Part shown: one piece after another, positions 1-64,000 of the stretch
Layout of the letters: every line of letters begins with the position of its first letter
How positions within the stretch are numbered: position 1 is the stretch's first letter
NCBI RefSeq assembly: GCF_963576615.1
Contig: NC_088711.1
Location: 58,756,248-58,820,247, forward strand
From: Watersipora subatra
Lineage: Eukaryota; Bryozoa; Gymnolaemata; Cheilostomatida; Watersiporidae
DNA length: 64,000 nt
Direction: 5' to 3'
Notes under the pieces: model-generated
Seen by the model: only the letters and a program-made list of their open reading frames with translations
What the model was told of the DNA's origin: nothing
Database searches by the model: none
Position numbers and translations under genes: made by a program

Positions 1-2100
1 CCCTCATCAGGTCCAACCACATTATCTCTTTCACTGCCAATCATGTATAAATTCGTTACCGGCCTAGTGTCAGCCATTTTACCGAAATTGCCGATATTGC
101 TTCATGATATGTATGCAGTATTTTTCAAGTTCTACTTTAATTATCTGTATAATCACAAAAATCTAAACTGGCTATTATGTCATCAACAACTAATTACCTG
201 TTTTATGACTCGCGCGGGGTAGTTAATGAACTCGCAGAAAAATGTTCGTTTTTAGATTACAAATTATCAAACAAAAGTTTAAAATTGCTTCGTTGTTTTA
301 GGCTGATTTTATAGAGAAATCTTCGGACAACACAGTCAATTTCATAAAACACTTAAAGACCGTGGGTTATGTGGTCAACAAATAATAAAATCAGGTTACC
401 AGACAATTGCTGAGAAAGTCAGAAAATGCGTTTATGTCAGTAGCCCCTAGAAAACGCATAAATGCGTTTATGGCAGCGTAAGGGTTATACAGTTTTGGTT
501 GTGAAGTTGGTTGTTACCTATCTATTTTCTTCTTCTTGGGATTCGAGTGTGAAAGTCATGGCGGGAGGGACCTAGACGTCATTGATAGTCTAAGAAACAA
601 ATGGCAGCAAGTGATCAAATTGAATTGTCGATCTCACCCACACATTTCAACCTGTGGTTTACAAATACGAACTATTCCCAAATTGAATTTTTTTCTTATT
701 AGTGAACTGGACCTGAGGAATGTAATGTTTTTTCCACTGTATTTATTTTCACACCACATATTTTCGCACTCATCAGAGCCACGAAATTAAGTTGCAGCGA
801 AATTTTACTCTGTGTGCTACTCACGAAACTAAATACTAGCGAAATATAAGTGTCCTAGGGTAGTTATCAGCTGCATGCATTTGTAGCTTTATAAAATAAA
901 GTTATCTATATTCATCTTATTCTATTAATTTGGTACAAATAAACATTTTAACAGTAAAAAACAAGCAGTGAGAAAGAAGAATTAGTTATAGTCAATTTTT
1001 ATCTTTACGTTTCATCAATCACACGTGAAAAATTCTTAAAATTTCACACTTTGCATTCAACTCAACAGTGCACTCAGTAGCCATTGTTATATAGCCTCAG
1101 GTTAAAGTTAAGCACAATATATTTTCTGGGCTATATTTTCAGTTATAGTTTTTACATGCTACCAATTTAAGGACTGCAGGCTATAATGTCAGCTAGTAAC
1201 AATATAGTTTGCTATAAAAGCGGTTGTGGCTCAATTACCTGCGACCCAATTAAAGTATATTTGAGGTCTAAAACCTTTCAGCAACGTGACCTAAGTGTTT
1301 ATAATCTGTAATATAATGCATTTGAAACACTATTTTTATTATAATAGCAGTAGACAAATGAATACTTTGCATTTTAGGCCAAATTAATCTGTCTAGTTAT
1401 GTATTATCCAATCAGATGGGTAAGTTTTAGGATATTGTCTACACTTTTCAAAGACCTGATAACATATTTAGGTATATTTATATGTGTTTTGTATCATTAT
1501 TATACTTAAATGACTCCATAGCAAATTGGTTAAATTTGTTGATGAGATTGCGGCGAAAAACTGCTGCTTGGTTTACAATTCCTTTTAAAGTTGTCTTCTC
1601 TTGCTAATTTGTGCTAATTGAGAGTTGTTCTCTCCAGCCACCTGTATTCTTTTAGTTTAATTAGTTTCAATATAACTTTTATTGATTATATTGTTATAAA
1701 CATGCACCATCTGAAATTTTAATTGGTTAACTGTGTTAGCGACATATCACGTATTATTTAGAAATATTCTAATGTGAAGCTATCATCTTTTATCTATGTT
1801 ACCAAGTAACTATTAGCTAGCTGGGCATAGGTTAGTAAAGAGTGCTGCGTGGAAAATATTTCAATTTTTTTCCTCGAGCATACTCTAAGAAACAGAGTTT
1901 AAACACAGAACAGTCAAAGCTAATTCAATTTGAGATTTTACTTTAATAGATGCTTTCCTCACAAGAAATGTTAAACTTTTACAAATACGCACAACAGAAC
2001 GGGTGGACCTACACCTATTCATAAATTCATGTTTGTGCGACTGTGTTTGGTAAAACCGGAGCGACAAATAGTGGGTGTGTACATTCAAAGTGATATAGCT

Positions 2101-2475
2101 AAAAATCGGTTGCTAGCCAGAACTATAAGAAAAATTATAAACATATCAACATATGTTACTATGCCCTATATCAGTCTACATTATGTCATTCCCACGCTCT
2201 AAACTTGACCCCCAAGCACTTAATTAACACCACAGGCTAACTACAAATCTCTGTTGAAAATTTATCCAGAAGGTGTCTATGTTTAACGTAAAACAGGTAA
2301 AACTTAGTTGCAAGCCATAACCATAAGAAAAATTATTAAAATATCTACATACAATGTATGTTATAGTGTTAGTATTCCCTATATCTGCCTATGTTGTGGT
2401 GCTCTTATGCTCCAAACTCAGACATCCCAAACACTTAGTTAAAATCACAGGCTAACTACAAATCTCAGTTAGTAT
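2101..2475 (+). repeat. Diverged direct duplication, about 160 bp x2
   Basis: Two consecutive copies (about 2110-2260 and 2307-2470) share the same order of words: a CATAAGAAAAATTAT-like start, a CCCTATATC block, a CTC(T/C)AAACT block, and the ending CACAGGCTAACTACAAATCTC. The copies differ by many substitutions and small indels, so this is an old local tandem duplication or two fragments of one dispersed repeat. Confidence 0.6.
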
Positions 2476-4546
2476 CACATGATGCATTATTCCCATCACT
2501 TTCACTACGTGAGAATCTAAGGCGGGTGCGAGTATTGACACTGATTTGCGAGGGAATGCAAATGTTTTGAAACAAGCTCACATGCTCTGAATATAAGAGG
2601 TGTTTAGAGAGCTGCAAATGCCGGCTGAGAGAACCTCATTGTTCATCGAGGGATTCGCGATTATGATGTTTATGTTTGAACAGCGTATCTCAATTATACA
2701 ATACTGTCCTTTGTCTGCCCTCCCCTACACCTATCTTATTGCCAAACAAAGCTCAATTCTGGTATAACTACTGCTTTCCCTGATATCTTTTTATTGACTT
2801 TTGTATTGGCTGATGGGGTCGCATTGTATGCTCTCTCTTGTGCGCTATTGACTGATTGTATCTTTAAATTGTTAAGAACACATGCTCGGTTGACCAATGC
2901 TGACAGTTTGTTAGTCTGCCGCAGATGGGCAGCTGCGCCTTGCACAGGAAGCTTCTGTTATGATTTCGCACGCATTGTTCGGTGCATTCATTAGCTGGCC
3001 TGCTCCGGGCTGTGAGATCTCGTGCTGAGGGGAAGAGTGCCTCTGTATTATTGTTGGAACAAACATCATCAGGTGAGTCTCGTCCTCTGCCTCATATCGT
3101 CATCCTCTCGGCTCCGGTATGATTGATATTTTCCTACGTATGTTAGTATTACACATACCTTACACAACCATACCTTTGTATATGACAGCGATCTGCAGGA
3201 TGCGATATTTTTCATCTACACCATCTGTTCTGTTTGCATGCTGTTCTATACAATACCATTTCTATGCTTCATCACAATATCTTCAACCTACCTGCTCCGC
3301 ACAGACAGTCAATTGGTTACCTCGTGAAATATGCTTTCTGTTCTTCCTCCAAATTTTGCATGCATGAATCATGAATGAATTCATGGCAGTTTAAAAAAAA
3401 AGATTTTCAAGTCAAGCGTGCATATCATTGAATATTACTCTACGTTGTTTATGAGAAAAGGTAGGTTGATGTAAAGATTGAGTTGGGAAAATGGTGGATT
3501 CCTTCTATCGGCAGCATCAATTGTACATTTGCAGTCTTATTATTATTCTTCTACCTTATTGGTAAAGGAAACACCTTGTGGCAGAGTTTTTCATAGTTTT
3601 GGTTGATGGGAGTTATCTAGTTTGGTTTAAAGCTATTTATAAAGACCAGCATTCTTTTGCTCTCCGCAAACAGTAATGTAACTCTCATTAACACTGCAGG
3701 CACCAGAAGGCTACATAGCAGCAGAATTTTAAGGCATGGCTATCACCACAGACTGATTAGCTTTCACTTCGCTGTTTAAAGAAACTCCCTGTGGAACAGA
3801 GATTTTTTGTTAGCTTATAATTCTTAGCACGTTCTGGGGCGTCAACACATTATAAAGGCTTATTTTGTTTTACTTGCATCCAATTTCTGAAAGCTCTGAT
3901 TTTGCAATCATTCTGTATTTTGTTTTGATTGTATAACTAAGATTGCTACGGAATTTATCAAAAAGTTCTGTGGAGTTTTATCAAAACATTCTTACCTTAC
4001 ATAATGCCATTCTTATCTTTATAAGCAAGTCAAAACACACGAAATGCAATCAATTTAATTCAGAGTCTAGATAAAGGGAAAGTGCGTGCAACATAAATTT
4101 GTACATTAGTGATTAACAATATTTCGCTGAGAAGGCTCTCCTCTCAAAAGTCTAAGAGTTGTCTTTCCTTATTTACGAATGAGTTTGTAAAGCATGACTT
4201 GCACATATTCGATATATTTTTGAGGAGGGTTATTGTGCAAAGATGTTTCAAGCTTAAATCTTGATAATTGCTTTTCACAAAAGTATTAACGTTTCTGTAT
4301 CAATCATCCGCAGTACGTAGCCTAAGATGTAGGCATTTTGGTACATCTTTGACAATAGAAGGCAATTTCAAAAATATCTCACTTACATTATTTGTTTTAA
4401 TAAATAATAAAAAATTTGAGTAAGCAATGATAACATTTAACTGGTTGGCTAAATTTTGGAGTTGTGGTAACATATCTGTATGCGAGAGGATGAGTCAACA
4501 TTGGGTACAGACTGCCTGTTCTCTATCACAGTAGTCTACTATAGGT

Positions 4547-4582
4547 ATGACAATAGCATTTGACAGATGCTGCTATTGTCAT
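4547..4582. repeat. Short perfect hairpin
   Basis: The 12-bp arms ATGACAATAGCA (4547-4558) and TGCTATTGTCAT (4571-4582) are perfect reverse complements around a 12-base loop. No role is evident; it may be a MITE remnant. Confidence 0.5.
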
Positions 4583-5045
4583 GTTCTACAGGTGCTTTCA
4601 ATCGCTAGCCAGTATCCCTCTTCAGTTTGTGAGTCCCTTTGTTCGAATCATTATCTGTACTTCGCATCACGCTTTGAGTTTGTCCTGTTTATGTCTTCCT
4701 TTTTTTAGACTGGTTTAAGGCCTGGTTCACGATTGCACAGCATTGTCTGAAATGCTATAGCAGGTGTTTTAGATTGATTAAAATATGCTAGTTGAGTATT
4801 CTAGACTGTGCTCCACACTTGTAATATATTCGTAACTTTGACCCTGATGTCTAACATACTATGAGTTGATTAAAAGGACACATGACAACTATGACAAATA
4901 AAAGCAAACAAAATTTTGAGTTATATTTTATGTTTTTGATGAAAAAACTTATCAAAAAAGGGATAATTTTGTAGACTTTTGTCTCTTTGTCGTTCAAGTA
5001 TTTCTTTTCTTATCAGACACGGCAATGTATAATCTCACTATATTC

Positions 5046-5363
5046 CTAAACTATACTTGCTGTGCTACCCGGCGTTGCCCGGCTATCAAAAGTCAGCTTA
5101 TAAACAATGAGAGGGAATGAGAGTTGCCTACCACTTGCTATTAGCCTGGCACAATGCCAATGGATAATTTGAGTAAGCTTACTAATAAATATCATTTTCC
5201 GTGACGTCACGCTATCACGCTGCGTAGTAACGGAGAGCGGTAGCGTATTTGCTCTTGTATAGCGACATATATCGCTTAGTGAATCTATCAATCTCGTGTG
5301 GCTGAAATGGTAAGGCGTCGAACTGGTGAAAGGGAGTGTCCGGGATCAAATCTTCTGGGGTAC
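5046..5363 (+). mobile_element. SINE-like element with tRNA promoter boxes
   Basis: Near 5298-5310 is TGGCTGAAATGG, which fits a pol III A box, and GGATCAAATC at 5343-5352 fits a B box about 35 bp later, the spacing of a tRNA. Upstream the sequence contains CCCGGCGTTGCCCGG, then a stretch ending TTTGAGTAAGC. That upstream part recurs in reverse orientation at about 41697-41845, which shows it is a dispersed family. No product is expected beyond a pol III transcript. Exact ends are uncertain. Confidence 0.55.
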
Positions 5364-5369
5364 AGATTT

Positions 5370-8300
5370 TTCATTCCAAGATTTTAATACCTATAGATGT
5401 GCATATGCAACGACAACAGATACACACACACCAACTTTGAAAAATATATGTGTAGATTGCTTATCTAAAATGTTCTTTGTGTTATCAATGTAAAGGAATA
5501 GATAGGAAAATGATAAAAAATGTAATTTATACGACAAACGATAGGTTTCTGATCCCAGATATATTGGCCATATCACCGCTGCTCTCCACATCCTTTCAAA
5601 CTTGACAGCAAGTATAATAATAATGTAGAAAAGACAAGTTTTGGTTGTTCTACAACCTGATTGGCTTGTCACACGCATTACTATAGAACTGGGGCAGCTC
5701 GACCAATGAGGTGTGAGCTAAACTCTACTGTTTTCAGCCGCTTGCACAGGCTGGCAGAGTTATACATGTTATTGTTGATGGAGTCGCTGATTAGTTTCTT
5801 TGATGAGTTCCAGTGTGAAGGATTAGGGTGTGATTCAGCGTATTCACATAGCAACCGTAACCAGTCATCACGTGCCCGTGGTGCAATCAGTTATTTTCCT
5901 CGCAGTAAATCATTTCTAGCCAGTCACTGTAATTTCATGTTATGAAGTAAATTCGAACGCAACACAAATACCTGTTTGAAGATTTTAATCTTCGGTGGAA
6001 ATTTTCCCGTTGTTTATTCTTTAGCCCATAAAATTGGTAATATTCCGAAATTTCAACCATTGTAAATAATATCCTGTTGGCAGTAAAGACTGCATGTTTT
6101 TCTTGTTTCATTATCATTTTTACCGGCTGTGACTAGTTTATTTTAACAAAATATAATTTAGTGCGCAAAAACATAAAACTATAAACGGTAGAAAAAGGAG
6201 TTTACAGCCTTGTGAATCTATAACGGTAAATAGTCAGTGTGCTCGGCCATGATTTAAACTGTGTACCAGAAAAGTGCTCAGTATAACAATCATCACCAAG
6301 TTAAAAAGCTTGTGCTCCGTGTGATCCGTAACTGCAAAGGATTAATTACTCCTAGGAAAGATATTTTTGCATTAAGGAATCATAGAGGTGCTCATAGCTA
6401 GTTCGTATTCTCTCCAAAACCATAACCTCCTGCGCAAATCAAGTGAGTACTGTGTTACTGGAGATGCACGAGTCTCAGTCATTTATAGCCACTAATAGAG
6501 TGTTGAGTGTCAAGTGTCAAACCAGCACCTGTTGATGGATGTCACACAGTTTTAATCATGTCTTCTGTGTCAAACCTTGAAAGCACCAAATTATAAGTAG
6601 AATTTGCTTGTCTGTGATGCAGTTGTTAGGTAACACACAGACATCTGTACTATAGATTGTCCAATCTATAGATTGTGCAATCTGCATTGCATAATCAACA
6701 CACTGTTAATAATTTTTGTGGAACTAAATGTATGTGCGAGACAAGCCAGAGACGCCAAGTTTGTTTATTGTGTGCTTTTTGAATTGTACATGGAGCTATC
6801 TCGGCTTCTTTCTATGGACAACAATTAGCGTTTGTTTTTAAGACGAGAGCTCGCATCAAACAAAGTTGGACTCAGTAAAATTATCCTAATTTGATTCAAT
6901 TATCACTGTTTTCTTTGCCCCTCCAACCTGATACATTCTAATTATCCGGGCTTTCTCTTGTATAGACCTAATCTCCAGTCTGTTATTTTAATTACTTGGA
7001 TAAGCATTGCAGCGTTAAACAATCAGCTCTGAAAGGCCAACACCGGCAGCGATCTTGCAATGATCGTTGAATGTTATTGCAATCACGTAATGGCATTTCA
7101 CGGCTTTGTTAGAATTTGTTTGCTAAAGTAAATCGGCGCATTGTGTTCATGTATTATTTTTATCACATATTTTATGGTCAGCACCGACTAGTAAGCCACA
7201 AAGATTCTACTCAGTTACGTAAGCTACATACTGTAAGTTTTTACGAGTGGGCAGGAGCTTGAAACGGGAGGTTGTTCTTTTGTCATGAAGGACCAAAGGT
7301 AACCTAACTAAATCCTCTTAGGTATATTTCTTTAGAGTTCAATTGGCTAATTCTAGCTCAAGACATCTGCTCTCTTTCTAAACGCAGATGAATTTTGAAA
7401 GGAAGCAGCGATGCGCTGTAAATATCTGCTAATTTATGTAATTACAATTCATCACTGAAACCGTTAATATGTCTCAAGTCGACATCCTTTGTGTTCCGAA
7501 TTCATTCTTCACTCTATTTCACTTCTGTTTGGTAACGGCTGCGCTAAGGTAGGAGAACTTTGAGAATAGTTGACATGTCTATATATTATGTTGTTTGGAT
7601 ATTTTTGCTACATATTATTTTGTTTGGATGACATTTTAGTTATATATAGTATATTGTTTAGATAACACTTTTGTTACATATTACGTTGCTTAGATAACGT
7701 CTTTCTCACGTCTTATATCGTTTGGATAACATTTTTGCCACATATTATTTGGTTTAAATGGAAATATGATTCAATTCAAGGCACATTATAGCTTAACGCA
7801 GGAATTTAACTCAAGATTGACCCTCTGATACGTATAAGGCAGTATAAACCGGAGCATGCAGTCAAGCGTAGAGATAGCATGGAATACTGCTCAATGCTAT
7901 CATTTTATGTTAAGACGTTCACAGCTAAAGACACCAATTTCTGTCTTTGCTTTGCTAACCATTTGGTCGAGCAAAGATGAGCATGTATGAATCGACTCTC
8001 TCCCTCTTGTGGGAGCGTTACGATCAGAGCTGGATGAACACATTTAGGATATCACCGGTGGGTTTCTTTCACGCTGCTGCCTAATGTAGACTCAATAAAT
8101 TTAATTCTTATCGATTGTTTTGTATAATTAGTGAGATGCCAGTAGTTGCTCTTGTAAGTTTTCTCTCGGGACCAGATCACGAGCAATTATCGAGCATGAC
8201 ATTTAATTCTTCTGATCATCGGTCGATGTCTTAGAAGTATGTCGTTTGATGTTCGCAAGATATTGTTTGCGTGTTTGCTTCATAGTGGACAGTTGCGAAA

Positions 8301-8650
8301 CGTTCCTCTCTTGTAGAGATTTACTTGGCTATTGTATAGTTCGGCATTTGCGCATTTCTTTGATTGTCAAGGCGACTGTAGCTGTTCATATTTTTACCTT
8401 TTTTATTCTCTTTATAGTCTCAGCGATAGCTATAAGTGGTTTTTTTAAGGATAGAAGCAGAGAGACATTTGATCAAAACTGTACTTGTATGTAATTTTAG
8501 TAAGAGACACCAAGCAAAACCTAGGGTCATCCTCAGAACTGATTCAAGGGGATCAACTGCTGCAGTTGGCAATGTTCAGCGATTGATGGCAAGATCATGG
8601 TAGTGAATTGAACTTTGTATTCAGGTTGTCAATAAATCAAACTTGTTTAT
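5370..8650. other. Gene-free region upstream of LNX
   Basis: No supported exon. At about 7565-7760 a degenerate unit of roughly 37 bp recurs about five times, with words such as ACATATTAT, GTTTGGAT and AACATTTTTG. The LNX promoter or 5' UTR exon may lie here, since the first coding exon follows an apparent splice acceptor, but no core promoter can be singled out. Confidence 0.5.
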
Positions 8651-8669
8651 TTTGTAGAAGGAACTTCGG

Positions 8670-10217
8670 ATGATGAGTTTTTCTGACAGACCGATAGCAC
8701 GACTCTGTAAAGGCTGCGGACAATTTCACAGCCCTACGGACAGCCATCTTTATGACTATCATCAGCCTATAGATGATGATTTAACATGTGAGATATGTCT
8801 GCAACCATTGGTCGATCCTGTGGATACTAAATGCGGACATACATTTTGCGCGAGGTGCATAAAGAACTACCTTAACCTACAGAACATGTGCCCGAACGAC
8901 AGAAATCCTCTTGCCCCCAATGATCTCCAACCGGCTCCAGTTATTATCAGAAGGTGGGCTTCTTCAGGGATTAGCCTAATGTCCCTCTAATCTCGCTTCA
9001 TAAAGCTGAACTTTTGCAAAACAACAAACGAGAATATTTCAAAATGTATTTTAAAGCTGTCCGTTTGTACTCAAGGCAGTACATCAGACAAGCAACCTTG
9101 TTATTGAAGGACTTTTCATTCTATTTTCATTTGTTAACGATAGATCTTGGCAGATATCAGGACTTGAACTCTGATTTAGTTGAGCTGAGGCATCATCTCT
9201 TTTCTCTAGACTATTTTTCTTTTGTAGGTTATTAGACAAGCTGCAGGTCGTCTGTCCCAATGTCGACTACTGCGAGGAAGTACTTGCTAGGTGTGAACTG
9301 GAAGCCCATCTTGTCTACAGGTCAGCTGATTGTTATTATAGAGCCATACAATCGATGGCTGCTTAGAGCTAGATGAAATTGAATTGCAAACCTCTCATCT
9401 GGTAAACAATGGAATTTGATTCTGAATAAAGGAATATGGGGTGAGGGAGATGAGTACTAAAGCACACGCTTTTGGAATTCTTAACTACTGCACACAAACT
9501 CCATTATTTTTTATGAATCATTGTAAATAAGCTCAGCGCTTGCAACAGCTAAAATATTCCACTATCTGTTTGAATTGAGAGGTTCAGTGCAGAGTGTCTT
9601 CGGTTCGTCTTTCCTTCTTTTGACTGCTTAGATCAAGGCGGACAGGTGGAGGTTGATTTATTTTCCCATTTATCAAGAGCAAACGTAATGTCTTCTGACA
9701 AGATATAGCTTATTATCGTATCGAGGAGTAATATTTCCTTGCCACTCCAGCTAAGCGGCAGAGATTTTAGATTAATATTTTTATATCTATAAATAGTTAA
9801 ACATTGAAGTAATATTTCGTCCTTTTGAGGAAATCTCATAATCTCATGCATTTTTATCTCCTTGAGTCTAGACCCAAATGACACAACACTTTAATCATAT
9901 GTTACATGCAGATGGCTGTCCACATGTGAATTCATATAACCGATATTCAATCAATAACCGATATTCAATCAATGCAAATTTTTAAAAAGGCTTCAACTTT
10001 CAGTTCGTTAAAAATTTTTCATGTTAAGGAACTAGACAGCTCTTTTCAAGCGGCAGAATTTTTTCACAAGTTGTCTCTAGCTCAACTTTGTTGTTTTACT
10101 GCAGGTGTAAGGGAGCTGTGGTACGCTGTCACAGATACAAGCAGGGTTGCAAATTTCAGGGACCGAGGAGTGCAATGGAGAGCCATTTATGGGAGTGCGA
10201 ACACGCCGATGACAAAG
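8670..10217 (+). other. LNX: LNX exons 1-3: RING and two TRAF-type zinc fingers
   Basis: The RING reads C40-x2-C43-x11-C55-x-H57-x2-C60-x2-C63-x10-C74-x2-D77. The final ligand is Asp, as in vertebrate LNX (CPxD). Residues 104-127 form C-x5-C-x11-H-x4-C, the single TRAF-type finger known from LNX1/2. Residues 134-157 form a second finger, C-x6-C-x11-H-x3-C, within CHRYKQGCKFQG. Exon 3 supplies most of this second finger and ends in an acidic ECEHADD stretch that splices straight into the PDZ1 exon. Confidence 0.85.
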
Positions 10218-13200
10218 GTGAGAGCAAAAATTGAAAGGATTGTGTCCTCTCTTAGTGATCTAGTCAGCAAAAGAATGTGTACAGGTGAAAAGTGCTGTCA
10301 TGTATGTGTGTTAACTATATGCATTGGCAGCAAGTTTTATTGGCTATGGTAATCATCTACGAAATTTTGTTTCTCGTTTCAAGCTAAAAGACAAAAATGA
10401 AGAATTACCAAGTTGAAAAGACTTGTTTTAAAAGTTGGTAATCTTTTAGTATTGCGGAGGAGTCGGGATAGCGAATTGAAGGTTGTAGTAACTGAAAGTT
10501 GATAAACTGAAACATATGATGGTGGATGTAATAGGTTATAATGGTGTCACAGAATAGCAATAGAAAAAATAAAAATAGCCTTTTTGAACATTCCAAGTAA
10601 CAAGAAAAGATGTTTCTATGCATATCTTTATATGCATCAGTCTTCAGGCTCAATACAAAATGAATGAGAAAAAGTCACCTTCACTCTGGTTCTGCAAGTG
10701 TCAAGGTCATTTGGTGAACACCAGCTTGTTATTTTTCATTTGGAATCAGTGTCTACGAACATTGAAAGAATTTGTCAAAACTAGTGGTTTCACTTTACTT
10801 GAATAGAATACAAGTGAAGGCATTTTGGTCCAAAATTAACTGCGAAACATCCGGTCACATAAGATTTTTCTAATTTGTCAAAAACCTGTTAACTCCCTAC
10901 CGACCCCTCCTCAGTGTAGTACCAATGCTGCGTAGAAAGCACACAATTAAGAAAGCCATGGCGCAGCTATTTTTAGCTACGCCATGGCTCTCTCGATACG
11001 TTCAGGCTAGTTTTAATGGCAATAAATTCACGTCTGATAGCTTTATTCTTTTCACGACGAGAGACCTGCTTTTTCAGTTGTGATCACTAATGGAAAACGT
11101 CATGTAAGTATTCGCTAAACTGACTTGAAAATTGAAGGTCTCAGACGTACTCTACATTTCTACTGTATTTGCTGCGAGCTACCCATTCCCGTGCGATCCA
11201 AAAACTTTCTTATCAGGTCACCCACTCAGCAGCACGTGCACCGAGCTAGGGCATTCACGAGCTATCGACGTGAAGATGTATAAGCGCGTTATGACACATT
11301 TTGGTTGATTAGTGCGTGCTTTTCTCAGACTTTGACCTGTAAACCTATTTGGTAAAGATCTATTTATCAATACATACATACGGAGGACAACAATGCGCGT
11401 ATTCAAACCGAGAAATTGAAATTTTATCTTTAACATTCGAGCTGTGCCAGAATTCTTCAAAACAAAAACAAGCAAGCTTACGGCACGGTAACAAACGGTT
11501 GCAAGGTCGACATTGGAACCCAGTCTATCACACTGTATAGTGTATTCTAAGGCTTTTCCGTACCATTCTTCAGTTGCTTCTCCAATGTCGGTGATGAAAT
11601 GCTTTTTTGATGTGCACGCGCTTTTGAAATGAGGGGCCTGAAGAAATCATGCGTCTGATTGTTTAATCCGGGTTTTTAAACTGTTTTAAGAATCAATAAA
11701 TAAACCGAGTGCCAAGTCCCAGCCGTCGCCCACTTGCGGCTTATTTACAAAGTTCTGCCGCCAAATGGTGAGCTTGTTGCCTGGCAACAAAAACTCAAAA
11801 TCAGCTGACCAGCAAAGCTCGCGCAATCCCTTCGTCTGACCATCTCTGCTCTCTTGAAATAACCACAATTCAATGCATAAGTAGCAGGCTTGCACACACT
11901 GTCCATACGCCTTCCATATTCGATAGGATTATATCTTCCTTCTGCATGTTTCAGTGTCTTTAAAGGAACTTCTCAGGTAATGATCCAACCAGTTGGTCGG
12001 ATAGAAAGAACTATTGTATTTACCATCGATTCCTTTCATAATTTTTATAGATAGCGACCTTTCAGCTCCTATAGAAGAAGGACAGGTGACGAGAATATCC
12101 ATACTCAGAGGGTCATGTGACCTCGGGCTGAGCATTGTGGGAGGTTGTGACACACCGCTGGTGAGTAATCGAACATCATACCACTATTTATTCAGCTCAT
12201 TTCGCATTCAACTCCAAGTAATTTCACTCGCTCATGCACTGGAAAGTATATTGTTAGTTTACCTTGAGGTAGTTTGCTAATAGGAATTTTCTGGCAGACC
12301 TTGGAACCAAATCTATTTTTATCTTGTAAGTTTTCTTTATTTTAATGAGCTGTGAAAAGGGCTGAACAGTAAAAGGGAGGCAATATAGCGATAGTTGAAC
12401 TCGCTAGGGAATGTTAAATACGGTCCAAAATGTTACGCGGCATCAGACTTCCGATATCTGTTTGAAATCTTTGTTTATACAAGTTATTACTATTGCCATA
12501 TCAAATCTTTCTTTCTTTATCTGCATATTTACTGCATTCCATAGAGGGTCATCAGCTCTTGCTCGTCATCTTTCGCTGCTTTCTGTGACAACTTTCATTT
12601 CTCCGCTGCCTATACTGTAAAACCTTTATCAGCTGTTGGGATATGACATGTCCTTTAACTGCAGGATTTGAATAAATGTGCTTTTCGGAAAAGACCAACT
12701 TGTGCATCGAATCGTGACCGACCGAAACATTATATGACACCAAGAGATTATTTTATCGTTAGCATTTAACATACAACATGATATCTCCTGTGTCGGTAGT
12801 CAAGTATTATCTCTCCTCAGGAGTTTCTTAGGGAACTCTAGACGTGATCGTAATGATTACATGAGTTGAGTTTTGAAGTCTCCTGACGGGCACGAGTACA
12901 CAAATGAAAAATGAGTATGTCGGCTGCAACGAGGTCATCAATTTATATGAGAAATGTTAACATTCCCACAGTTGGTACATATACATCTCAATGATTATAC
13001 TAAGTAATGCATAACTCTATGATTATATTAAATAATGCATAACTTTAAGATTATATTAAATAATGTATAACTTTATGATCGTATTCCCTAGTGCCATAAT
13101 GAACCGCTAATTTCTCAGGTCTTGATAAATTTGACCTACAGTCCTTGAGAAGTTTAGGGTATTCGAAGGGAGCTGTGATTGATGATGTTCATAAGATGGC

Positions 13201-16200
13201 AAGGGCAGCAGACAGCTGCTTTTCTGTATCGATTAGAAACGTTTGTCACCGCGGCGTTGGTTTGGTCTCAGCTCTATTATTCTCTATATTAAAAGCCCAT
13301 TGTTCGGGGCTGGTGTCGAGATGGCAATGTGTGAAATCAATAAGTCAGTTAGTATTGGGAAGGTCTGTTGATTGATTTTTGGCTTCTCTCCTCATCTGAA
13401 GCTTGGATATGAACGCTTTCTTCTCTATTAGATAATTGCTGACTCGGTTAGACGCTGTCTTGACACTTGTGGCATTGTCCTCTCTCGTTGATGACAATAT
13501 GAAGTGGCATTGGCAATGCCTACTCTATTGAAACATTACCGGAGAACATTCTGGCTTTAGCTTCATGGATAATTGCTAAATTTAAAAAAAAATTGGTGAA
13601 TGCCCTTTTTCTTTGCATCAGAGGTCAATAAAAGCGCATGCGTTTCATATTCCCTTTTGATGAATTGATTTGGCACTGTTCAGCTATCGCATATAACTGC
13701 CATGGAAAATCGTGTTTTTTTATGAATGAAGTTGATGCGTAGGTTTACCACCTCTAGACAACTATTTTTTGCATAATCACAGAAGTCAAACCAATTATAT
13801 TTTTAGTTGTCTGTGAGTATTCAAGAAATATTTCCAAATGGACTCATTGACAGAGACGATCGCCTACGTCCTGGAGACCAAATACTAGAGGTTTGTTTTT
13901 TGTATCTCTAATTTAGCCATTGGCCACTCCATTCCTGCCAAGAAAAGTGATTCACTCTAAACTTGTTATTCTTGTGACGTACGAGTACGTACCACAGTAT
14001 GATTAAATCTACAATTGGCAATTTGTACATGTTTACACAATGGAAAAGTTGTTATTCGATGGATTCCGTTAGCCCGTCTATATAAAGGTATATTACTCAG
14101 CTAGAATGACAGCAAAAGGAGTATTTAACATATTTTTAGATCGTTAGTATTCTATTATGGATATAAAGTTATCATTTTTCAATCAGGTGAATGGAGTGGA
14201 CTTGACACAAGCGACACATTTTCAGGCACGAAAAGCCTTCAATCAGACACTTCCTGTTGTGAAAATGACCATCTACAGAGACAGTTCAGCTAGAAATCGA
14301 CCAATAGAAAAGGAAGATATTATGAAAATAACTCTCGTCAAATCTCCTGGAAGGCAATTAGGAATAAAACTCGTTGGGAAGAGGTAGGAATGTACGCTTT
14401 CTGTTCTCGGAATGACAATTATTTGTCCTACACAACCGACTGAAACCTGTAGCTCTATAGCTGGCCAAAGACAACTGTGTCAGCTAAGAGGGAATAGTTT
14501 TAGGTCTGTGCTGGGTGAATGATGACTGGAGATAAGACACTCACCCCAAACTTATTGAGTTATGATGATGTATTTATATTCTACGCATCTATTTCTGTCA
14601 GTTCATGGGTCGAATCATTCCAAGCACTCAGTGCAGAATTTGTTGAGATATGTTGGGGCAGGAGGCGCTCTGTGACATCAGGAGGCGCTTTGTGACATCA
14701 GATCTGTTGATATGTTTGTGACATGGCTAAACGAGGCGTAACTGTGAATGCATGCGAGGGCGTTTGGTGTCACACGGTCAGAGGCAGTTTACATGTGAAA
14801 CTAGGTCAGAGGCAGTTTACATGTGAAACTAGGTCAGTGGCAGTTTACATGTGAAACTAGCGTGAAGGGAGAAGCAGGTCGTCTGCAAAGCAAACTTTCT
14901 GTTGCTGAAAGCTCAAGGCCGAATCATTACATTATTTATCAATTTACTGGCAGTTTGAGTCATTCTCCAGATAGTATGACATCATGCTAAACTTGTCTTT
15001 GGCTTCTATCGTTATATGAAACTAGTCGAGGCAGTCGCTGGCGAGTCAGACGAGAGAGATTTTCAAGTGTAATAACTAAGTGCGTAATTATTCTGAATTG
15101 TGGAAACGTAGTCGATTGGGACGTGTGATAGAGTATCAGTTCACCAAGCTGTAAGTTATGTGTTTAAATACGTTGAAAGCATTATTTTTTCTTAACCTCT
15201 AAGTATGGATTCGGATAGATGGACACGGCTCTTATTATAGTAAAGATTGTGTTGAAGTGGCGGGTCTTTAAACATTTGCTTATGTGCAGGTATATCGCAG
15301 GTAGATTGCAAGCTGATCGCAGTTTCCCAACTTTTTGCTCAACTGAATAATGCAATTTCCTCACATCAACGTATCATGACAGGGTGTTTACACCAACGTC
15401 TGAGTTTTTCATGCTACTTTTTTCAACCTAAAATTGTGTTCGTGAAATTTTTCATAACGAATCTTCACGACTAAACATCCGTCATTGGAAAGCAGATGTA
15501 CTGAGAACTGAGTACTTTCAGCTGAATGTTCAGAGATGGCCTAGCGATCAGCTGTGGGCAGTCTGGAAGTTGAGAAGATGAGACCATATAACGCTGTGGT
15601 TACCAGACGCTCCATTTAGATGGGAAGCTATTTTATTAGCTGCTTCATACTGTCTTTGCCTCTTTGCAAAAACCCAACAACTCTATTAGATTGATTTATT
15701 GCGGATTATATTTCTCATTTTCTCTTGAATAAATCAGAAAAACTGCCGTTCTGTCAAACCCTGTAAGGCCGAGCACCTCTTATAGAGCTTAGGGTGACAT
15801 GGTGAGGTGATACCGCTGTCTCTATACCGCTGTCTGTATAGTTCAAACAAAATCTTGCTGTTTTTAGGAATGTGCCAGGAGTATATATAAAAGACTTGAT
15901 TCCGTGCAGCGTAGCGAGTCTCGATGGACAACTCCGAATTGATGACCGAATCCTGGAGGTCAACTCGGATGACCTTTCTATTCTAAGTCAAGAGCACGCT
16001 GCCAATCATATCCAGGTGGGTAGCCGGCAGCAATTGTAAATGCGATTATTTTTTCCTCTTCCTGACCATCAATTGCTGTAAAGTTCGCATCTGTCACCCC
16101 CAGGTGAAAGGAGTTAATGGTTTCGTACCATGGCGTGGCTGCGCGGAGATGTGTTTAGCTTGCATGAATACTAATGAGCAGACAAACACTGGTCTTTTCC

Positions 16201-19200
16201 ATATACTAGTGAGATTACAGGAAAAGCAATTAATGGAATCAGTTTAGATGGGGTGGTGGCTGCGTTACCTCATAGTCGAATGATTTCAAGTCCGTCAAGC
16301 TGGCCAGGTACGGCCAACCCATGTTAAATATTCATTACCTCTGCAAGCGCCAAACCGAGCAATATTGTTTTTCTTTAATTTAAAAGTCTGAGAATATACT
16401 TGCTTGTAATATGGGAAAACATGAAGTAAGTTGTGTATAGTCACTGTGTATAGCTCGTGTATTCTGTGGACGCCATTAATGGGTTTGTTTCATTTTATTG
16501 GTCTCCAAAAACATTTTTGATGTTCACACCCAATAATGTTGTGTGCACTTGCAGAATTTTTAAAATTCATTTATCAGATTATGTGTAGATAATCTCTAAA
16601 GCTTGTTTTGGAATTGAAAGCCAAAAATTTCAAATCTGAAAGTTCAAACCTAATTATAATTTAATACATTTTAGTTATGCAAGGAAACGCCTCAAATTAG
16701 CATTAATATGGCATCTAATCTAAAATAGGAAGTATTTGTTGCCAAATATTGACTGCATGAGAACTGGGCATGTGCTACTACATCTATTGATGTAGGAACC
16801 AGGCTATCTGCAGTGCTAATATATTTGGCACGCGTAACATTGCCGTCGCTATGAGCTTTATAGATTTAGGGTAGCAGCACCTGACTGGGTGGTTTCAGTT
16901 AGTTCACCTTCATGTCAGTCTACGTCTAACCATGACCTGGTGCTACTATAGCTGAGGGTCGATTCATCTATTACCATAACTGTTTATACAGCACTCGTTT
17001 CAAGAGACTTAGCGATTGCATAATTGGTGGGCAAAATCTCGTCTGCTAATTGAGTAATCATTGAGGCCATTCCCACGACTGTTTTGAATTTTCAAGTAAG
17101 CGGGTAGGTCCACGTCCTGTAGCCGTAGCCTATTGATGAGTTATTAGGATAGAGAGCTTTTTATCTATTTTTCAATCTGTAAGGAGACAATCACCACCGG
17201 ATAGATTTTCATGTTTTAAAGATAAACTTACACAAGATTTTAATAGAGTTCATCAGAAAGTATCAGTATTTTTCTATTATTTGTTTTAAAAGTATGAGAT
17301 GATCTGACTCCCAGTGTGCTCCCAGAACAAAATCGACAAAACTTCATCGCGGCAAAAACGCCCCGACGAAAATTACGTGCAAAATGACTTCACTTGTTGT
17401 TATCGTTGTGATAGTTAATATCGACTATTGCGTTCAAGTTGCAGAATTACGCTGTAACTTAACCTGTAACTGTAACTGTAATTCTGTCAGTATCTTTGCA
17501 ATTATAGATCTCATAATCACACCTTCGCATGATCAGAGCGTTTTAATCATGATCAAGTTCTGTCGATTTTAATCTTGAAACATCCTGGCAGTCAGATCAC
17601 CTCAAACAAAAAACTATTGCAAATTACAAAAAATACCGATACTTTCTGATAAAATCTACAAAGATTTTGTGTAAATTTATCTTTAAATAAGTAGTTGTTT
17701 TGTTAATCTGTTAACCTGATAATCTGTTAATCTGGTGCAAAATGATTTCATCATCTCACATTGAATTGTAAAATTAGAATATTTATAAAATTTTCAGATT
17801 AGTTGTGAGTAACGGTGGTCACTGGCTCCGTTCACGTCTCACAACATGTTTATCCCTTGTGACAGTATTCCAATTTGTCTCTTATCTCACATTGGCTCTA
17901 TCAGTCTATCCTTATACCTACGTTGATTCCTTCATCTCCCCAAATCACATACGTATGGCATCTGCCTGTGATGATTGCTTTCACAGTTCAGAGAGCAAAG
18001 TATATTTGTAATAGACGCTTATAAAAAATTAATTTTTTTTGTACACAAAAAGATGGCAGCATTCTGTGAGAGGTATTTTGTAGCATCAACATGCATCCTT
18101 AAGTTTTCTGTTAAAAATTATGACTTGTTAGAAGCAACCTTGTTCTATTGTCAGATTTCTGTGGTAAGGAAGTGGGTGGCATGTCACAGTTTTTTCTCTC
18201 ACCTCAGGCTGTCACAAGCGTTATCATCCTTTTCTAAGGAGTTATCCTCTCCGTTGTTTGGACAGATATCAAAGTTTAACTAGTTTCATTAGTGTTAACA
18301 TAATATTCGTAGGCATTAACATCTATCCACAGAGATGTTAACACATATCCATAGATGGTAACACATATCTATAGATGCTAGTATGTATTCATATGTGTTA
18401 ACTTATACTCATAGGTGATAACATATGTAGGTAAACATAGATGTTCTCATATATCTGTATATGTTAACATAGATTTAAAGGTATTAACATAATATTTGCA
18501 AGTGTTAACATGTATTAATAGATGTTAACACATAGTCATAGTTGTTAACATAATATTTGTAGGTGTTAATGTATATTCGTATCTGTGAACACGCAGATTT
18601 TTCCAACAGTTGACTGTTATTCTGTGGTGGCTCATCTGTGCAATGCTGCTTCATGACTCAGATATCGAGAAAGCTGCCTCGCCTCACTTGTTACATCTCA
18701 TCGTTACTCACATGAATGCACAATTCAATGCATATAACCTCTTTGATGCAGTTTATATTGTCACGCTTTCTCCTTCATGTCCATGTATATCTAGATTTAT
18801 AGCAATAGACATATGTATAGCAATAGACAAATGTATAGCAGTAGACATGTATGATAATGACGCTTGAATACTTTTAGGCCGCCCATGGCAAGATTCAGTT
18901 TGTGATATCACGCAGGACGAGGCCCCAGACGCCAGATATAATAAGTCAGTGCAATCAGCCACAATGCAATGAAAAAGAGAAAACCACCTCTCTGAGTGAC
19001 AAGCTCAGCGCTTCGCACCCCCTTCTCCACGATGACGTCAATAACAACAGCAATACAGAGAAAACAATAGTAGTATCAAAGGTGAGTTGGAGTTTAACAT
19101 GGTATTGGTACTCAGGCTATAGGAAGGATAAGAACACTAAGCGCTAAGTCTAGTGCCATGCAAAGGATCGGGACACTAAGGATAGCCCCGTGACAAAAGA

Positions 19201-21934
19201 TGGTGCGCTAAGGCTAGAAAGAGTTTCTATACCCATATAATGTTAGCAGCTATGAAATATAATAACATTATTATTAGCATTTATTCTTCAATTTTAGTTG
19301 ACTAGGCAAGAGTCTTTTTAGTTGTTGTGGCTTATTATAACACTGTACTATATTATATAGTGCTCTGGCGATGCAGCATGGTATTCATAATAAACTTGTA
19401 AGATCATGCCATATTATACGATAAACCTTTGTGGCAACATGCTAGGTTATTAGGAACGTCTCTAAGCATAATAGCTTATGCATGACATTCCAATGTCACT
19501 GGTAATTGGTGTTTAAATCTCTAAAATATGCACGCTTTATCATTATGATGTCATAATATTCGCATCCATGGCTGGCTCTCCGCGGAACTCATAAACGTTT
19601 GATTCCAGTCTAATCTAGTCTGACCTCAGCCATATCTATCAGTTAGCATGTTCTGTTTTGCTGTTACAGTCACGAGGTGAGAGTCTTGGAATTAGTGTGG
19701 CCGGAGGACTGGGCAGTCAGCGAGGGGATACGCCTCTCTATGTGATGAACACTATCTCAGGGGGCCCAGCCGATAGAAGTGGTGTGAAGGTGAGCCCATC
19801 TCTTTCACTTATTCACTCTCACAAAGTCAATGCATTCATCTCGAAAATGTAACACGAGGTTTTTGTAAACTTTTATGAAGTAGTAAACATTTATTTTTTT
19901 ATTTACATTCCAATTGACTTAAGATTTGCCTTTTTCATGTTGGATAACATGTTCAAATACTGCTGGCTTGATATTTACGTCTATGCAATAATTTATATAT
20001 TTAAAATTTAGAAATTCCTTTTTTTTTCAATTCTTAAACTAGGTGTGTTATTTTTTATTTTCATCATAATTATATTAATATTAAAAAATTCATGATTTTT
20101 AAGTTATGCTGATTTCTGCTATTTAGAATTGCAGCAATTGTAGCCCAACATGTTATATGTTGTAATGAAATCATTTTGTTGATGACTACCAATTATCAAT
20201 GAAAAGTTATACATACATGTACATACTAGGATCTAATGCAGAGTTGTCTACCCCTGGGTATTTTTAGACACATCTAGACTTTGCTGCTGTTATGTCTCCA
20301 AACGTTGTAAGCTGTTTTTACTTGGCTGCTATTGACATGCAAGCAATCTATTGTAAAACATTAAATGCTCTAAATGTGAGAAACTTTTTTAACCTGACCA
20401 TCAGCGACCATTAAGTAAAGGGGAGACAATTAACGCAAGGAAAGTGAGTGTATAAAGAATATTTAGAATATTCAGGAAGACTTTGAATAACAATTTTATT
20501 GCAGAAAGGAGACATACTACTGTCAGTCAATGGAGCTAAAATAATGGGTCTCAACCACAATGATGCAGTTCGAATCTTAAAATCTAAGGCTAGTCATAAA
20601 AAGGTGGAACTAAAGCTACTAGACACATCAGAGACAGCTGAGGATAAAGACAATTTCCTTCCAAGCTGGATGTACTGGCTTGACCTTCCTAGGTTAGCGT
20701 CGGTCCTTGTTTTAATCCATTAGCGTGTGCCCTAAATAGAGTTGTCTTCTCTTTCAAGTGCTGCAGTACTTCCAGAGGTTCACTCTATAACGTTTGAATT
20801 ACAAACATTTCACATTGTGTCGTGTATTTCAACATAGACCTGTTGTATCAGACCAGGTCAGACACATCCATTACGTTGGAAAGTAAATATAGGTTTTTAG
20901 AATGCTGCAAATGCTGCAGAGTAACTCGGATAGTAGTGCAGCGAGATATGAAAGTTTATTTTTATAGGTTCGAAAATAGATGAGTTTTTGTGTAGAGCCC
21001 GCTTTTACGCAGTGACAAATAAACTGGGGGTTGCTAGCTCTCCTTTTTAGTCTACAACATATTTGAACTTGTTAGGGCAAATTTGGTGCATATATAACTT
21101 TTAGACTCGGAGAGATAAATTTTGGACAGTCCGGAAACATCTATGTACAGTCCTTTAGTTGTAACCAATTGATGTCTTATACAGGAACTGCTGGCTGGAA
21201 CATGAAGCTAAACTTTCAAGGGAGAATGGTAGCCTGGGATTTTCAATTTCGGGAGGAAAAAGTAGTAATCATGGTGACCAGCCTATTTTTATTAAATCTG
21301 TGCGAAGGGGATCATCAGCCGATAAACAGAACATCAGGTAAATAAATGGCTGCTACGTAAAGTTTTCTCGATGAAGACTTCATAGCCAAGCCTTGTGTTC
21401 ATCGCTCCAGGTAGTGTGAGCGCAAGTCTTGGCTGGGAGTTTAGTAAGTTCTCCTGTTTGCTACTTTTAATTGGAACAGTCGTGGCCTAGTGGTTTAGAG
21501 CGCTGCATCTGCGGAGAGAGGAGGCTGGGGTTCAATTCTGAGTTTCTTGGCTTCCAGCCAATAAAACCAATGTGTGGAATATCATTTTCACCAGGCAGCC
21601 ATATTTAACAGACTTAAAATGTATCGCATTATGCTATGGCGCTTTGTTAAAACCAATTCATAAATTGAAGCGTAAGCCATTGAATTCTCTTATGATTTTT
21701 CTTGTTTATATGGCGAATGCCCTAGCTCCATGCATATTAGCAGTATCTTTACAAAGGCTATATGATTTGTTAATTTTATTTTGTAGGCGAGGTGATGTTA
21801 TCACATCTATAAATGGTATACCAACGCATGATTTGTCACATACAGAGGTTGTCTCCCTACTCAACAAGTCATCTACATCACAAGGTGCTAAAATCACCCT
21901 CAATATGGTCAGCTGGCCGGGCAGCATTGTTTAG
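8670..21934 (+). CDS. LNX: LNX-type E3 ubiquitin ligase, RING plus four PDZ (12 coding exons)
   Basis: Ligand-of-Numb-protein-X family: a RING E3 ligase and PDZ scaffold at the membrane and cell junctions. Exons: 8670-8953, 9228-9320, 10105-10217, 12051-12160, 13807-13890, 14187-14383, 15868-16015, 18878-19081, 19670-19789, 20505-20692, 21185-21337, 21787-21934. All have AG..GT borders and compatible phases, giving 1842 nt and 613 aa. Residues 13-37 are a short Cys/His segment, 40-77 the RING, 104-157 two TRAF-type fingers, then PDZ at about 174-260, 271-355, 404-491 and 520-608. The C-terminus WPGSIV resembles the conserved WPG end of vertebrate LNX. The start is the first Met of MMSFSD; TTTTGTAG at 8651-8658 looks like an acceptor, so a 5' UTR exon probably lies upstream. 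Human LNX1 (728 aa) and LNX2 (690 aa) are longer because of a finger-PDZ1 linker that is absent here. Confidence 0.95.
10370..10520 (+). repeat. Dispersed repeat fragment in LNX intron 3
   Basis: The segment with TTTTAAAAGTTGGTAATCTT, AGTATTGCGGAGGAGTCGGG and ATAGCGAATTGAAGG recurs, diverged, at about 55050-55210. The part before it resembles 57540-57610. It is non-coding and probably a MITE or retroelement tail. Confidence 0.5.
10954..10989. repeat. Hairpin in LNX intron 3
   Basis: The arms AGCCATGGCGCAGCTA and TAGCTACGCCATGGCT pair over 16 bp with one mismatch around a four-T loop. This stem is GC-richer than the surrounding intron. Confidence 0.6.
12084..14282 (+). other. LNX: LNX PDZ1 (exons 4-6)
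   Basis: The carboxylate-binding loop is DLGLSIVGG in exon 4. Exon 5 gives the central strands with GLIDRDDRLRPGDQILE, and exon 6 gives VNGVDL plus the alpha-2 helix and last strand (VVKMTIYRD). The introns at phase 0 before and after the 28-codon exon 5 split the domain in three. Confidence 0.9.
13001..13085 (+). repeat. AT-rich tandem repeat, about 30 bp x3
   Basis: A unit like ATTATATTAAATAATGCATAACTTTA repeats three times with a few substitutions in LNX intron 4. Confidence 0.55.
14646..14860 (+). repeat. Short tandem repeats in LNX intron 6
   Basis: Two adjacent arrays. At about 14660-14700 the 20-bp unit CAGGAGGCGCTYTGTGACAT occurs twice. At 14777-14860 a 28-bp unit beginning GTCAGAGGCAGTTTACATGT occurs three times with only one substitution, which suggests recent duplication. 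Confidence 0.75.
15205..15250 (+). mobile_element. SINE tail fragment in LNX intron 6
   Basis: GATAGATGGACACGGCTC followed by TTATTATAGTAAAG matches the tail of the SINE copies at 37216-37350, 40571-40705 and 58293-58420 (core GACACGG, then CTTATTATAGTA at the 40.6-kb copy). The tRNA-like head is missing. Confidence 0.5.
17216..17686. mobile_element. TTAA-flanked MITE in LNX intron 7, 463 bp
   Basis: The left end (from AGATAAACTTACACAAGAT at 17220) and the reverse complement of the right end (AGATAAATTTACACAAAAT, ending at 17682) match imperfectly for roughly 140 bp. TTAA lies directly outside both ends (17216-17219 and 17683-17686), as in piggyBac- and Kolobok-type insertions. There is no transposase, so it would be mobilised in trans. 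A second copy sits at about 56725-57189, and single ends lie near 51870 and 58560. Confidence 0.75.
18305..18600 (+). repeat. Degenerate 20-22 bp repeat in LNX intron 7
   Basis: GTTAACA alternates with TAT(C/T)CATAGATG-like words about twelve times with substitutions and spacing changes. It is an old decayed minisatellite just upstream of LNX exon 8. Confidence 0.55.
19058..20624 (+). other. LNX: LNX PDZ3 (exons 8-10)
   Basis: The end of exon 8 gives the first strand (KTIVVSK), exon 9 gives ESLGISVAGGLGSQRG and TPLYVMNTISGGPADRSG, and exon 10 gives KGDILLSVNG and the final strand KKVELKLLD. The linker after it contains WMYWLDLPR, the counterpart of the WVMWL.LPR motif that precedes PDZ4 in vertebrate LNX. 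Confidence 0.9.
21185..21934 (+). other. LNX: LNX PDZ4 (exons 11-12) and C-terminus
   Basis: The loop GSLGFSISGGKSSNHGDQ in exon 11 and RGDVITSINGIPTHDLSH in exon 12 define the domain. The protein ends NMVSWPGSIV, followed by TAG at 21932-21934. The intron between these exons carries a SINE head at about 21481-21545. Confidence 0.9.
21481..21545 (+). mobile_element. tRNA-derived SINE head in last LNX intron
   Basis: TGGCCTAGTGG (21483-21493) fits the pol III A box and GGGTTCAATTC (21528-21538) the B box, at tRNA-like spacing. No acceptor-stem partner is visible 3' of the B box, so this is a SINE or tRNA fossil rather than a functional tRNA gene. Confidence 0.5.
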
Positions 21935-22274
21935 CTATGAGTTGTCTGCTTTGTAAACTAGGGCAGAAAACTCCCAATAACCGAGTGCATTCCTTCATTA
22001 GCAATGTTATGTTCACATTATGTTAGATGATTAATTCTATTGTTAGAGTGCTGATGAATTTTAAACTAACAAATCTATCTCATTCATGACTGGCATTATG
22101 AGTGCCTTATTAATTTTTGTTGACTTACCATTCTTGTGGTGTATATAGATTGTATATATTTAAATATTATTTATCAGTTTATATTATGTAATACTGTCCA
22201 TTTTTAAGCTACTCCTTATACAAGTGCAACTGTCTTTCTCAGAAAGAATATATTTTTAATTATAAATACAAATC

Positions 22275-22280
22275 AATAAA
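22275..22280 (+). terminator. LNX: LNX polyadenylation signal
   Basis: A canonical AATAAA lies about 340 bp after the LNX stop codon, within AATCAATAAACATG. The next gene is convergent and its stop codon is only about 120 bp further on, so the 3' UTRs probably approach or overlap. Confidence 0.6.
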
Positions 22281-22400
22281 CATGTATATGTACATTTCTT
22301 CTGTTGTTATGAAACACGCAGTGTTGCCATGCAATAGTAACACTAGCATATCAATAACACAAGTAAGCTTCTGTGACCTCGCAGCATCTATCATTCTCCG

Positions 22401-22931
22401 TTACTGTTGATAAATTCCATGCATAGTAACAATGCAATAGACATTGGCACTCTGCCAATTGTACGTTACTACATTATCAAAGTTGGTATCCCAAGCACAC
22501 TGACTGCTGATGGATGCTGACTGATCCTTCTTCTCTCCTATAAATACTTGACAAACTAGCTTGTATCGAGAGTAGTCCAAAGTTTTGGCAGCGTCTTTAC
22601 ATTCTGTTGCTAAGATCTTAGACAGAAGGGCAGCAGTCGTTTGCTGATAACGAAAGGTCCTCATACGGGCATCAACTACCTTCTTTATTAGTGGTTTCAC
22701 TAACAATGGATCAAAGCGAGCTTTTGGCTCCAGTTGGTAGGTCGGCGGAATTGGACGATCTATCATCTGCTGCTGTCTTCCTTGACGAAACCTTTTGACG
22801 TAGTTCCTGGCAAGCTGTCTGGTGATAAGAATGCTGAAGATGGAGGGACCCGCTGTCTTTGGGTCAGATTTAACTGATGTTTGTGAGCTCTTTCGTGCTG
22901 TTGTTTTGCCGCTGCAACACCCAAATATCAT
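22401..22931 (-). CDS. Tctex1-domain dynein light chain, intronless
   Basis: A single 176-codon frame. Residues about 65-176 form a Tctex1 domain: PIPPTYQLEP, then a helical segment, SRYKLVCQVFIGEKKDQSAS, then SSQCAWDTNFDN, and a terminal NVYCIVTMHGIYQQ strand. These correspond to the YKL..V..G, .RCLWD and ..NVYAVY landmarks of Tctex-type light chains. Such proteins dimerise and link cargo or intermediate chains to cytoplasmic or ciliary dynein. The closest family by length and layout is DYNLT5/TCTEX1D1-like, but the paralogue is not certain. The N-terminus (MIFGCCSGKTTARK) is basic and disordered. A related two-exon gene lies at 31895-34164, and this copy lacks its intron. Confidence 0.85.
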   Translation of the reverse strand: MIFGCCSGKTTARKSSQTSVKSDPKTAGPSIFSILITRQLARNYVKRFRQGRQQQMIDRPIPPTYQLEPKARFDPLLVKPLIKKVVDARMRTFRYQQTTAALLSKILATECKDAAKTLDYSRYKLVCQVFIGEKKDQSASISSQCAWDTNFDNVVTYNWQSANVYCIVTMHGIYQQ

Positions 22932-24820
22932 AATTAATACATATGCACACCAATTTTCATTTTATCTCCTAAAATGCAAAGTGGCTACCACAACCTTTAC
23001 AAAAATGTTGATAGCTGGTTGTTCTTGTTCAATTCTCTTTCCTAAGTGTTGACCGGATCCTATATTAATGTTAATATGTAGTCAGGCTTATAAACCCAAG
23101 AAGTCTGCCGACCAGAGATATTCCTTCACTATTACTTATTTGTCCTTCCAACTAGATGCATACGCATACGCTCCATCTATTCTCAGTATTGTCCTCATCA
23201 CTATTCTTATTACTTTCATCATCCTTATTACTATTCTCTCTATTATTCTCATCATTAATCTTAGTATCATGCTTATTATTAATTCCTAAACCAAACAGAA
23301 GGTTAATACATAGTACAATAAAACTTTCAGTATGTTTAAAGCATCTATCTTGTCAGCAGCCAATGTGAAGGAGGATGACAAATGGTTAAAACCATGGAGA
23401 CTTCAATATTTCACACCTCAAATGAGGGCTAGTTACTGAAGGTGACAAGACTTCTCACTCAATATAGAGATAGCTTCTTCATGATTTCATTTGTGCCAAA
23501 ACCAATTATAGATATCTTTTCCGTGGTCTGCATCTTGCAACATGTGATACTGAAATGTTGACAACTATATATGTTGGCTAAGCAATACTTCATATATACA
23601 TTTATAGTACAAAATTAATAAATTGACTGCTACAAAACCAAACCAACTTTGCTGACCTTGGCTCTGCTGCAGTAGTGACATAATAGTGGTCGCCTTGATA
23701 TACAGAGACATACAGCAGATTTAAATCTTTTAGCGATGCCTTTCATAGAGTTTAAATAGAATGATAAAACATATTTAGTTACTTCCGTAGTAAGGTTTGT
23801 TTTTGCGACGCATATTAGGCTGTGTTATACCTCAACAAATGGAAAATGACGCAGCGGTGATGATGTGCCCATAACATCTAGTTTTTTAATTGGTTAATTA
23901 GATCGCTACATAACGATAATAACAAAACATGGTATTTGTTATGGACTTGCTCTAAAAAAATATAAATTATTCCACAACAAATTACTTCTACTTGTTGAGT
24001 AGTTTGCCCTGGAACAGTTTTTGTAAAGTGTGTAGACGTTGCCGATATCATCCATCTTCGGTCAATAAAACCTGCTTTGTATCACATTTGTTAATAGCGC
24101 TATCCACGTTCGAGCATATGAGAGCTGTCGTGTTCAGCAGGTGGTGTCAGTCCCAAAAATTCTATGCATATAATCTCTTAGTTTATGGTGTTATAATCTT
24201 TAATGGCATTATGTTTATTCTTGGTCAACAGTGAACACATGCAGATGCTTCATGACAAGCTGCACTCGACAGCGGTGAAAAGCATATACATATCGTGTGA
24301 AACTTTCGCTGCTTAGTGCAGTGCTAACTGATTCTCTGACCCGTATGTGCTGCCTGTATGCCTATATTACAGTCTGTCTGTGAAAGAGGAAGAGCACTCT
24401 TGTTTCTGAAAGGTATTTCTATTGATTTTCTTTTTTATTAGAGTCTAAGTCTTCAAGTTAAAAAAGTCTAGTGTTTGTCTCAGACAAGGTGAATGTCGGA
24501 GTCACAAGTTTCTATTTCCTAGCTGCAGTCTGATAAGAAATAACGATTTGTGACAATCAAACACTAATCTAATGCAAGGTTGGAGGATGCTTGCAAGGTT
24601 CAAAAATTACAAAATATTTAAATCAATTTAAGAAGGGTAGATTACGATGTCATTAAATTTTATTACTGATTTTGATAAAATAATAAAAGTCAGCTTTACT
24701 GATGTCAGTCAATGATATTTTTTATTACATAGAGCTCAAAAGGCTGTTTATTTGCGTTGCTGAAAATTATGGAAAGATTATTTATTTTATTATTGTCGTC
24801 ATTTATCTTAACATGGAAAC
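22932..24820. other. Gene-free region between Tctex gene and unknown exon
   Basis: No supported exon. At about 23160-23285 there is a low-complexity tract of TCATTATT and CTCATCATTA type trinucleotide-like repeats. It keeps several frames open and explains the hydrophobic Ile/Leu ORFs there. Confidence 0.55.
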
Positions 24821-24837
24821 ATGTTGAGGAATGAGCA

Positions 24838-25100
24838 TTACCGTGAGGTTTTGACACTGCCATTAGCTTTGCCTGTCACTTTTGATGCTGCCAGCTTGGT
24901 ATTTCTGCTTGGGCGAGTTCTTGCTTCCTTTGGTTTCATCACTGGCGGTGCAAGGTTTAATTTCAACATTCTACTCTCGAGCTCCGTCTTAGACATGATG
25001 ATAGTACCTGTAACAGAGTTTAAGATCCTCAAGGCTAGAGCAAAAGGAGACAACTCCATTTCCCTTTGAAGTATATCTACAGCTATCAAAAGCTCTGCTA
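24838..25100 (-). CDS. Probable last exon of an unrecognised gene
   Basis: The minus-strand frame is open from about 25125 and ends at TAA (24838). It reads ELLIAVDILQREMELSPF, then ALALRILNSVTG, TELESRMLKLNLAPPV and a basic Pro/Lys/Arg-rich tail ending GSVKTSR. The composition (amphipathic helices followed by a basic disordered tail) looks protein-coding, and possible acceptors such as GCTGTAG lie just upstream. I do not recognise the family. Upstream exons should lie between 25100 and 31800 on the minus strand, but I could not join any. A single-exon or pseudogene explanation is possible. Confidence 0.4.
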
Positions 25101-25129
25101 TTCGTCTTTTACCTCAGTAAAGATGGCAG

Positions 25130-28100
25130 CAGTCTGAATTTTCTTAAGGCAGCAGTTTTGTTTTCAAATCTTATAATGAATCGGCCGAGAAAACACTGGA
25201 GTGTAATCTATACTTGGAGTTGTTTCCTCCTAAAGTATATACTATTCATTGAGTAGGTGGTGTCAAACTAATTTAGAGAACTACTCATAATAAGAGTTAA
25301 AATAAGTTGGGTTATATATTAATGAAACACAGGCTGCAGGTGACATTCAATGCATCATAATGTGACACTTGCATGATATTTGGAGACAATGTTCATATGA
25401 GGGTAAATAAAGTACAGACAATCACATATCAGTGGCCATCAGTAACAATAACATGAAACATGTGAGAAAACAAGTTTGTCAACTTTATACAGTAACTATT
25501 TTTGCTATCTTTTGTAAGAAAGTAAATTCAAAGAGCTCGCCTTTCGCTGACAGTCAACATATGATTCAACAGTTAACATACAATACTTTTTTACTTTGAC
25601 ACCCATTTGACCTTCAAAGACTTCTCACGTAAGTGAGGTAGTTATGAAGTCTTTGGTAGTAAAGACAACTTCAATTTAAAAAAAACTAGAATATTCATGG
25701 ATCCACCAACATCAAATAGTAAAATCCTGACAAGTAGTCCTTGGCCAACATAGAAACTTGGTAACTTTTCATCAAGGCAAACAGAAGTGAAACTCCATTA
25801 AAAATGTTTAAATGGGGTCAAATATTTTGTTCTGATTCCATGTTACAAAGTTTTTCATTTAGTTACGATATATTCGATAACTTAAAATGGGTCGAGCACA
25901 ACATGAAACATTCAGCCAAGCAATTTTTTAAACACCAACTAAACGGATGCATTTACCTGGTCTTTAAAATACCAGAACCAACAATGAAGATGCCGGATGT
26001 AGTTAATTCATTTGGATATAATTGCCACAGCTATCTTTAGCATTTACAGCAACCAGCGGTCAATGATAAATTCTCATGAACCCGCTAAAGCCAGGCTGGT
26101 GCACAGATTGTCATAGACAGCGTTATAAGAACACGGGAAATAAATGCTATCATAAGCACTATGTTCACCTAGACAGAGTATATGGGTGTCTCAGAATATT
26201 CGTAGGTTATTAGGTTCACGAGAGACATAGATCACATGGTTCACAATAGACTTAGTGTAGAGAAATTAACCCTTCATTGGTTCTACTGTCCAGTGAGCAA
26301 TACTAATGGAATGTTATGAGCTACCAAAAATCACTTAGAGATGACAAGTCGGCGTTCAGCTATTTTCTTGCTCTCCGGGTGGTCCACTTGATGCTTATTG
26401 TTCGGGTTTGGCGCTTGGCTTGGCGAGCATTGGCGAACGATTGACGTAAGAGTGGCGGTAAACTTGCACCAATTATTTTACTCTTTTTCTCATTACCTGC
26501 TATTTTATCCAGTCGAGTTCTAGTTGCAATTTCTGTCACATCAGTTTAGTTTCTGGTGTCACCATGCTAGCTCATACATTAGAGACAGTTGAGCGTTTTA
26601 CTATTATTCAGTAGAAGTTTTGTGGCTCTGCCACCCAGTTTGCTTATTACAGCAACTTTAACATCAGAGATAGAAGTGTTAGAGGGTGCACAGACAGCAC
26701 GAAGGTGTGTAACAATTATGCAATTTACTCGAAGCCTATTATATCATTAATTGCTTTGTTTGTTTCTTTAACTTGTATTTTGTTCTGATTTTTTATACAT
26801 ATTTTAAGCATGGTTATTCATTTTCTAATAGGCTTCACGGTCATCAGTTATAAATAAAGAGATCAGTGAACCTCAACCTCTCCAGCACCCTTTATAATTG
26901 TCACACTAGAGATCGGCATAAGTCTCTATACTTAGATCACATGGATCACAATAGACATAGATCACATGGTTCACAATAGACTTAGATCACATGGATCACA
27001 ATAGACTTAGATTACATGGATCACAATAGACATGGAATATAGGGTTTAAAATAAGCAGAAATTACGAGGCTTTAAATGAACAGATGCTGGGGTTCAAAAT
27101 AGACATAGATCACATGGGTAGCAATAGACATAGACCCATAGATGAAAATAGATGTTAGATTACCTGGTTCCAAATAGTCAGATTATGTTGGACAAACTTA
27201 AAAACATTTACGTAGTGTGAACAGAATTTGCCTTTTTTACTGCTCTAGATTTTCTTAATGATTCGATACCGCAATAATGTCTGCATGTCCTTATGCACTG
27301 ATCTGCTTACCTTCACTGTTCAAATATGAACAACTTTTTTAGTAAAATATAAGTGACTTTATATACTATAATAAACTATTTACTTTATATACTATAATAA
27401 TATATTGGTTCTATTCTGTGTGAGACTAAATACTATATCTGAGTATCATTATGTAACCTCAGCACAATACAATGTGAAAGTAGCCTACCTGTTCTCATAC
27501 GACTGCTGACTATAGTCTTCCACTACCGAAGAAGAACAATCGGCGTTTAGAGACGCAACGATAGCAAACATCTTCATTTAAGCGTGATGTTGCACTTGAA
27601 AAGATTGATTCAAACCCATATCATTACCTAAACAAACAGTAGCGCAGCCTGCATAATAATGACAGCCTGTTCCATGCCTTATCTATGATGTGTAACCTAA
27701 CACTCTTAACAATAGAAGGTAACTATGGAAGGCAGCATAGTATTCATCAACAAACACTGCCTGGCATCAAAGTCAAGGCAGCACTCACGGCTAGCCATCG
27801 GCCATGAAAGAGCCGTCTTTTTACAGGAAGTGGCAATGACAAAAGAACACTATGCAGCAATGTTTGCTGGAAATTTAGTTCGACTACATATCCGTTTGTT
27901 TTTAAGCAAACTGGTTTGGACTAAACAATATTAGCAATACTTGCTGACTGCTGCCGATGTTTTATATGATATAGGACTGTTCTTTCTTTTTTAACCGTCA
28001 GCTTATGCAGAGCATTTATAGACAACAATCAGCAATACTTGCTCACGGTTGACGATGCTTTATAGAATGCAGGACTGTTTCTTCTCTTTTTTATTGGACA

Positions 28101-29690
28101 GCTTGGACAGACTTGGCTGTTTGCCAAAGCAATTCTTGAATGTTTGTTTACCTGCAATCTATAAGATAAGCAGTTTAAGGAAAACTTCTTTCACAATCTG
28201 ACAACGCTGCCGTACGGCTGCCATATAGTCTATGATATTAGCTACGGAATGTTATCACATTACGATATTGAAACCTTGTTACAAACAAACATGTCTGTCA
28301 TGTATTAGCAGGAGAGAACTTCCATTATCAGTGAATGTACAGTACTTGAATTGCATGCGGCTTTGTGATTACTATATCAGAACAAAATGTACCTGGTGTT
28401 AGACAGCTGGCAGCATCTGTTTTCAGATGAGGACAACAGCTCTAAAGCATTTAAACTTCAATGATAAGAACAGTTTCTTTGCGACGCCAAACCTCTTCTC
28501 TCAGCCATAGTAGCACACTCTCTGTTTCCTGGCTAAAGAGAACTATCAAACAGTTACTGATGAACCCAGCTATTCATCTGAAAGGCACAAAGCTGAAAGT
28601 CGCTTGTCTCTTTAATAGAACTGCACTAGTTGGCAGAAGCATTGTGATTTCAGCTACAGTTCCAGCAGATTATAGTATGATATTATTAGCTTGTGCTTTT
28701 TAGATTTGGATTACAAAAGAATTCAGTTTATTGCATATTCTGTGTGTAGCAGAGGTTTACAGATATCTGGAGTCAGCATTTATTTCAGATTGCCTGTGCT
28801 CCCAGCTACATTTTTTGAAGAATGGTATAAGTAGTTAAGACGAATTAAAACAAGCTAGCCAAGGCTCTCTTTACAAACCAGGCGACAATAAAAACAAACT
28901 GTGAAAAAGCTGGATTTTTTTATAATAGGCGCATGAAAACTTTCAATCACAGTAGAAATTCACACTAGTCTGAATGGTTCATGTGCTGCCATACAGGTTT
29001 ACTTAGCTAACCTAATGAACACTATAATTCATGAAGGATGTTTCCAACTCCTAACACATAGGGGGTTGTGGGTAGGCTATTGAGTTCATGTGAAGCTTTG
29101 GGTTTTCAATGGTGAACCACTCATTTTATTAGAGGGATTATAATAGGGCACATGATAACCTAGTTAGGTTGGTTACCTTGACAGTGGATGAGGATGAGCG
29201 CATGCATAGAAAGGTGTCGCCAAAAGATGTGGGCCTAAAGTCATAACCCTCCAAAAGGCAAGGCCTGATACCTTTATAAAAAAAATTTTTGTAGGTTAGG
29301 AGATAAACAGTTACTTTATAACAAACTGCTGCAGTGAATGGTAAAATAGTTTATTAGGCTGGTTAGTGGGTCATCAATTATAGAGTCGTTACTAAAGGCG
29401 GCGAGTGTAGGATAGCTCTATGTTTATAGATACGCCCTGTACTAAATGAACACCCTATTGATCGTGCATGTCTTTCCATGATAGGTAATGTTTCAACACT
29501 TTTTATGTCTACCCACCTAAGGTACCTGTGCAGAATCAAAAAGCAACCAAGAATATTAGCAGCCATCTTTTCCCAAATAGACGATGTAATTCTCGGTATG
29601 CGGGCCTGAAATATCAACATGATGTGCCGTTGATCAGTAGACTTAGCGGAACTGCTGGAAACAAAACCCGGCATTTACCTAGCTGATAGG
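25130..29690. other. Gene-poor region with small repeats
   Basis: No exon can be supported. At about 26925-27155 a 25-27 bp unit like AGATCACATGGATCACAATA recurs roughly six times with decay. Open frames at 25804-26040, 27725-27934 and 28461-28703 (+) have no recognisable domain. Upstream exons of the unknown minus-strand gene could lie here. Confidence 0.45.
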
Positions 29691-29870
29691 ATGAAAGAAA
29701 AGAAACCACAGTTGGTGATGATATGTATGGATAGAAGGCCATTTAAGAACGGTGTGTTTATCAAAGAGTTAACAGTTGAACTGAATAAGACGAAGATAAG
29801 GGGTAGAAATACCAATTTGTACAAAGCTGTAGAGGTTGCTGATGCTCTTTCTAAAATAAGTACTAACTAA
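29691..29870 (+). CDS. Small ORF, 59 aa, weak Alba-like pattern
   Basis: ATG at 29691 opens a frame to TAA at 29868. It reads MKEKKPQLVMICMDRRPF at the start and later TKIRGRNTNLYKAVEVADAL. The arrangement of a short strand, a (K/R)(K/R)P turn, a strand, and then an IRGRG-like turn with KAV.VA resembles the Alba nucleic-acid-binding fold, but the similarity is only by eye. TTTACCTAG just upstream could be an acceptor, so it may be an exon or a decayed gene fragment. A minus-strand frame also covers 29378-29674 without recognisable content. Confidence 0.3.
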   Translation: MKEKKPQLVMICMDRRPFKNGVFIKELTVELNKTKIRGRNTNLYKAVEVADALSKISTN

Positions 29871-30130
29871 AACTAGCGAATCTAATAAGGTAAATCATGT
29901 TGCAGAGCAAGCGTCTCCTTGGCATGCTGTGCAAGCAAGCCCTTTCAGGGCAGCTTATTTCCAGGCATCGGCAAATATATAAACGTGTAAAATGAGAATG
30001 TTTGCTGGCAGCAAACATGATTAAGTGGCATGTGAGGATGCTGTCAAGCATAACTTGAAAATTGAATTCTTCCAATGACCATGTGAGTAAACAAAGCAAT
30101 GGCAACAACTTATGTAAAGATGACTTCTAG

Positions 30131-31275
30131 CAGAGCATATCTTGTACAGTATCATAGACATCTTACACAGCGTCATAGACATCTTGTAAAGCATCATAGA
30201 CATCTTATACAGCATCATAGACATCTTATACAGCGTCATAGACATCTTGTACAGCATCATAGACATCTTATACAGCATCATAGACATCTTATACAGCATC
30301 ATAGACATATTATACAGCGCCATAGATATCCTGTATAATATCATAGACATCTTATACAGTATCATAGACATATTGTACTGCATCATCGACATCTTGTACT
30401 GTGTCATAGATACATTGTACACCATCATAGACATATTATACAGTATCATAGACATATTGTACAGTATCATAGACATATTATACACCATCATAGACATATT
30501 GTTCACCAAGATAGACATATTGTACAGTATCATAGACATATTGTACAGTATCATAGACATATTATACAGTATCATAGACATATTGTACAGTGTCATAGAC
30601 ATCTTGTACAGTATCATAGACATATTATGCAGTATCATAGACATATTGTACACCATCATAGACATATTATACAGTATCATAGACATATTGTACAGTATCA
30701 TAGACATATTGTACAGTGTCATAGACATATTGTACAATATCATAGACCTCTTATACAGTATCATAGACATATTGTACACCATCATAGACATATTATACAG
30801 TATCATAGACATATTGTACAGTGTCATAGACATCTTGTACAGTATCATAGACATATTATGCAGTATCATAGACATATTGTACACCATCATAGACATATTA
30901 TACAGTATCATAGACATATTGTACAGTATCATAGACATATTGTACAGTATCATAGACATATTGTACACCATCATAGACATATTTTACAGTATCATAGACA
31001 TATTGTACAATATCATAGACCTCTTATACAGTATCATAGACATATTGTACACCATCATAGACATATTATACAGTATCATAGACATATTGTACAGTATCAT
31101 AGACATACTGTACAGTGTCATAGACATATTGTACACCATCATAGACATGTTGTACAACAAGATAGACATATTGTACAGTGTCATAGACATATTGTACAGT
31201 ATCATAGACATATTATACAGTATCATAGACATATTGTACACCATCATAGACATATTGTACACCATCATAGACAAC
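30131..31275. repeat. 21-bp minisatellite, about 54 units
   Basis: The unit is ATCATAGACATATTGTACAGT with variants (ATCTTATACAGC at the left, ATTGTACACC scattered through the right). Because the period is a multiple of three and stop codons fall outside several frames, the array is open in two plus frames (repeating YSIIDIL and QYHRHIV) and one minus frame (repeating MSMILYN). The long ORFs here are by-products of the repeat. Higher-order structure is visible: blocks of several units around 30600-30760 recur nearly unchanged around 30760-30960 and 31000-31120. Confidence 0.9.
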
Positions 31276-31894
31276 AGGCAGCATTCTAACATCTGCCATA
31301 AATTAAATAGAGATCTGATCTCATCTGAAGTTATACCCTGATGAGAGCAGATTCACATCTGCTTGAAACAAATTTGTAGTCATCGATTAACAGCAAACTG
31401 CTTCTTATATTTTATATTATAAATTATTATAAAATTATTTAAAAATATATAAAAATAGCTTATTTTAAAAATACTTATTTTTAAATGTGATACTATATAT
31501 TCAGTAAGCCGATAGGTGCATAACAATATTGCCAAAATATGTTAAATTAATAAAATATATTTACCAGTCCAATTACATTTAAAGTGGCTTTAGGTTCACT
31601 AGCTCTGGTTGGTGAACTCAAAGCTAAAATAATTTTTGTTTTTTCAGCTTGTTCACATATAAATATCAATCTAGTTTTTTCTCAAGTGACAAGTTTCTCA
31701 AGGACAAAATATTTGTGCACAAAAACAAACGACTCGTGTGATTCACATGTAACAAAAATATCTCTGCTCATTAAAGAAACACAAATTAAACTCAGTTTCG
31801 CTACATAGATGTACTCAAAAATTAATTGTAGAAAGCATTTGTTTCAAGTATCGGCCATGCTTGCTGTATCACAGGCTCCGAAAGGAACCGACTT
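31276..31894. other. AT-rich spacer
   Basis: Between the minisatellite and the stop codon of the second Tctex gene the sequence is strongly AT-rich, with runs such as TTATAAATTATTATAAAATT near 31430. No exon is seen; it probably contains the 3' UTR of the minus-strand gene. Confidence 0.45.
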
Positions 31895-34164
31895 CTAGTC
31901 TTTATACACAGCATAGACATTTACAAGGCAGTACACTTGGCTATTCTCAGTGCAAAAACTGACATATGTGTCAGACTGCTTATTCCACAGACACTTGCTA
32001 ACCATCTTCAGTCCTTGACCTTTGACCTCTCCTATCATAACTGTCACTATCAGCTTATAACGACCAACTCCCGTGTCATGGATGCGCTTGCTGATCTGCT
32101 CAGATAAAACTTTTGTAGCCCGAGGACCAACAGTGGGATCGAAACATCGTAGGTTAGCCACTGCGCGCTCCACAAGACCTTTTACTTCAGCAAATGTCTT
32201 TCGTGTGTCAAAGAACTCGTCAGGCAGTAGACGATAGGTTGGTTCAACAGCTGGACTAAACTGGCTCTTTTTCTCAATCAGCTGAAAACACAGTCAGTTA
32301 TTTGAGTGGCTTTGATTGTTCGTCAACCAAAGGAGAAAACTTGAAATCGGTTGCAGTCGTTGCTACGCATTGTGAATGTAAACTTTACAGGGTTTGCTCA
32401 AATCCTGGCATGCATATTTAGGAGAAAAAAACAATAGTGTTCTTTTTACAAATGTATTAATTAAATTTTTCTTTTAATAAAAGTTTGTATCCATACAAGC
32501 ATTGGAAATTTAGCAAGATTTTATTGTGTGAGTAGTTATAGTTAGAAATTTTTAAAAAGCGTATAGTTTATTTTTATAAAACTGTCAAACCTTTTAATAT
32601 TAGCATAATCTATAAAAGATTATTATAGATTTATTAGAAAACCGATAAATGAGAAACTATCTGAACATAAAAACTATCATGGTAAAACTTGCCAATACTT
32701 TAAAGTAAGGAGAACTTCAACAACAAAGAACTGAAACTAATTGGTGAATACGTGCATTTCTTAATAAATAAAACTGACTGACAGAAGCTACAGGCACCTG
32801 CCACACTTGTCACAGCTGTCACAAACATATACCAATGATACTACAACACACACATAGAGTAAGAACTATTACAGAGTGTAATTAACATGCATAATCTGTA
32901 ACCCATGGCAGCGCTGCTCCTCTGTGAAGACTGCGAGCTGTTATATGTAGTAAAATATTTATGACATAACTTGTCATTAGACTGAATAAGAGTCATGATT
33001 TCATTTCTTGAGTCAGACAGACAACTTCATCACTTCGTGTAATAAAGAGATTTTGTCATATGACATAAGTGCATTTCGTATAATTGTTCCTCCAAAAAAA
33101 GAGAAGAGTGTGACAAAACAAAAGATTGTTTCAATTCATTGAATTCGCAAAAAAGTTATACCAAATTAAAAAACCAAATATGCATTCAAAACATTCAAAT
33201 ATTGCACCCTGTATGCTAAATTTTGTCGTCTAGCAACTAGCAAGCTTAAGGCTTGGCTTTTCAGGTTCCGCTTTCGCGTTGTTTCCATAACCCTTCCAGC
33301 ATTTAGGGTCTGCTACGTGTAAGGTAATGGGCAACGCTAAGTAGAGATAGTTTGCTACGCAGGATTATATCATCAAATGAGTTTCCTGATACAAACCTCA
33401 CTCTTCATGGAACATGCAGACATTCAGGAATAGTTCAATATTTAACAGACAAACAATCAATAGCGATTAATTTAATGTTTAATTATACGGCATCCGCTGT
33501 CAAAGGGCGCGGCCTCAACAGGAAATCAAAATTCAGCTGATATGTTGAACAGATAAATGTGATGCCACAAAATAATAACTCTGACCACTGTAGAAGAAAA
33601 GGAGTGGGTGGCTTATCTAGTAAAGAAGATGTATGTATATTATTAGGTTCTTGAGGAGTTGCTGGTGTCTGAGAACATCTCAATTTGATAAAAGTAAGGG
33701 AGTTAAAAATACCAGCAACTTTATGAATAATTTAGAAGCTAATTAAAGTGATCAAACAGCAAGCTTTGTACAGTAGCATCTGTTTATATGTTGCTAGGCA
33801 GCAGCATGAACTAGACGCAATGAAGCAAGCCATAACAGGTTTGAATGCATAAAACATAGTTACCGATTATAAATGGTTTAAATTCCTAATAAGGTGCTCA
33901 GGCTAAATGAGGAGTTAGTAGCAGAAATAAAACATGTTCGTGAATCAATGCTATCATCATTAATATTTTGTTTTAGTACAAAACTTTTAAAGAGAAGACA
34001 ACATAACAGCCCACCTGTTTGTGCAACCTTCTTGCGCACCGTTGAGAAGCTATCAGACCAGCAAAAGATGGCGCTACTTTTCTTTCTGGTGACTTTTTTG
34101 AACTTTCGCTAAAATCGTCCGTTCTTGTCACACTCTCCTTACTAGTCGAAGATTTCGAGTCCAT
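31895..34164 (-). CDS. Tctex1-domain dynein light chain, two exons
   Basis: Exon 1 is 34164-34015 (50 codons) and exon 2 is 32281-31895 (128 codons plus stop), joined at phase 0 with CAG|GTGGGC and TTTTCAG|CTG borders, giving 178 aa. The N-terminus is Ser/Lys-rich (MDSKSSTSKESVTR). Then comes FAGLIASQRCARRLHKQ, VEPTYRLLPDEFF, and the Tctex1 landmarks GRYKLIVTVMIGEVKGQG, SKCLWNKQSDTYV and CLVNVYAVYKD. Length and layout match DYNLT5/TCTEX1D-type light chains of dynein, often ciliary. It resembles the intronless gene at 22401-22931 along its length (FAGLIASQ versus FSILITRQ; PTYRL versus PTYQL), so the two are likely paralogues. Confidence 0.88.
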
Positions 34165-34335
34165 CTTGTACAAGGCGAGCTGGTGAAGTCTTTATCCACG
34201 CTAACAGAGCATTTAGCAATTACAAATCAAATTTAAATTTAATTGGTTTGTTGATAGCGTGACGAAATTTTAGCAAAACCATTAGAAATTTAGACATCAA
34301 AGGAACTGGTTCTATAGATAAACGACAGAAATCAC

Positions 34336-34425
34336 TCGGCGCTGACCCTGATATCCCTGTATGAGGGGGCGCTGACCCTAATATCCCTGTATGAGGTGGC
34401 GCTGACCCTGATATCCCTGTATGAA
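34336..34425 (+). repeat. 30-bp tandem repeat x3
   Basis: GGCGCTGACCCTGATATCCC followed by TGTATGAGGK repeats three times with two or three substitutions. Confidence 0.8.
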
Positions 34426-35181
34426 ATGACTTCAGCCAACAAGAGGCTGAAGATGGTGGTAGTTTGATAGCCTTGGGGACTCACTAGTAAAGATTTTTGC
34501 TAATCAGGCCACACAATAGCAACTTTGGGTGTCTATGAGGGCTTTGGTTTTAATCTAACCAATGATTTCGGTCATTCATACCATACAATATTATACTTCC
34601 ATTTTGCCTCTAACCTTATTTAAGATATGAACACACTTCAAACAGAACTAGACAAGCAAGATATATGTATAAAATGAAGATTACGTATTTTAATAATGCT
34701 AAAACTGCTTCAAATATCAAAATCTGATGCAAGCATTGTACAACTTAGTTCTCTGCAATGCTCTGGTCTGGACTGAACCATAATAGATAAGTATTGAGGC
34801 TATCATCATAGCTAAGATAGCTGGTATTAAACTAGATTTTGAGTTCGTTAAATAAAACTAGCTGTCGAAAGATAACATCACTTCATCAAACTTTGACAAA
34901 CTTAAAGTTACTTTAAGCTGAACATCCTGGTGAGCAGCCCACCTAGAAAACTTCATTAATCTATTCTCTATGTTGCAGCCAAATATTGAGGTATTTATCC
35001 TTTAATCCATACCCCGTACCTTCCATTAACAATTAGAAAATATGGTACTAGAATGATGGTGACATTTAGTTGGGAGTGATAGTATGGCTCCTCAATACCT
35101 CAGTGTTGTCATCTTGTCAATGAATAAACTCCCACAAATATTACGCACTGATTTACTGAGACATTTGCATCAGCACTTGAT

Positions 35182-35592
35182 TCTAAGAGAGTTCTCAGTC
35201 ACAGTTACCAGTGATATAAAGAGAATTCTCAGCCACAGTTACCAGTGATGTAAAGGGAGTTCTCAGTCACAGTTACTGGTCATTTAAAAAAGGTTCTCAG
35301 TCCCAATTACCAGTGATGTAAAGAGAGTTCTCAGTCTGAGTTACCAGTAATATAAAGAGAGTTCTCAGTCACAGTTACCAGTGATGTAAAGAAAGTTCTC
35401 AGTCACAGTTACGAGTGATGTAAAGAGAGTTCTCAGTCTGAGTTACCAGTGATGTAAAGAGAGCTCTCAGTCACAGTTACCAGTGATGTAAAGAGAGTTC
35501 TCAGTCACAGTTACCAGTGATGTAAAGAAAGTTCTCAGTCACAGTTACGAGTGATGTAAAGAGAGTTCTCAGTCACAGTTACCAGTGATGTA
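35182..35592 (+). repeat. 34-bp tandem repeat, about 12 units
   Basis: The unit begins AAGAGAGTTCTCAGTCACAG and continues TTACCAGTGATGTA. Most units differ at one to four positions, and blocks of two or three units with shared variants (for example AAGAAAGTTCTC, TTACGAGTG) recur, pointing to unequal crossing over. Confidence 0.85.
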
Positions 35593-37215
35593 CTGCGAGG
35601 GGCCATCTTGCAGTAAACCTTTGAAATAGCAAATTCTAAACAGTCCATACTGGTGAAAATCTGTACTGTGGTGAAGCAACTTGATGTCAACAAAATTTGT
35701 TAACCTTATGTATAGAGAAGACAACTCCCATGGTAAAAGAAAAACGCATATGATAAAAGAAATTTAAGTGTTAACCAAACAGTAGTTGATACAATCATTG
35801 TCGTCTTACATAGCAGCACAGCTGTCTGTTAACAACAATTTATAAAGACAGCTTTGCGAGCAGCAGAGTGGGCTAGAAAAGAAATTTAATACCACTTGTT
35901 CCATTTCCTTATCAAAGCAATTATTCACTTACAGGTTTATCTCCTCTATAATATGCTTTAAAATTGACACTGGCAATGTGAATAGATGTTTCTACCTTGA
36001 GTGGTGCGCTTATACTTTTAGTATGAGCAGGTTATGCCTATCAGAGGCAAACTAAAGGCTTTTAAAACTTTAGCAAACGCCCGATATATTCAATATGCAG
36101 ATATGTGTGATATGTGCTCAACCCTAACTTACCTTTAGGAAAGTCTGCAACCTAAATAAAAAACTAAAAAATAAACCCAACTCTAAACTAGTAAAAGTGA
36201 GATGTAAAAAAAGCATCTTGTGCAACTATGCACTATAAACTATACACATCACATGTCTATGGTAGTTGCATACACTATTATGTAACAGACCTAATCTGAG
36301 CTGTTTTGCATCATTTTTTGAGGTGTTACCGCCCATGGATAAAAGGTAAGATAACTCCATAGTGGGTGCTCAATGGTCAAGGCTCGATAAACAATAAAGC
36401 ATGAGTACCTTTTAAAGGGTGACTCATTTACTAGTGTTTTATTAATACAAGTAATTAATACACTTGTTTGCAAACAGCTACTATCCTTCCTGAATTCCAT
36501 TCAGGATGCACAGCACATACACAATGACATAATGCTAGAGAACAATTTGAAATGAAACAAAAATACTGGAGATTATTTAAGCTTTGGCACAAATTTTTGA
36601 AGATGCTCGGGTAATATGTGAATTAAAGGTTAAAAAATGATATTGTTATGTGTGGAAAATAAAATTATATTTACTGACAAGGAAAATGTGCAGCAGAAGG
36701 AATCTATGGGATATGGGTGAACGCAAATCTAGTCTAGCACCTTATTTGGGCATTTTAAACTTAGTGATGTCTGCAAAGATATTTAACATGTTTTACTGCT
36801 TGCATAAAGCTACAATGCAATGTTTATGAGCCATAAATAGAGTTTGAACTGTCTAGCCAGCGTACAGTCACAGAGTGAAGATGACTTGACTAACAGTAAA
36901 AAAACAAGAATTAACTGTCTGGTGAGAAGCAAGTGAAGACCATTTGGCAGACTGAGAGCCAGAAACAGAGATAATTTGAGCAGCTGAAAGACAGAAAAAC
37001 CTGGGGATTTCACAAATTGATGGTCAAGAAGCTAAAATGGCAGATATGATCAACTGAACTTGCCCAATGAATGTGTATACAGTGCATGGTTACCCATCAT
37101 ATCTAGTAACAACAATGCTGTCCACCAGCATGACAGAGCGTATAGCGACAGCAGACCAAGAGACACATGAGAACAATAAGTGAAAAACTTACCACCAAAT
37201 CATTCTTTCCTATAA

Positions 37216-37350
37216 CAAGAGCCATGTCTAACTGTCTGAAGCCAAGTTTGAAATTAGAAAAAAATTGCTGCAAGCAGGATTCAAACTCACACTATCAAAA
37301 ATGGTAGATCAGCACTATAACACCTGCGCTCATTGATTGCCTTCTGACAG
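37216..37350 (-). mobile_element. SINE copy, minus strand
   Basis: On the minus strand a tRNA-like head with a B box (GTTTGAATCC) is followed by a T-run, then CTTGGCTTCAGACAGTTAGACATGG on the same strand. Head, T-run and GTGGCTT-CAGA-AGAC-CGG tail are shared with copies at 40571-40705 (-) and 58293-58420 (+). Confidence 0.65.
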
Positions 37351-37570
37351 TCAGAATAATTGTGGAGATAGTTAATCTCTATGCTTTATCAGCACATTTG
37401 ACGACCTCTCACAGCATGCTAGACTGTCTGAGTACTAGTGGTAGCAAAATGACAGGACAAGTAAAATCTAAGGCAATTATCACCATTAGTGGGTGATCAG
37501 AGAGCAACAGCCTAGATGTCTATTTCATACATGCTGTCAGAACAGACACTAAGACTACAAATAAGAGTCT

Positions 37571-37576
37571 TTTATT
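37571..37576 (-). terminator. MED8: MED8 polyadenylation signal
   Basis: AATAAA on the minus strand, about 137 bp beyond the MED8 stop codon, in a suitable position for a short 3' UTR. Confidence 0.55.
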
Positions 37577-37712
37577 TCACAGGAGCAATATGTCAGATAT
37601 CGGTGTTAGCTTAGCAATAAGATATTTAGGAGTGAACACGGCTGTAAATTATATACAATGGAAGTAGTGAAGGCCCAAGTGAAAGAATATTGGTGGAAGT
37701 CTGTGTTGTTAT

Positions 37713-40700
37713 TCACCGATACGGATATGGCTGCATTCGAACATTTGGTCTCATCTGAGAGCTTCGGGATGGTCCTCCCATATTTATGGTAGGAACTGGC
37801 GCTACAGCATACAATAAAACCAAATATAGCAATAAAATTTCCACAAAAGTGTTCAGATTGCTAAAAGTAATAAAGATTAGGAACAACCATTGGCTCATGC
37901 CAATGGTTGGCTCAACCCTCCTTCTTCTGTCCCCTCAGTCTACCTTGATTGGTGGTAGCGAGGTAGGCGTGACAGTTAGACCATTCATCTAGCACCAAGT
38001 CTAATAGCTGGACAGAAATAAGTGTTAGAGTTGGTAGATCTGGAATATCTTGCGGCAAAAACTGGCTTTTGACGAAAAATATGATGTGAATATGTTGACT
38101 TCGTGAAATTTTTAGCAGAATTTAAGAACAAGACTAATTCAGATTCTTTTTCATAAATAAATAGAATTTTCTGTTTAAGTTAGAGAACTGAGACTTGTTA
38201 ATATCACACATATCTTAGAGGTCAAATCAGCAGCCATTACTTTTCATTCTAAAATAATACACTGCATGAATATAGTGACTAGATCACTAAACACGATAAG
38301 TCAGTCAATTGTATCTAAGAGCAGCCTTGGACACATTAAATAGCAGACAACTCCTGATCATAATGTTTCGCTGCACAAACACCCGCTATGTGTTATTATG
38401 TGCCGCTGTGTGACTTAGCTGAGCTGATGATCTTCCAATATCACCATCTCGATAAGAAATGATTTTAAATATTTGAACTCGACTGGTATTTTCATTGAAA
38501 AAATTATTATTGTAAAAATGCTGGCATAGGAGTTGTCTACACTACTAAAATATTGATTTAGTTCTAAGTACAGTCACTGTTGGCTGTATGAATGTCAGAC
38601 CATGATACTGCCAAGGGGTAACTGCAAGTGGGCCAGAGTTCCATATACATATAGCCTGAATCTTTGTAATTGGATCTATTACTCAGGCCAAAACACTAAA
38701 ACACTTGCTATGATGAGAATCTCCTTCAAGCAGTTTGGTGTAACAAATACATCTGAATGATTTATATTTGACAGGATCCCATCATGTACATCAGTACAAT
38801 TTAATAGACTTTTAATATAGCAATAATGCATGGTAACTCAGGGTCAGTTTGTCGTCAAATTTGAAAAGAAAATCTGCAAATGACAGTCATACCATAAATT
38901 TCACTATTTTCTTAAAATAAAAACCTGCAGATTTCCAATTACTTTAATTGAACATGTGAAAAGAAAGAAGAGGTCTGTCGACACAAATAAGGCAAGGGAA
39001 AGGAGTATAGTACCTCGCTGCATGAGATTGTGGTGCGGCGGTAATTCATTACGCATAGTCTGGTGTTGCGCTACTACCGGCATGGAGGGCCTCGGGTCAA
39101 CCAGACCCTTGCCATGAGCTGTTGCTGCCACTAAGGCTTTTGTATCCTGCTTGGAGTATGACTCTGGAATCCTTCTCTGGCCTGACAAAGAGAAGACATA
39201 GACAAGAGATCATTGGGTATTAACGATGTTACAGACTGTAGACATAATATATACTGTTGTCCAAACTTGATAACTACCTACACTATAACACAGAATCAAA
39301 CAGAAGCTGTTTTACGACTTTAAAATTACAACTCTGAACAAATTACAACTTAAAAAAAACTCATGATTTCAAAACTTTACTAATAGGTGCCTTGACATAC
39401 AAATGTACGCTGCAAAATTCCATCAAATATGTCAATCTAGAGACCAAAAGATATCTCCAGCATGTGATGTTCAATTTTTCTCGAACCCAGCAGTGTAGCA
39501 AATGAAAGGGATGAGTTTGAAAGCAAATATAACATGACACAAAAAATCTGAAATCACTTCTTTATTCTTTCATTTTCTACACCTCTTAATAATTGATTAT
39601 TGTAGTGCTATTGATTATTGTAGTGCTATTGATTATTGTAGTGCTATTGATTATTGTAGTGCTATTGATTATTGTAGTGCTATTGATTATTGTAGTGTTA
39701 TTGATTATTGTAGTGCTATTGATTATTGTAGTGCTATTGATTATTGTAGTGCTATTGATTATTGTAGTGCTATTGATTATTGTAGTGCTATTGATTATTG
39801 TAGTGTTATTGATTATTGTAGTGCTATTGATTATTGTAGTGCTATTGATTATTGCTATTGATTATTGTAGTGCTATTGATTACATAATTACCCGTAGTAT
39901 TTACTAAGGAACTGTTTTAGGTTTTTGGACTGTGGAACGAATAAATGAATTATAGTGTACTCTGATGAAAGAACTTGACTCAACATGCGATGGACTTAAC
40001 TTTTGAAGCAGGTTCCAGAACTAAATCCTGTATGCAGAGGTTTGACTGCGCTGTGTCAACAATTACTAATAGTAATTTATAAGATTTCTAGAAGTTATCT
40101 GCTCCTCACTCACTCAACCATTTATTATTATATCTCAGAGTTCTGTGAATGCTCTAGTAATACTGCTCTATAAGGCTACGAGGGACCTGTAGCTCTGATT
40201 GGTTATTGATGGCAAATTGTGGGACTTTATTATTTCCCTCACGTTTGATATTGAAAGATACAACATATCCTAAATATCTGAGTTTATTTTTTGTTAACCC
40301 CACCAATAAATATGAAAAAAATGTATTCTATGTTAGTCTTTAACACGGGATAGAAACTAATATTGAAAAAGAGTAAGATATGGTTAAACAATCAACTGAT
40401 GACATTTTAAATGGAACAACATTATAGTCCAGGATGTTTCTAGTCGACCATCTTTAATGCTTTAAATAACCAGCAAGCTGTTGAGAGTGTGAGACGTCAA
40501 TAATGAGCTGCCGACTTCAACCTAAATATGCTTGCAGTTTATATACAATTAAACAACATTTACTATAATAAGGGCCGTGTCTATCTGAAGCCACACTTGA
40601 AGAGTTAGGAAAAAATATTGCCTAGCACAGAAATCGAACCCATATAGTCAGGCTCAGAGTTAATCGCACTACTGCTACACCCCTCAATCACCCTGCTACA

Positions 40701-43700
40701 TCATGGAGTAATTATGCGTGTAGTTATTACACACGCCAATCTCTTACGACATTCAGGACTACCAGGGTACTAGTCGATATATATAAATCTCAAAGCCTGT
40801 CATTCGGTCTGTCCAGTTATAGCTATCAAATTCTCGGAATGAAAGATCAGCTTTGTGCTAGATTCGATCTTGGAACCTCCCATTCAACAGGCGATAATCT
40901 AACCAATTAAGCTACGCGAGATGAAATTAATTCATTAGGCGATAGGAGTCGTTATCTCGGGTAAACACCGCATAGTGTTCAGCGTTAACCCTTTCACAGG
41001 CGAGTTTTTTGGGCTATTTAAGACCCCTGGGCAAGTTAATTTTTCAAAAATCAATTTAAAAAAACCATTGATACTCTTATTTATGATATTGTAAACGTGT
41101 ATGTTTTTATGATACAGGTAAATACAAATAAACCTGTTTCAAGTTAATTCTTCATACAACTGTTTCTCTAGCTATGGTACTTTTAGAAGCATTTGCCTTT
41201 GCAGAGGCCTACACCGCAGTCTTGACACCATGCGCTTATTATTGTTGCTCTATAGCTTTGCCTTTGCCTATAGCCTTTGGAGGACGCCACGGCAGTAAAA
41301 GAAAGTTGTTGCACTCTGGGAAAACATTCAGAAAGCAGAAACAAAAGCAGAAACAAGCTACAAACAAAATTCCCAATTTTATTTAAAGACGTTTCTATTT
41401 GTTTTTTGGATTTTTGTTCGCTTAGTATTGCAAAAATGATCATTTTTTCTCTCAAAATGGCTTATCTTTTGTTTGCTAACAGAGACCAATCTATTGTAGT
41501 TTACTATTGGTAAAAAAAACTGAACAAAAAAAGGCACTAAGCCAACCGGAAATCAATTTATAAAAGAACGTTCTAGTGGCGACATAATCGTCGCTCTGCC
41601 CATTATCGTCAGTATCGCAAAACGACAATAATGTCGTTATGCCTGCAAAAGGGTTAAGTAATGTCACTAAAGCTTGCTCTCACGGCTCTTATTACTAAGT
41701 TTAGCAATACGGATATGAGCTTACTCAAATTAGCCATTGGCAATGTGCCAGGCTAATGGCAAGTTGCAAGCAACTACATAATCTGCCACTGTTTATAAGC
41801 TGTTTTAATACCCGTGCAACGCCGGACATTCAGCTAGTTGTAGATAAAATCTTAACAGGCAGGATATCTATACAGTACCTACCTTCTTCACTGCGATGGT
41901 CATCCCTTTTACTCTGTATGTGTGTGCAGAGGGAGGACGTACTCTTGTTTAGAGCGTTTATCTGCTTTGTTGTAGCGTCTGTTGTCAGAATAGATGTTTT
42001 GTCTGACACAGATTTTATTTTTTGTTCCACATCAATTTCCTGTTTGGTTCTGAGATAATCCGGTACAACTTCGTGGTTAAAAGCACTCATTCGGTTTTCC
42101 GTCAGTTTCTAGAAAATGAAGTCATCACAGATTTATCATGAAGAAATACGCAAACAAAATAACAGAGAATCAACAAAAGAACTAACTCTACTAGTACTTG
42201 AATAGCAGCATGCTAGCATAAATTAGAAGTTGCGACGCCTTGTTGTTAGTAACAAATGGGCTCAGCATGCGCAATAAAAACAATCAGAATAAAGCTGTTG
42301 CGTATCTGTATCAGGGCTACTATTGGAGAATAGGTCTGTATCAGGGCTACTATTGGAGAGCAGGTCTGTATCATGACTACTATTGTAGAGTAGATTATAC
42401 AGCAAGCTGGTAGTAAATGATTCCAAACCTGAAAGCTTTACTGATAAGTAAAGCCTTACTGATGAGTAGAGCTTAGCGATTTCCAGAAATCAAAAGACGA
42501 TTTGATATTGCAAATTTGCAATATCAAATCGACATATATCGCAAACCATCTATTTATAGACGATTCCCGATATATCGTGATATTATCAATATATAAAAAA
42601 CTTAAATTTGTATTAATATTTTTTTGTATATTTAACTTAAATAGAAACTCTTTGGTGTTCATAATAATCAGAAATATTTCATGAATGCCTGTGTGGGTGG
42701 AAGGCCATGCAATGAGCTTATTATAAGACTAGAAGGCCGGTGCATTTTAGTTTCGGCATCGCTCACTCTGAAAATTATCAGGTGTGTGATAAATCGCCAT
42801 TACACGATTATACTGTACTATTTATACTATCTGCGATCGCTCTTTAAATGGTGGCGATTTTCAAATCTACCTTCAAAGTCGCCACCTACCAAGTAAATCG
42901 GCATATCACAAAGTTCTGCTAATAAAGCTTCAAGTCTGTGAGCTGATTTGATGAATTTAAGATTTGGTTGTTACAGAGACAATAATATTCTAATATTCAG
43001 AGACATCATATTGAGTAAACATCTCTAATAGTTGATGAACAATATTTTAGGTTATCGCAAAAAGCTGAGCAACAAGTAAACAAATTTTGCTAAGATAGCG
43101 AGCCTACTTTTACCAACGCTGCTGTCTGAATAGCTTTACTTGCTTCTATAGATGATGAACCAATCAGATATAACATGGGCAGTGATAAGTAAGTGTGCCC
43201 TACAAAAGGCATCAGCAAACAATCTGACATAGTAACCAAAAGCCTATCGATTATAGTACATATAGCTTGAGAGACATCAAACTTTTTAAAAACTGTTACC
43301 TCTAAGGCAACATCTCTGTCAGGATTTAGCTGTATAGGAACAAATACATAGTTCTTGAGCGGAGCGAGGCGGTCTGAGGCTAGCATTTTGTGGAACGAGT
43401 TGATTTGACTAGAGAGGAGTGCAAAACTGTCAAGTACACTGGGCCAGCTCAATGTTTCATGCTCATGGTCGAGTTTGTAGAGGAACTGATTGATGGACGC
43501 TTTGATTTCATTCACTTGCTGAATCATACTGTCAAGAGATTGCTCCAACTTAATCTCTTCAGCTTTCTGTAAAGAAGTCATCAGCACACAATTTTAACCG
43601 GTAACTCCCACAACAAACTAATGATCAATTAACAAGAAAAATGATGGTTTTAAGCTAACAACATGATAATCTCTTTAACAGGAAGTAGTTAGGATAGAAA

Positions 43701-45510
43701 CATATGTGACAATATACCATAAAACTTCTATTTGAACGCCGTGGTGCTCTATTTTTCAACCCTTCCCCTAAATAGTGGTGGTCAAATAGAGGTGGCATTC
43801 AAATAAAGGTGGCATTCAATTTGAGGTTTTACGGTATATTACGGAGATGGGCACTCGAGTAAACATGCTTGCTCGAGTAAGCCTTAAGGCTCAATCACAA
43901 CTGAATAGAATTGATTCTCTAGTATCATCCACTTACTGGCGAATTGGATCAGTTCATCCAACCAGTAAGAATTGAATTGGCTCTCCGCTGTCAGAATAAA
44001 TGAACTGATTCTATTCTTTATTTTGAATAGGCAAAACGACTCGAGTCAAAATGCACCAATGCTTCCCTTTATTATTACTACCTCTATGATTATCACTGCG
44101 TTGAAGGAAAAACCATAACAGGCAGCAAGATCTGGAGTAAACCAATATTTTATTTGATGCGCGCTCAAGCAAAGTTGTCAGTGTAGTCCAATGTTGCCAG
44201 TGGCACACATTTTCACCCTAACTCGATATTGCTGCATACATTTTATTTGTTGATAATATATACTAATATAGTATAGCTATGTAGTTTGCCTTCGCACTAG
44301 TCATCCAAAAAGATCTGCATATTTTTATGCTTAGATATATTGTCATGATTGTATTTATTGTTTTTTCTTTATGAATACTTGCCCTAGCACTTTCTCTACA
44401 GAAAGATTTTATAATGACTTAATATGTTTTCAATGTTTTTGTATATGTACTAATGCCCTTAATGACTCACATTAGTGCCTATACAAAAAACATTGATCAT
44501 GAATTACAGAATTAACAGATCTACCTAAAACTGCCACAATAAATTTAGGATGTTGGGTTATCATTTTGCCAAAAAAACAAACCAGTTAGTTTTTCCTTTA
44601 CTCATATATCCCAGTACAAAATCAGTTTTCAATTTCTTTTACCTCCGGTTTAAGAAAGATGAAAAGAAAAATTGTAAACAGCGACCTAAACGTATGTCCG
44701 CTAGTAAAATTCTTCAACACGGGACTTGAGATATTTCTGACAATTATATTTTCATATAAGAGTGTGTCTGCGTTTCAACGGTCAACCCGCAAAAAAGATA
44801 GCGTTTTTATTTTGCCGGTTTCACTAAATTACAACAATATATAAAATTCCTTTTGTTTCTCAAATGCATTGATTCTTGAACAAACTTTGTTTTCTGATTC
44901 TAAAAAACTTCAAATTAAAGTTCTAGGGAAAAAACTAGTTTTTGCAACCAAAATACCAAGTGTATGCCAGCCAAAAATATTTGGCATGACTTAATTTCAT
45001 CCGAACAAGCAACAAAACCTGTAGTGACAAAATCTGTAGTGAAGGAGTTGATATTTGCTATACAAACAGTCAGGAGACTGAGCTAATGCATGTAGCTTAG
45101 TGATTGTGGTTTATTGTTATTCTGATATATTGTCATAAGCCAATCTTTAGTAAAAATTGATCTAGGGAATTGATTTTTTATCTATTTGGGAGAATTTACT
45201 CAATTCATTGAAGTTAGGATAGCTAAACAACTGAGAATTGAATTGTGGTGCTTTGGGGAGAATTGTGAATTGAATCATTTTTTACACGACCTATGATGCT
45301 ATGATACAAAAGAATTGGGAATATGTTAATTAGAATTGAATTGAACCGAGTCATTTTTTAAATCCTTGAAAACATCTCTAAAATATTGTAGCATTTACCA
45401 ACATCAATTTATCAACATTGTTATAAATAATCACTTTTTTTTACAACTATCACATCAAAATTCAATGAAGTCTGATTAAACAGCGGCTTACTTACATTTT
45501 GCATGCTCAT
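37713..45510 (-). CDS. MED8: Mediator complex subunit 8 (five coding exons)
   Basis: MED8 is a head-module subunit of Mediator, which bridges activators and RNA polymerase II in the nucleus. Exons: 45510-45496, 43566-43300, 42108-41883, 39181-39014, 37801-37713; phases 0, 0, 1, 1; 765 nt, 254 aa (human 268). Recognisable blocks: an N-terminal KAEEIKLEQSLDSMIQQV helix, LSWPSVLDSFALLSSQIN (nearly identical to human), PDRDVALE, FNHEVVPDYLRTK, TKQINALNK, DTKALVAATAHGKGL, and the C-terminus MQPYPYR (human MHPYQR). The start is the first ATG of MSMQN, whose second exon aligns with the human N-terminus. A 5' UTR intron is likely (acceptor TTGGTTTTAG near 45570; candidate donor near 46328). A minus-strand frame continuing past 43300 to 43090 is intron read-through. 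Confidence 0.95.
39586..39882 (+). repeat. 18-bp satellite in MED8 intron 3, about 16 units
   Basis: The unit TATTGATTATTGTAGTGC repeats almost perfectly, with two units having GTGT for GTGC and one shortened unit near 39856. The period is a multiple of three, so a plus-strand frame of repeating IIVVLL stays open; it is not a gene. Confidence 0.9.
40571..40705 (-). mobile_element. SINE copy in MED8 intron 3, minus strand
   Basis: Read on the minus strand: tRNA-like head with B box GGTTCGATTTC, then ATATTTTTTCCTAACTC, then AAGTGTGGCTTCAGATAGAC and ACGGCCC with CTTATTATAGTA after it. The order is the same as in the copies at 37216 and 58293. Confidence 0.65.
40845..40920 (-). mobile_element. 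tRNA-like SINE head in MED8 intron 3
   Basis: On the minus strand GTAGCTTAATTGGTTAGA fits an A box and D-arm and GATCGAATC fits a B box. The segment on its 3' side (about 40780-40840) carries AATCTCAAAGCCTGTCATTC, a word common in invertebrate repeats. It is on the same strand as, and close to, the 40571 SINE but has a different head. Confidence 0.5.
41697..41845 (-). mobile_element. Inverted copy of the 5-kb SINE-like repeat
   Basis: The reverse complement contains GTCCGGCGTTGCACGGGTAT, CAGCTTATAAACA, CATTAGCCTGGCACATTGCC and AATTTGAGTAAGC in the same order as 5046-5190. The tRNA-like part is not evident here. It lies at the intron border of MED8 exon 3, whose donor is at 41882. Confidence 0.6.
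42305..42394 (+). repeat. 30-bp tandem repeat x3
   Basis: TCTGTATCAGGGCTACTATT followed by GGAGARYAGG repeats three times in MED8 intron 2; the third unit is more diverged. Confidence 0.75.
42498..42531. repeat. Perfect 34-bp palindrome
   Basis: CGATTTGATATTGCAAA is followed directly by its exact reverse complement, with no loop. It lies in MED8 intron 2, with diverged ATATCGTGATATT-like words just downstream. Confidence 0.8.
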
Positions 45511-45599
45511 GGTGATATGATGAAGTCCTGTGCCGCCTGATACTTTTCAAAGCTGGTAAGCAGATAAAACCTAAAACCAACCAAACAATATTGGTTATC

Positions 45600-48390
45600 A
45601 CAATACTACTAATGCAAACTGCTTTGAATAGCAGTCAACATTATAGTTAATAGGTCTAATAATCTGTAACTAGCATGTCTTAAGCCCAATTGCAACTTGC
45701 AACACGTTTCCTTTAGCAAGTCTGATGTAATATCAATCAAATATTAATTTGATGTAAAATAACGTAGCAAATAATGTGATAATCGCCTATTTTCTCTCAA
45801 ACAAGCTTTATTGATTTATTAATTCCTTTTAATGACGTTCATGTTGAAGTTGCTGAAACGGAGTATCTAAATCGAATTTCAAACAACATTCATAGCATTA
45901 ATTTACAATGATGAAACTAAAAATCCAACGTTTTAAAAAGAAACTAGGAGAATTAACAATTTTATGATAAGAAATTTTTTATGTCTGCTCATATTTCTTT
46001 TTCAACTAAATTGACCGTCCAATTATTTGCGCGATCTTTCCACGGACAATGCTACAACGCGTGGCAACTAGTGTGGTTATTTCTCAATGCACTATAATAG
46101 CTTAAACGATGTAATAAAAAGTATACATAACATAGGCCTATGTATTTAATAAAATATTACAACGCTTACACATGCAGCAATCAGATGTTATGAACTTTAG
46201 AAAAATATATTTCTAACCTATTGACTCTACTTTAAAGACTAACGCAGAGTATGGCGACTAAACGGTAGATTATTGATAATAAAACGAATATTTGACCAAA
46301 TCCTCAGCATAACTTTGTCTTACCTACCAACGAATCGAGGAACTTTTCCAACGAGAGTAGAGAATTACAACAACCAATACGATTACAACGACGATTACAA
46401 AGACTAGGTGTCTTTAATTTTGCGGTAGCACGGGCTAATGTCGGGAGGTTTCACATTAATACTGTATTCTGAAAAAGGGTGAAAATCTAGAAAACTCGCA
46501 AGCATCAGAACGATTAGAAACTTGTAAACCTAAAAGCAAAGTAACGATGCTTTTATCGTATAAATAACTTCAGTCTATTAACTAAAAAAGCTGCAAATCT
46601 GATTCGCTAAGAAGGAAATATTAATTGTGACAATGCAACTCCTACTTAAAATGGGAGATGGCACGTTCATCTGATGTATTTTTCAATAAATAATTATATA
46701 ATTTATCTGTATAAACTTGAGAAGCACAATTTGTCGTTTTAAAAGTTTCTTGATCAGCTCACACACTTTTTAAGAGCGTTCTAATGTGCTAGTATGTATA
46801 TTTATTTTTTCACAGGTTTTATTGCAAGAAAGGATATTTGATTGGCTTACAGTTTGATAAATTGTTGCTGGCTTATCAGAGTGAGTTTTGAAGAGAATTA
46901 TTGCACACAAAAAGGACTCTGTGATTTTGGTTGAACATGTCTGAATCTAGTGGAAAGAGAACCTCAACAACCAGAGACATGCTCAATCCCGGAGATCAAA
47001 TTCAGGTTGGAAGTGACCTTTCTTTGGGATATGAATCCCAAATTGCGGTTTGCAGGTCAAGCGTTCTAAACCACTAGCCATAGCTGCTCTCAGTAAATTA
47101 TTATACATTGCAGTCATCTGACTACACTAATATACTGTTATAAAAAATTCTATTTGTATGTATAGACCTACTCATCCATATATTAACCTATACGTACATA
47201 TTACCTATACAGTATATGTTTTGTGTATAGAATTACTGTGTACCTACAGACTCAGCTGTGTCAGCCTATGTATGTTTTGCATAAAGTTATTCATTTTTCT
47301 CACTTTTTAGAGGGATTTTTTGTGTCGTTTAAAGTGTGTACAACTACTATATAGTACTTAAGCCCCACCAACCCTCTATTTAAGTTGATGTCGAGCTCTA
47401 GATAAGACACCGGCAGTGCAAGCTAAAAAGCAATCGGCCTACTCCCTTTTCTTACCTACATACAAAGAGCACCAGGATTTCAGACACAAACACTCAGCCT
47501 GGGTTTCATTGCAGATTGTATCGCACCAGCAATAACTCTGTTCAATTGAGAGCCACTAAGTCGTTTGCATCAGCAGGCTAACCAGTTGCACTAGCAAACA
47601 GCTATAATATTTATCTGCTGCATTGACCTAGAAATACCCGTTGTTCTCACTGTCTGTAGACATGGTTATTTACTCCTAGCAAGCCGTGGAGATATCTGTG
47701 ATCAATTTAGCCAGTCATTTTAGAATTGCACATTCTTTCTCTGAAAGCCAAGAGAACTTTAAAATTAGAAGTAATATCAGTCCACTTCGCTTGCAACAAA
47801 AATATGTAACAGCTAAAATTTAGACCTTGACTCTAAATAAAAGTTGTCAATATTGTGATTACTAGAAAACAACTCACACCTGAGTTTCAACGTCTTCAAG
47901 GCACATTACTCACATGATTTGTACATAACGAAACATGTGCGGAAGACAGTCATACTAGAAAAGCCTTATTTTTTGTGGCAGCATGAGCTCTGATCACTGA
48001 CAGCACGAATATGCAATGCCTTCACTAATGTTGAAAATCAGTCAGAAAAAACTAGTGAGAGTATTGCATTAGTCAATGAAATTGTCAAATCATGAGTCAA
48101 ATTTTGTTACAAGAGTAGGCAACTCCAAGAAGAACATTCCAACTGATAGTTCAGGTCTGCAGCAGAATATTTTGCATTTTCTAAATAAATGAAATAGAGA
48201 GCAATTTGAAAAAATATTCTAGAGATAGAGTTAGGTGTACTTGTTTATAAAATAATTTCTAGCGATAGGCTGCTCATAAAGTGTTTTGAGCATAAGCAAT
48301 GTCTAATGATTTGGCATGCGTTGGTGTTGTCTAACTTAAGTGTATTGGAATAGATGCAGAATCAAGAAATTTATGCATCAGTTAATTTTA
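45600..48390. other. Gene-free region upstream of MED8
   Basis: No coding exon is seen. The MED8 promoter probably lies at about 46300-46450 if the minus-strand donor-like GTAGGTAAG at 46327 ends a 5' UTR exon. Beyond that the sequence is AT-rich with one SINE relic. Confidence 0.4.
46935..47085 (-). mobile_element. Decayed SINE, minus strand
   Basis: On the minus strand ATGGCTAGTGGTTTAGAACG matches the head of the 21481 SINE (TGGCCTAGTGGTTTAGAGCG). It is followed by GGGATTCATATCCC in B-box position and a unique-looking body. Ends are uncertain. Confidence 0.45.
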
Positions 48391-48392
48391 AA

Positions 48393-48444
48393 ACATGTAA
48401 AACCAGACAATCCACATTTAGATGGATTGTCTAGTTTTACATGT
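48393..48444. repeat. 22-bp-arm hairpin
   Basis: The arms begin ACATGTAAAACCAGACAATC and end GATTGTCTAGTTTTACATGT; they pair over 22 bp with one mismatch around an eight-base loop. It looks like a tiny foldback or a precursor-like hairpin; no evidence of expression can be seen from sequence. Confidence 0.6.
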
Positions 48445-48759
48445 ATCAGATTTTTTTCATATATTGAAAAATCCATTACATAACAGCGTAAGTAGTTGTC
48501 AAGAAATAATTTCTTTCACTATGACCCATATGTCTGTTTTAAATACTTAGAGAATTGTAGCATAAATGTTGGAGTTGTCTACCTGATGATAGATCAGCAG
48601 TTTTGTCACATAAAACACCTTTTCTTTCCACTTTCTTCCATGCACGCAAGGCAACTAAGATTGTTTATAGTTGTGGCTTGTGTATGATAGCATAACTCTA
48701 CTCAGCTCAGTTACTAGCAGTCTAGTATTCAATTCAATCTGAGTTAATTACAATCAGCC

Positions 48760-49380
48760 TCCATTTCACCGTCTTTCATATTTAATTTGGACGGAGGCTT
48801 TCCTGTTCTGCCTTTGGAGTCTCACGCTAAATATAAGCTTTGCGCGGACTATGTTATGATCTGCCGCATAATCAGCACCTCTATTGACTCTGGTGTCAAG
48901 GACATCATTCAGATCTGATCGTTTGGTAAAGATGTAGTCTAAGAGGTGCCAAAGGTTCAACCATGGATGCATCCAGGTAATGCGGTGATGTTCCTTATGC
49001 CTAAAAACAGTGTTTGTGATTACCAGCTTGTATTCTGAGTAAAAACTCAACAGAAGTTGACCCTTTGAGTTGCATTCGCCTGTACCTTGTGCTCTCAAAG
49101 ACACCAGACTAATCTTCTAACCCTACCTCCACTCTAGCATTCATGTCTCCAGCAGTAATCAACATGTAATCTTTTTAGTAATGGAAACACTTTTAATAGT
49201 ATCTCTTAAGTCACTATACAATTCCTTTTTGTTCTCATCAGGTTTTGTCATAGGAGGAACATATGCACTTACAATGGTAACACACCATTTTTCTCAGAGT
49301 GGCAGTTCTATTGTTATCATCCAATCAGATATGGGCGCTGTATCTTCTGCTAGGCATTCGGTGATGAAGTTTTAGATAAC
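48760..49380 (-). pseudogene. Non-LTR retrotransposon endonuclease fragment
   Basis: The minus-strand frame 49104-48766 reads LVITNTVFRHKEHHRITWMHPWLNLWHLLDYI (shown in parts: LVITNTVF, ITWMHP, LWHLLDYIFT) and then RGADYAADHNIVRAKL. These are the TNT.F, TWMHP, LIDY and DH.L landmarks of the AP-endonuclease (EEP) domain of CR1/jockey-type elements, also found in CFDP2-like proteins. Frames further upstream (to about 49380) give VSAYVPPMTKPDE and ITAGDMNARV but need frameshifts and contain stops. The fragment is therefore dead. It directly abuts a polypyrimidine tract. Confidence 0.75.
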
Positions 49381-49479
49381 AAACTGGATTTGCCAAGCTC
49401 CTATGCTGCAAGTACTGCCCAACCTATAGATTTTTTTGAGTGTCATTTGTTTGTTAATGTCTTGGCACCTCTCTTTTCT

Positions 49480-49931
49480 CTTTATCTTTCTCTCCCTATC
49501 TTCCTCCTTCGACCTCCTTTCCCTTCTCTCCCCCTTTCCCTCCTCTCCTCCATTCTTCTCCCTCCTTCTCCTCCTCTCTCCCTCTCTCCCTTCTTTCTTT
49601 CTACCCCTCTTCCCCGCCTCTCCCCCTCTTCCCTCTCTCCCTTTCTCTCCCTTTCTCCCCCTTTCTCTCTCATTCTCTCTCATTCTCTCTCTCTTTCTCT
49701 CTCTTTCTCTCTCTTTCTCTCTCTTTCTCTCTCTTTCTCTCTCTTTCTCTCTCTTTCTCTCTCTTTCTCTCTCTTTCTCTCTCTTTCCCTCTCTTTCTCT
49801 CTCTTTCTCTCTCACCCTCTTTCTCTCCCTCTCAACCTCTCTCTTTCTATCTCTCTCTCACCCTCTCTTTCTCTCCCTCTCTCCCTCTCACCGTCTCTCT
49901 TTCTCTCTCTCTCACCCTTCCTCTCTCTCTC
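49480..49931 (+). repeat. Polypyrimidine CT-rich microsatellite
   Basis: Almost pure C/T on the plus strand. It is irregular at the left and a clean CTCTCTTT-type 8-bp repeat at about 49680-49810, then irregular again. The overlapping 176-181 aa plus ORFs (Leu/Ser-rich) and 147 aa minus ORF (Glu/Arg-rich) are repeat by-products. Confidence 0.9.
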
Positions 49932-50018
49932 ATGACAGCCAAATACTTAGGTGTTTCCTTCAATGAGAAATTGCTTTATGATGCAGATATGAGTAAATGC
50001 AGTTATATAGCAGTGTAA
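49932..50018 (+). pseudogene. Reverse-transcriptase-like remnant
   Basis: The 28-residue reading MTAKYLGVSFNEKLLYDADM... matches the KYLGV...(K/L) segment near the end of non-LTR reverse transcriptase domains. Nothing else of the RT is visible around it. It follows immediately after the CT tract. Confidence 0.35.
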
Positions 50019-51869
50019 TGCTACATAACTGGTCAGTAGTCAGAACTACCAGCTTGCTTATAGAAAGCTTTTATTAGGAGTTGTCTGATCATTATTACAG
50101 TATGGCTTATAGATGTGAGTGATAGGTTTTGTGCAAAGGTTCATGAAACAGCCAACAAACTTTTGTTTACTTAGTTTACATGTAAAGCTTATGGACAGTG
50201 ACATTGTTTTGCAATATAGGATCCTGCGTAGCCCTGGAAAAGTCTTTGTTTATGAAACTTAGGCTAACATGGGTTTCTTTCCATTAAAAAAACATATTGA
50301 TTTAATTGAATGTGACGTCCAACAGTTTTTCATAATAGCAAAAAGTTTAACTATGGTCATACATACTACGCTGCCAACTGTGGTCTTTGATTTTCTTATT
50401 ACCTGAAGTCTTCCAAAAATTGCAAAAGTCTGATTTGCATATTACATATCACACAATGTTTTATAGAACTGTGTACAAAAGACAATTGAACAAATGTACG
50501 AAAATTTGGAGTTGCTACCTATTATGGTTGTTTGCATTAGTAAGATAATTCTGATCATTACAATATTTTCACCAGTATTTTTATAGTTACAAGTACATTA
50601 ACGCTACAAAAACGCATTGCTATTTTAGCAACATTATATAATATGTTGCATCTAGTGTATGTTGTTTGTTTAATTCGACAATTCGTAAAACAACTGAACA
50701 TTACTGATACTTTTCTTTGAACTATCTCAACAGACAAGCAACTAATGATTGCACAAAAAATTTGTTATTTTCTATTTATAAAAGAACTATAAGCTGGTTG
50801 CTTCATGTTGTCTTTGTGGAAGTTGTGTTCACTTGAACTATTCATACATAAATACAGTACACATGAATGTGTTGCTGATATACTATATGCACAACATCAC
50901 TGTTGTTGTTCCTGGCAGCTGGCAGCAACTAGTTTGGTGAAAAGAGCGTATAGAAATTGAAAAAACCACAAAGTAATTTTAGTGACTTTAGGAGGAGGTA
51001 CAGCAAAATATGAGACCAGATTGCTTCGACATTGAAGAAAGGCTATGCCTGATTTTCTCAAGACAAGCGTATGATAGAATAATTTATAATGATATAAACT
51101 GCCGTGGAAACAGCAAAAAACTGTCGCTAGCATGCGTGAAAAGTAAAAATAGCCGTCAAGTTAATCTGACAGATTTGGATTGAAATTTGCTGCACTCAGT
51201 AAAAAGCATGCAGGACAATATTAAGTTTTTCATTTTTCGAAGCAAGTTTTGTAACTCCGTTTAGAGTGAAACACGGTTTAAAGTAAAGCAACTAAAATCT
51301 AATGACTATGGGCTGAATTAATCAGTAATGTTTGGTAAAGCTCCCTGAACTTTTTAAGTTTGCGATTATGTCATGTTAGTCAATCTCGGTTGATGAGCCT
51401 CTGCCTATTTTGATTTCTCTGCAGCAGCTGTTACTGTGGATTGCATATTTGAAATTCCACTTTCTCAGCATGATTTCAACCACCAGATGGTCATAGCCTG
51501 GTAAGACTTCCAGCACCCAGGTGTTCGAATAATATATTATCTTTAGCCTGCATCACTAGTCATGCAAATGCCATGTCTCTGCTATCTTATCACCTTAATG
51601 AACAATATTTGCCTAGATCATAGAAAACACCTCAGTGTTTGCCATCGTCAGATAGCAAGGTTTATCACTCTTAATTGACAGTGTGAAATGGCAAACTTTC
51701 TTGGGTTAGCTACTTCAAGTGTTGACTCTAATTGAACACTGGCAAACAAAGCCACTCGCAAGAAATACAAACTAACAAATACTTGATCACATGACCTGGC
51801 TTCTAATGGCTGCTTGTGAAGATGAACTTCTCCAAAGATTTTAATACTTTGTGTCAGAATGTATCAGTC

Positions 51870-51985
51870 TTTTCCTATAATTTGCGATTGTTCATAATGT
51901 TTGAGGTGAACTGACTACCAGAATGTTTCAAGATTAAAATCGACAAAACTTGATTGCAGTTAAAACGCTCAGCAAAAGTACATGC
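51870..51985 (+). mobile_element. Partial MITE end
   Basis: GTTTGAGGTGAACTGACTAC, then AAGATTAAAATCGACAAAAC and TTGATTGCAGTTAAAACGCTC match the inner half of the terminal repeat of the MITEs at 17216 and 56725. The outermost TIR is absent. Confidence 0.55.
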
Positions 51986-53458
51986 AACATGTATTGTTAT
52001 ATTGTCATCAATATATACACTAGTATATATTGTCTTCATATACATCAATACTATTATATTGCTTATATACACCTGTACAGCTACAACCTGTCAGAATTGA
52101 CAAAAGTATCGCCCTTATGATTAATAACCAAAATTAAGAAGTTGCATTATTTATTTTAATAAAAGAGCTCATGAGATAGGAAAGATGCCGACTGACAGCA
52201 TTTGCGTATTTCAATGTGATAAATCTCACACTGTCATTACATATGACTGAGGGATTCAGTTTGTACCATTTTCTGGTGACCGCGACTCGTCACCTGAACC
52301 ACTCTAGATAGCCTCCTTGGCCAGGTTGTTGATTAAGAATGTAGGCTATATATAGTGTAGCACAAATTGTAAAATACATAGATCAAAGTAGTAACATCTC
52401 CTTTAGACTGTGTTCTATAAAATAGACAACAACAAGTACCTATAGATTGTAGCTGTTGTATTTGGAATATTGTCATGGCCACGTGTGAGGAAAAATAATT
52501 CATGAACATGTCGATATAGTCTGTACTCTATTCATAAAACCAAAGTAAAATCATAGATTGATGCATATAGTCTAGTGAGCCATCATGATCCTGATTTGGC
52601 ATGTCACAGCAGGTGATCTTTAATTGAAACTTCTGCTGACATCTTCAAAAACTATCGCAGGTGGGAATTGTTTGATGAGAATCCAGTTCATGGAATTCTA
52701 ATTCCAAGCTTCCCACCAAATGTAAACACGCTATTGAGAGATAGGTTTGTGGAGTTCTAACTGCATGATGAATTCGACAGCTCTTTATTTAAAAGGAAAT
52801 GTTCTGTTAGCTTACATAGCCCAAAATCTTTCACCGACTTGCGTACCACTGTGATGGGCACTTGCTTTCCAATGGCAACAGCTTTAAGTCTAGAATGTTG
52901 ACTAGAAATCACCTGCTCTGGCCTGCCAAGCATTAGACCATCAGAATCAATCTATGATTTACATTAGTTTTATTGTTCGTTTCTTATTGGCTAATTCTAT
53001 TGCTGTTTGCCATTTAAAAAGATATTAAAATTATGTACATTAGCCATTTTTATGACTAATCAAAATAGGGAAGACACCTAAAGTAACTCTTTCAGCCATA
53101 TCTACCCAGCACAGGTATGACTGCGGAATGCTGGTGTGTCTAAGGTAATGTGAAAAGAGCCTCTGCCTCTCTAGTCATCCCCTTAACCATAAACACACTC
53201 CTCTACACAGAAACAAGGGTGCTATGAGTTTCTTACTCAGTTTCTTTCCTCTATTGCTAAAGAGTTGCATATCCCACCATCTAGTCATCAATCAGCATTA
53301 TAAAATTTAGTTGCTGAGTGATTAATAAAAACTGCATAATTTCATCACTTTTTGTTGAGCGAGTATGTGCAATGGCCATGAGCATTTAATAACATGTGAT
53401 CAGAAATAAAACTTGCACCAAGAACTGAGAGCCTGCCTAAAGAAGTAGCTAATGTGAA

Positions 53459-53582
53459 CTCACATGCTGCTCTTTCATAACTCTACAAACTCACATGCTG
53501 CGCTTTCATAATTGTACAAACTCACATGCTGCGCTTTCATAATTGTACAAACTCACATGCTGCGCTTTCATAACTGTACAGC
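53459..53582 (+). repeat. 31-bp tandem repeat x4
   Basis: CTCACATGCTGCGCTTTCAT followed by AATTGTACAAA repeats four times; the two middle units are identical. Confidence 0.85.
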
Positions 53583-54959
53583 ATAAACCATTTTAATATA
53601 ACTTTTTGATTGCGCAACAGTAATTAGTTTCATTAATTTTGACTGATATCAGACTTTTTAAAGTTTGAAATATCTACTAAAGCCTTGTTTATCTTGTAGG
53701 AGCACAACAATAATATCGTTTGATGTTTTCAATAACCATTTTAATTGATTGTAAATGTTTTGCCAGAGCCAACAAATTTAATGTTTTTTTTCCAATCTCA
53801 AATGTCTCGTACTTCATCTGTATAAGGATTTTCAAATGACAACCCTTGAAATTGTTAAATTGAATTTGAATGAGGCATCTGATCTTTCTTGATATTTTAT
53901 AAGTAGGTAAAAATAGCATCACACTCTCATAGTCATGAATAAGATATAGCTCGACAAAACCTTATCACGTAATGTCCCATTTAGGGACATGCTCCAGTTC
54001 TTAACTCTTGTGATACCCGTTTGATATTACACTTCATACCTGATGACTTTGAAGGTAGCTTTTTGTAGCTATTGCATCTTATAACTATGGAAAACTGTAC
54101 CTATGAGAAGCTAAAACTGTTTATGGTTGTATAAATCTATAGATTTATATAGCTATAAAAATCAAAATTTCTTCGTAATTATGGTTAGGTAAAAGCTTTT
54201 CATAGCTGTAAAACACTTTAGTGGTTACAGCTACAGTTTTCTATGACTATATAAAGCTATAGCTTATCATAGCTATGAAAGCTACAGCTTTATATTTCTG
54301 TAGCTGTTTATAGCTACAGAAATAGTTTTTTATTTATTATAGCTTTTTATAGCACTGTTTTTAACAGTCCAACAGTTTTCTCTCACCCTTCCTTCAAATG
54401 AAGATAATTCACGCCTGTCGGCGAATTATGTTGTTCCGTGTCAGGAAGTTGCACCACCTTAAATATTTCAGTATATTTCACTCTTCCGTCTATAATTGTA
54501 CACTGTTTAACTAACAAAGTTTGGAAACTTAGGAAAATTAAATCTGACGGCGACATAAAAAGAAGTAAACGTAGTAATTACAATTTTCTTACCAAGGAAA
54601 TATGCTACAATACATTTGTACAATAAACTATGTATATACTTACTTATGTAGAAGTCTAGAGATATGACACACATCAGCGTCTCAGGAATTCATTTAGTCT
54701 TTTAATTAATATTAATGTTTTATTATATCGTAATTCGCATGAAACCCTGAGAATGCAGGGATCTAATCTCATTCCTTAGAGGTTTATAGAGGATTTTATA
54801 AAACAATTTAGATGTAGCTAAACGATGAACTTATTTCGTAGAAAAAAAAGGAAATGAGGCAAACTAATGTAACATGACTGAATCTTTTTGTCAGCGGAGT
54901 GTCCATGACTCTGGCAGCAGTCTAGCCAGAAAATAAACTCTTGCAAAAAATGAAATTTT

Positions 54960-55210
54960 AACCTGTTTAGTTATGTCAATTCTTTGAAATGTTTCCATGT
55001 ATATATGTATAAGTTTTTATTGGCACCAGCTATCATCAACAACCGTGATATTTCTCGTTACATGCCAAAAGAAAAATGAGAAGATAGAAATCAGGAACTA
55101 TTTAGTGAGTTGAACAGAAGTGTTTTAAAAGTTGATAATCTAATAGTATTGCGAAGGAGTTGGGATAGTGAATTGTACATTTTAGTAACAGAAAGTTTAT
55201 ACTGAATGTG
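54960..55210 (+). repeat. Dispersed repeat copy
   Basis: Contains GCCAAAAGAAAAATGAGAAG, AGAAATCAGGAACTATTTAG, and TTTTAAAAGTTGATAATCTA with AGTATTGCGAAGGAGTTGGG. The first part is shared with 57480-57610 and the second with 10370-10520. Confidence 0.5.
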
Positions 55211-55786
55211 AGTTGTTTGCCATAATTATTATTCTTTTAAAAACAAGCGCCACTAAACCTACCCCCTCCCTGACAATGCTACGAAATGCTGAATAATTTT
55301 AGGTTTGTAAGCTTTTTATAGTACATGTAGTTATATAATTATTGTTAGTACGCTTACTTATACCTGTAGTGTTGTCAATAGCACTGAATCAATCTATGTG
55401 CTGTTTATTTATCTTGTCAGCATATCTTCCTTAGGCAAGTGGTTCATTGTTTACTACTCCATGATGTCACCTTATCATTAATATATACTTCCTGTGATAG
55501 CACCACCAATATATACATAAGTGCTGCTCTGTGTTTGATAAAATATAATTATTCCTACCACCAGACCTACATGCTAGCTCTCTGCAGATATAGTAATTAA
55601 TTAGAACACAAGTATAACAATACCTATTTAAAGTTTTTACACAGAAGTCGATATACCAAACACGAATATCGATTATTCCATATTGAACTGTATTTGCCAA
55701 TACTGAAAATAATCGAATCACATGCTACAGAGCTTTTGTTGGAGATAAATAAATACATGCCAATCTTGTGCAGCCTTTACGATCAT

Positions 55787-55990
55787 GGTAGTACAGTCAA
55801 ACCCTACAGTAAGTAATGGTAGTACAGTCAAACTCTACAGTAAGTGCTGGTAGTGCAGTCAAACTCTACAGTAAGTGCTGGTAGTACATTCAAACCCTAC
55901 AGTAAGTGCTGGTAGTACATTCAAACCCTACAGTAAGTGCTGGTAGTACAGTCAAACCCTACAGTAAGTAATGGTAGTACATTCAAACCC
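55787..55990 (+). repeat. 31-bp tandem repeat, about 6-7 units
   Basis: GGTAGTACAGTCAAACCCTA followed by CAGTAAGTGCT, with ACATTC and AAGTAAT variants; the last unit decays into CCCCGACATACGATCGC. Confidence 0.85.
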
Positions 55991-56724
55991 CGACATACGA
56001 TCGCATGTCAAGGTATGGCTGTACGACTGTGTTCCATGTCTCACACAGCCAGTGATCAATCTCCCATGTTAGAGCTCATTAAACCAGTTTAAAATGGGTG
56101 AGAACTAAAAAAATATTGTTTGTTAGACAAAGCATCTTATCTCTGCAGGCCAACAAACAGTTACATGCATTATGGCCCGTACCGACACTGATGACCGATG
56201 ATTACAGCCATTATGGCCGTATAACATGTAAATACAGAGTGCCTTCCGTGATTGATATCATCGCCTTGTGGTTTCCTCATCAGTAATAAAAATTCATATT
56301 AGGAACATTATAATGTTATTACAGAATAAAGGCAAGATAGTCTGTATTAGGGTCTAATGTAATATCCTACGTTGCGTAACACCTCTTTGTTGTCCACGCT
56401 TCGCCTCTCTGTATACAGACATCTACCTGGACGTAAACAAGAGTCACAGATAACACTATTTTTTGTGTAAAGATTCAAACGATTTAACAGAACATTTGTT
56501 TAATTTTGTTCAATTAACCATAGTGCCACTAACTTCAGTGAAATGTGACAAATTTCAATGCCAAATCCGCAATCAACAGTTTCCCATAAACTAAATTAGT
56601 GCTAGTTGCACTGTTTGCATAGAGAAACTTGACAAACATAAATATTTGTTATCTGCCTCTGAATCTCATTTATAGAACATTCCGGCTTCCTTTTCAGTGA
56701 TAGAATATTAGTTTTCCATTTTAG

Positions 56725-57189
56725 TGATAAGGATGAACTTTTACAAAGTTATAATAGATTTTAACAGAAGGTATCAGTATTTTCTATCGTTTGAGATTTC
56801 TTTTTGATGTTTTATGTGATCTGACTGCCAGGACATTTTAAGATTAAAATCGAGAAGACTTGATCGTGGTTAAAAAAACTCAGATCAAGCAAAAGTGCGA
56901 TTACAACATCAATATTTGCAAACGGTCCGACAGTATAGAGGCCCATAACGCTGCAACTTCAGCGCAATGGCCGATATCAACTACAGCAACAATAACAACT
57001 AGTGACATCATTTTACATATATTTTTCTTCTGAGCGTTTTAATCGCATTAAAGTTTTGTTGATTTTAATCTTTTAATCTCAGGTCTTTTTATCTCAGATC
57101 ACCTCGAACATCAAAATAATCGCAAATTATAGAAAAACATGGATACTTTCTAATAAAATCTACTAAAATATTTTGCAAGTTCATCGTTA
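56725..57189. mobile_element. Second MITE copy, about 465 bp
   Basis: The left arm (GATGAACTTTTACAAAGTTA, TTTTAACAGAAGGTATCAGT, GTGATCTGACTGCCAGGACA) and the reverse complement of the right arm (GATGAACTTGCAAAATATTT, ATTAGAAAGTATCCATG, GAGGTGATCTGAG) pair as long imperfect TIRs. Length and order match the 463-bp copy at 17220. TTAA is seen on the right side (57190-57193); the left side reads TTAG, so one duplication has mutated. Confidence 0.65.
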
Positions 57190-57479
57190 TTAAATCAGTA
57201 GCAATAGTATGTCTATACTGTGTGCAATTTACTAATGAAGAATGGTCGCAGGTTTACCTGCTATGAAATGTTACTTTGACTGAGCTACAAAAAAACTGGT
57301 AAAAGATTTCTAAGATTATAGTAGGTAGTTATTTAAACCATTTATAACAAACTCCATCTGTATTGAGCGTAGAAGAAGCAATTCGGTTGAGATGTTTTGG
57401 ACTTTCATTACTTCTTTTCTTGTCTTAAACCAATCCTCCAACAGTAAATATTCCTGAGGGAACTATGAATAGTAGTCAC

Positions 57480-57610
57480 AATGACAGATATATATGTATA
57501 ACCTTCTATTGGCATTAGTATTCAGCAACAAGATGGTGTTTTTCATTATAAGCCAAAAGAGAAAAACAACAGCAAAGACAGAAATCAGGAATTATTGAGT
57601 GAGTTAAACA
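57480..57610 (+). repeat. Dispersed repeat copy
   Basis: ATATATGTATAACCTTCTAT, then CATTATAAGCCAAAAGAGAA and GACAGAAATCAGGAATTATT match 54990-55110 in order. The 3' half found at 10370 and 55120 is missing here. Confidence 0.45.
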
Positions 57611-57817
57611 GACTAACTCATGGTTAGTTATATGGCAAAGGAAATGCCACGCCCCAAGGATTAACGGTAAGGATTAATGTCTAAATTCAACCATCTATTA
57701 AAATTAATTTTAACTAGGCGATAAGCAATTATTGTTTTAGTCAAGGACAATTATTTACTATTTAAATTGTGCTTGCTAACAACCGAAATAATAACCTTTG
57801 TATGAATTTTTAAGAAA

Positions 57818-57871
57818 AACCATTTACATGCTACCGTAATATTAAAACATTACTGTAGCGTATAAATGGTT
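57818..57871. repeat. Hairpin with 23-bp arms
   Basis: AACCATTTACATGCTACCGT and ACTGTAGCGTATAAATGGTT pair with a few mismatches around an A-rich loop. It may be a very small foldback element. Confidence 0.5.
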
Positions 57872-58292
57872 AGCATATATTTCTTCTAATATTATAATAT
57901 TAGAATAGATTTTATATAAAACACATTCGTATCTTTACTTCAACTCATTAGAGGAACTACGATTAAAATATAAGCTCTCTCATTTAGATGCGAGTATCAC
58001 CGGGTTTTCATATTGATGTACAATTCTATTTTCAGCTGGAAGTTGAAAAATGAATTCACATGCTAACCTATTTGACCTTAACTTAACCTTACTTGCAAAA
58101 AGTGAGTATCTCTTCTCATTTTTGAAAGAATCGCAGGTAAGGTTTGGCACTGTCTCTAAATCGGCCAAATAGCAGAAGTTATTACCGCTAGTGCTAGTAC
58201 TAGTGCTAGTAGAGAGATCGTCAGGTGTGCCAATAGAGCATAAAAAATAAAGACATGAAGGATAATTTTAAAATGTTTTAAAGTGAATGATC

Positions 58293-58420
58293 AGTGTGGC
58301 TGGTAGCGTAGTGAACGGTGATTCTCACAATCATGGGCTCAAATCCCATGCAATGCATTCTTTTTTCCCAATCTCCAAAGGTGGCTTTGGAGAGACGGAC
58401 AAACACGGTTCCAATCACAG
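58293..58420 (+). mobile_element. SINE copy, plus strand
   Basis: tRNA-like head GTGTGGCTGGTAGCGTAGTG (A box TGGCTGGTAGCG region) and GGGCTCAAATCC as B box, then TTCTTTTTTCCCAATCTCC and the conserved tail GGTGGCTTTGGAGAGACGGA with CAAACACGG. It is the same family as 37216-37350 and 40571-40705. This copy gives the clearest view of the order head, T-rich linker, tail. Confidence 0.65.
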
Positions 58421-58486
58421 CAAAGATTATTTATCTGTTCCCTATAAATATATATAGCGTATTTGCTTAAACATAAACCTCGGACA

Positions 58487-58500
58487 CCCCCCCCCCCCCC
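58487..58500 (+). repeat. Poly-C run of 14
   Basis: An uninterrupted run of 14 C in an otherwise AT-rich region, after ACATAAACCTCGGACA. It may be a homopolymer assembly or sequencing weak spot. Confidence 0.8.
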
Positions 58501-58559
58501 GAATTAGATACTAATACACTTAGCCTGTGTATCAGACATCATATTTATCCCTATGATTA

Positions 58560-58660
58560 CTGGAAACATCAAATCAGATCACCTCAAACATCAAAAACAA
58601 TCACAAATGATAGAAAAGTACTGATACTTTCTGATAACATCTACTAAAAAAAATTGGGTT
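58560..58660 (-). mobile_element. Single MITE end
   Basis: CAGATCACCTCAAACATCAA, then ATGATAGAAAAGTACTGATA and CTTTCTGATAACATCTACTA match the right arm of the 17216 and 56725 MITEs. No partner arm is visible nearby, so it is a truncated copy. Confidence 0.55.
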
Positions 58661-59163
58661 TAGGTTAATATTTATAATATTTAGAAGGTTCAATAAGTGT
58701 TGTCAGTGACAAAGACTAACCATTCTAATATTTATGCAAATATCTTTCCTTCACCATCTCATGAAAATATGTAGAGTTCTCCATAAACATACATGAATTC
58801 CATAGACATACACAATACTGATACACAAACTATATAGCATGCACAAGAGCTCATGCCATTGTCTATGATTTATGATGTTGCCTATGGTCGACTATGAATC
58901 ATATATAACCAGTGTGGCTGTGAGGAGACCGGAAGAGTCCAATCACGAACCGCTTGGCTCATAAACTGTAGACAGATTATCATTATGGGTTATGTCATCA
59001 GGAGTGCTCTTTATAGGATTGATAAACAGTGTATGGGTGTTATTTTGAGCCGACCCATTCTTAGTAGTTTTTGTAGTAACACATTTTGCTAATTGATGAC
59101 AGATTGGAAGTCAATTTTGCTGTAGCCATTCACGTGTTTTTATCTTCAACTTGCTTGTAAGAC

Positions 59164-59287
59164 TTGACAGAAAATCTTGATGGTTTATCATTTTTGGTTG
59201 GTAAGGAGCACCTTTTTCATGTTCTGAAATTTATTCTTCCAAATTTGGATTTGCCTCCCTTGGCTCTAGCTAAGCAATTATGTTTAA
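59164..59287 (+). other. Coding-like stretch interrupted by transposon
   Basis: A plus-strand frame reads TENLDGLSFLVGKEHLFHVL, then KFILPNLDLPPLALAKQL, with no stop until the transposon's left end at 59288. Beyond the right end (63357 on) the frame does not obviously resume. The residues look more protein-like than neighbouring chance frames, but I recognise no family. It could be a decayed exon or part of an older mobile element. Confidence 0.25.
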
Positions 59288-59416
59288 AGGTTGACTTGCA
59301 ACAAAATTCACATTACAGTTATTTGGTATCAAAAGATTCGCCATGTCTTACTCTATTGTGTTGTAGGTGCCAAATATGTGGGAATGTGATTAAAAGCTCG
59401 TAAAAGCTAAAAACGA
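59288..59416 (+). repeat. Left terminal inverted repeat
   Basis: From AGGTTGACTTGCAACAAAAT through GCCAAATATGTGGGAATGTG to AAAGCTAAAAAC. It pairs with 63222-63352. The subterminal DNA (about 59460-59515) has a direct repeat of AAAACGGCTAAAATGTG. Confidence 0.9.
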
Positions 59417-59915
59417 ACAGAAAATCGCAGCCCCACGAGACCGCCCTAGTTTGGATTCGTTTTCCAAAACGGCTAAAATGTGACGTATGTGTGCTAAAAC
59501 GGCTAAAATGTGTGCGAGATAGTTTATGTTTACACTTTCATGCATCCTTATTCGTCGAACTATTTTCACAAATATACTTCACGCTTGCGATAAAAACCAT
59601 GTCTATTGTTCTTACGCGTCTATTTTATCGGCATCGTAATGCTGCAACTTTGAGCACTGATATCTCAAAACGTAGCATAAAAATATGTTTAATTTTTTAA
59701 GCTTAGCTTGAACGATTGCGTATCATCCTCTGATAAAAATGATGAGCCTTTTGGTCCGCTATGATGGTTGAAAAATGCTGTAGAAATTTTTCGCGCCATA
59801 TAGCGGGAATTGTAAGTCACATGATCAGATAATGTTAGTTTCAGTTCAAGTTTGATCTATCGCAAATAGCAAACACGCTTTCTCATATTAAACTTGTTTA
59901 TTTCAATTCGTCATC

Positions 59916-60143
59916 ATGACTAACGCGCCACATAGTGTTTGTGCAGCTGCCAAGCTGAGAAGCACCTTTTTTTTGGCCAAGAGCTGAGAAAAGACCAGAC
60001 CTTCACCGGGCGTGGAGCAACTGGGTGAAGCTGGATGTGACAAACTTTATTTATTCGCCTGCTTACTCTTACCTTTGTTTTCGCCAGTTCAAAGACGACA
60101 TGTTTTCTAACCTGTTTGAATACTCCACATATCACCAAAGCAC
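59916..60143 (+). pseudogene. Decayed THAP-like DNA-binding exon
   Basis: ATG at 59916 reads MTNAPHSVCAAAKLRSTFF, then hits a stop. A one-base shift within the T-run near 59966-59975 continues as FWPRAEKRPDLHRAWSNWV and later YSYLCFRQFKDDMF, followed by a GTGAGT donor at 60144. Spacing and the R..W and LC..(H)F..D.F landmarks fit a THAP zinc finger. The first Cys pair is incomplete and the zinc-binding His of C-x2-H is Gln. The phase at the donor does not fit the next exon (60533), so either an exon is missed or the gene is broken here. Confidence 0.5.
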
Positions 60144-60532
60144 GTGAGTAATTTATTTTATGAACTACTTGTATTAGTAGTTGTAACTCGGGTTATTTTC
60201 TAGTATTCTCCTAATAGTACTGTATTAATCTATATTTAATATAACAATATTAATGTCATTTAATTGTAATATTATATTATTAGTATTTTATCTTTTTAAT
60301 TACGTGTATTATTCTTATTATAATAACAAAACTAATTCATACTGCATATCTATCTGTAAAACGTAATATATTAATATATAATTGATAAAATAATGTTGTT
60401 TCACGATTAATTTCGCCAAATTTCTTAACCCCCACTCACTTATAGATATGTTATATAAAATAGTTATTGTCATTTTCTGGTATCATCGTTAATAGCATAT
60501 TAATATTATTATTTGATTATTATTAGTATTAG

Positions 60533-61948
60533 ATGATGAAGAGTTTGTGCCAACCACTGAAGACTGGGAAGAGTTTGAGCGCTATGTTGGCCAGCGTCAA
60601 ACGCTCTCCAATTACATGTAAGATAGAGCTGAACTAAACCAAACTTGACAAAATATAAAAAATATCCATAGAGTTATTACTCACATTTTATGTTTACAAT
60701 ATCATGGATTCTGATAGGGTTTTGTAAAATCTGTGTCATGATTGCATGGCTATATATTTATTCTTTTTCTGATCAAGCAAATATGATATAATAACAGGAA
60801 ATGATGTTGTACAAATCTTATTGCAAGTCAACTATTGTGTTGTGATTTCAGACCCGAATCCTCCTTCAAAGAGGAGAAAATAATAGTAAGTGTGACAGCA
60901 CTCCAGCGACTATTTCACTGTCACACCTGCGCCCTCCCCTGCTCATTCACGATGGTGCGAGAAGGCGGATGGGTAGAGTTCAAGGTTACATGTGCCTCCT
61001 GTCACCGATCGTACACTTGGGAAACAACTGCCAGGGTGAACAGAGCTCACGTCATCAACCCCCTGCTGGCAGCTGCATCACTCTTTTCTGGCGGATGCCT
61101 TATGCAGAACCTCCGTTTTCTGTCGCTCCTGAACATCGCAATACCAAGCCACAGCGTTTGCCTCTACCAACAAAGAGAATACTTACATGGTGTGAGTGTT
61201 AATATTTACTCATAAACTTGGAAAATGTGAGTAAAAGCTTGGCACACTAATTGAATAACAACATTTAGAAACAATTTTTTTCTTGAAATGAACATATGTC
61301 ATCCTTCAAGCAAAATATATTATAATTCAAAATTCTGATTCTTCATCATAATATAGCACAAAAAGGGGGAAGAGGATTCTACATTCTTAGACTAATGATA
61401 ATGATACAAATTAATCTTGTATAATGAAGTTTTACAATATTTTACAGTGTATTGCTGAGCAGTACACCCTGCATAACGAGGGATTGATGGCAGCAATCGA
61501 TTGGGAGCTTGATTTGGCAGGTGACGGTAGATGCGATAGTCCGGGGCATTGCGCACTATACAGAGCCTACACTATGATGGATCAGAGCTGTGGTTTAATA
61601 GTCAGCAGCCATCTTGTCAAGGTAAAACTTTGACAGTTTTTACTTCACAGCCTGACAAAAACCCAAATTTTTTAGTAGTTATCAATACATAAACATGAAG
61701 TTGCTCATCTAGCTAAATAGTTCATTCAAATAATGTGAAAGTAATTGTTGGTCGTAACTTTCTTTACTTTGCAGTCAACAGAGACCACCAGCTCTAACAC
61801 CATGGAGCTGGAAGGCTTCAAGCGATGCCAGTCCGATCTAATTCCCCACGGCCTGAGAGTGAGGTCCATTACAACGGATGTTGTTACAAAGGTTGTGTGC
61901 ATACTGCAAGCTTGTGTTTTGGCTTATGCCGCAAATTTGTCGCCGTGA
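60533..61948 (+). CDS. Kolobok-like transposase, truncated
   Basis: Exons 60533-60617, 60852-61191, 61448-61621 and 61775-61948 join in frame with good borders. An acidic start (DEEFVPTTEDWEEF) leads to a Cys pair region (FHCHTC, then VTCASCH: a C-x2-C...C-x2-C knuckle), then NPLLAAASLFSG and SVCLYQQREYL. The catalytic part begins AGDGRCDSPGHCALYRAYTM and continues with NTMELEGFKRC and SITTD. The first and second DDE aspartates are likely those in GDGRCD and TTD. After TTD the frame enters an inverted duplication and stops at 61946-61948, so the third acidic residue and the C-terminus are missing. These landmarks match a widespread uncharacterised metazoan transposase-like family. The true N-terminus is not seen. 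Confidence 0.75.
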
Positions 61949-62091
61949 GCGACGGCCTCTACCTGCATGCTTGGTGTCTAAGATTTGGGCTCTTTTCCCA
62001 CCAACGGATGGTGAAGAAGAGTTTGCAGACTTGCAAACAAGATTTGCGGCATAAACCAAAACACAAGATTGCGGTATGCACACAACCTTTT
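61888..62091. repeat. Inverted duplication, 50-bp arms
   Basis: The left arm 61888-61937 and right arm 62041-62091 are reverse complements with about three or four mismatches (core AAGGTTGTGTGCATAC and TTATGCCGCAAAT) around a spacer of about 103 bp. The right arm lies in exon 3 of the minus-strand zinc-domain gene; the left arm forms the last codons of the truncated transposase. Confidence 0.85.
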
Positions 62092-62966
62092 CCAAGCATT
62101 TGGCGATGGCTCTCCAAATGGGAATAGATTATCTACCAAAACAACTATTGAAAAACAATAATTGCTGATCATCAAAATAATCTCGATCTTTATATAATAA
62201 AATCATAAAACTAATACACTCTCTACTGTAGTAAGTGTACAAGCCAAATATAACAATTCTCCTTGTGTTCCACGAGTTCAGAATATGTGTGTTCAACTGA
62301 TGCATTAAATGTGTAACACAAGAATTGTAGATAATGCTTGACACATTAGCATAGCCTTAGTGTTGTTGGCATTAAATGAATATCCAACTCACTATGATAT
62401 CGCAGGTAATTATTCCACCTCAACTCAAGGGGTGCAGACGCCACAAATTCGTTTACACCAGGATGCATACGCAGGCATTCATGCTCCCCTCGGTCAAGGA
62501 GACAATGCGCAAACTCAGCATAATGGCAGCACAAACATTCAGGAAGAGATGGCATGTCTTGACAACGCTCACAGGCACACCACTCTGTAGCCGGTGGTAA
62601 TAGCTCCTAAAGAAATGAACAGATATGTCTATGCAACCATAGCTAATACATCAGGTCGATGTTATCCAACAGTATATCAGTGCAGCACTAGATTTAAATA
62701 TTAAAATTGTTAATGTTGTCATTCGAGAAAAATCTGTAATTATTTTTTCGCAATATTGAAGCGATAATTATCATCATTAAAATCATATATAATAATATTC
62801 GTTCTATCACTCTCAAGCTAAAACTATTACTACTAGCTAGCTTGGCACATAAGAGCTGGCTAGTGGCGGTGCTTACTTGCTGGGAGGTTTGATTCTGTTG
62901 AGGATCTTCTTCAGATAGAGCGTCAGGCTCGAAACGCCAGGGTCTTAACTCTTCAGAATTTGACAT
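61978..62966 (-). CDS. P2X7-type cytoplasmic zinc (ballast) domain protein
   Basis: Exons 62966-62877, 62606-62393 and 62132-61978; phases 0 and 1; 152 aa. Exon 1 gives MSNSEELRPWRFEPDALSEE, a typical acidic lead. Exon 2 gives EWCACERCQDMPSLPECLCC, then CLRMHPGVNEF and LELRWNNYL. These are the WC.C..C..MP...E..CC, C...HP and W..Y landmarks of the C-terminal zinc-binding region of vertebrate P2X7 receptors, which also occurs as a stand-alone domain in many invertebrate and mobile-element proteins. Exon 3 has WKRLCAYRNLVFW, matching the AYR..V.W motif after which the family normally continues; here the frame diverges and stops at 61978. There are no transmembrane segments, so it is not a receptor. 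Role unknown; a nucleic-acid or protein-binding partner of the transposase is a guess. Confidence 0.75.
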
Positions 62967-63221
62967 TTTTTATGATCGCAACTCAGACATGAATAGTCGA
63001 ACGGAATGGCCAAGCTGAAACTGTAAAGTAGCGAGCATCTATATTTGATACGGGGTCTTAGGTAAAACCCGAAGTGATTATCATAAACTATTGCTACGAT
63101 AAGTTTGATATTGAGCTTTTTATTGGCCTTTCAATTCACGCGAGAACATCACGTGACAAGACAATAACCATACAGCGCGGATACGTCATCGAAATCAAGA
63201 GATTCCAATCTACGGCGGCTT

Positions 63222-63352
63222 TTTGTTTTTGAGCTTTTAAGAGCTTTTAATCACATTTCCACATATTTGGCACCTACCACACAACAGAGTAAAACATGGC
63301 GAATCTTTTGATACCAAATAACTGTAATGTGAATTTTGTTGCAAGTCAACCT
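63222..63352 (-). repeat. Right terminal inverted repeat
   Basis: The reverse complement begins AGGTTGACTTGCAACAAAAT and runs to AAAAGCTCAAAAACAAAAAG. It is nearly identical to the left TIR, with a one-base indel near AGCT(C)AAAAAC. Confidence 0.9.
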
Positions 63353-63356
63353 TTAA

Positions 63357-64000
63357 GCTAGGCTAACAACACATTTAGTAGCTGTCAATGTAAAACATTG
63401 TACAAGTCTGTATGCAAAATGCATTTAACATTTAGTTTATTGTTACACTTTTATATTAGTTTAAAAAGAAAAACTATGATAATAACTGCATTAGCAACAA
63501 TTCAATATATTTCACGAAACAGCAGCTGGAAAATCCACCAGTGAAATGCTGCCATAATAGTGGTAAACTCGATTTCTATTAGCAAAACATTTAAGGTGTC
63601 ATTTGAAAAACCCCATCTATTGCAAACCTACCTTCTGTCGGTCTTCCCTTGTCCTCCCTTCTCCTTTCCCTTACCCCTCCCTTCCCTTTAAGGGCATCAT
63701 CTGTGCTCAACCTCTCTTCTACCCGGACGATCTCCCCACTCCCGTCCTTTTCCCGAGCTTCTCTCATCCTTCCCCTTCTTATACTTCTCTCCCAAAACAT
63801 TCCCCCCTTCTTCTACCCTACCCCACCCATCACCCCCTACCCACCTTTTCCCCTCTCCGACCATTCTCCTTCCTCATAAGTTCACCAGCCATAAAGCTTC
63901 AAGTATCATCTAATATTTGGCAAACAAAAAAGTAGACAAGATTCCATGAAAATAAGCTGGTCCAACGGTGGCAAACTGCTAAATTGCAGGTACAGAGGTT
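63357..64000. other. Gene-free right flank
   Basis: No exon is seen. The plus strand is pyrimidine-rich at about 63640-63890 (CCTT and CCCC-rich, irregular), which opens Pro/Ser/Leu-rich frames that are composition artefacts. Confidence 0.5.

Follow-up and report, generated by a model that had tools for sequence, protein, structure and literature searches.

Is the TTAA-flanked unit at positions 59284..63356 of the window, a 64,000-nucleotide stretch of Watersipora subatra NC_088711.1, a complete DNA transposon with two opposed genes, or a remnant that moves by other means? The preliminary description reported terminal inverted repeats (TIRs) of about 125 bp bordered by TTAA, and both are found: the unit is a real element of 4065 bp whose inverted arms, 59284-59413 and 63227-63356, are 95% complementary over 130 nt including the TTAA. 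TTAA target-site copies flank the unit on either side, and just inside them the termini read AGG...CCT, the 5'-RR ... YY-3' arrangement of Kolobok. The earlier view of a TTAA element of Kolobok type, with a further gene on the other strand, is right. The gene pair, not known to the preliminary description as an element type, is already described: in the excerpts of PMC9587614 the second gene is named KolX, in the Kol0 lineage, and the P2X7 ballast domain is derived from it. From left to right, the unit contains:

59284..59287, no strand: TTAA target-site copy at the left border; TTAA lies directly at the terminus in 31 of 36 non-self ends fetched from the genome
59288..59413, plus strand: left TIR, starting AGGTTGACTTGC
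59916..60143, plus strand: candidate first exon of the transposase, THAP-like by eye only, its join to the next exon out of frame
60533..60617, plus strand: transposase exon 2, placed by borders and frame
60852..61191, plus strand: transposase exon 3, with a weak Mutator-like match; open in 21 of 21 distinct copies
61448..61621, plus strand: transposase exon 4, with the first catalytic D candidate (GDGRCDSPGH); 91% amino acid identity to L090, a copy described below
61775..61878 (end approximate), plus strand: transposase exon 5, which breaks off at the rearrangement point, past its second D candidate (ITTD)
61888..62031, plus strand: inverted piece of KolX exon 3 with the third Cys motif, ...RRPLPACLVSKIWALFPP...
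62042..62132, minus strand: start of KolX exon 3 in its own orientation, placed by eye from the AG acceptor
62393..62606, minus strand: KolX exon 2, carrying Cys cluster 1 and a portion of cluster 2; open in 46 of 48 distinct copies
62877..62966, minus strand: KolX exon 1 (MSNSEELRPW...), open in 24 of 28 copies
63227..63352, minus strand: right TIR, from a repeat search and reading of the border
63353..63356, no strand: TTAA target-site copy at the right border, read at the border

The spliced transposase-like gene reported on the plus strand is borne out by exons 2-5, whose three joins are all in frame with GT/AG. An eighth T puts the first exon of the window copy out of frame; of the 30 copies readable there, 20 have seven. 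A THAP domain, mentioned earlier as frequent in Kolobok, finds no support in this exon, as Pfam returned no match for it in three open-frame copies and the C2CH ligands of THAP are absent by eye. An unspliced open reading frame over exon 3 matches PF20700 (E 3e-4, 20.3 bits, below the cut-off of 26.5), yet this is weak support for the transposase, because the match is gone when the joined exons are searched with Pfam. The window transposase holds two D candidates only (residue roles assigned by eye) and ends just past the second (ITTD), and no reading frame for the part beyond is seen in the window element.

On the minus strand, the zinc-domain gene described as P2X7-like is likewise present, with exons at 62966-62877 and 62606-62393 that encode WCACERC ... 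ECLCC. Pfam P2RX7_C matches the joined window exons with E 0.0032 and 17.9 bits, below the cut-off of 23.5, and a PDB search with exons 1-2 gave a sole match, at E 0.65, that is not a P2X7 sequence. As expected for KolX of Kol0, cluster 1 and part of cluster 2 lie in window exon 2 and cluster 3 in exon 3 of L090; the window copy carries cluster 3 the other way round, and most of the final KolX exon is no longer present there in its native orientation. KolX accompanies at least two kinds of transposase and, within this genome, also exists in an intronless form; L089 represents a second KolX-bearing lineage, in which the transposase has an extra zinc-finger insert and the convergent pair is found at 9 places.

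L090, a parent-type copy in the same genome, is collinear with the window on both sides of the part that the window lacks. About 1.6 kb of L090, encoding the transposase C-terminus (ITTDRH..., ...TAELESFHKQLNHFAP...), is absent from the window, and blastn of L090 1108-2720 against the window element gave no match; conversely, about 115 bp of intron is present in the window and absent from L090. KolX exon 3 is in place in L090, where it passes the P2RX7_C (PF20478) cut-off (24.8 versus 23.5 bits), and a PDB search with it at E<=10 gives four P2X7 sequences and nothing else, the best at E 0.018. By eye, L090 shows TTD, WH and LESFH, with V instead of C/D three residues before the WH histidine, where Kolobok transposases (D, D, C/DxxH and E) are reported to have the C/DxxH motif, and MULE PF10551 matches its exon 5 weakly (E 0.026, below cut-off). 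L090 is a single fragment, read in its internal part only and frameshifted in exon 3, and the region between the second D and the E, the place of the H2CH zinc finger in Kolobok, is present only in this one degraded copy. The unit is therefore not "complete" as first described: its transposase has no C-terminus, and relative to L090 most of the last KolX exon is missing or inverted.

The inverted piece matches L090 2864-2721 reversed at 93% in DNA and the minus-strand exon of L089 at 56% amino acid identity (E 4e-16), and P2RX7_C matches it on the window plus strand with E 0.023, below the cut-off. The inverted piece and the start of exon 3 in its own orientation form a near-palindrome of 203 bp (61888-62090), whose outer arms of 49 nt match at 94%.

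The inverted-piece rearrangement is present at 79 places, the window included, and some 510 first-look candidates suggest further copies. Among the KolX and exon-3 loci fetched, all 51 distinct copies other than the window's own share the inner structure and its near-palindrome; with TTAA at 31 of 36 non-self ends, this is not chance. Among the matches listed, the window's own included, the left end and KolX are spaced by 3,085-3,314 bp in 13 of 14 pairs and by 6,643 bp in one, and divergence from the consensus is 0.2-2.3% per segment. A locus at C5:49.46 Mb (L005), with 6.6 kb from left end to KolX, was considered as the parent and rejected; it looks like a nested insertion, because its match to the window stops inside intron 1, at window position 60325.

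The region of the catalytic E is scarcer, with 51 candidates versus 510-511 for exon 3 and KolX exon 2. In each search the 40 (or 150) highest-ranking candidates were scored, those nearest to the query first. Among the best 150, exon 3 matches start at residue 1-5, the undisturbed upstream part, in 101 and at residue 14-15, the window type, in 49. Of the parent-type catalytic regions, the best 40 of 51 were scored; 28 of these lie opposite a KolX exon 3 that is undisturbed, and 12 are without exon 3 among the matches listed. Together with the pair's presence in every one of the 29 non-self loci retrieved around KolX, this upholds the proposal that the second, P2X7-like gene belongs to the lineage. 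Related TIRs without the minus-strand gene, earlier named as a case that would count against this, do exist: L089:3786-4662 is a gene-less unit of 877 bp with ends 79-91% identical to the window TIRs and TTAA on both sides. It reads as a further derivative and does not prove KolX foreign.

Collectively, our findings establish the ends, the TTAA, the shared rearrangement, the high copy number, and one parent-type copy read with others located, for instance around C2:52965659, C7:12060668 and C8:25250663. We consider it highly probable that the unit is a non-autonomous, internally deleted and rearranged derivative of a Kol0-type Kolobok, recently amplified and moved in trans. The parent would span about 5.5 kb and carry two convergent genes, one for a spliced DDE transposase and, on the opposite strand, KolX, which encodes a zinc protein of the P2X7 ballast type. 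An ancestor of the unit would have lost about 1.6 kb from between these genes and been left with part of the last KolX exon inverted, with deletion and inversion in a presumed order. The gutted unit would have kept both ends, been mobilised between TTAA sites through transposase from another source, and spread recently to many places. Any role of KolX itself in transposition is conjectural.

An intact autonomous two-gene transposon, with both proteins whole and driving its own movement, would account for the intact ends, for exons 3-5 and KolX exons 1-2 being open in most distinct copies, and for the high copy number. L090 has already largely refuted this very improbable reading, as it carries the C-terminus, without blastn match in the element, at the very spot where the window has no frame past the second D; moreover, the third Cys cluster of KolX is inverted. 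The near-palindrome, a self-contained inverted repeat with well-matched arms, could also be taken for a MITE of separate origin inserted in the transposase gene. We dropped this interpretation and give it very little credence, as its plus strand encodes KolX exon 3 and matches that of L090 reversed, no target duplication is seen by eye at its borders, and a simple insertion leaves the loss of the neighbouring 1.6 kb unexplained. Capture of a host gene by this element alone, which the likeness of the minus-strand gene to a vertebrate receptor domain might suggest, is scarcely credible, given that the convergent pair recurs in parent-type copies, that the genome holds 161 P2RX7_C matches at E<=1, some under the cut-off, in several families, and that KolX is a standing part of Kol0 in the excerpted PMC9587614.

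Compatible with a derivative moved in trans is the further idea that the N-terminal transposase piece or the truncated KolX acts on the parent as a repressor or helper. An analogy is the KP form of the P element. The exons are open in most distinct copies, and KolX exon 2, with 18 nonsynonymous and 11 synonymous changes, leans towards synonymous change (ratio 1.64 seen versus 3.12 expected), so that its sequence may be under constraint. However, the five other coding segments give 2.8-10.5 against 2.6-3.3 expected, the inverted piece among them at a neutral ratio (2.80 versus 2.86), and non-coding control segments read likewise give 2.14, 2.29 and 7.00; because these controls stray as far, the KolX figure lies within noise. 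After removal of loci that covered one copy a second time (7 exon-3 loci and L061), and with every change counted a single time, no clear coding constraint was detected across the segments of distinct copies, and youth alone suffices for open frames. Such a job for the shortened proteins appears unlikely.

The unit itself, a derivative of a known family, is an ordinary event, in which an internally deleted DNA transposon out-copies its parent. The presence of parent-type copies beside many derivatives in the same animal makes a role of KolX in transposition testable. The chances are about even that KolX is independent of the Kol0 transposase and serves several Kolobok lineages as a transferable accessory module; if so, the pool behind the P2X7 ballast domain of animals would be wider than Kol0. 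That KolX accompanies different kinds of transposase and has an intronless form bears on the origin of the zinc-binding tail of P2X7 receptors.

Among known systems, piggyBac shares the TTAA target, but 5'-RR termini distinguish Kolobok from piggyBac in the excerpts of PMC9587614, and the window termini begin with AG. KolobokP, described in the same excerpts, is of the same superfamily and also has a transposase and an accessory gene on the complementary strand; yet its long terminal direct repeats (about 450 or 660 bp) are not found in the window, where no direct repeats above 29 nt are reported in 58800-64000, and Pfam shows no His-Me nuclease on the window minus-strand ORFs. The Xenopus XKol elements and T2-MITEs, as excerpted from PMC6004289, have the same TTAA, AGG-type termini, and autonomous elements with many non-autonomous derivatives, whereas their transposases keep the THAP C2CH (31 of 38 and 24 of 24) and no THAP is supported in the window; the same source describes THAP as usual in Kolobok, not universal. 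With the P2X7 receptor ballast and Nanor-like proteins (PMC7016195, excerpts), KolX shares the first cluster WCxCx2C and the LCC of the second, and the third cluster in L090 shows (L/I/V)PxC...FP with A in place of S, but here the protein is a separate, transposon-encoded one, and in the window neither R nor G of the second cluster is conserved. Kol0 with KolX (Kolobok-1_XT type; excerpts of PMC9587614) has the same TTAA, 5'-RR termini (here AG), transposase plus KolX, and ballast Cys pattern; the window differs from it in lacking the transposase C-terminus and in the partly inverted last exon of KolX, both of which are in place in L090.

The window unit is a real, well-observed transposon and an internally rearranged, non-autonomous derivative of a known transposon kind. 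Its 4,065 bp are enclosed by two TTAA sites (window 59284-63356), its inverted arms (130 nt counting the TTAA) are 95% complementary, and its termini read AGG...CCT. The arms, the TTAA on both sides and the in-frame exon joins confirm the preliminary description of a TTAA-bordered unit with terminal inverted repeats and two opposed genes; these encode a transposase and the P2X7 "ballast"-type zinc-domain protein KolX.

Features of the window
from 59916, +, upstream transposase exon; join to exon 2 out of frame
60533-60617, 60852-61191, 61448-61621, 61775-~61878, +, transposase exons; three joins in frame, GT/AG
62966-62877, 62606-62393, -, KolX exons 1 and 2; join in frame; WCACERC ... ECLCC
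22404-22961, -, host exon, Tctex-1 family protein (PF03645, E 4.1e-23)
43093-43593, -, host exon, Mediator subunit 8 (PF10232, E 2.1e-24)

At window 30142-31273, a 21-bp unit repeated about 54 times accounts for long open frames on both strands; this tract is an array and probably not a gene. In the upstream exon, 76 codons are open in 17 of 32 occurrences among the loci fetched from the same genome, a count that includes the same copy twice in places and the window copy itself (L001 and L039); its T run is eight long in the window vs seven in 20 of 30 readable copies. WCACERC matches the first Cys cluster of the P2X7 zinc domain, and ECLCC agrees with the second in LCC only, as these are defined in the available part of PMC7016195. 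Pfam P2RX7_C (PF20478) scores the joined window exons below its cut-off (E 0.0032).

The unit had also been called complete, which stands for its ends and TTAA but not for its genes: the transposase terminates directly after ITTD, the candidate for the second catalytic D, and the last KolX exon is partly inverted. A 203-bp near-palindrome (61888-62090) directly follows the transposase end. Its + strand, QRLCAYCKLVFWLMPQICRRERRPLPACLVSKIWALFPPTDGEEEFADLQTRFAA, matches the minus-strand KolX exon of L089, another element (56% identity, E 4e-16), and it therefore holds the last KolX exon turned round. The undisturbed gene order is seen in L090, a copy on contig C2 that aligns collinearly to window 60661-61253 (93%) and 61375-61878 (90%) and lacks about 115 bp of intron between these blocks. 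Beyond the second block lies a stretch carrying ITTDRHFSVGKYIREEWADVCHYYVAWHIVKG and TAELESFHKQLNHFAPNMVGFSYHGINSR, within which 1.6 kb (1108-2720) is unmatched in the window element; next come KolX exon 3 on the - strand and a match to window 62042-62227 (98%). L090 2721-2864 is the segment present inverted in the window, and its 2816-2864 part occurs there in both directions, which explains the 49-nt arms of the near-palindrome. On L090 exon 3 alone, P2RX7_C reaches 24.8 bits (cut-off 23.5), and a PDB search at E<=10 returns only four P2X7 sequences (best E 0.018). Judged from its sequence, L090 is a parent-type copy rather than a proven working one, since its transposase exon 3 is frameshifted and V occupies the C/DxxH position.

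The genome searched comprises 783.7 Mb in 239 contigs. A first look gave 3,641 candidates with the left 217 bp as query, 511 with KolX exon 2 and 510 with transposase exon 3; from each set 40 were scored, all at >=99%. All non-self KolX loci (29/29) and exon-3 loci (29/29), together 51 distinct copies, span exon 4 to the near-palindrome end, L023 being rearranged beyond it. Taking in the 49 window-type matches among those listed, the inverted piece is present at no fewer than 79 places, window included. Five of seven non-self left-end loci match the window over their whole reach, the match ending at 59868 in L002 and at 60325 in L005. TTAA stands at the terminus in 31 of 36 non-self ends fetched, and the flanks differ except for one shared by L034 and L035. 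Among the matches listed, 14 left-end/KolX pairs (window included) are spaced 3,085-3,314 bp apart in 13 cases and 6,643 bp in one.

The parent catalytic-E region gave 51 candidates, 40 of them scored: 28 face an undisturbed KolX exon 3 on the other strand, 0.99-1.3 kb away, and the remaining 12, all on C2:46.4-53.7 Mb, have no partner among the best 150 exon-3 matches listed. Undisturbed exon 3 occurs at 101 places among the matches listed, L090 being the one read. In that C2 region, many parent-type transposase copies lie mostly on one strand, often ~100 kb apart, which resembles the outcome of serial duplication of a host segment with the element inside.

It is established for cut-and-paste elements that a unit retaining its two ends can be mobilised by transposase from another copy. 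The gutted 4-kb unit keeps both ends and could be moved in this way; gutted candidates outnumber parent-type ones, in agreement with such mobilisation. Window-type ends without the minus-strand gene, named beforehand as the case against a two-gene element, do occur: an 877-bp gene-less unit (L089:3786-4662), with TTAA on both sides and nested within another inverted repeat, reads as a further derivative.

In a sample skewed to copies nearest the window, the 4-kb copies diverge from their own consensus by 0.2-2.3% per segment.

Open frames among distinct copies, and nonsynonymous:synonymous ratio (each change counted once), observed vs expected
Transposase exon 3: 21/21; 4.00 vs 2.81
Transposase exon 4: 47/50; 4.75 vs 3.30
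Transposase exon 5: 48/50; 3.00 vs 2.61
KolX exon 2: 46/48; 1.64 vs 3.12
KolX exon 1: 24/28; 10.50 vs 3.34
Inverted piece: 48/50; 2.80 vs 2.86
Non-coding controls (n=3): 2.14, 2.29, 7.00 vs 3.23, 2.86, 2.83

The spread of the controls marks the measure as noisy. For KolX exon 2 the ratio leans towards constraint within that spread, and the other five segments show no such lean. On the simplest reading, the open frames reflect the youth of the burst.

L089 offers a modest lead to a second KolX-bearing lineage, as its sequence suggests.

Features of L089 (G000:C10:55914200-55920200)
860-1966, +, transposase ORF continuing in another frame (PF20700, E 5.9e-39, a strong match)
5535-4682, -, KolX, convergent with the transposase

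Read by eye, a CxxC...HxC insert follows the first D of its transposase. Its KolX exon 2 gave 27 matches from 27 candidates, and its transposase piece 118 candidates, 40 of them scored. At least nine transposase/KolX pairs share the layout, 3.6-5.0 kb apart; four have 92-95% transposase identity to L089, so a single recent duplication does not account for the nine. For the remaining 18 KolX matches, no partner stands among the transposase matches listed. Separately, L069-L088 make up a KolX family that lacks introns; its frames reach 285 aa, and several contain the full set of three Cys clusters. One member, L069, matches P2X7 structures (E 2.5e-5). No good match to the transposase of the window unit was found in their flanks, other frames being listed around L072 only.

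The gene pair had been put forward as an undescribed element type, which does not hold. Our literature search for KolX together with Kolobok found PMC9587614 as the sole paper; its available part describes Kol0, the original Kolobok group, as encoding two proteins, a transposase and KolX, the latter resembling P2X7 residues 476-595, and derives P2X7 from a fusion with KolX. The pair is therefore not a new element type: as in Kol0, the window unit combines transposase and KolX in one element.
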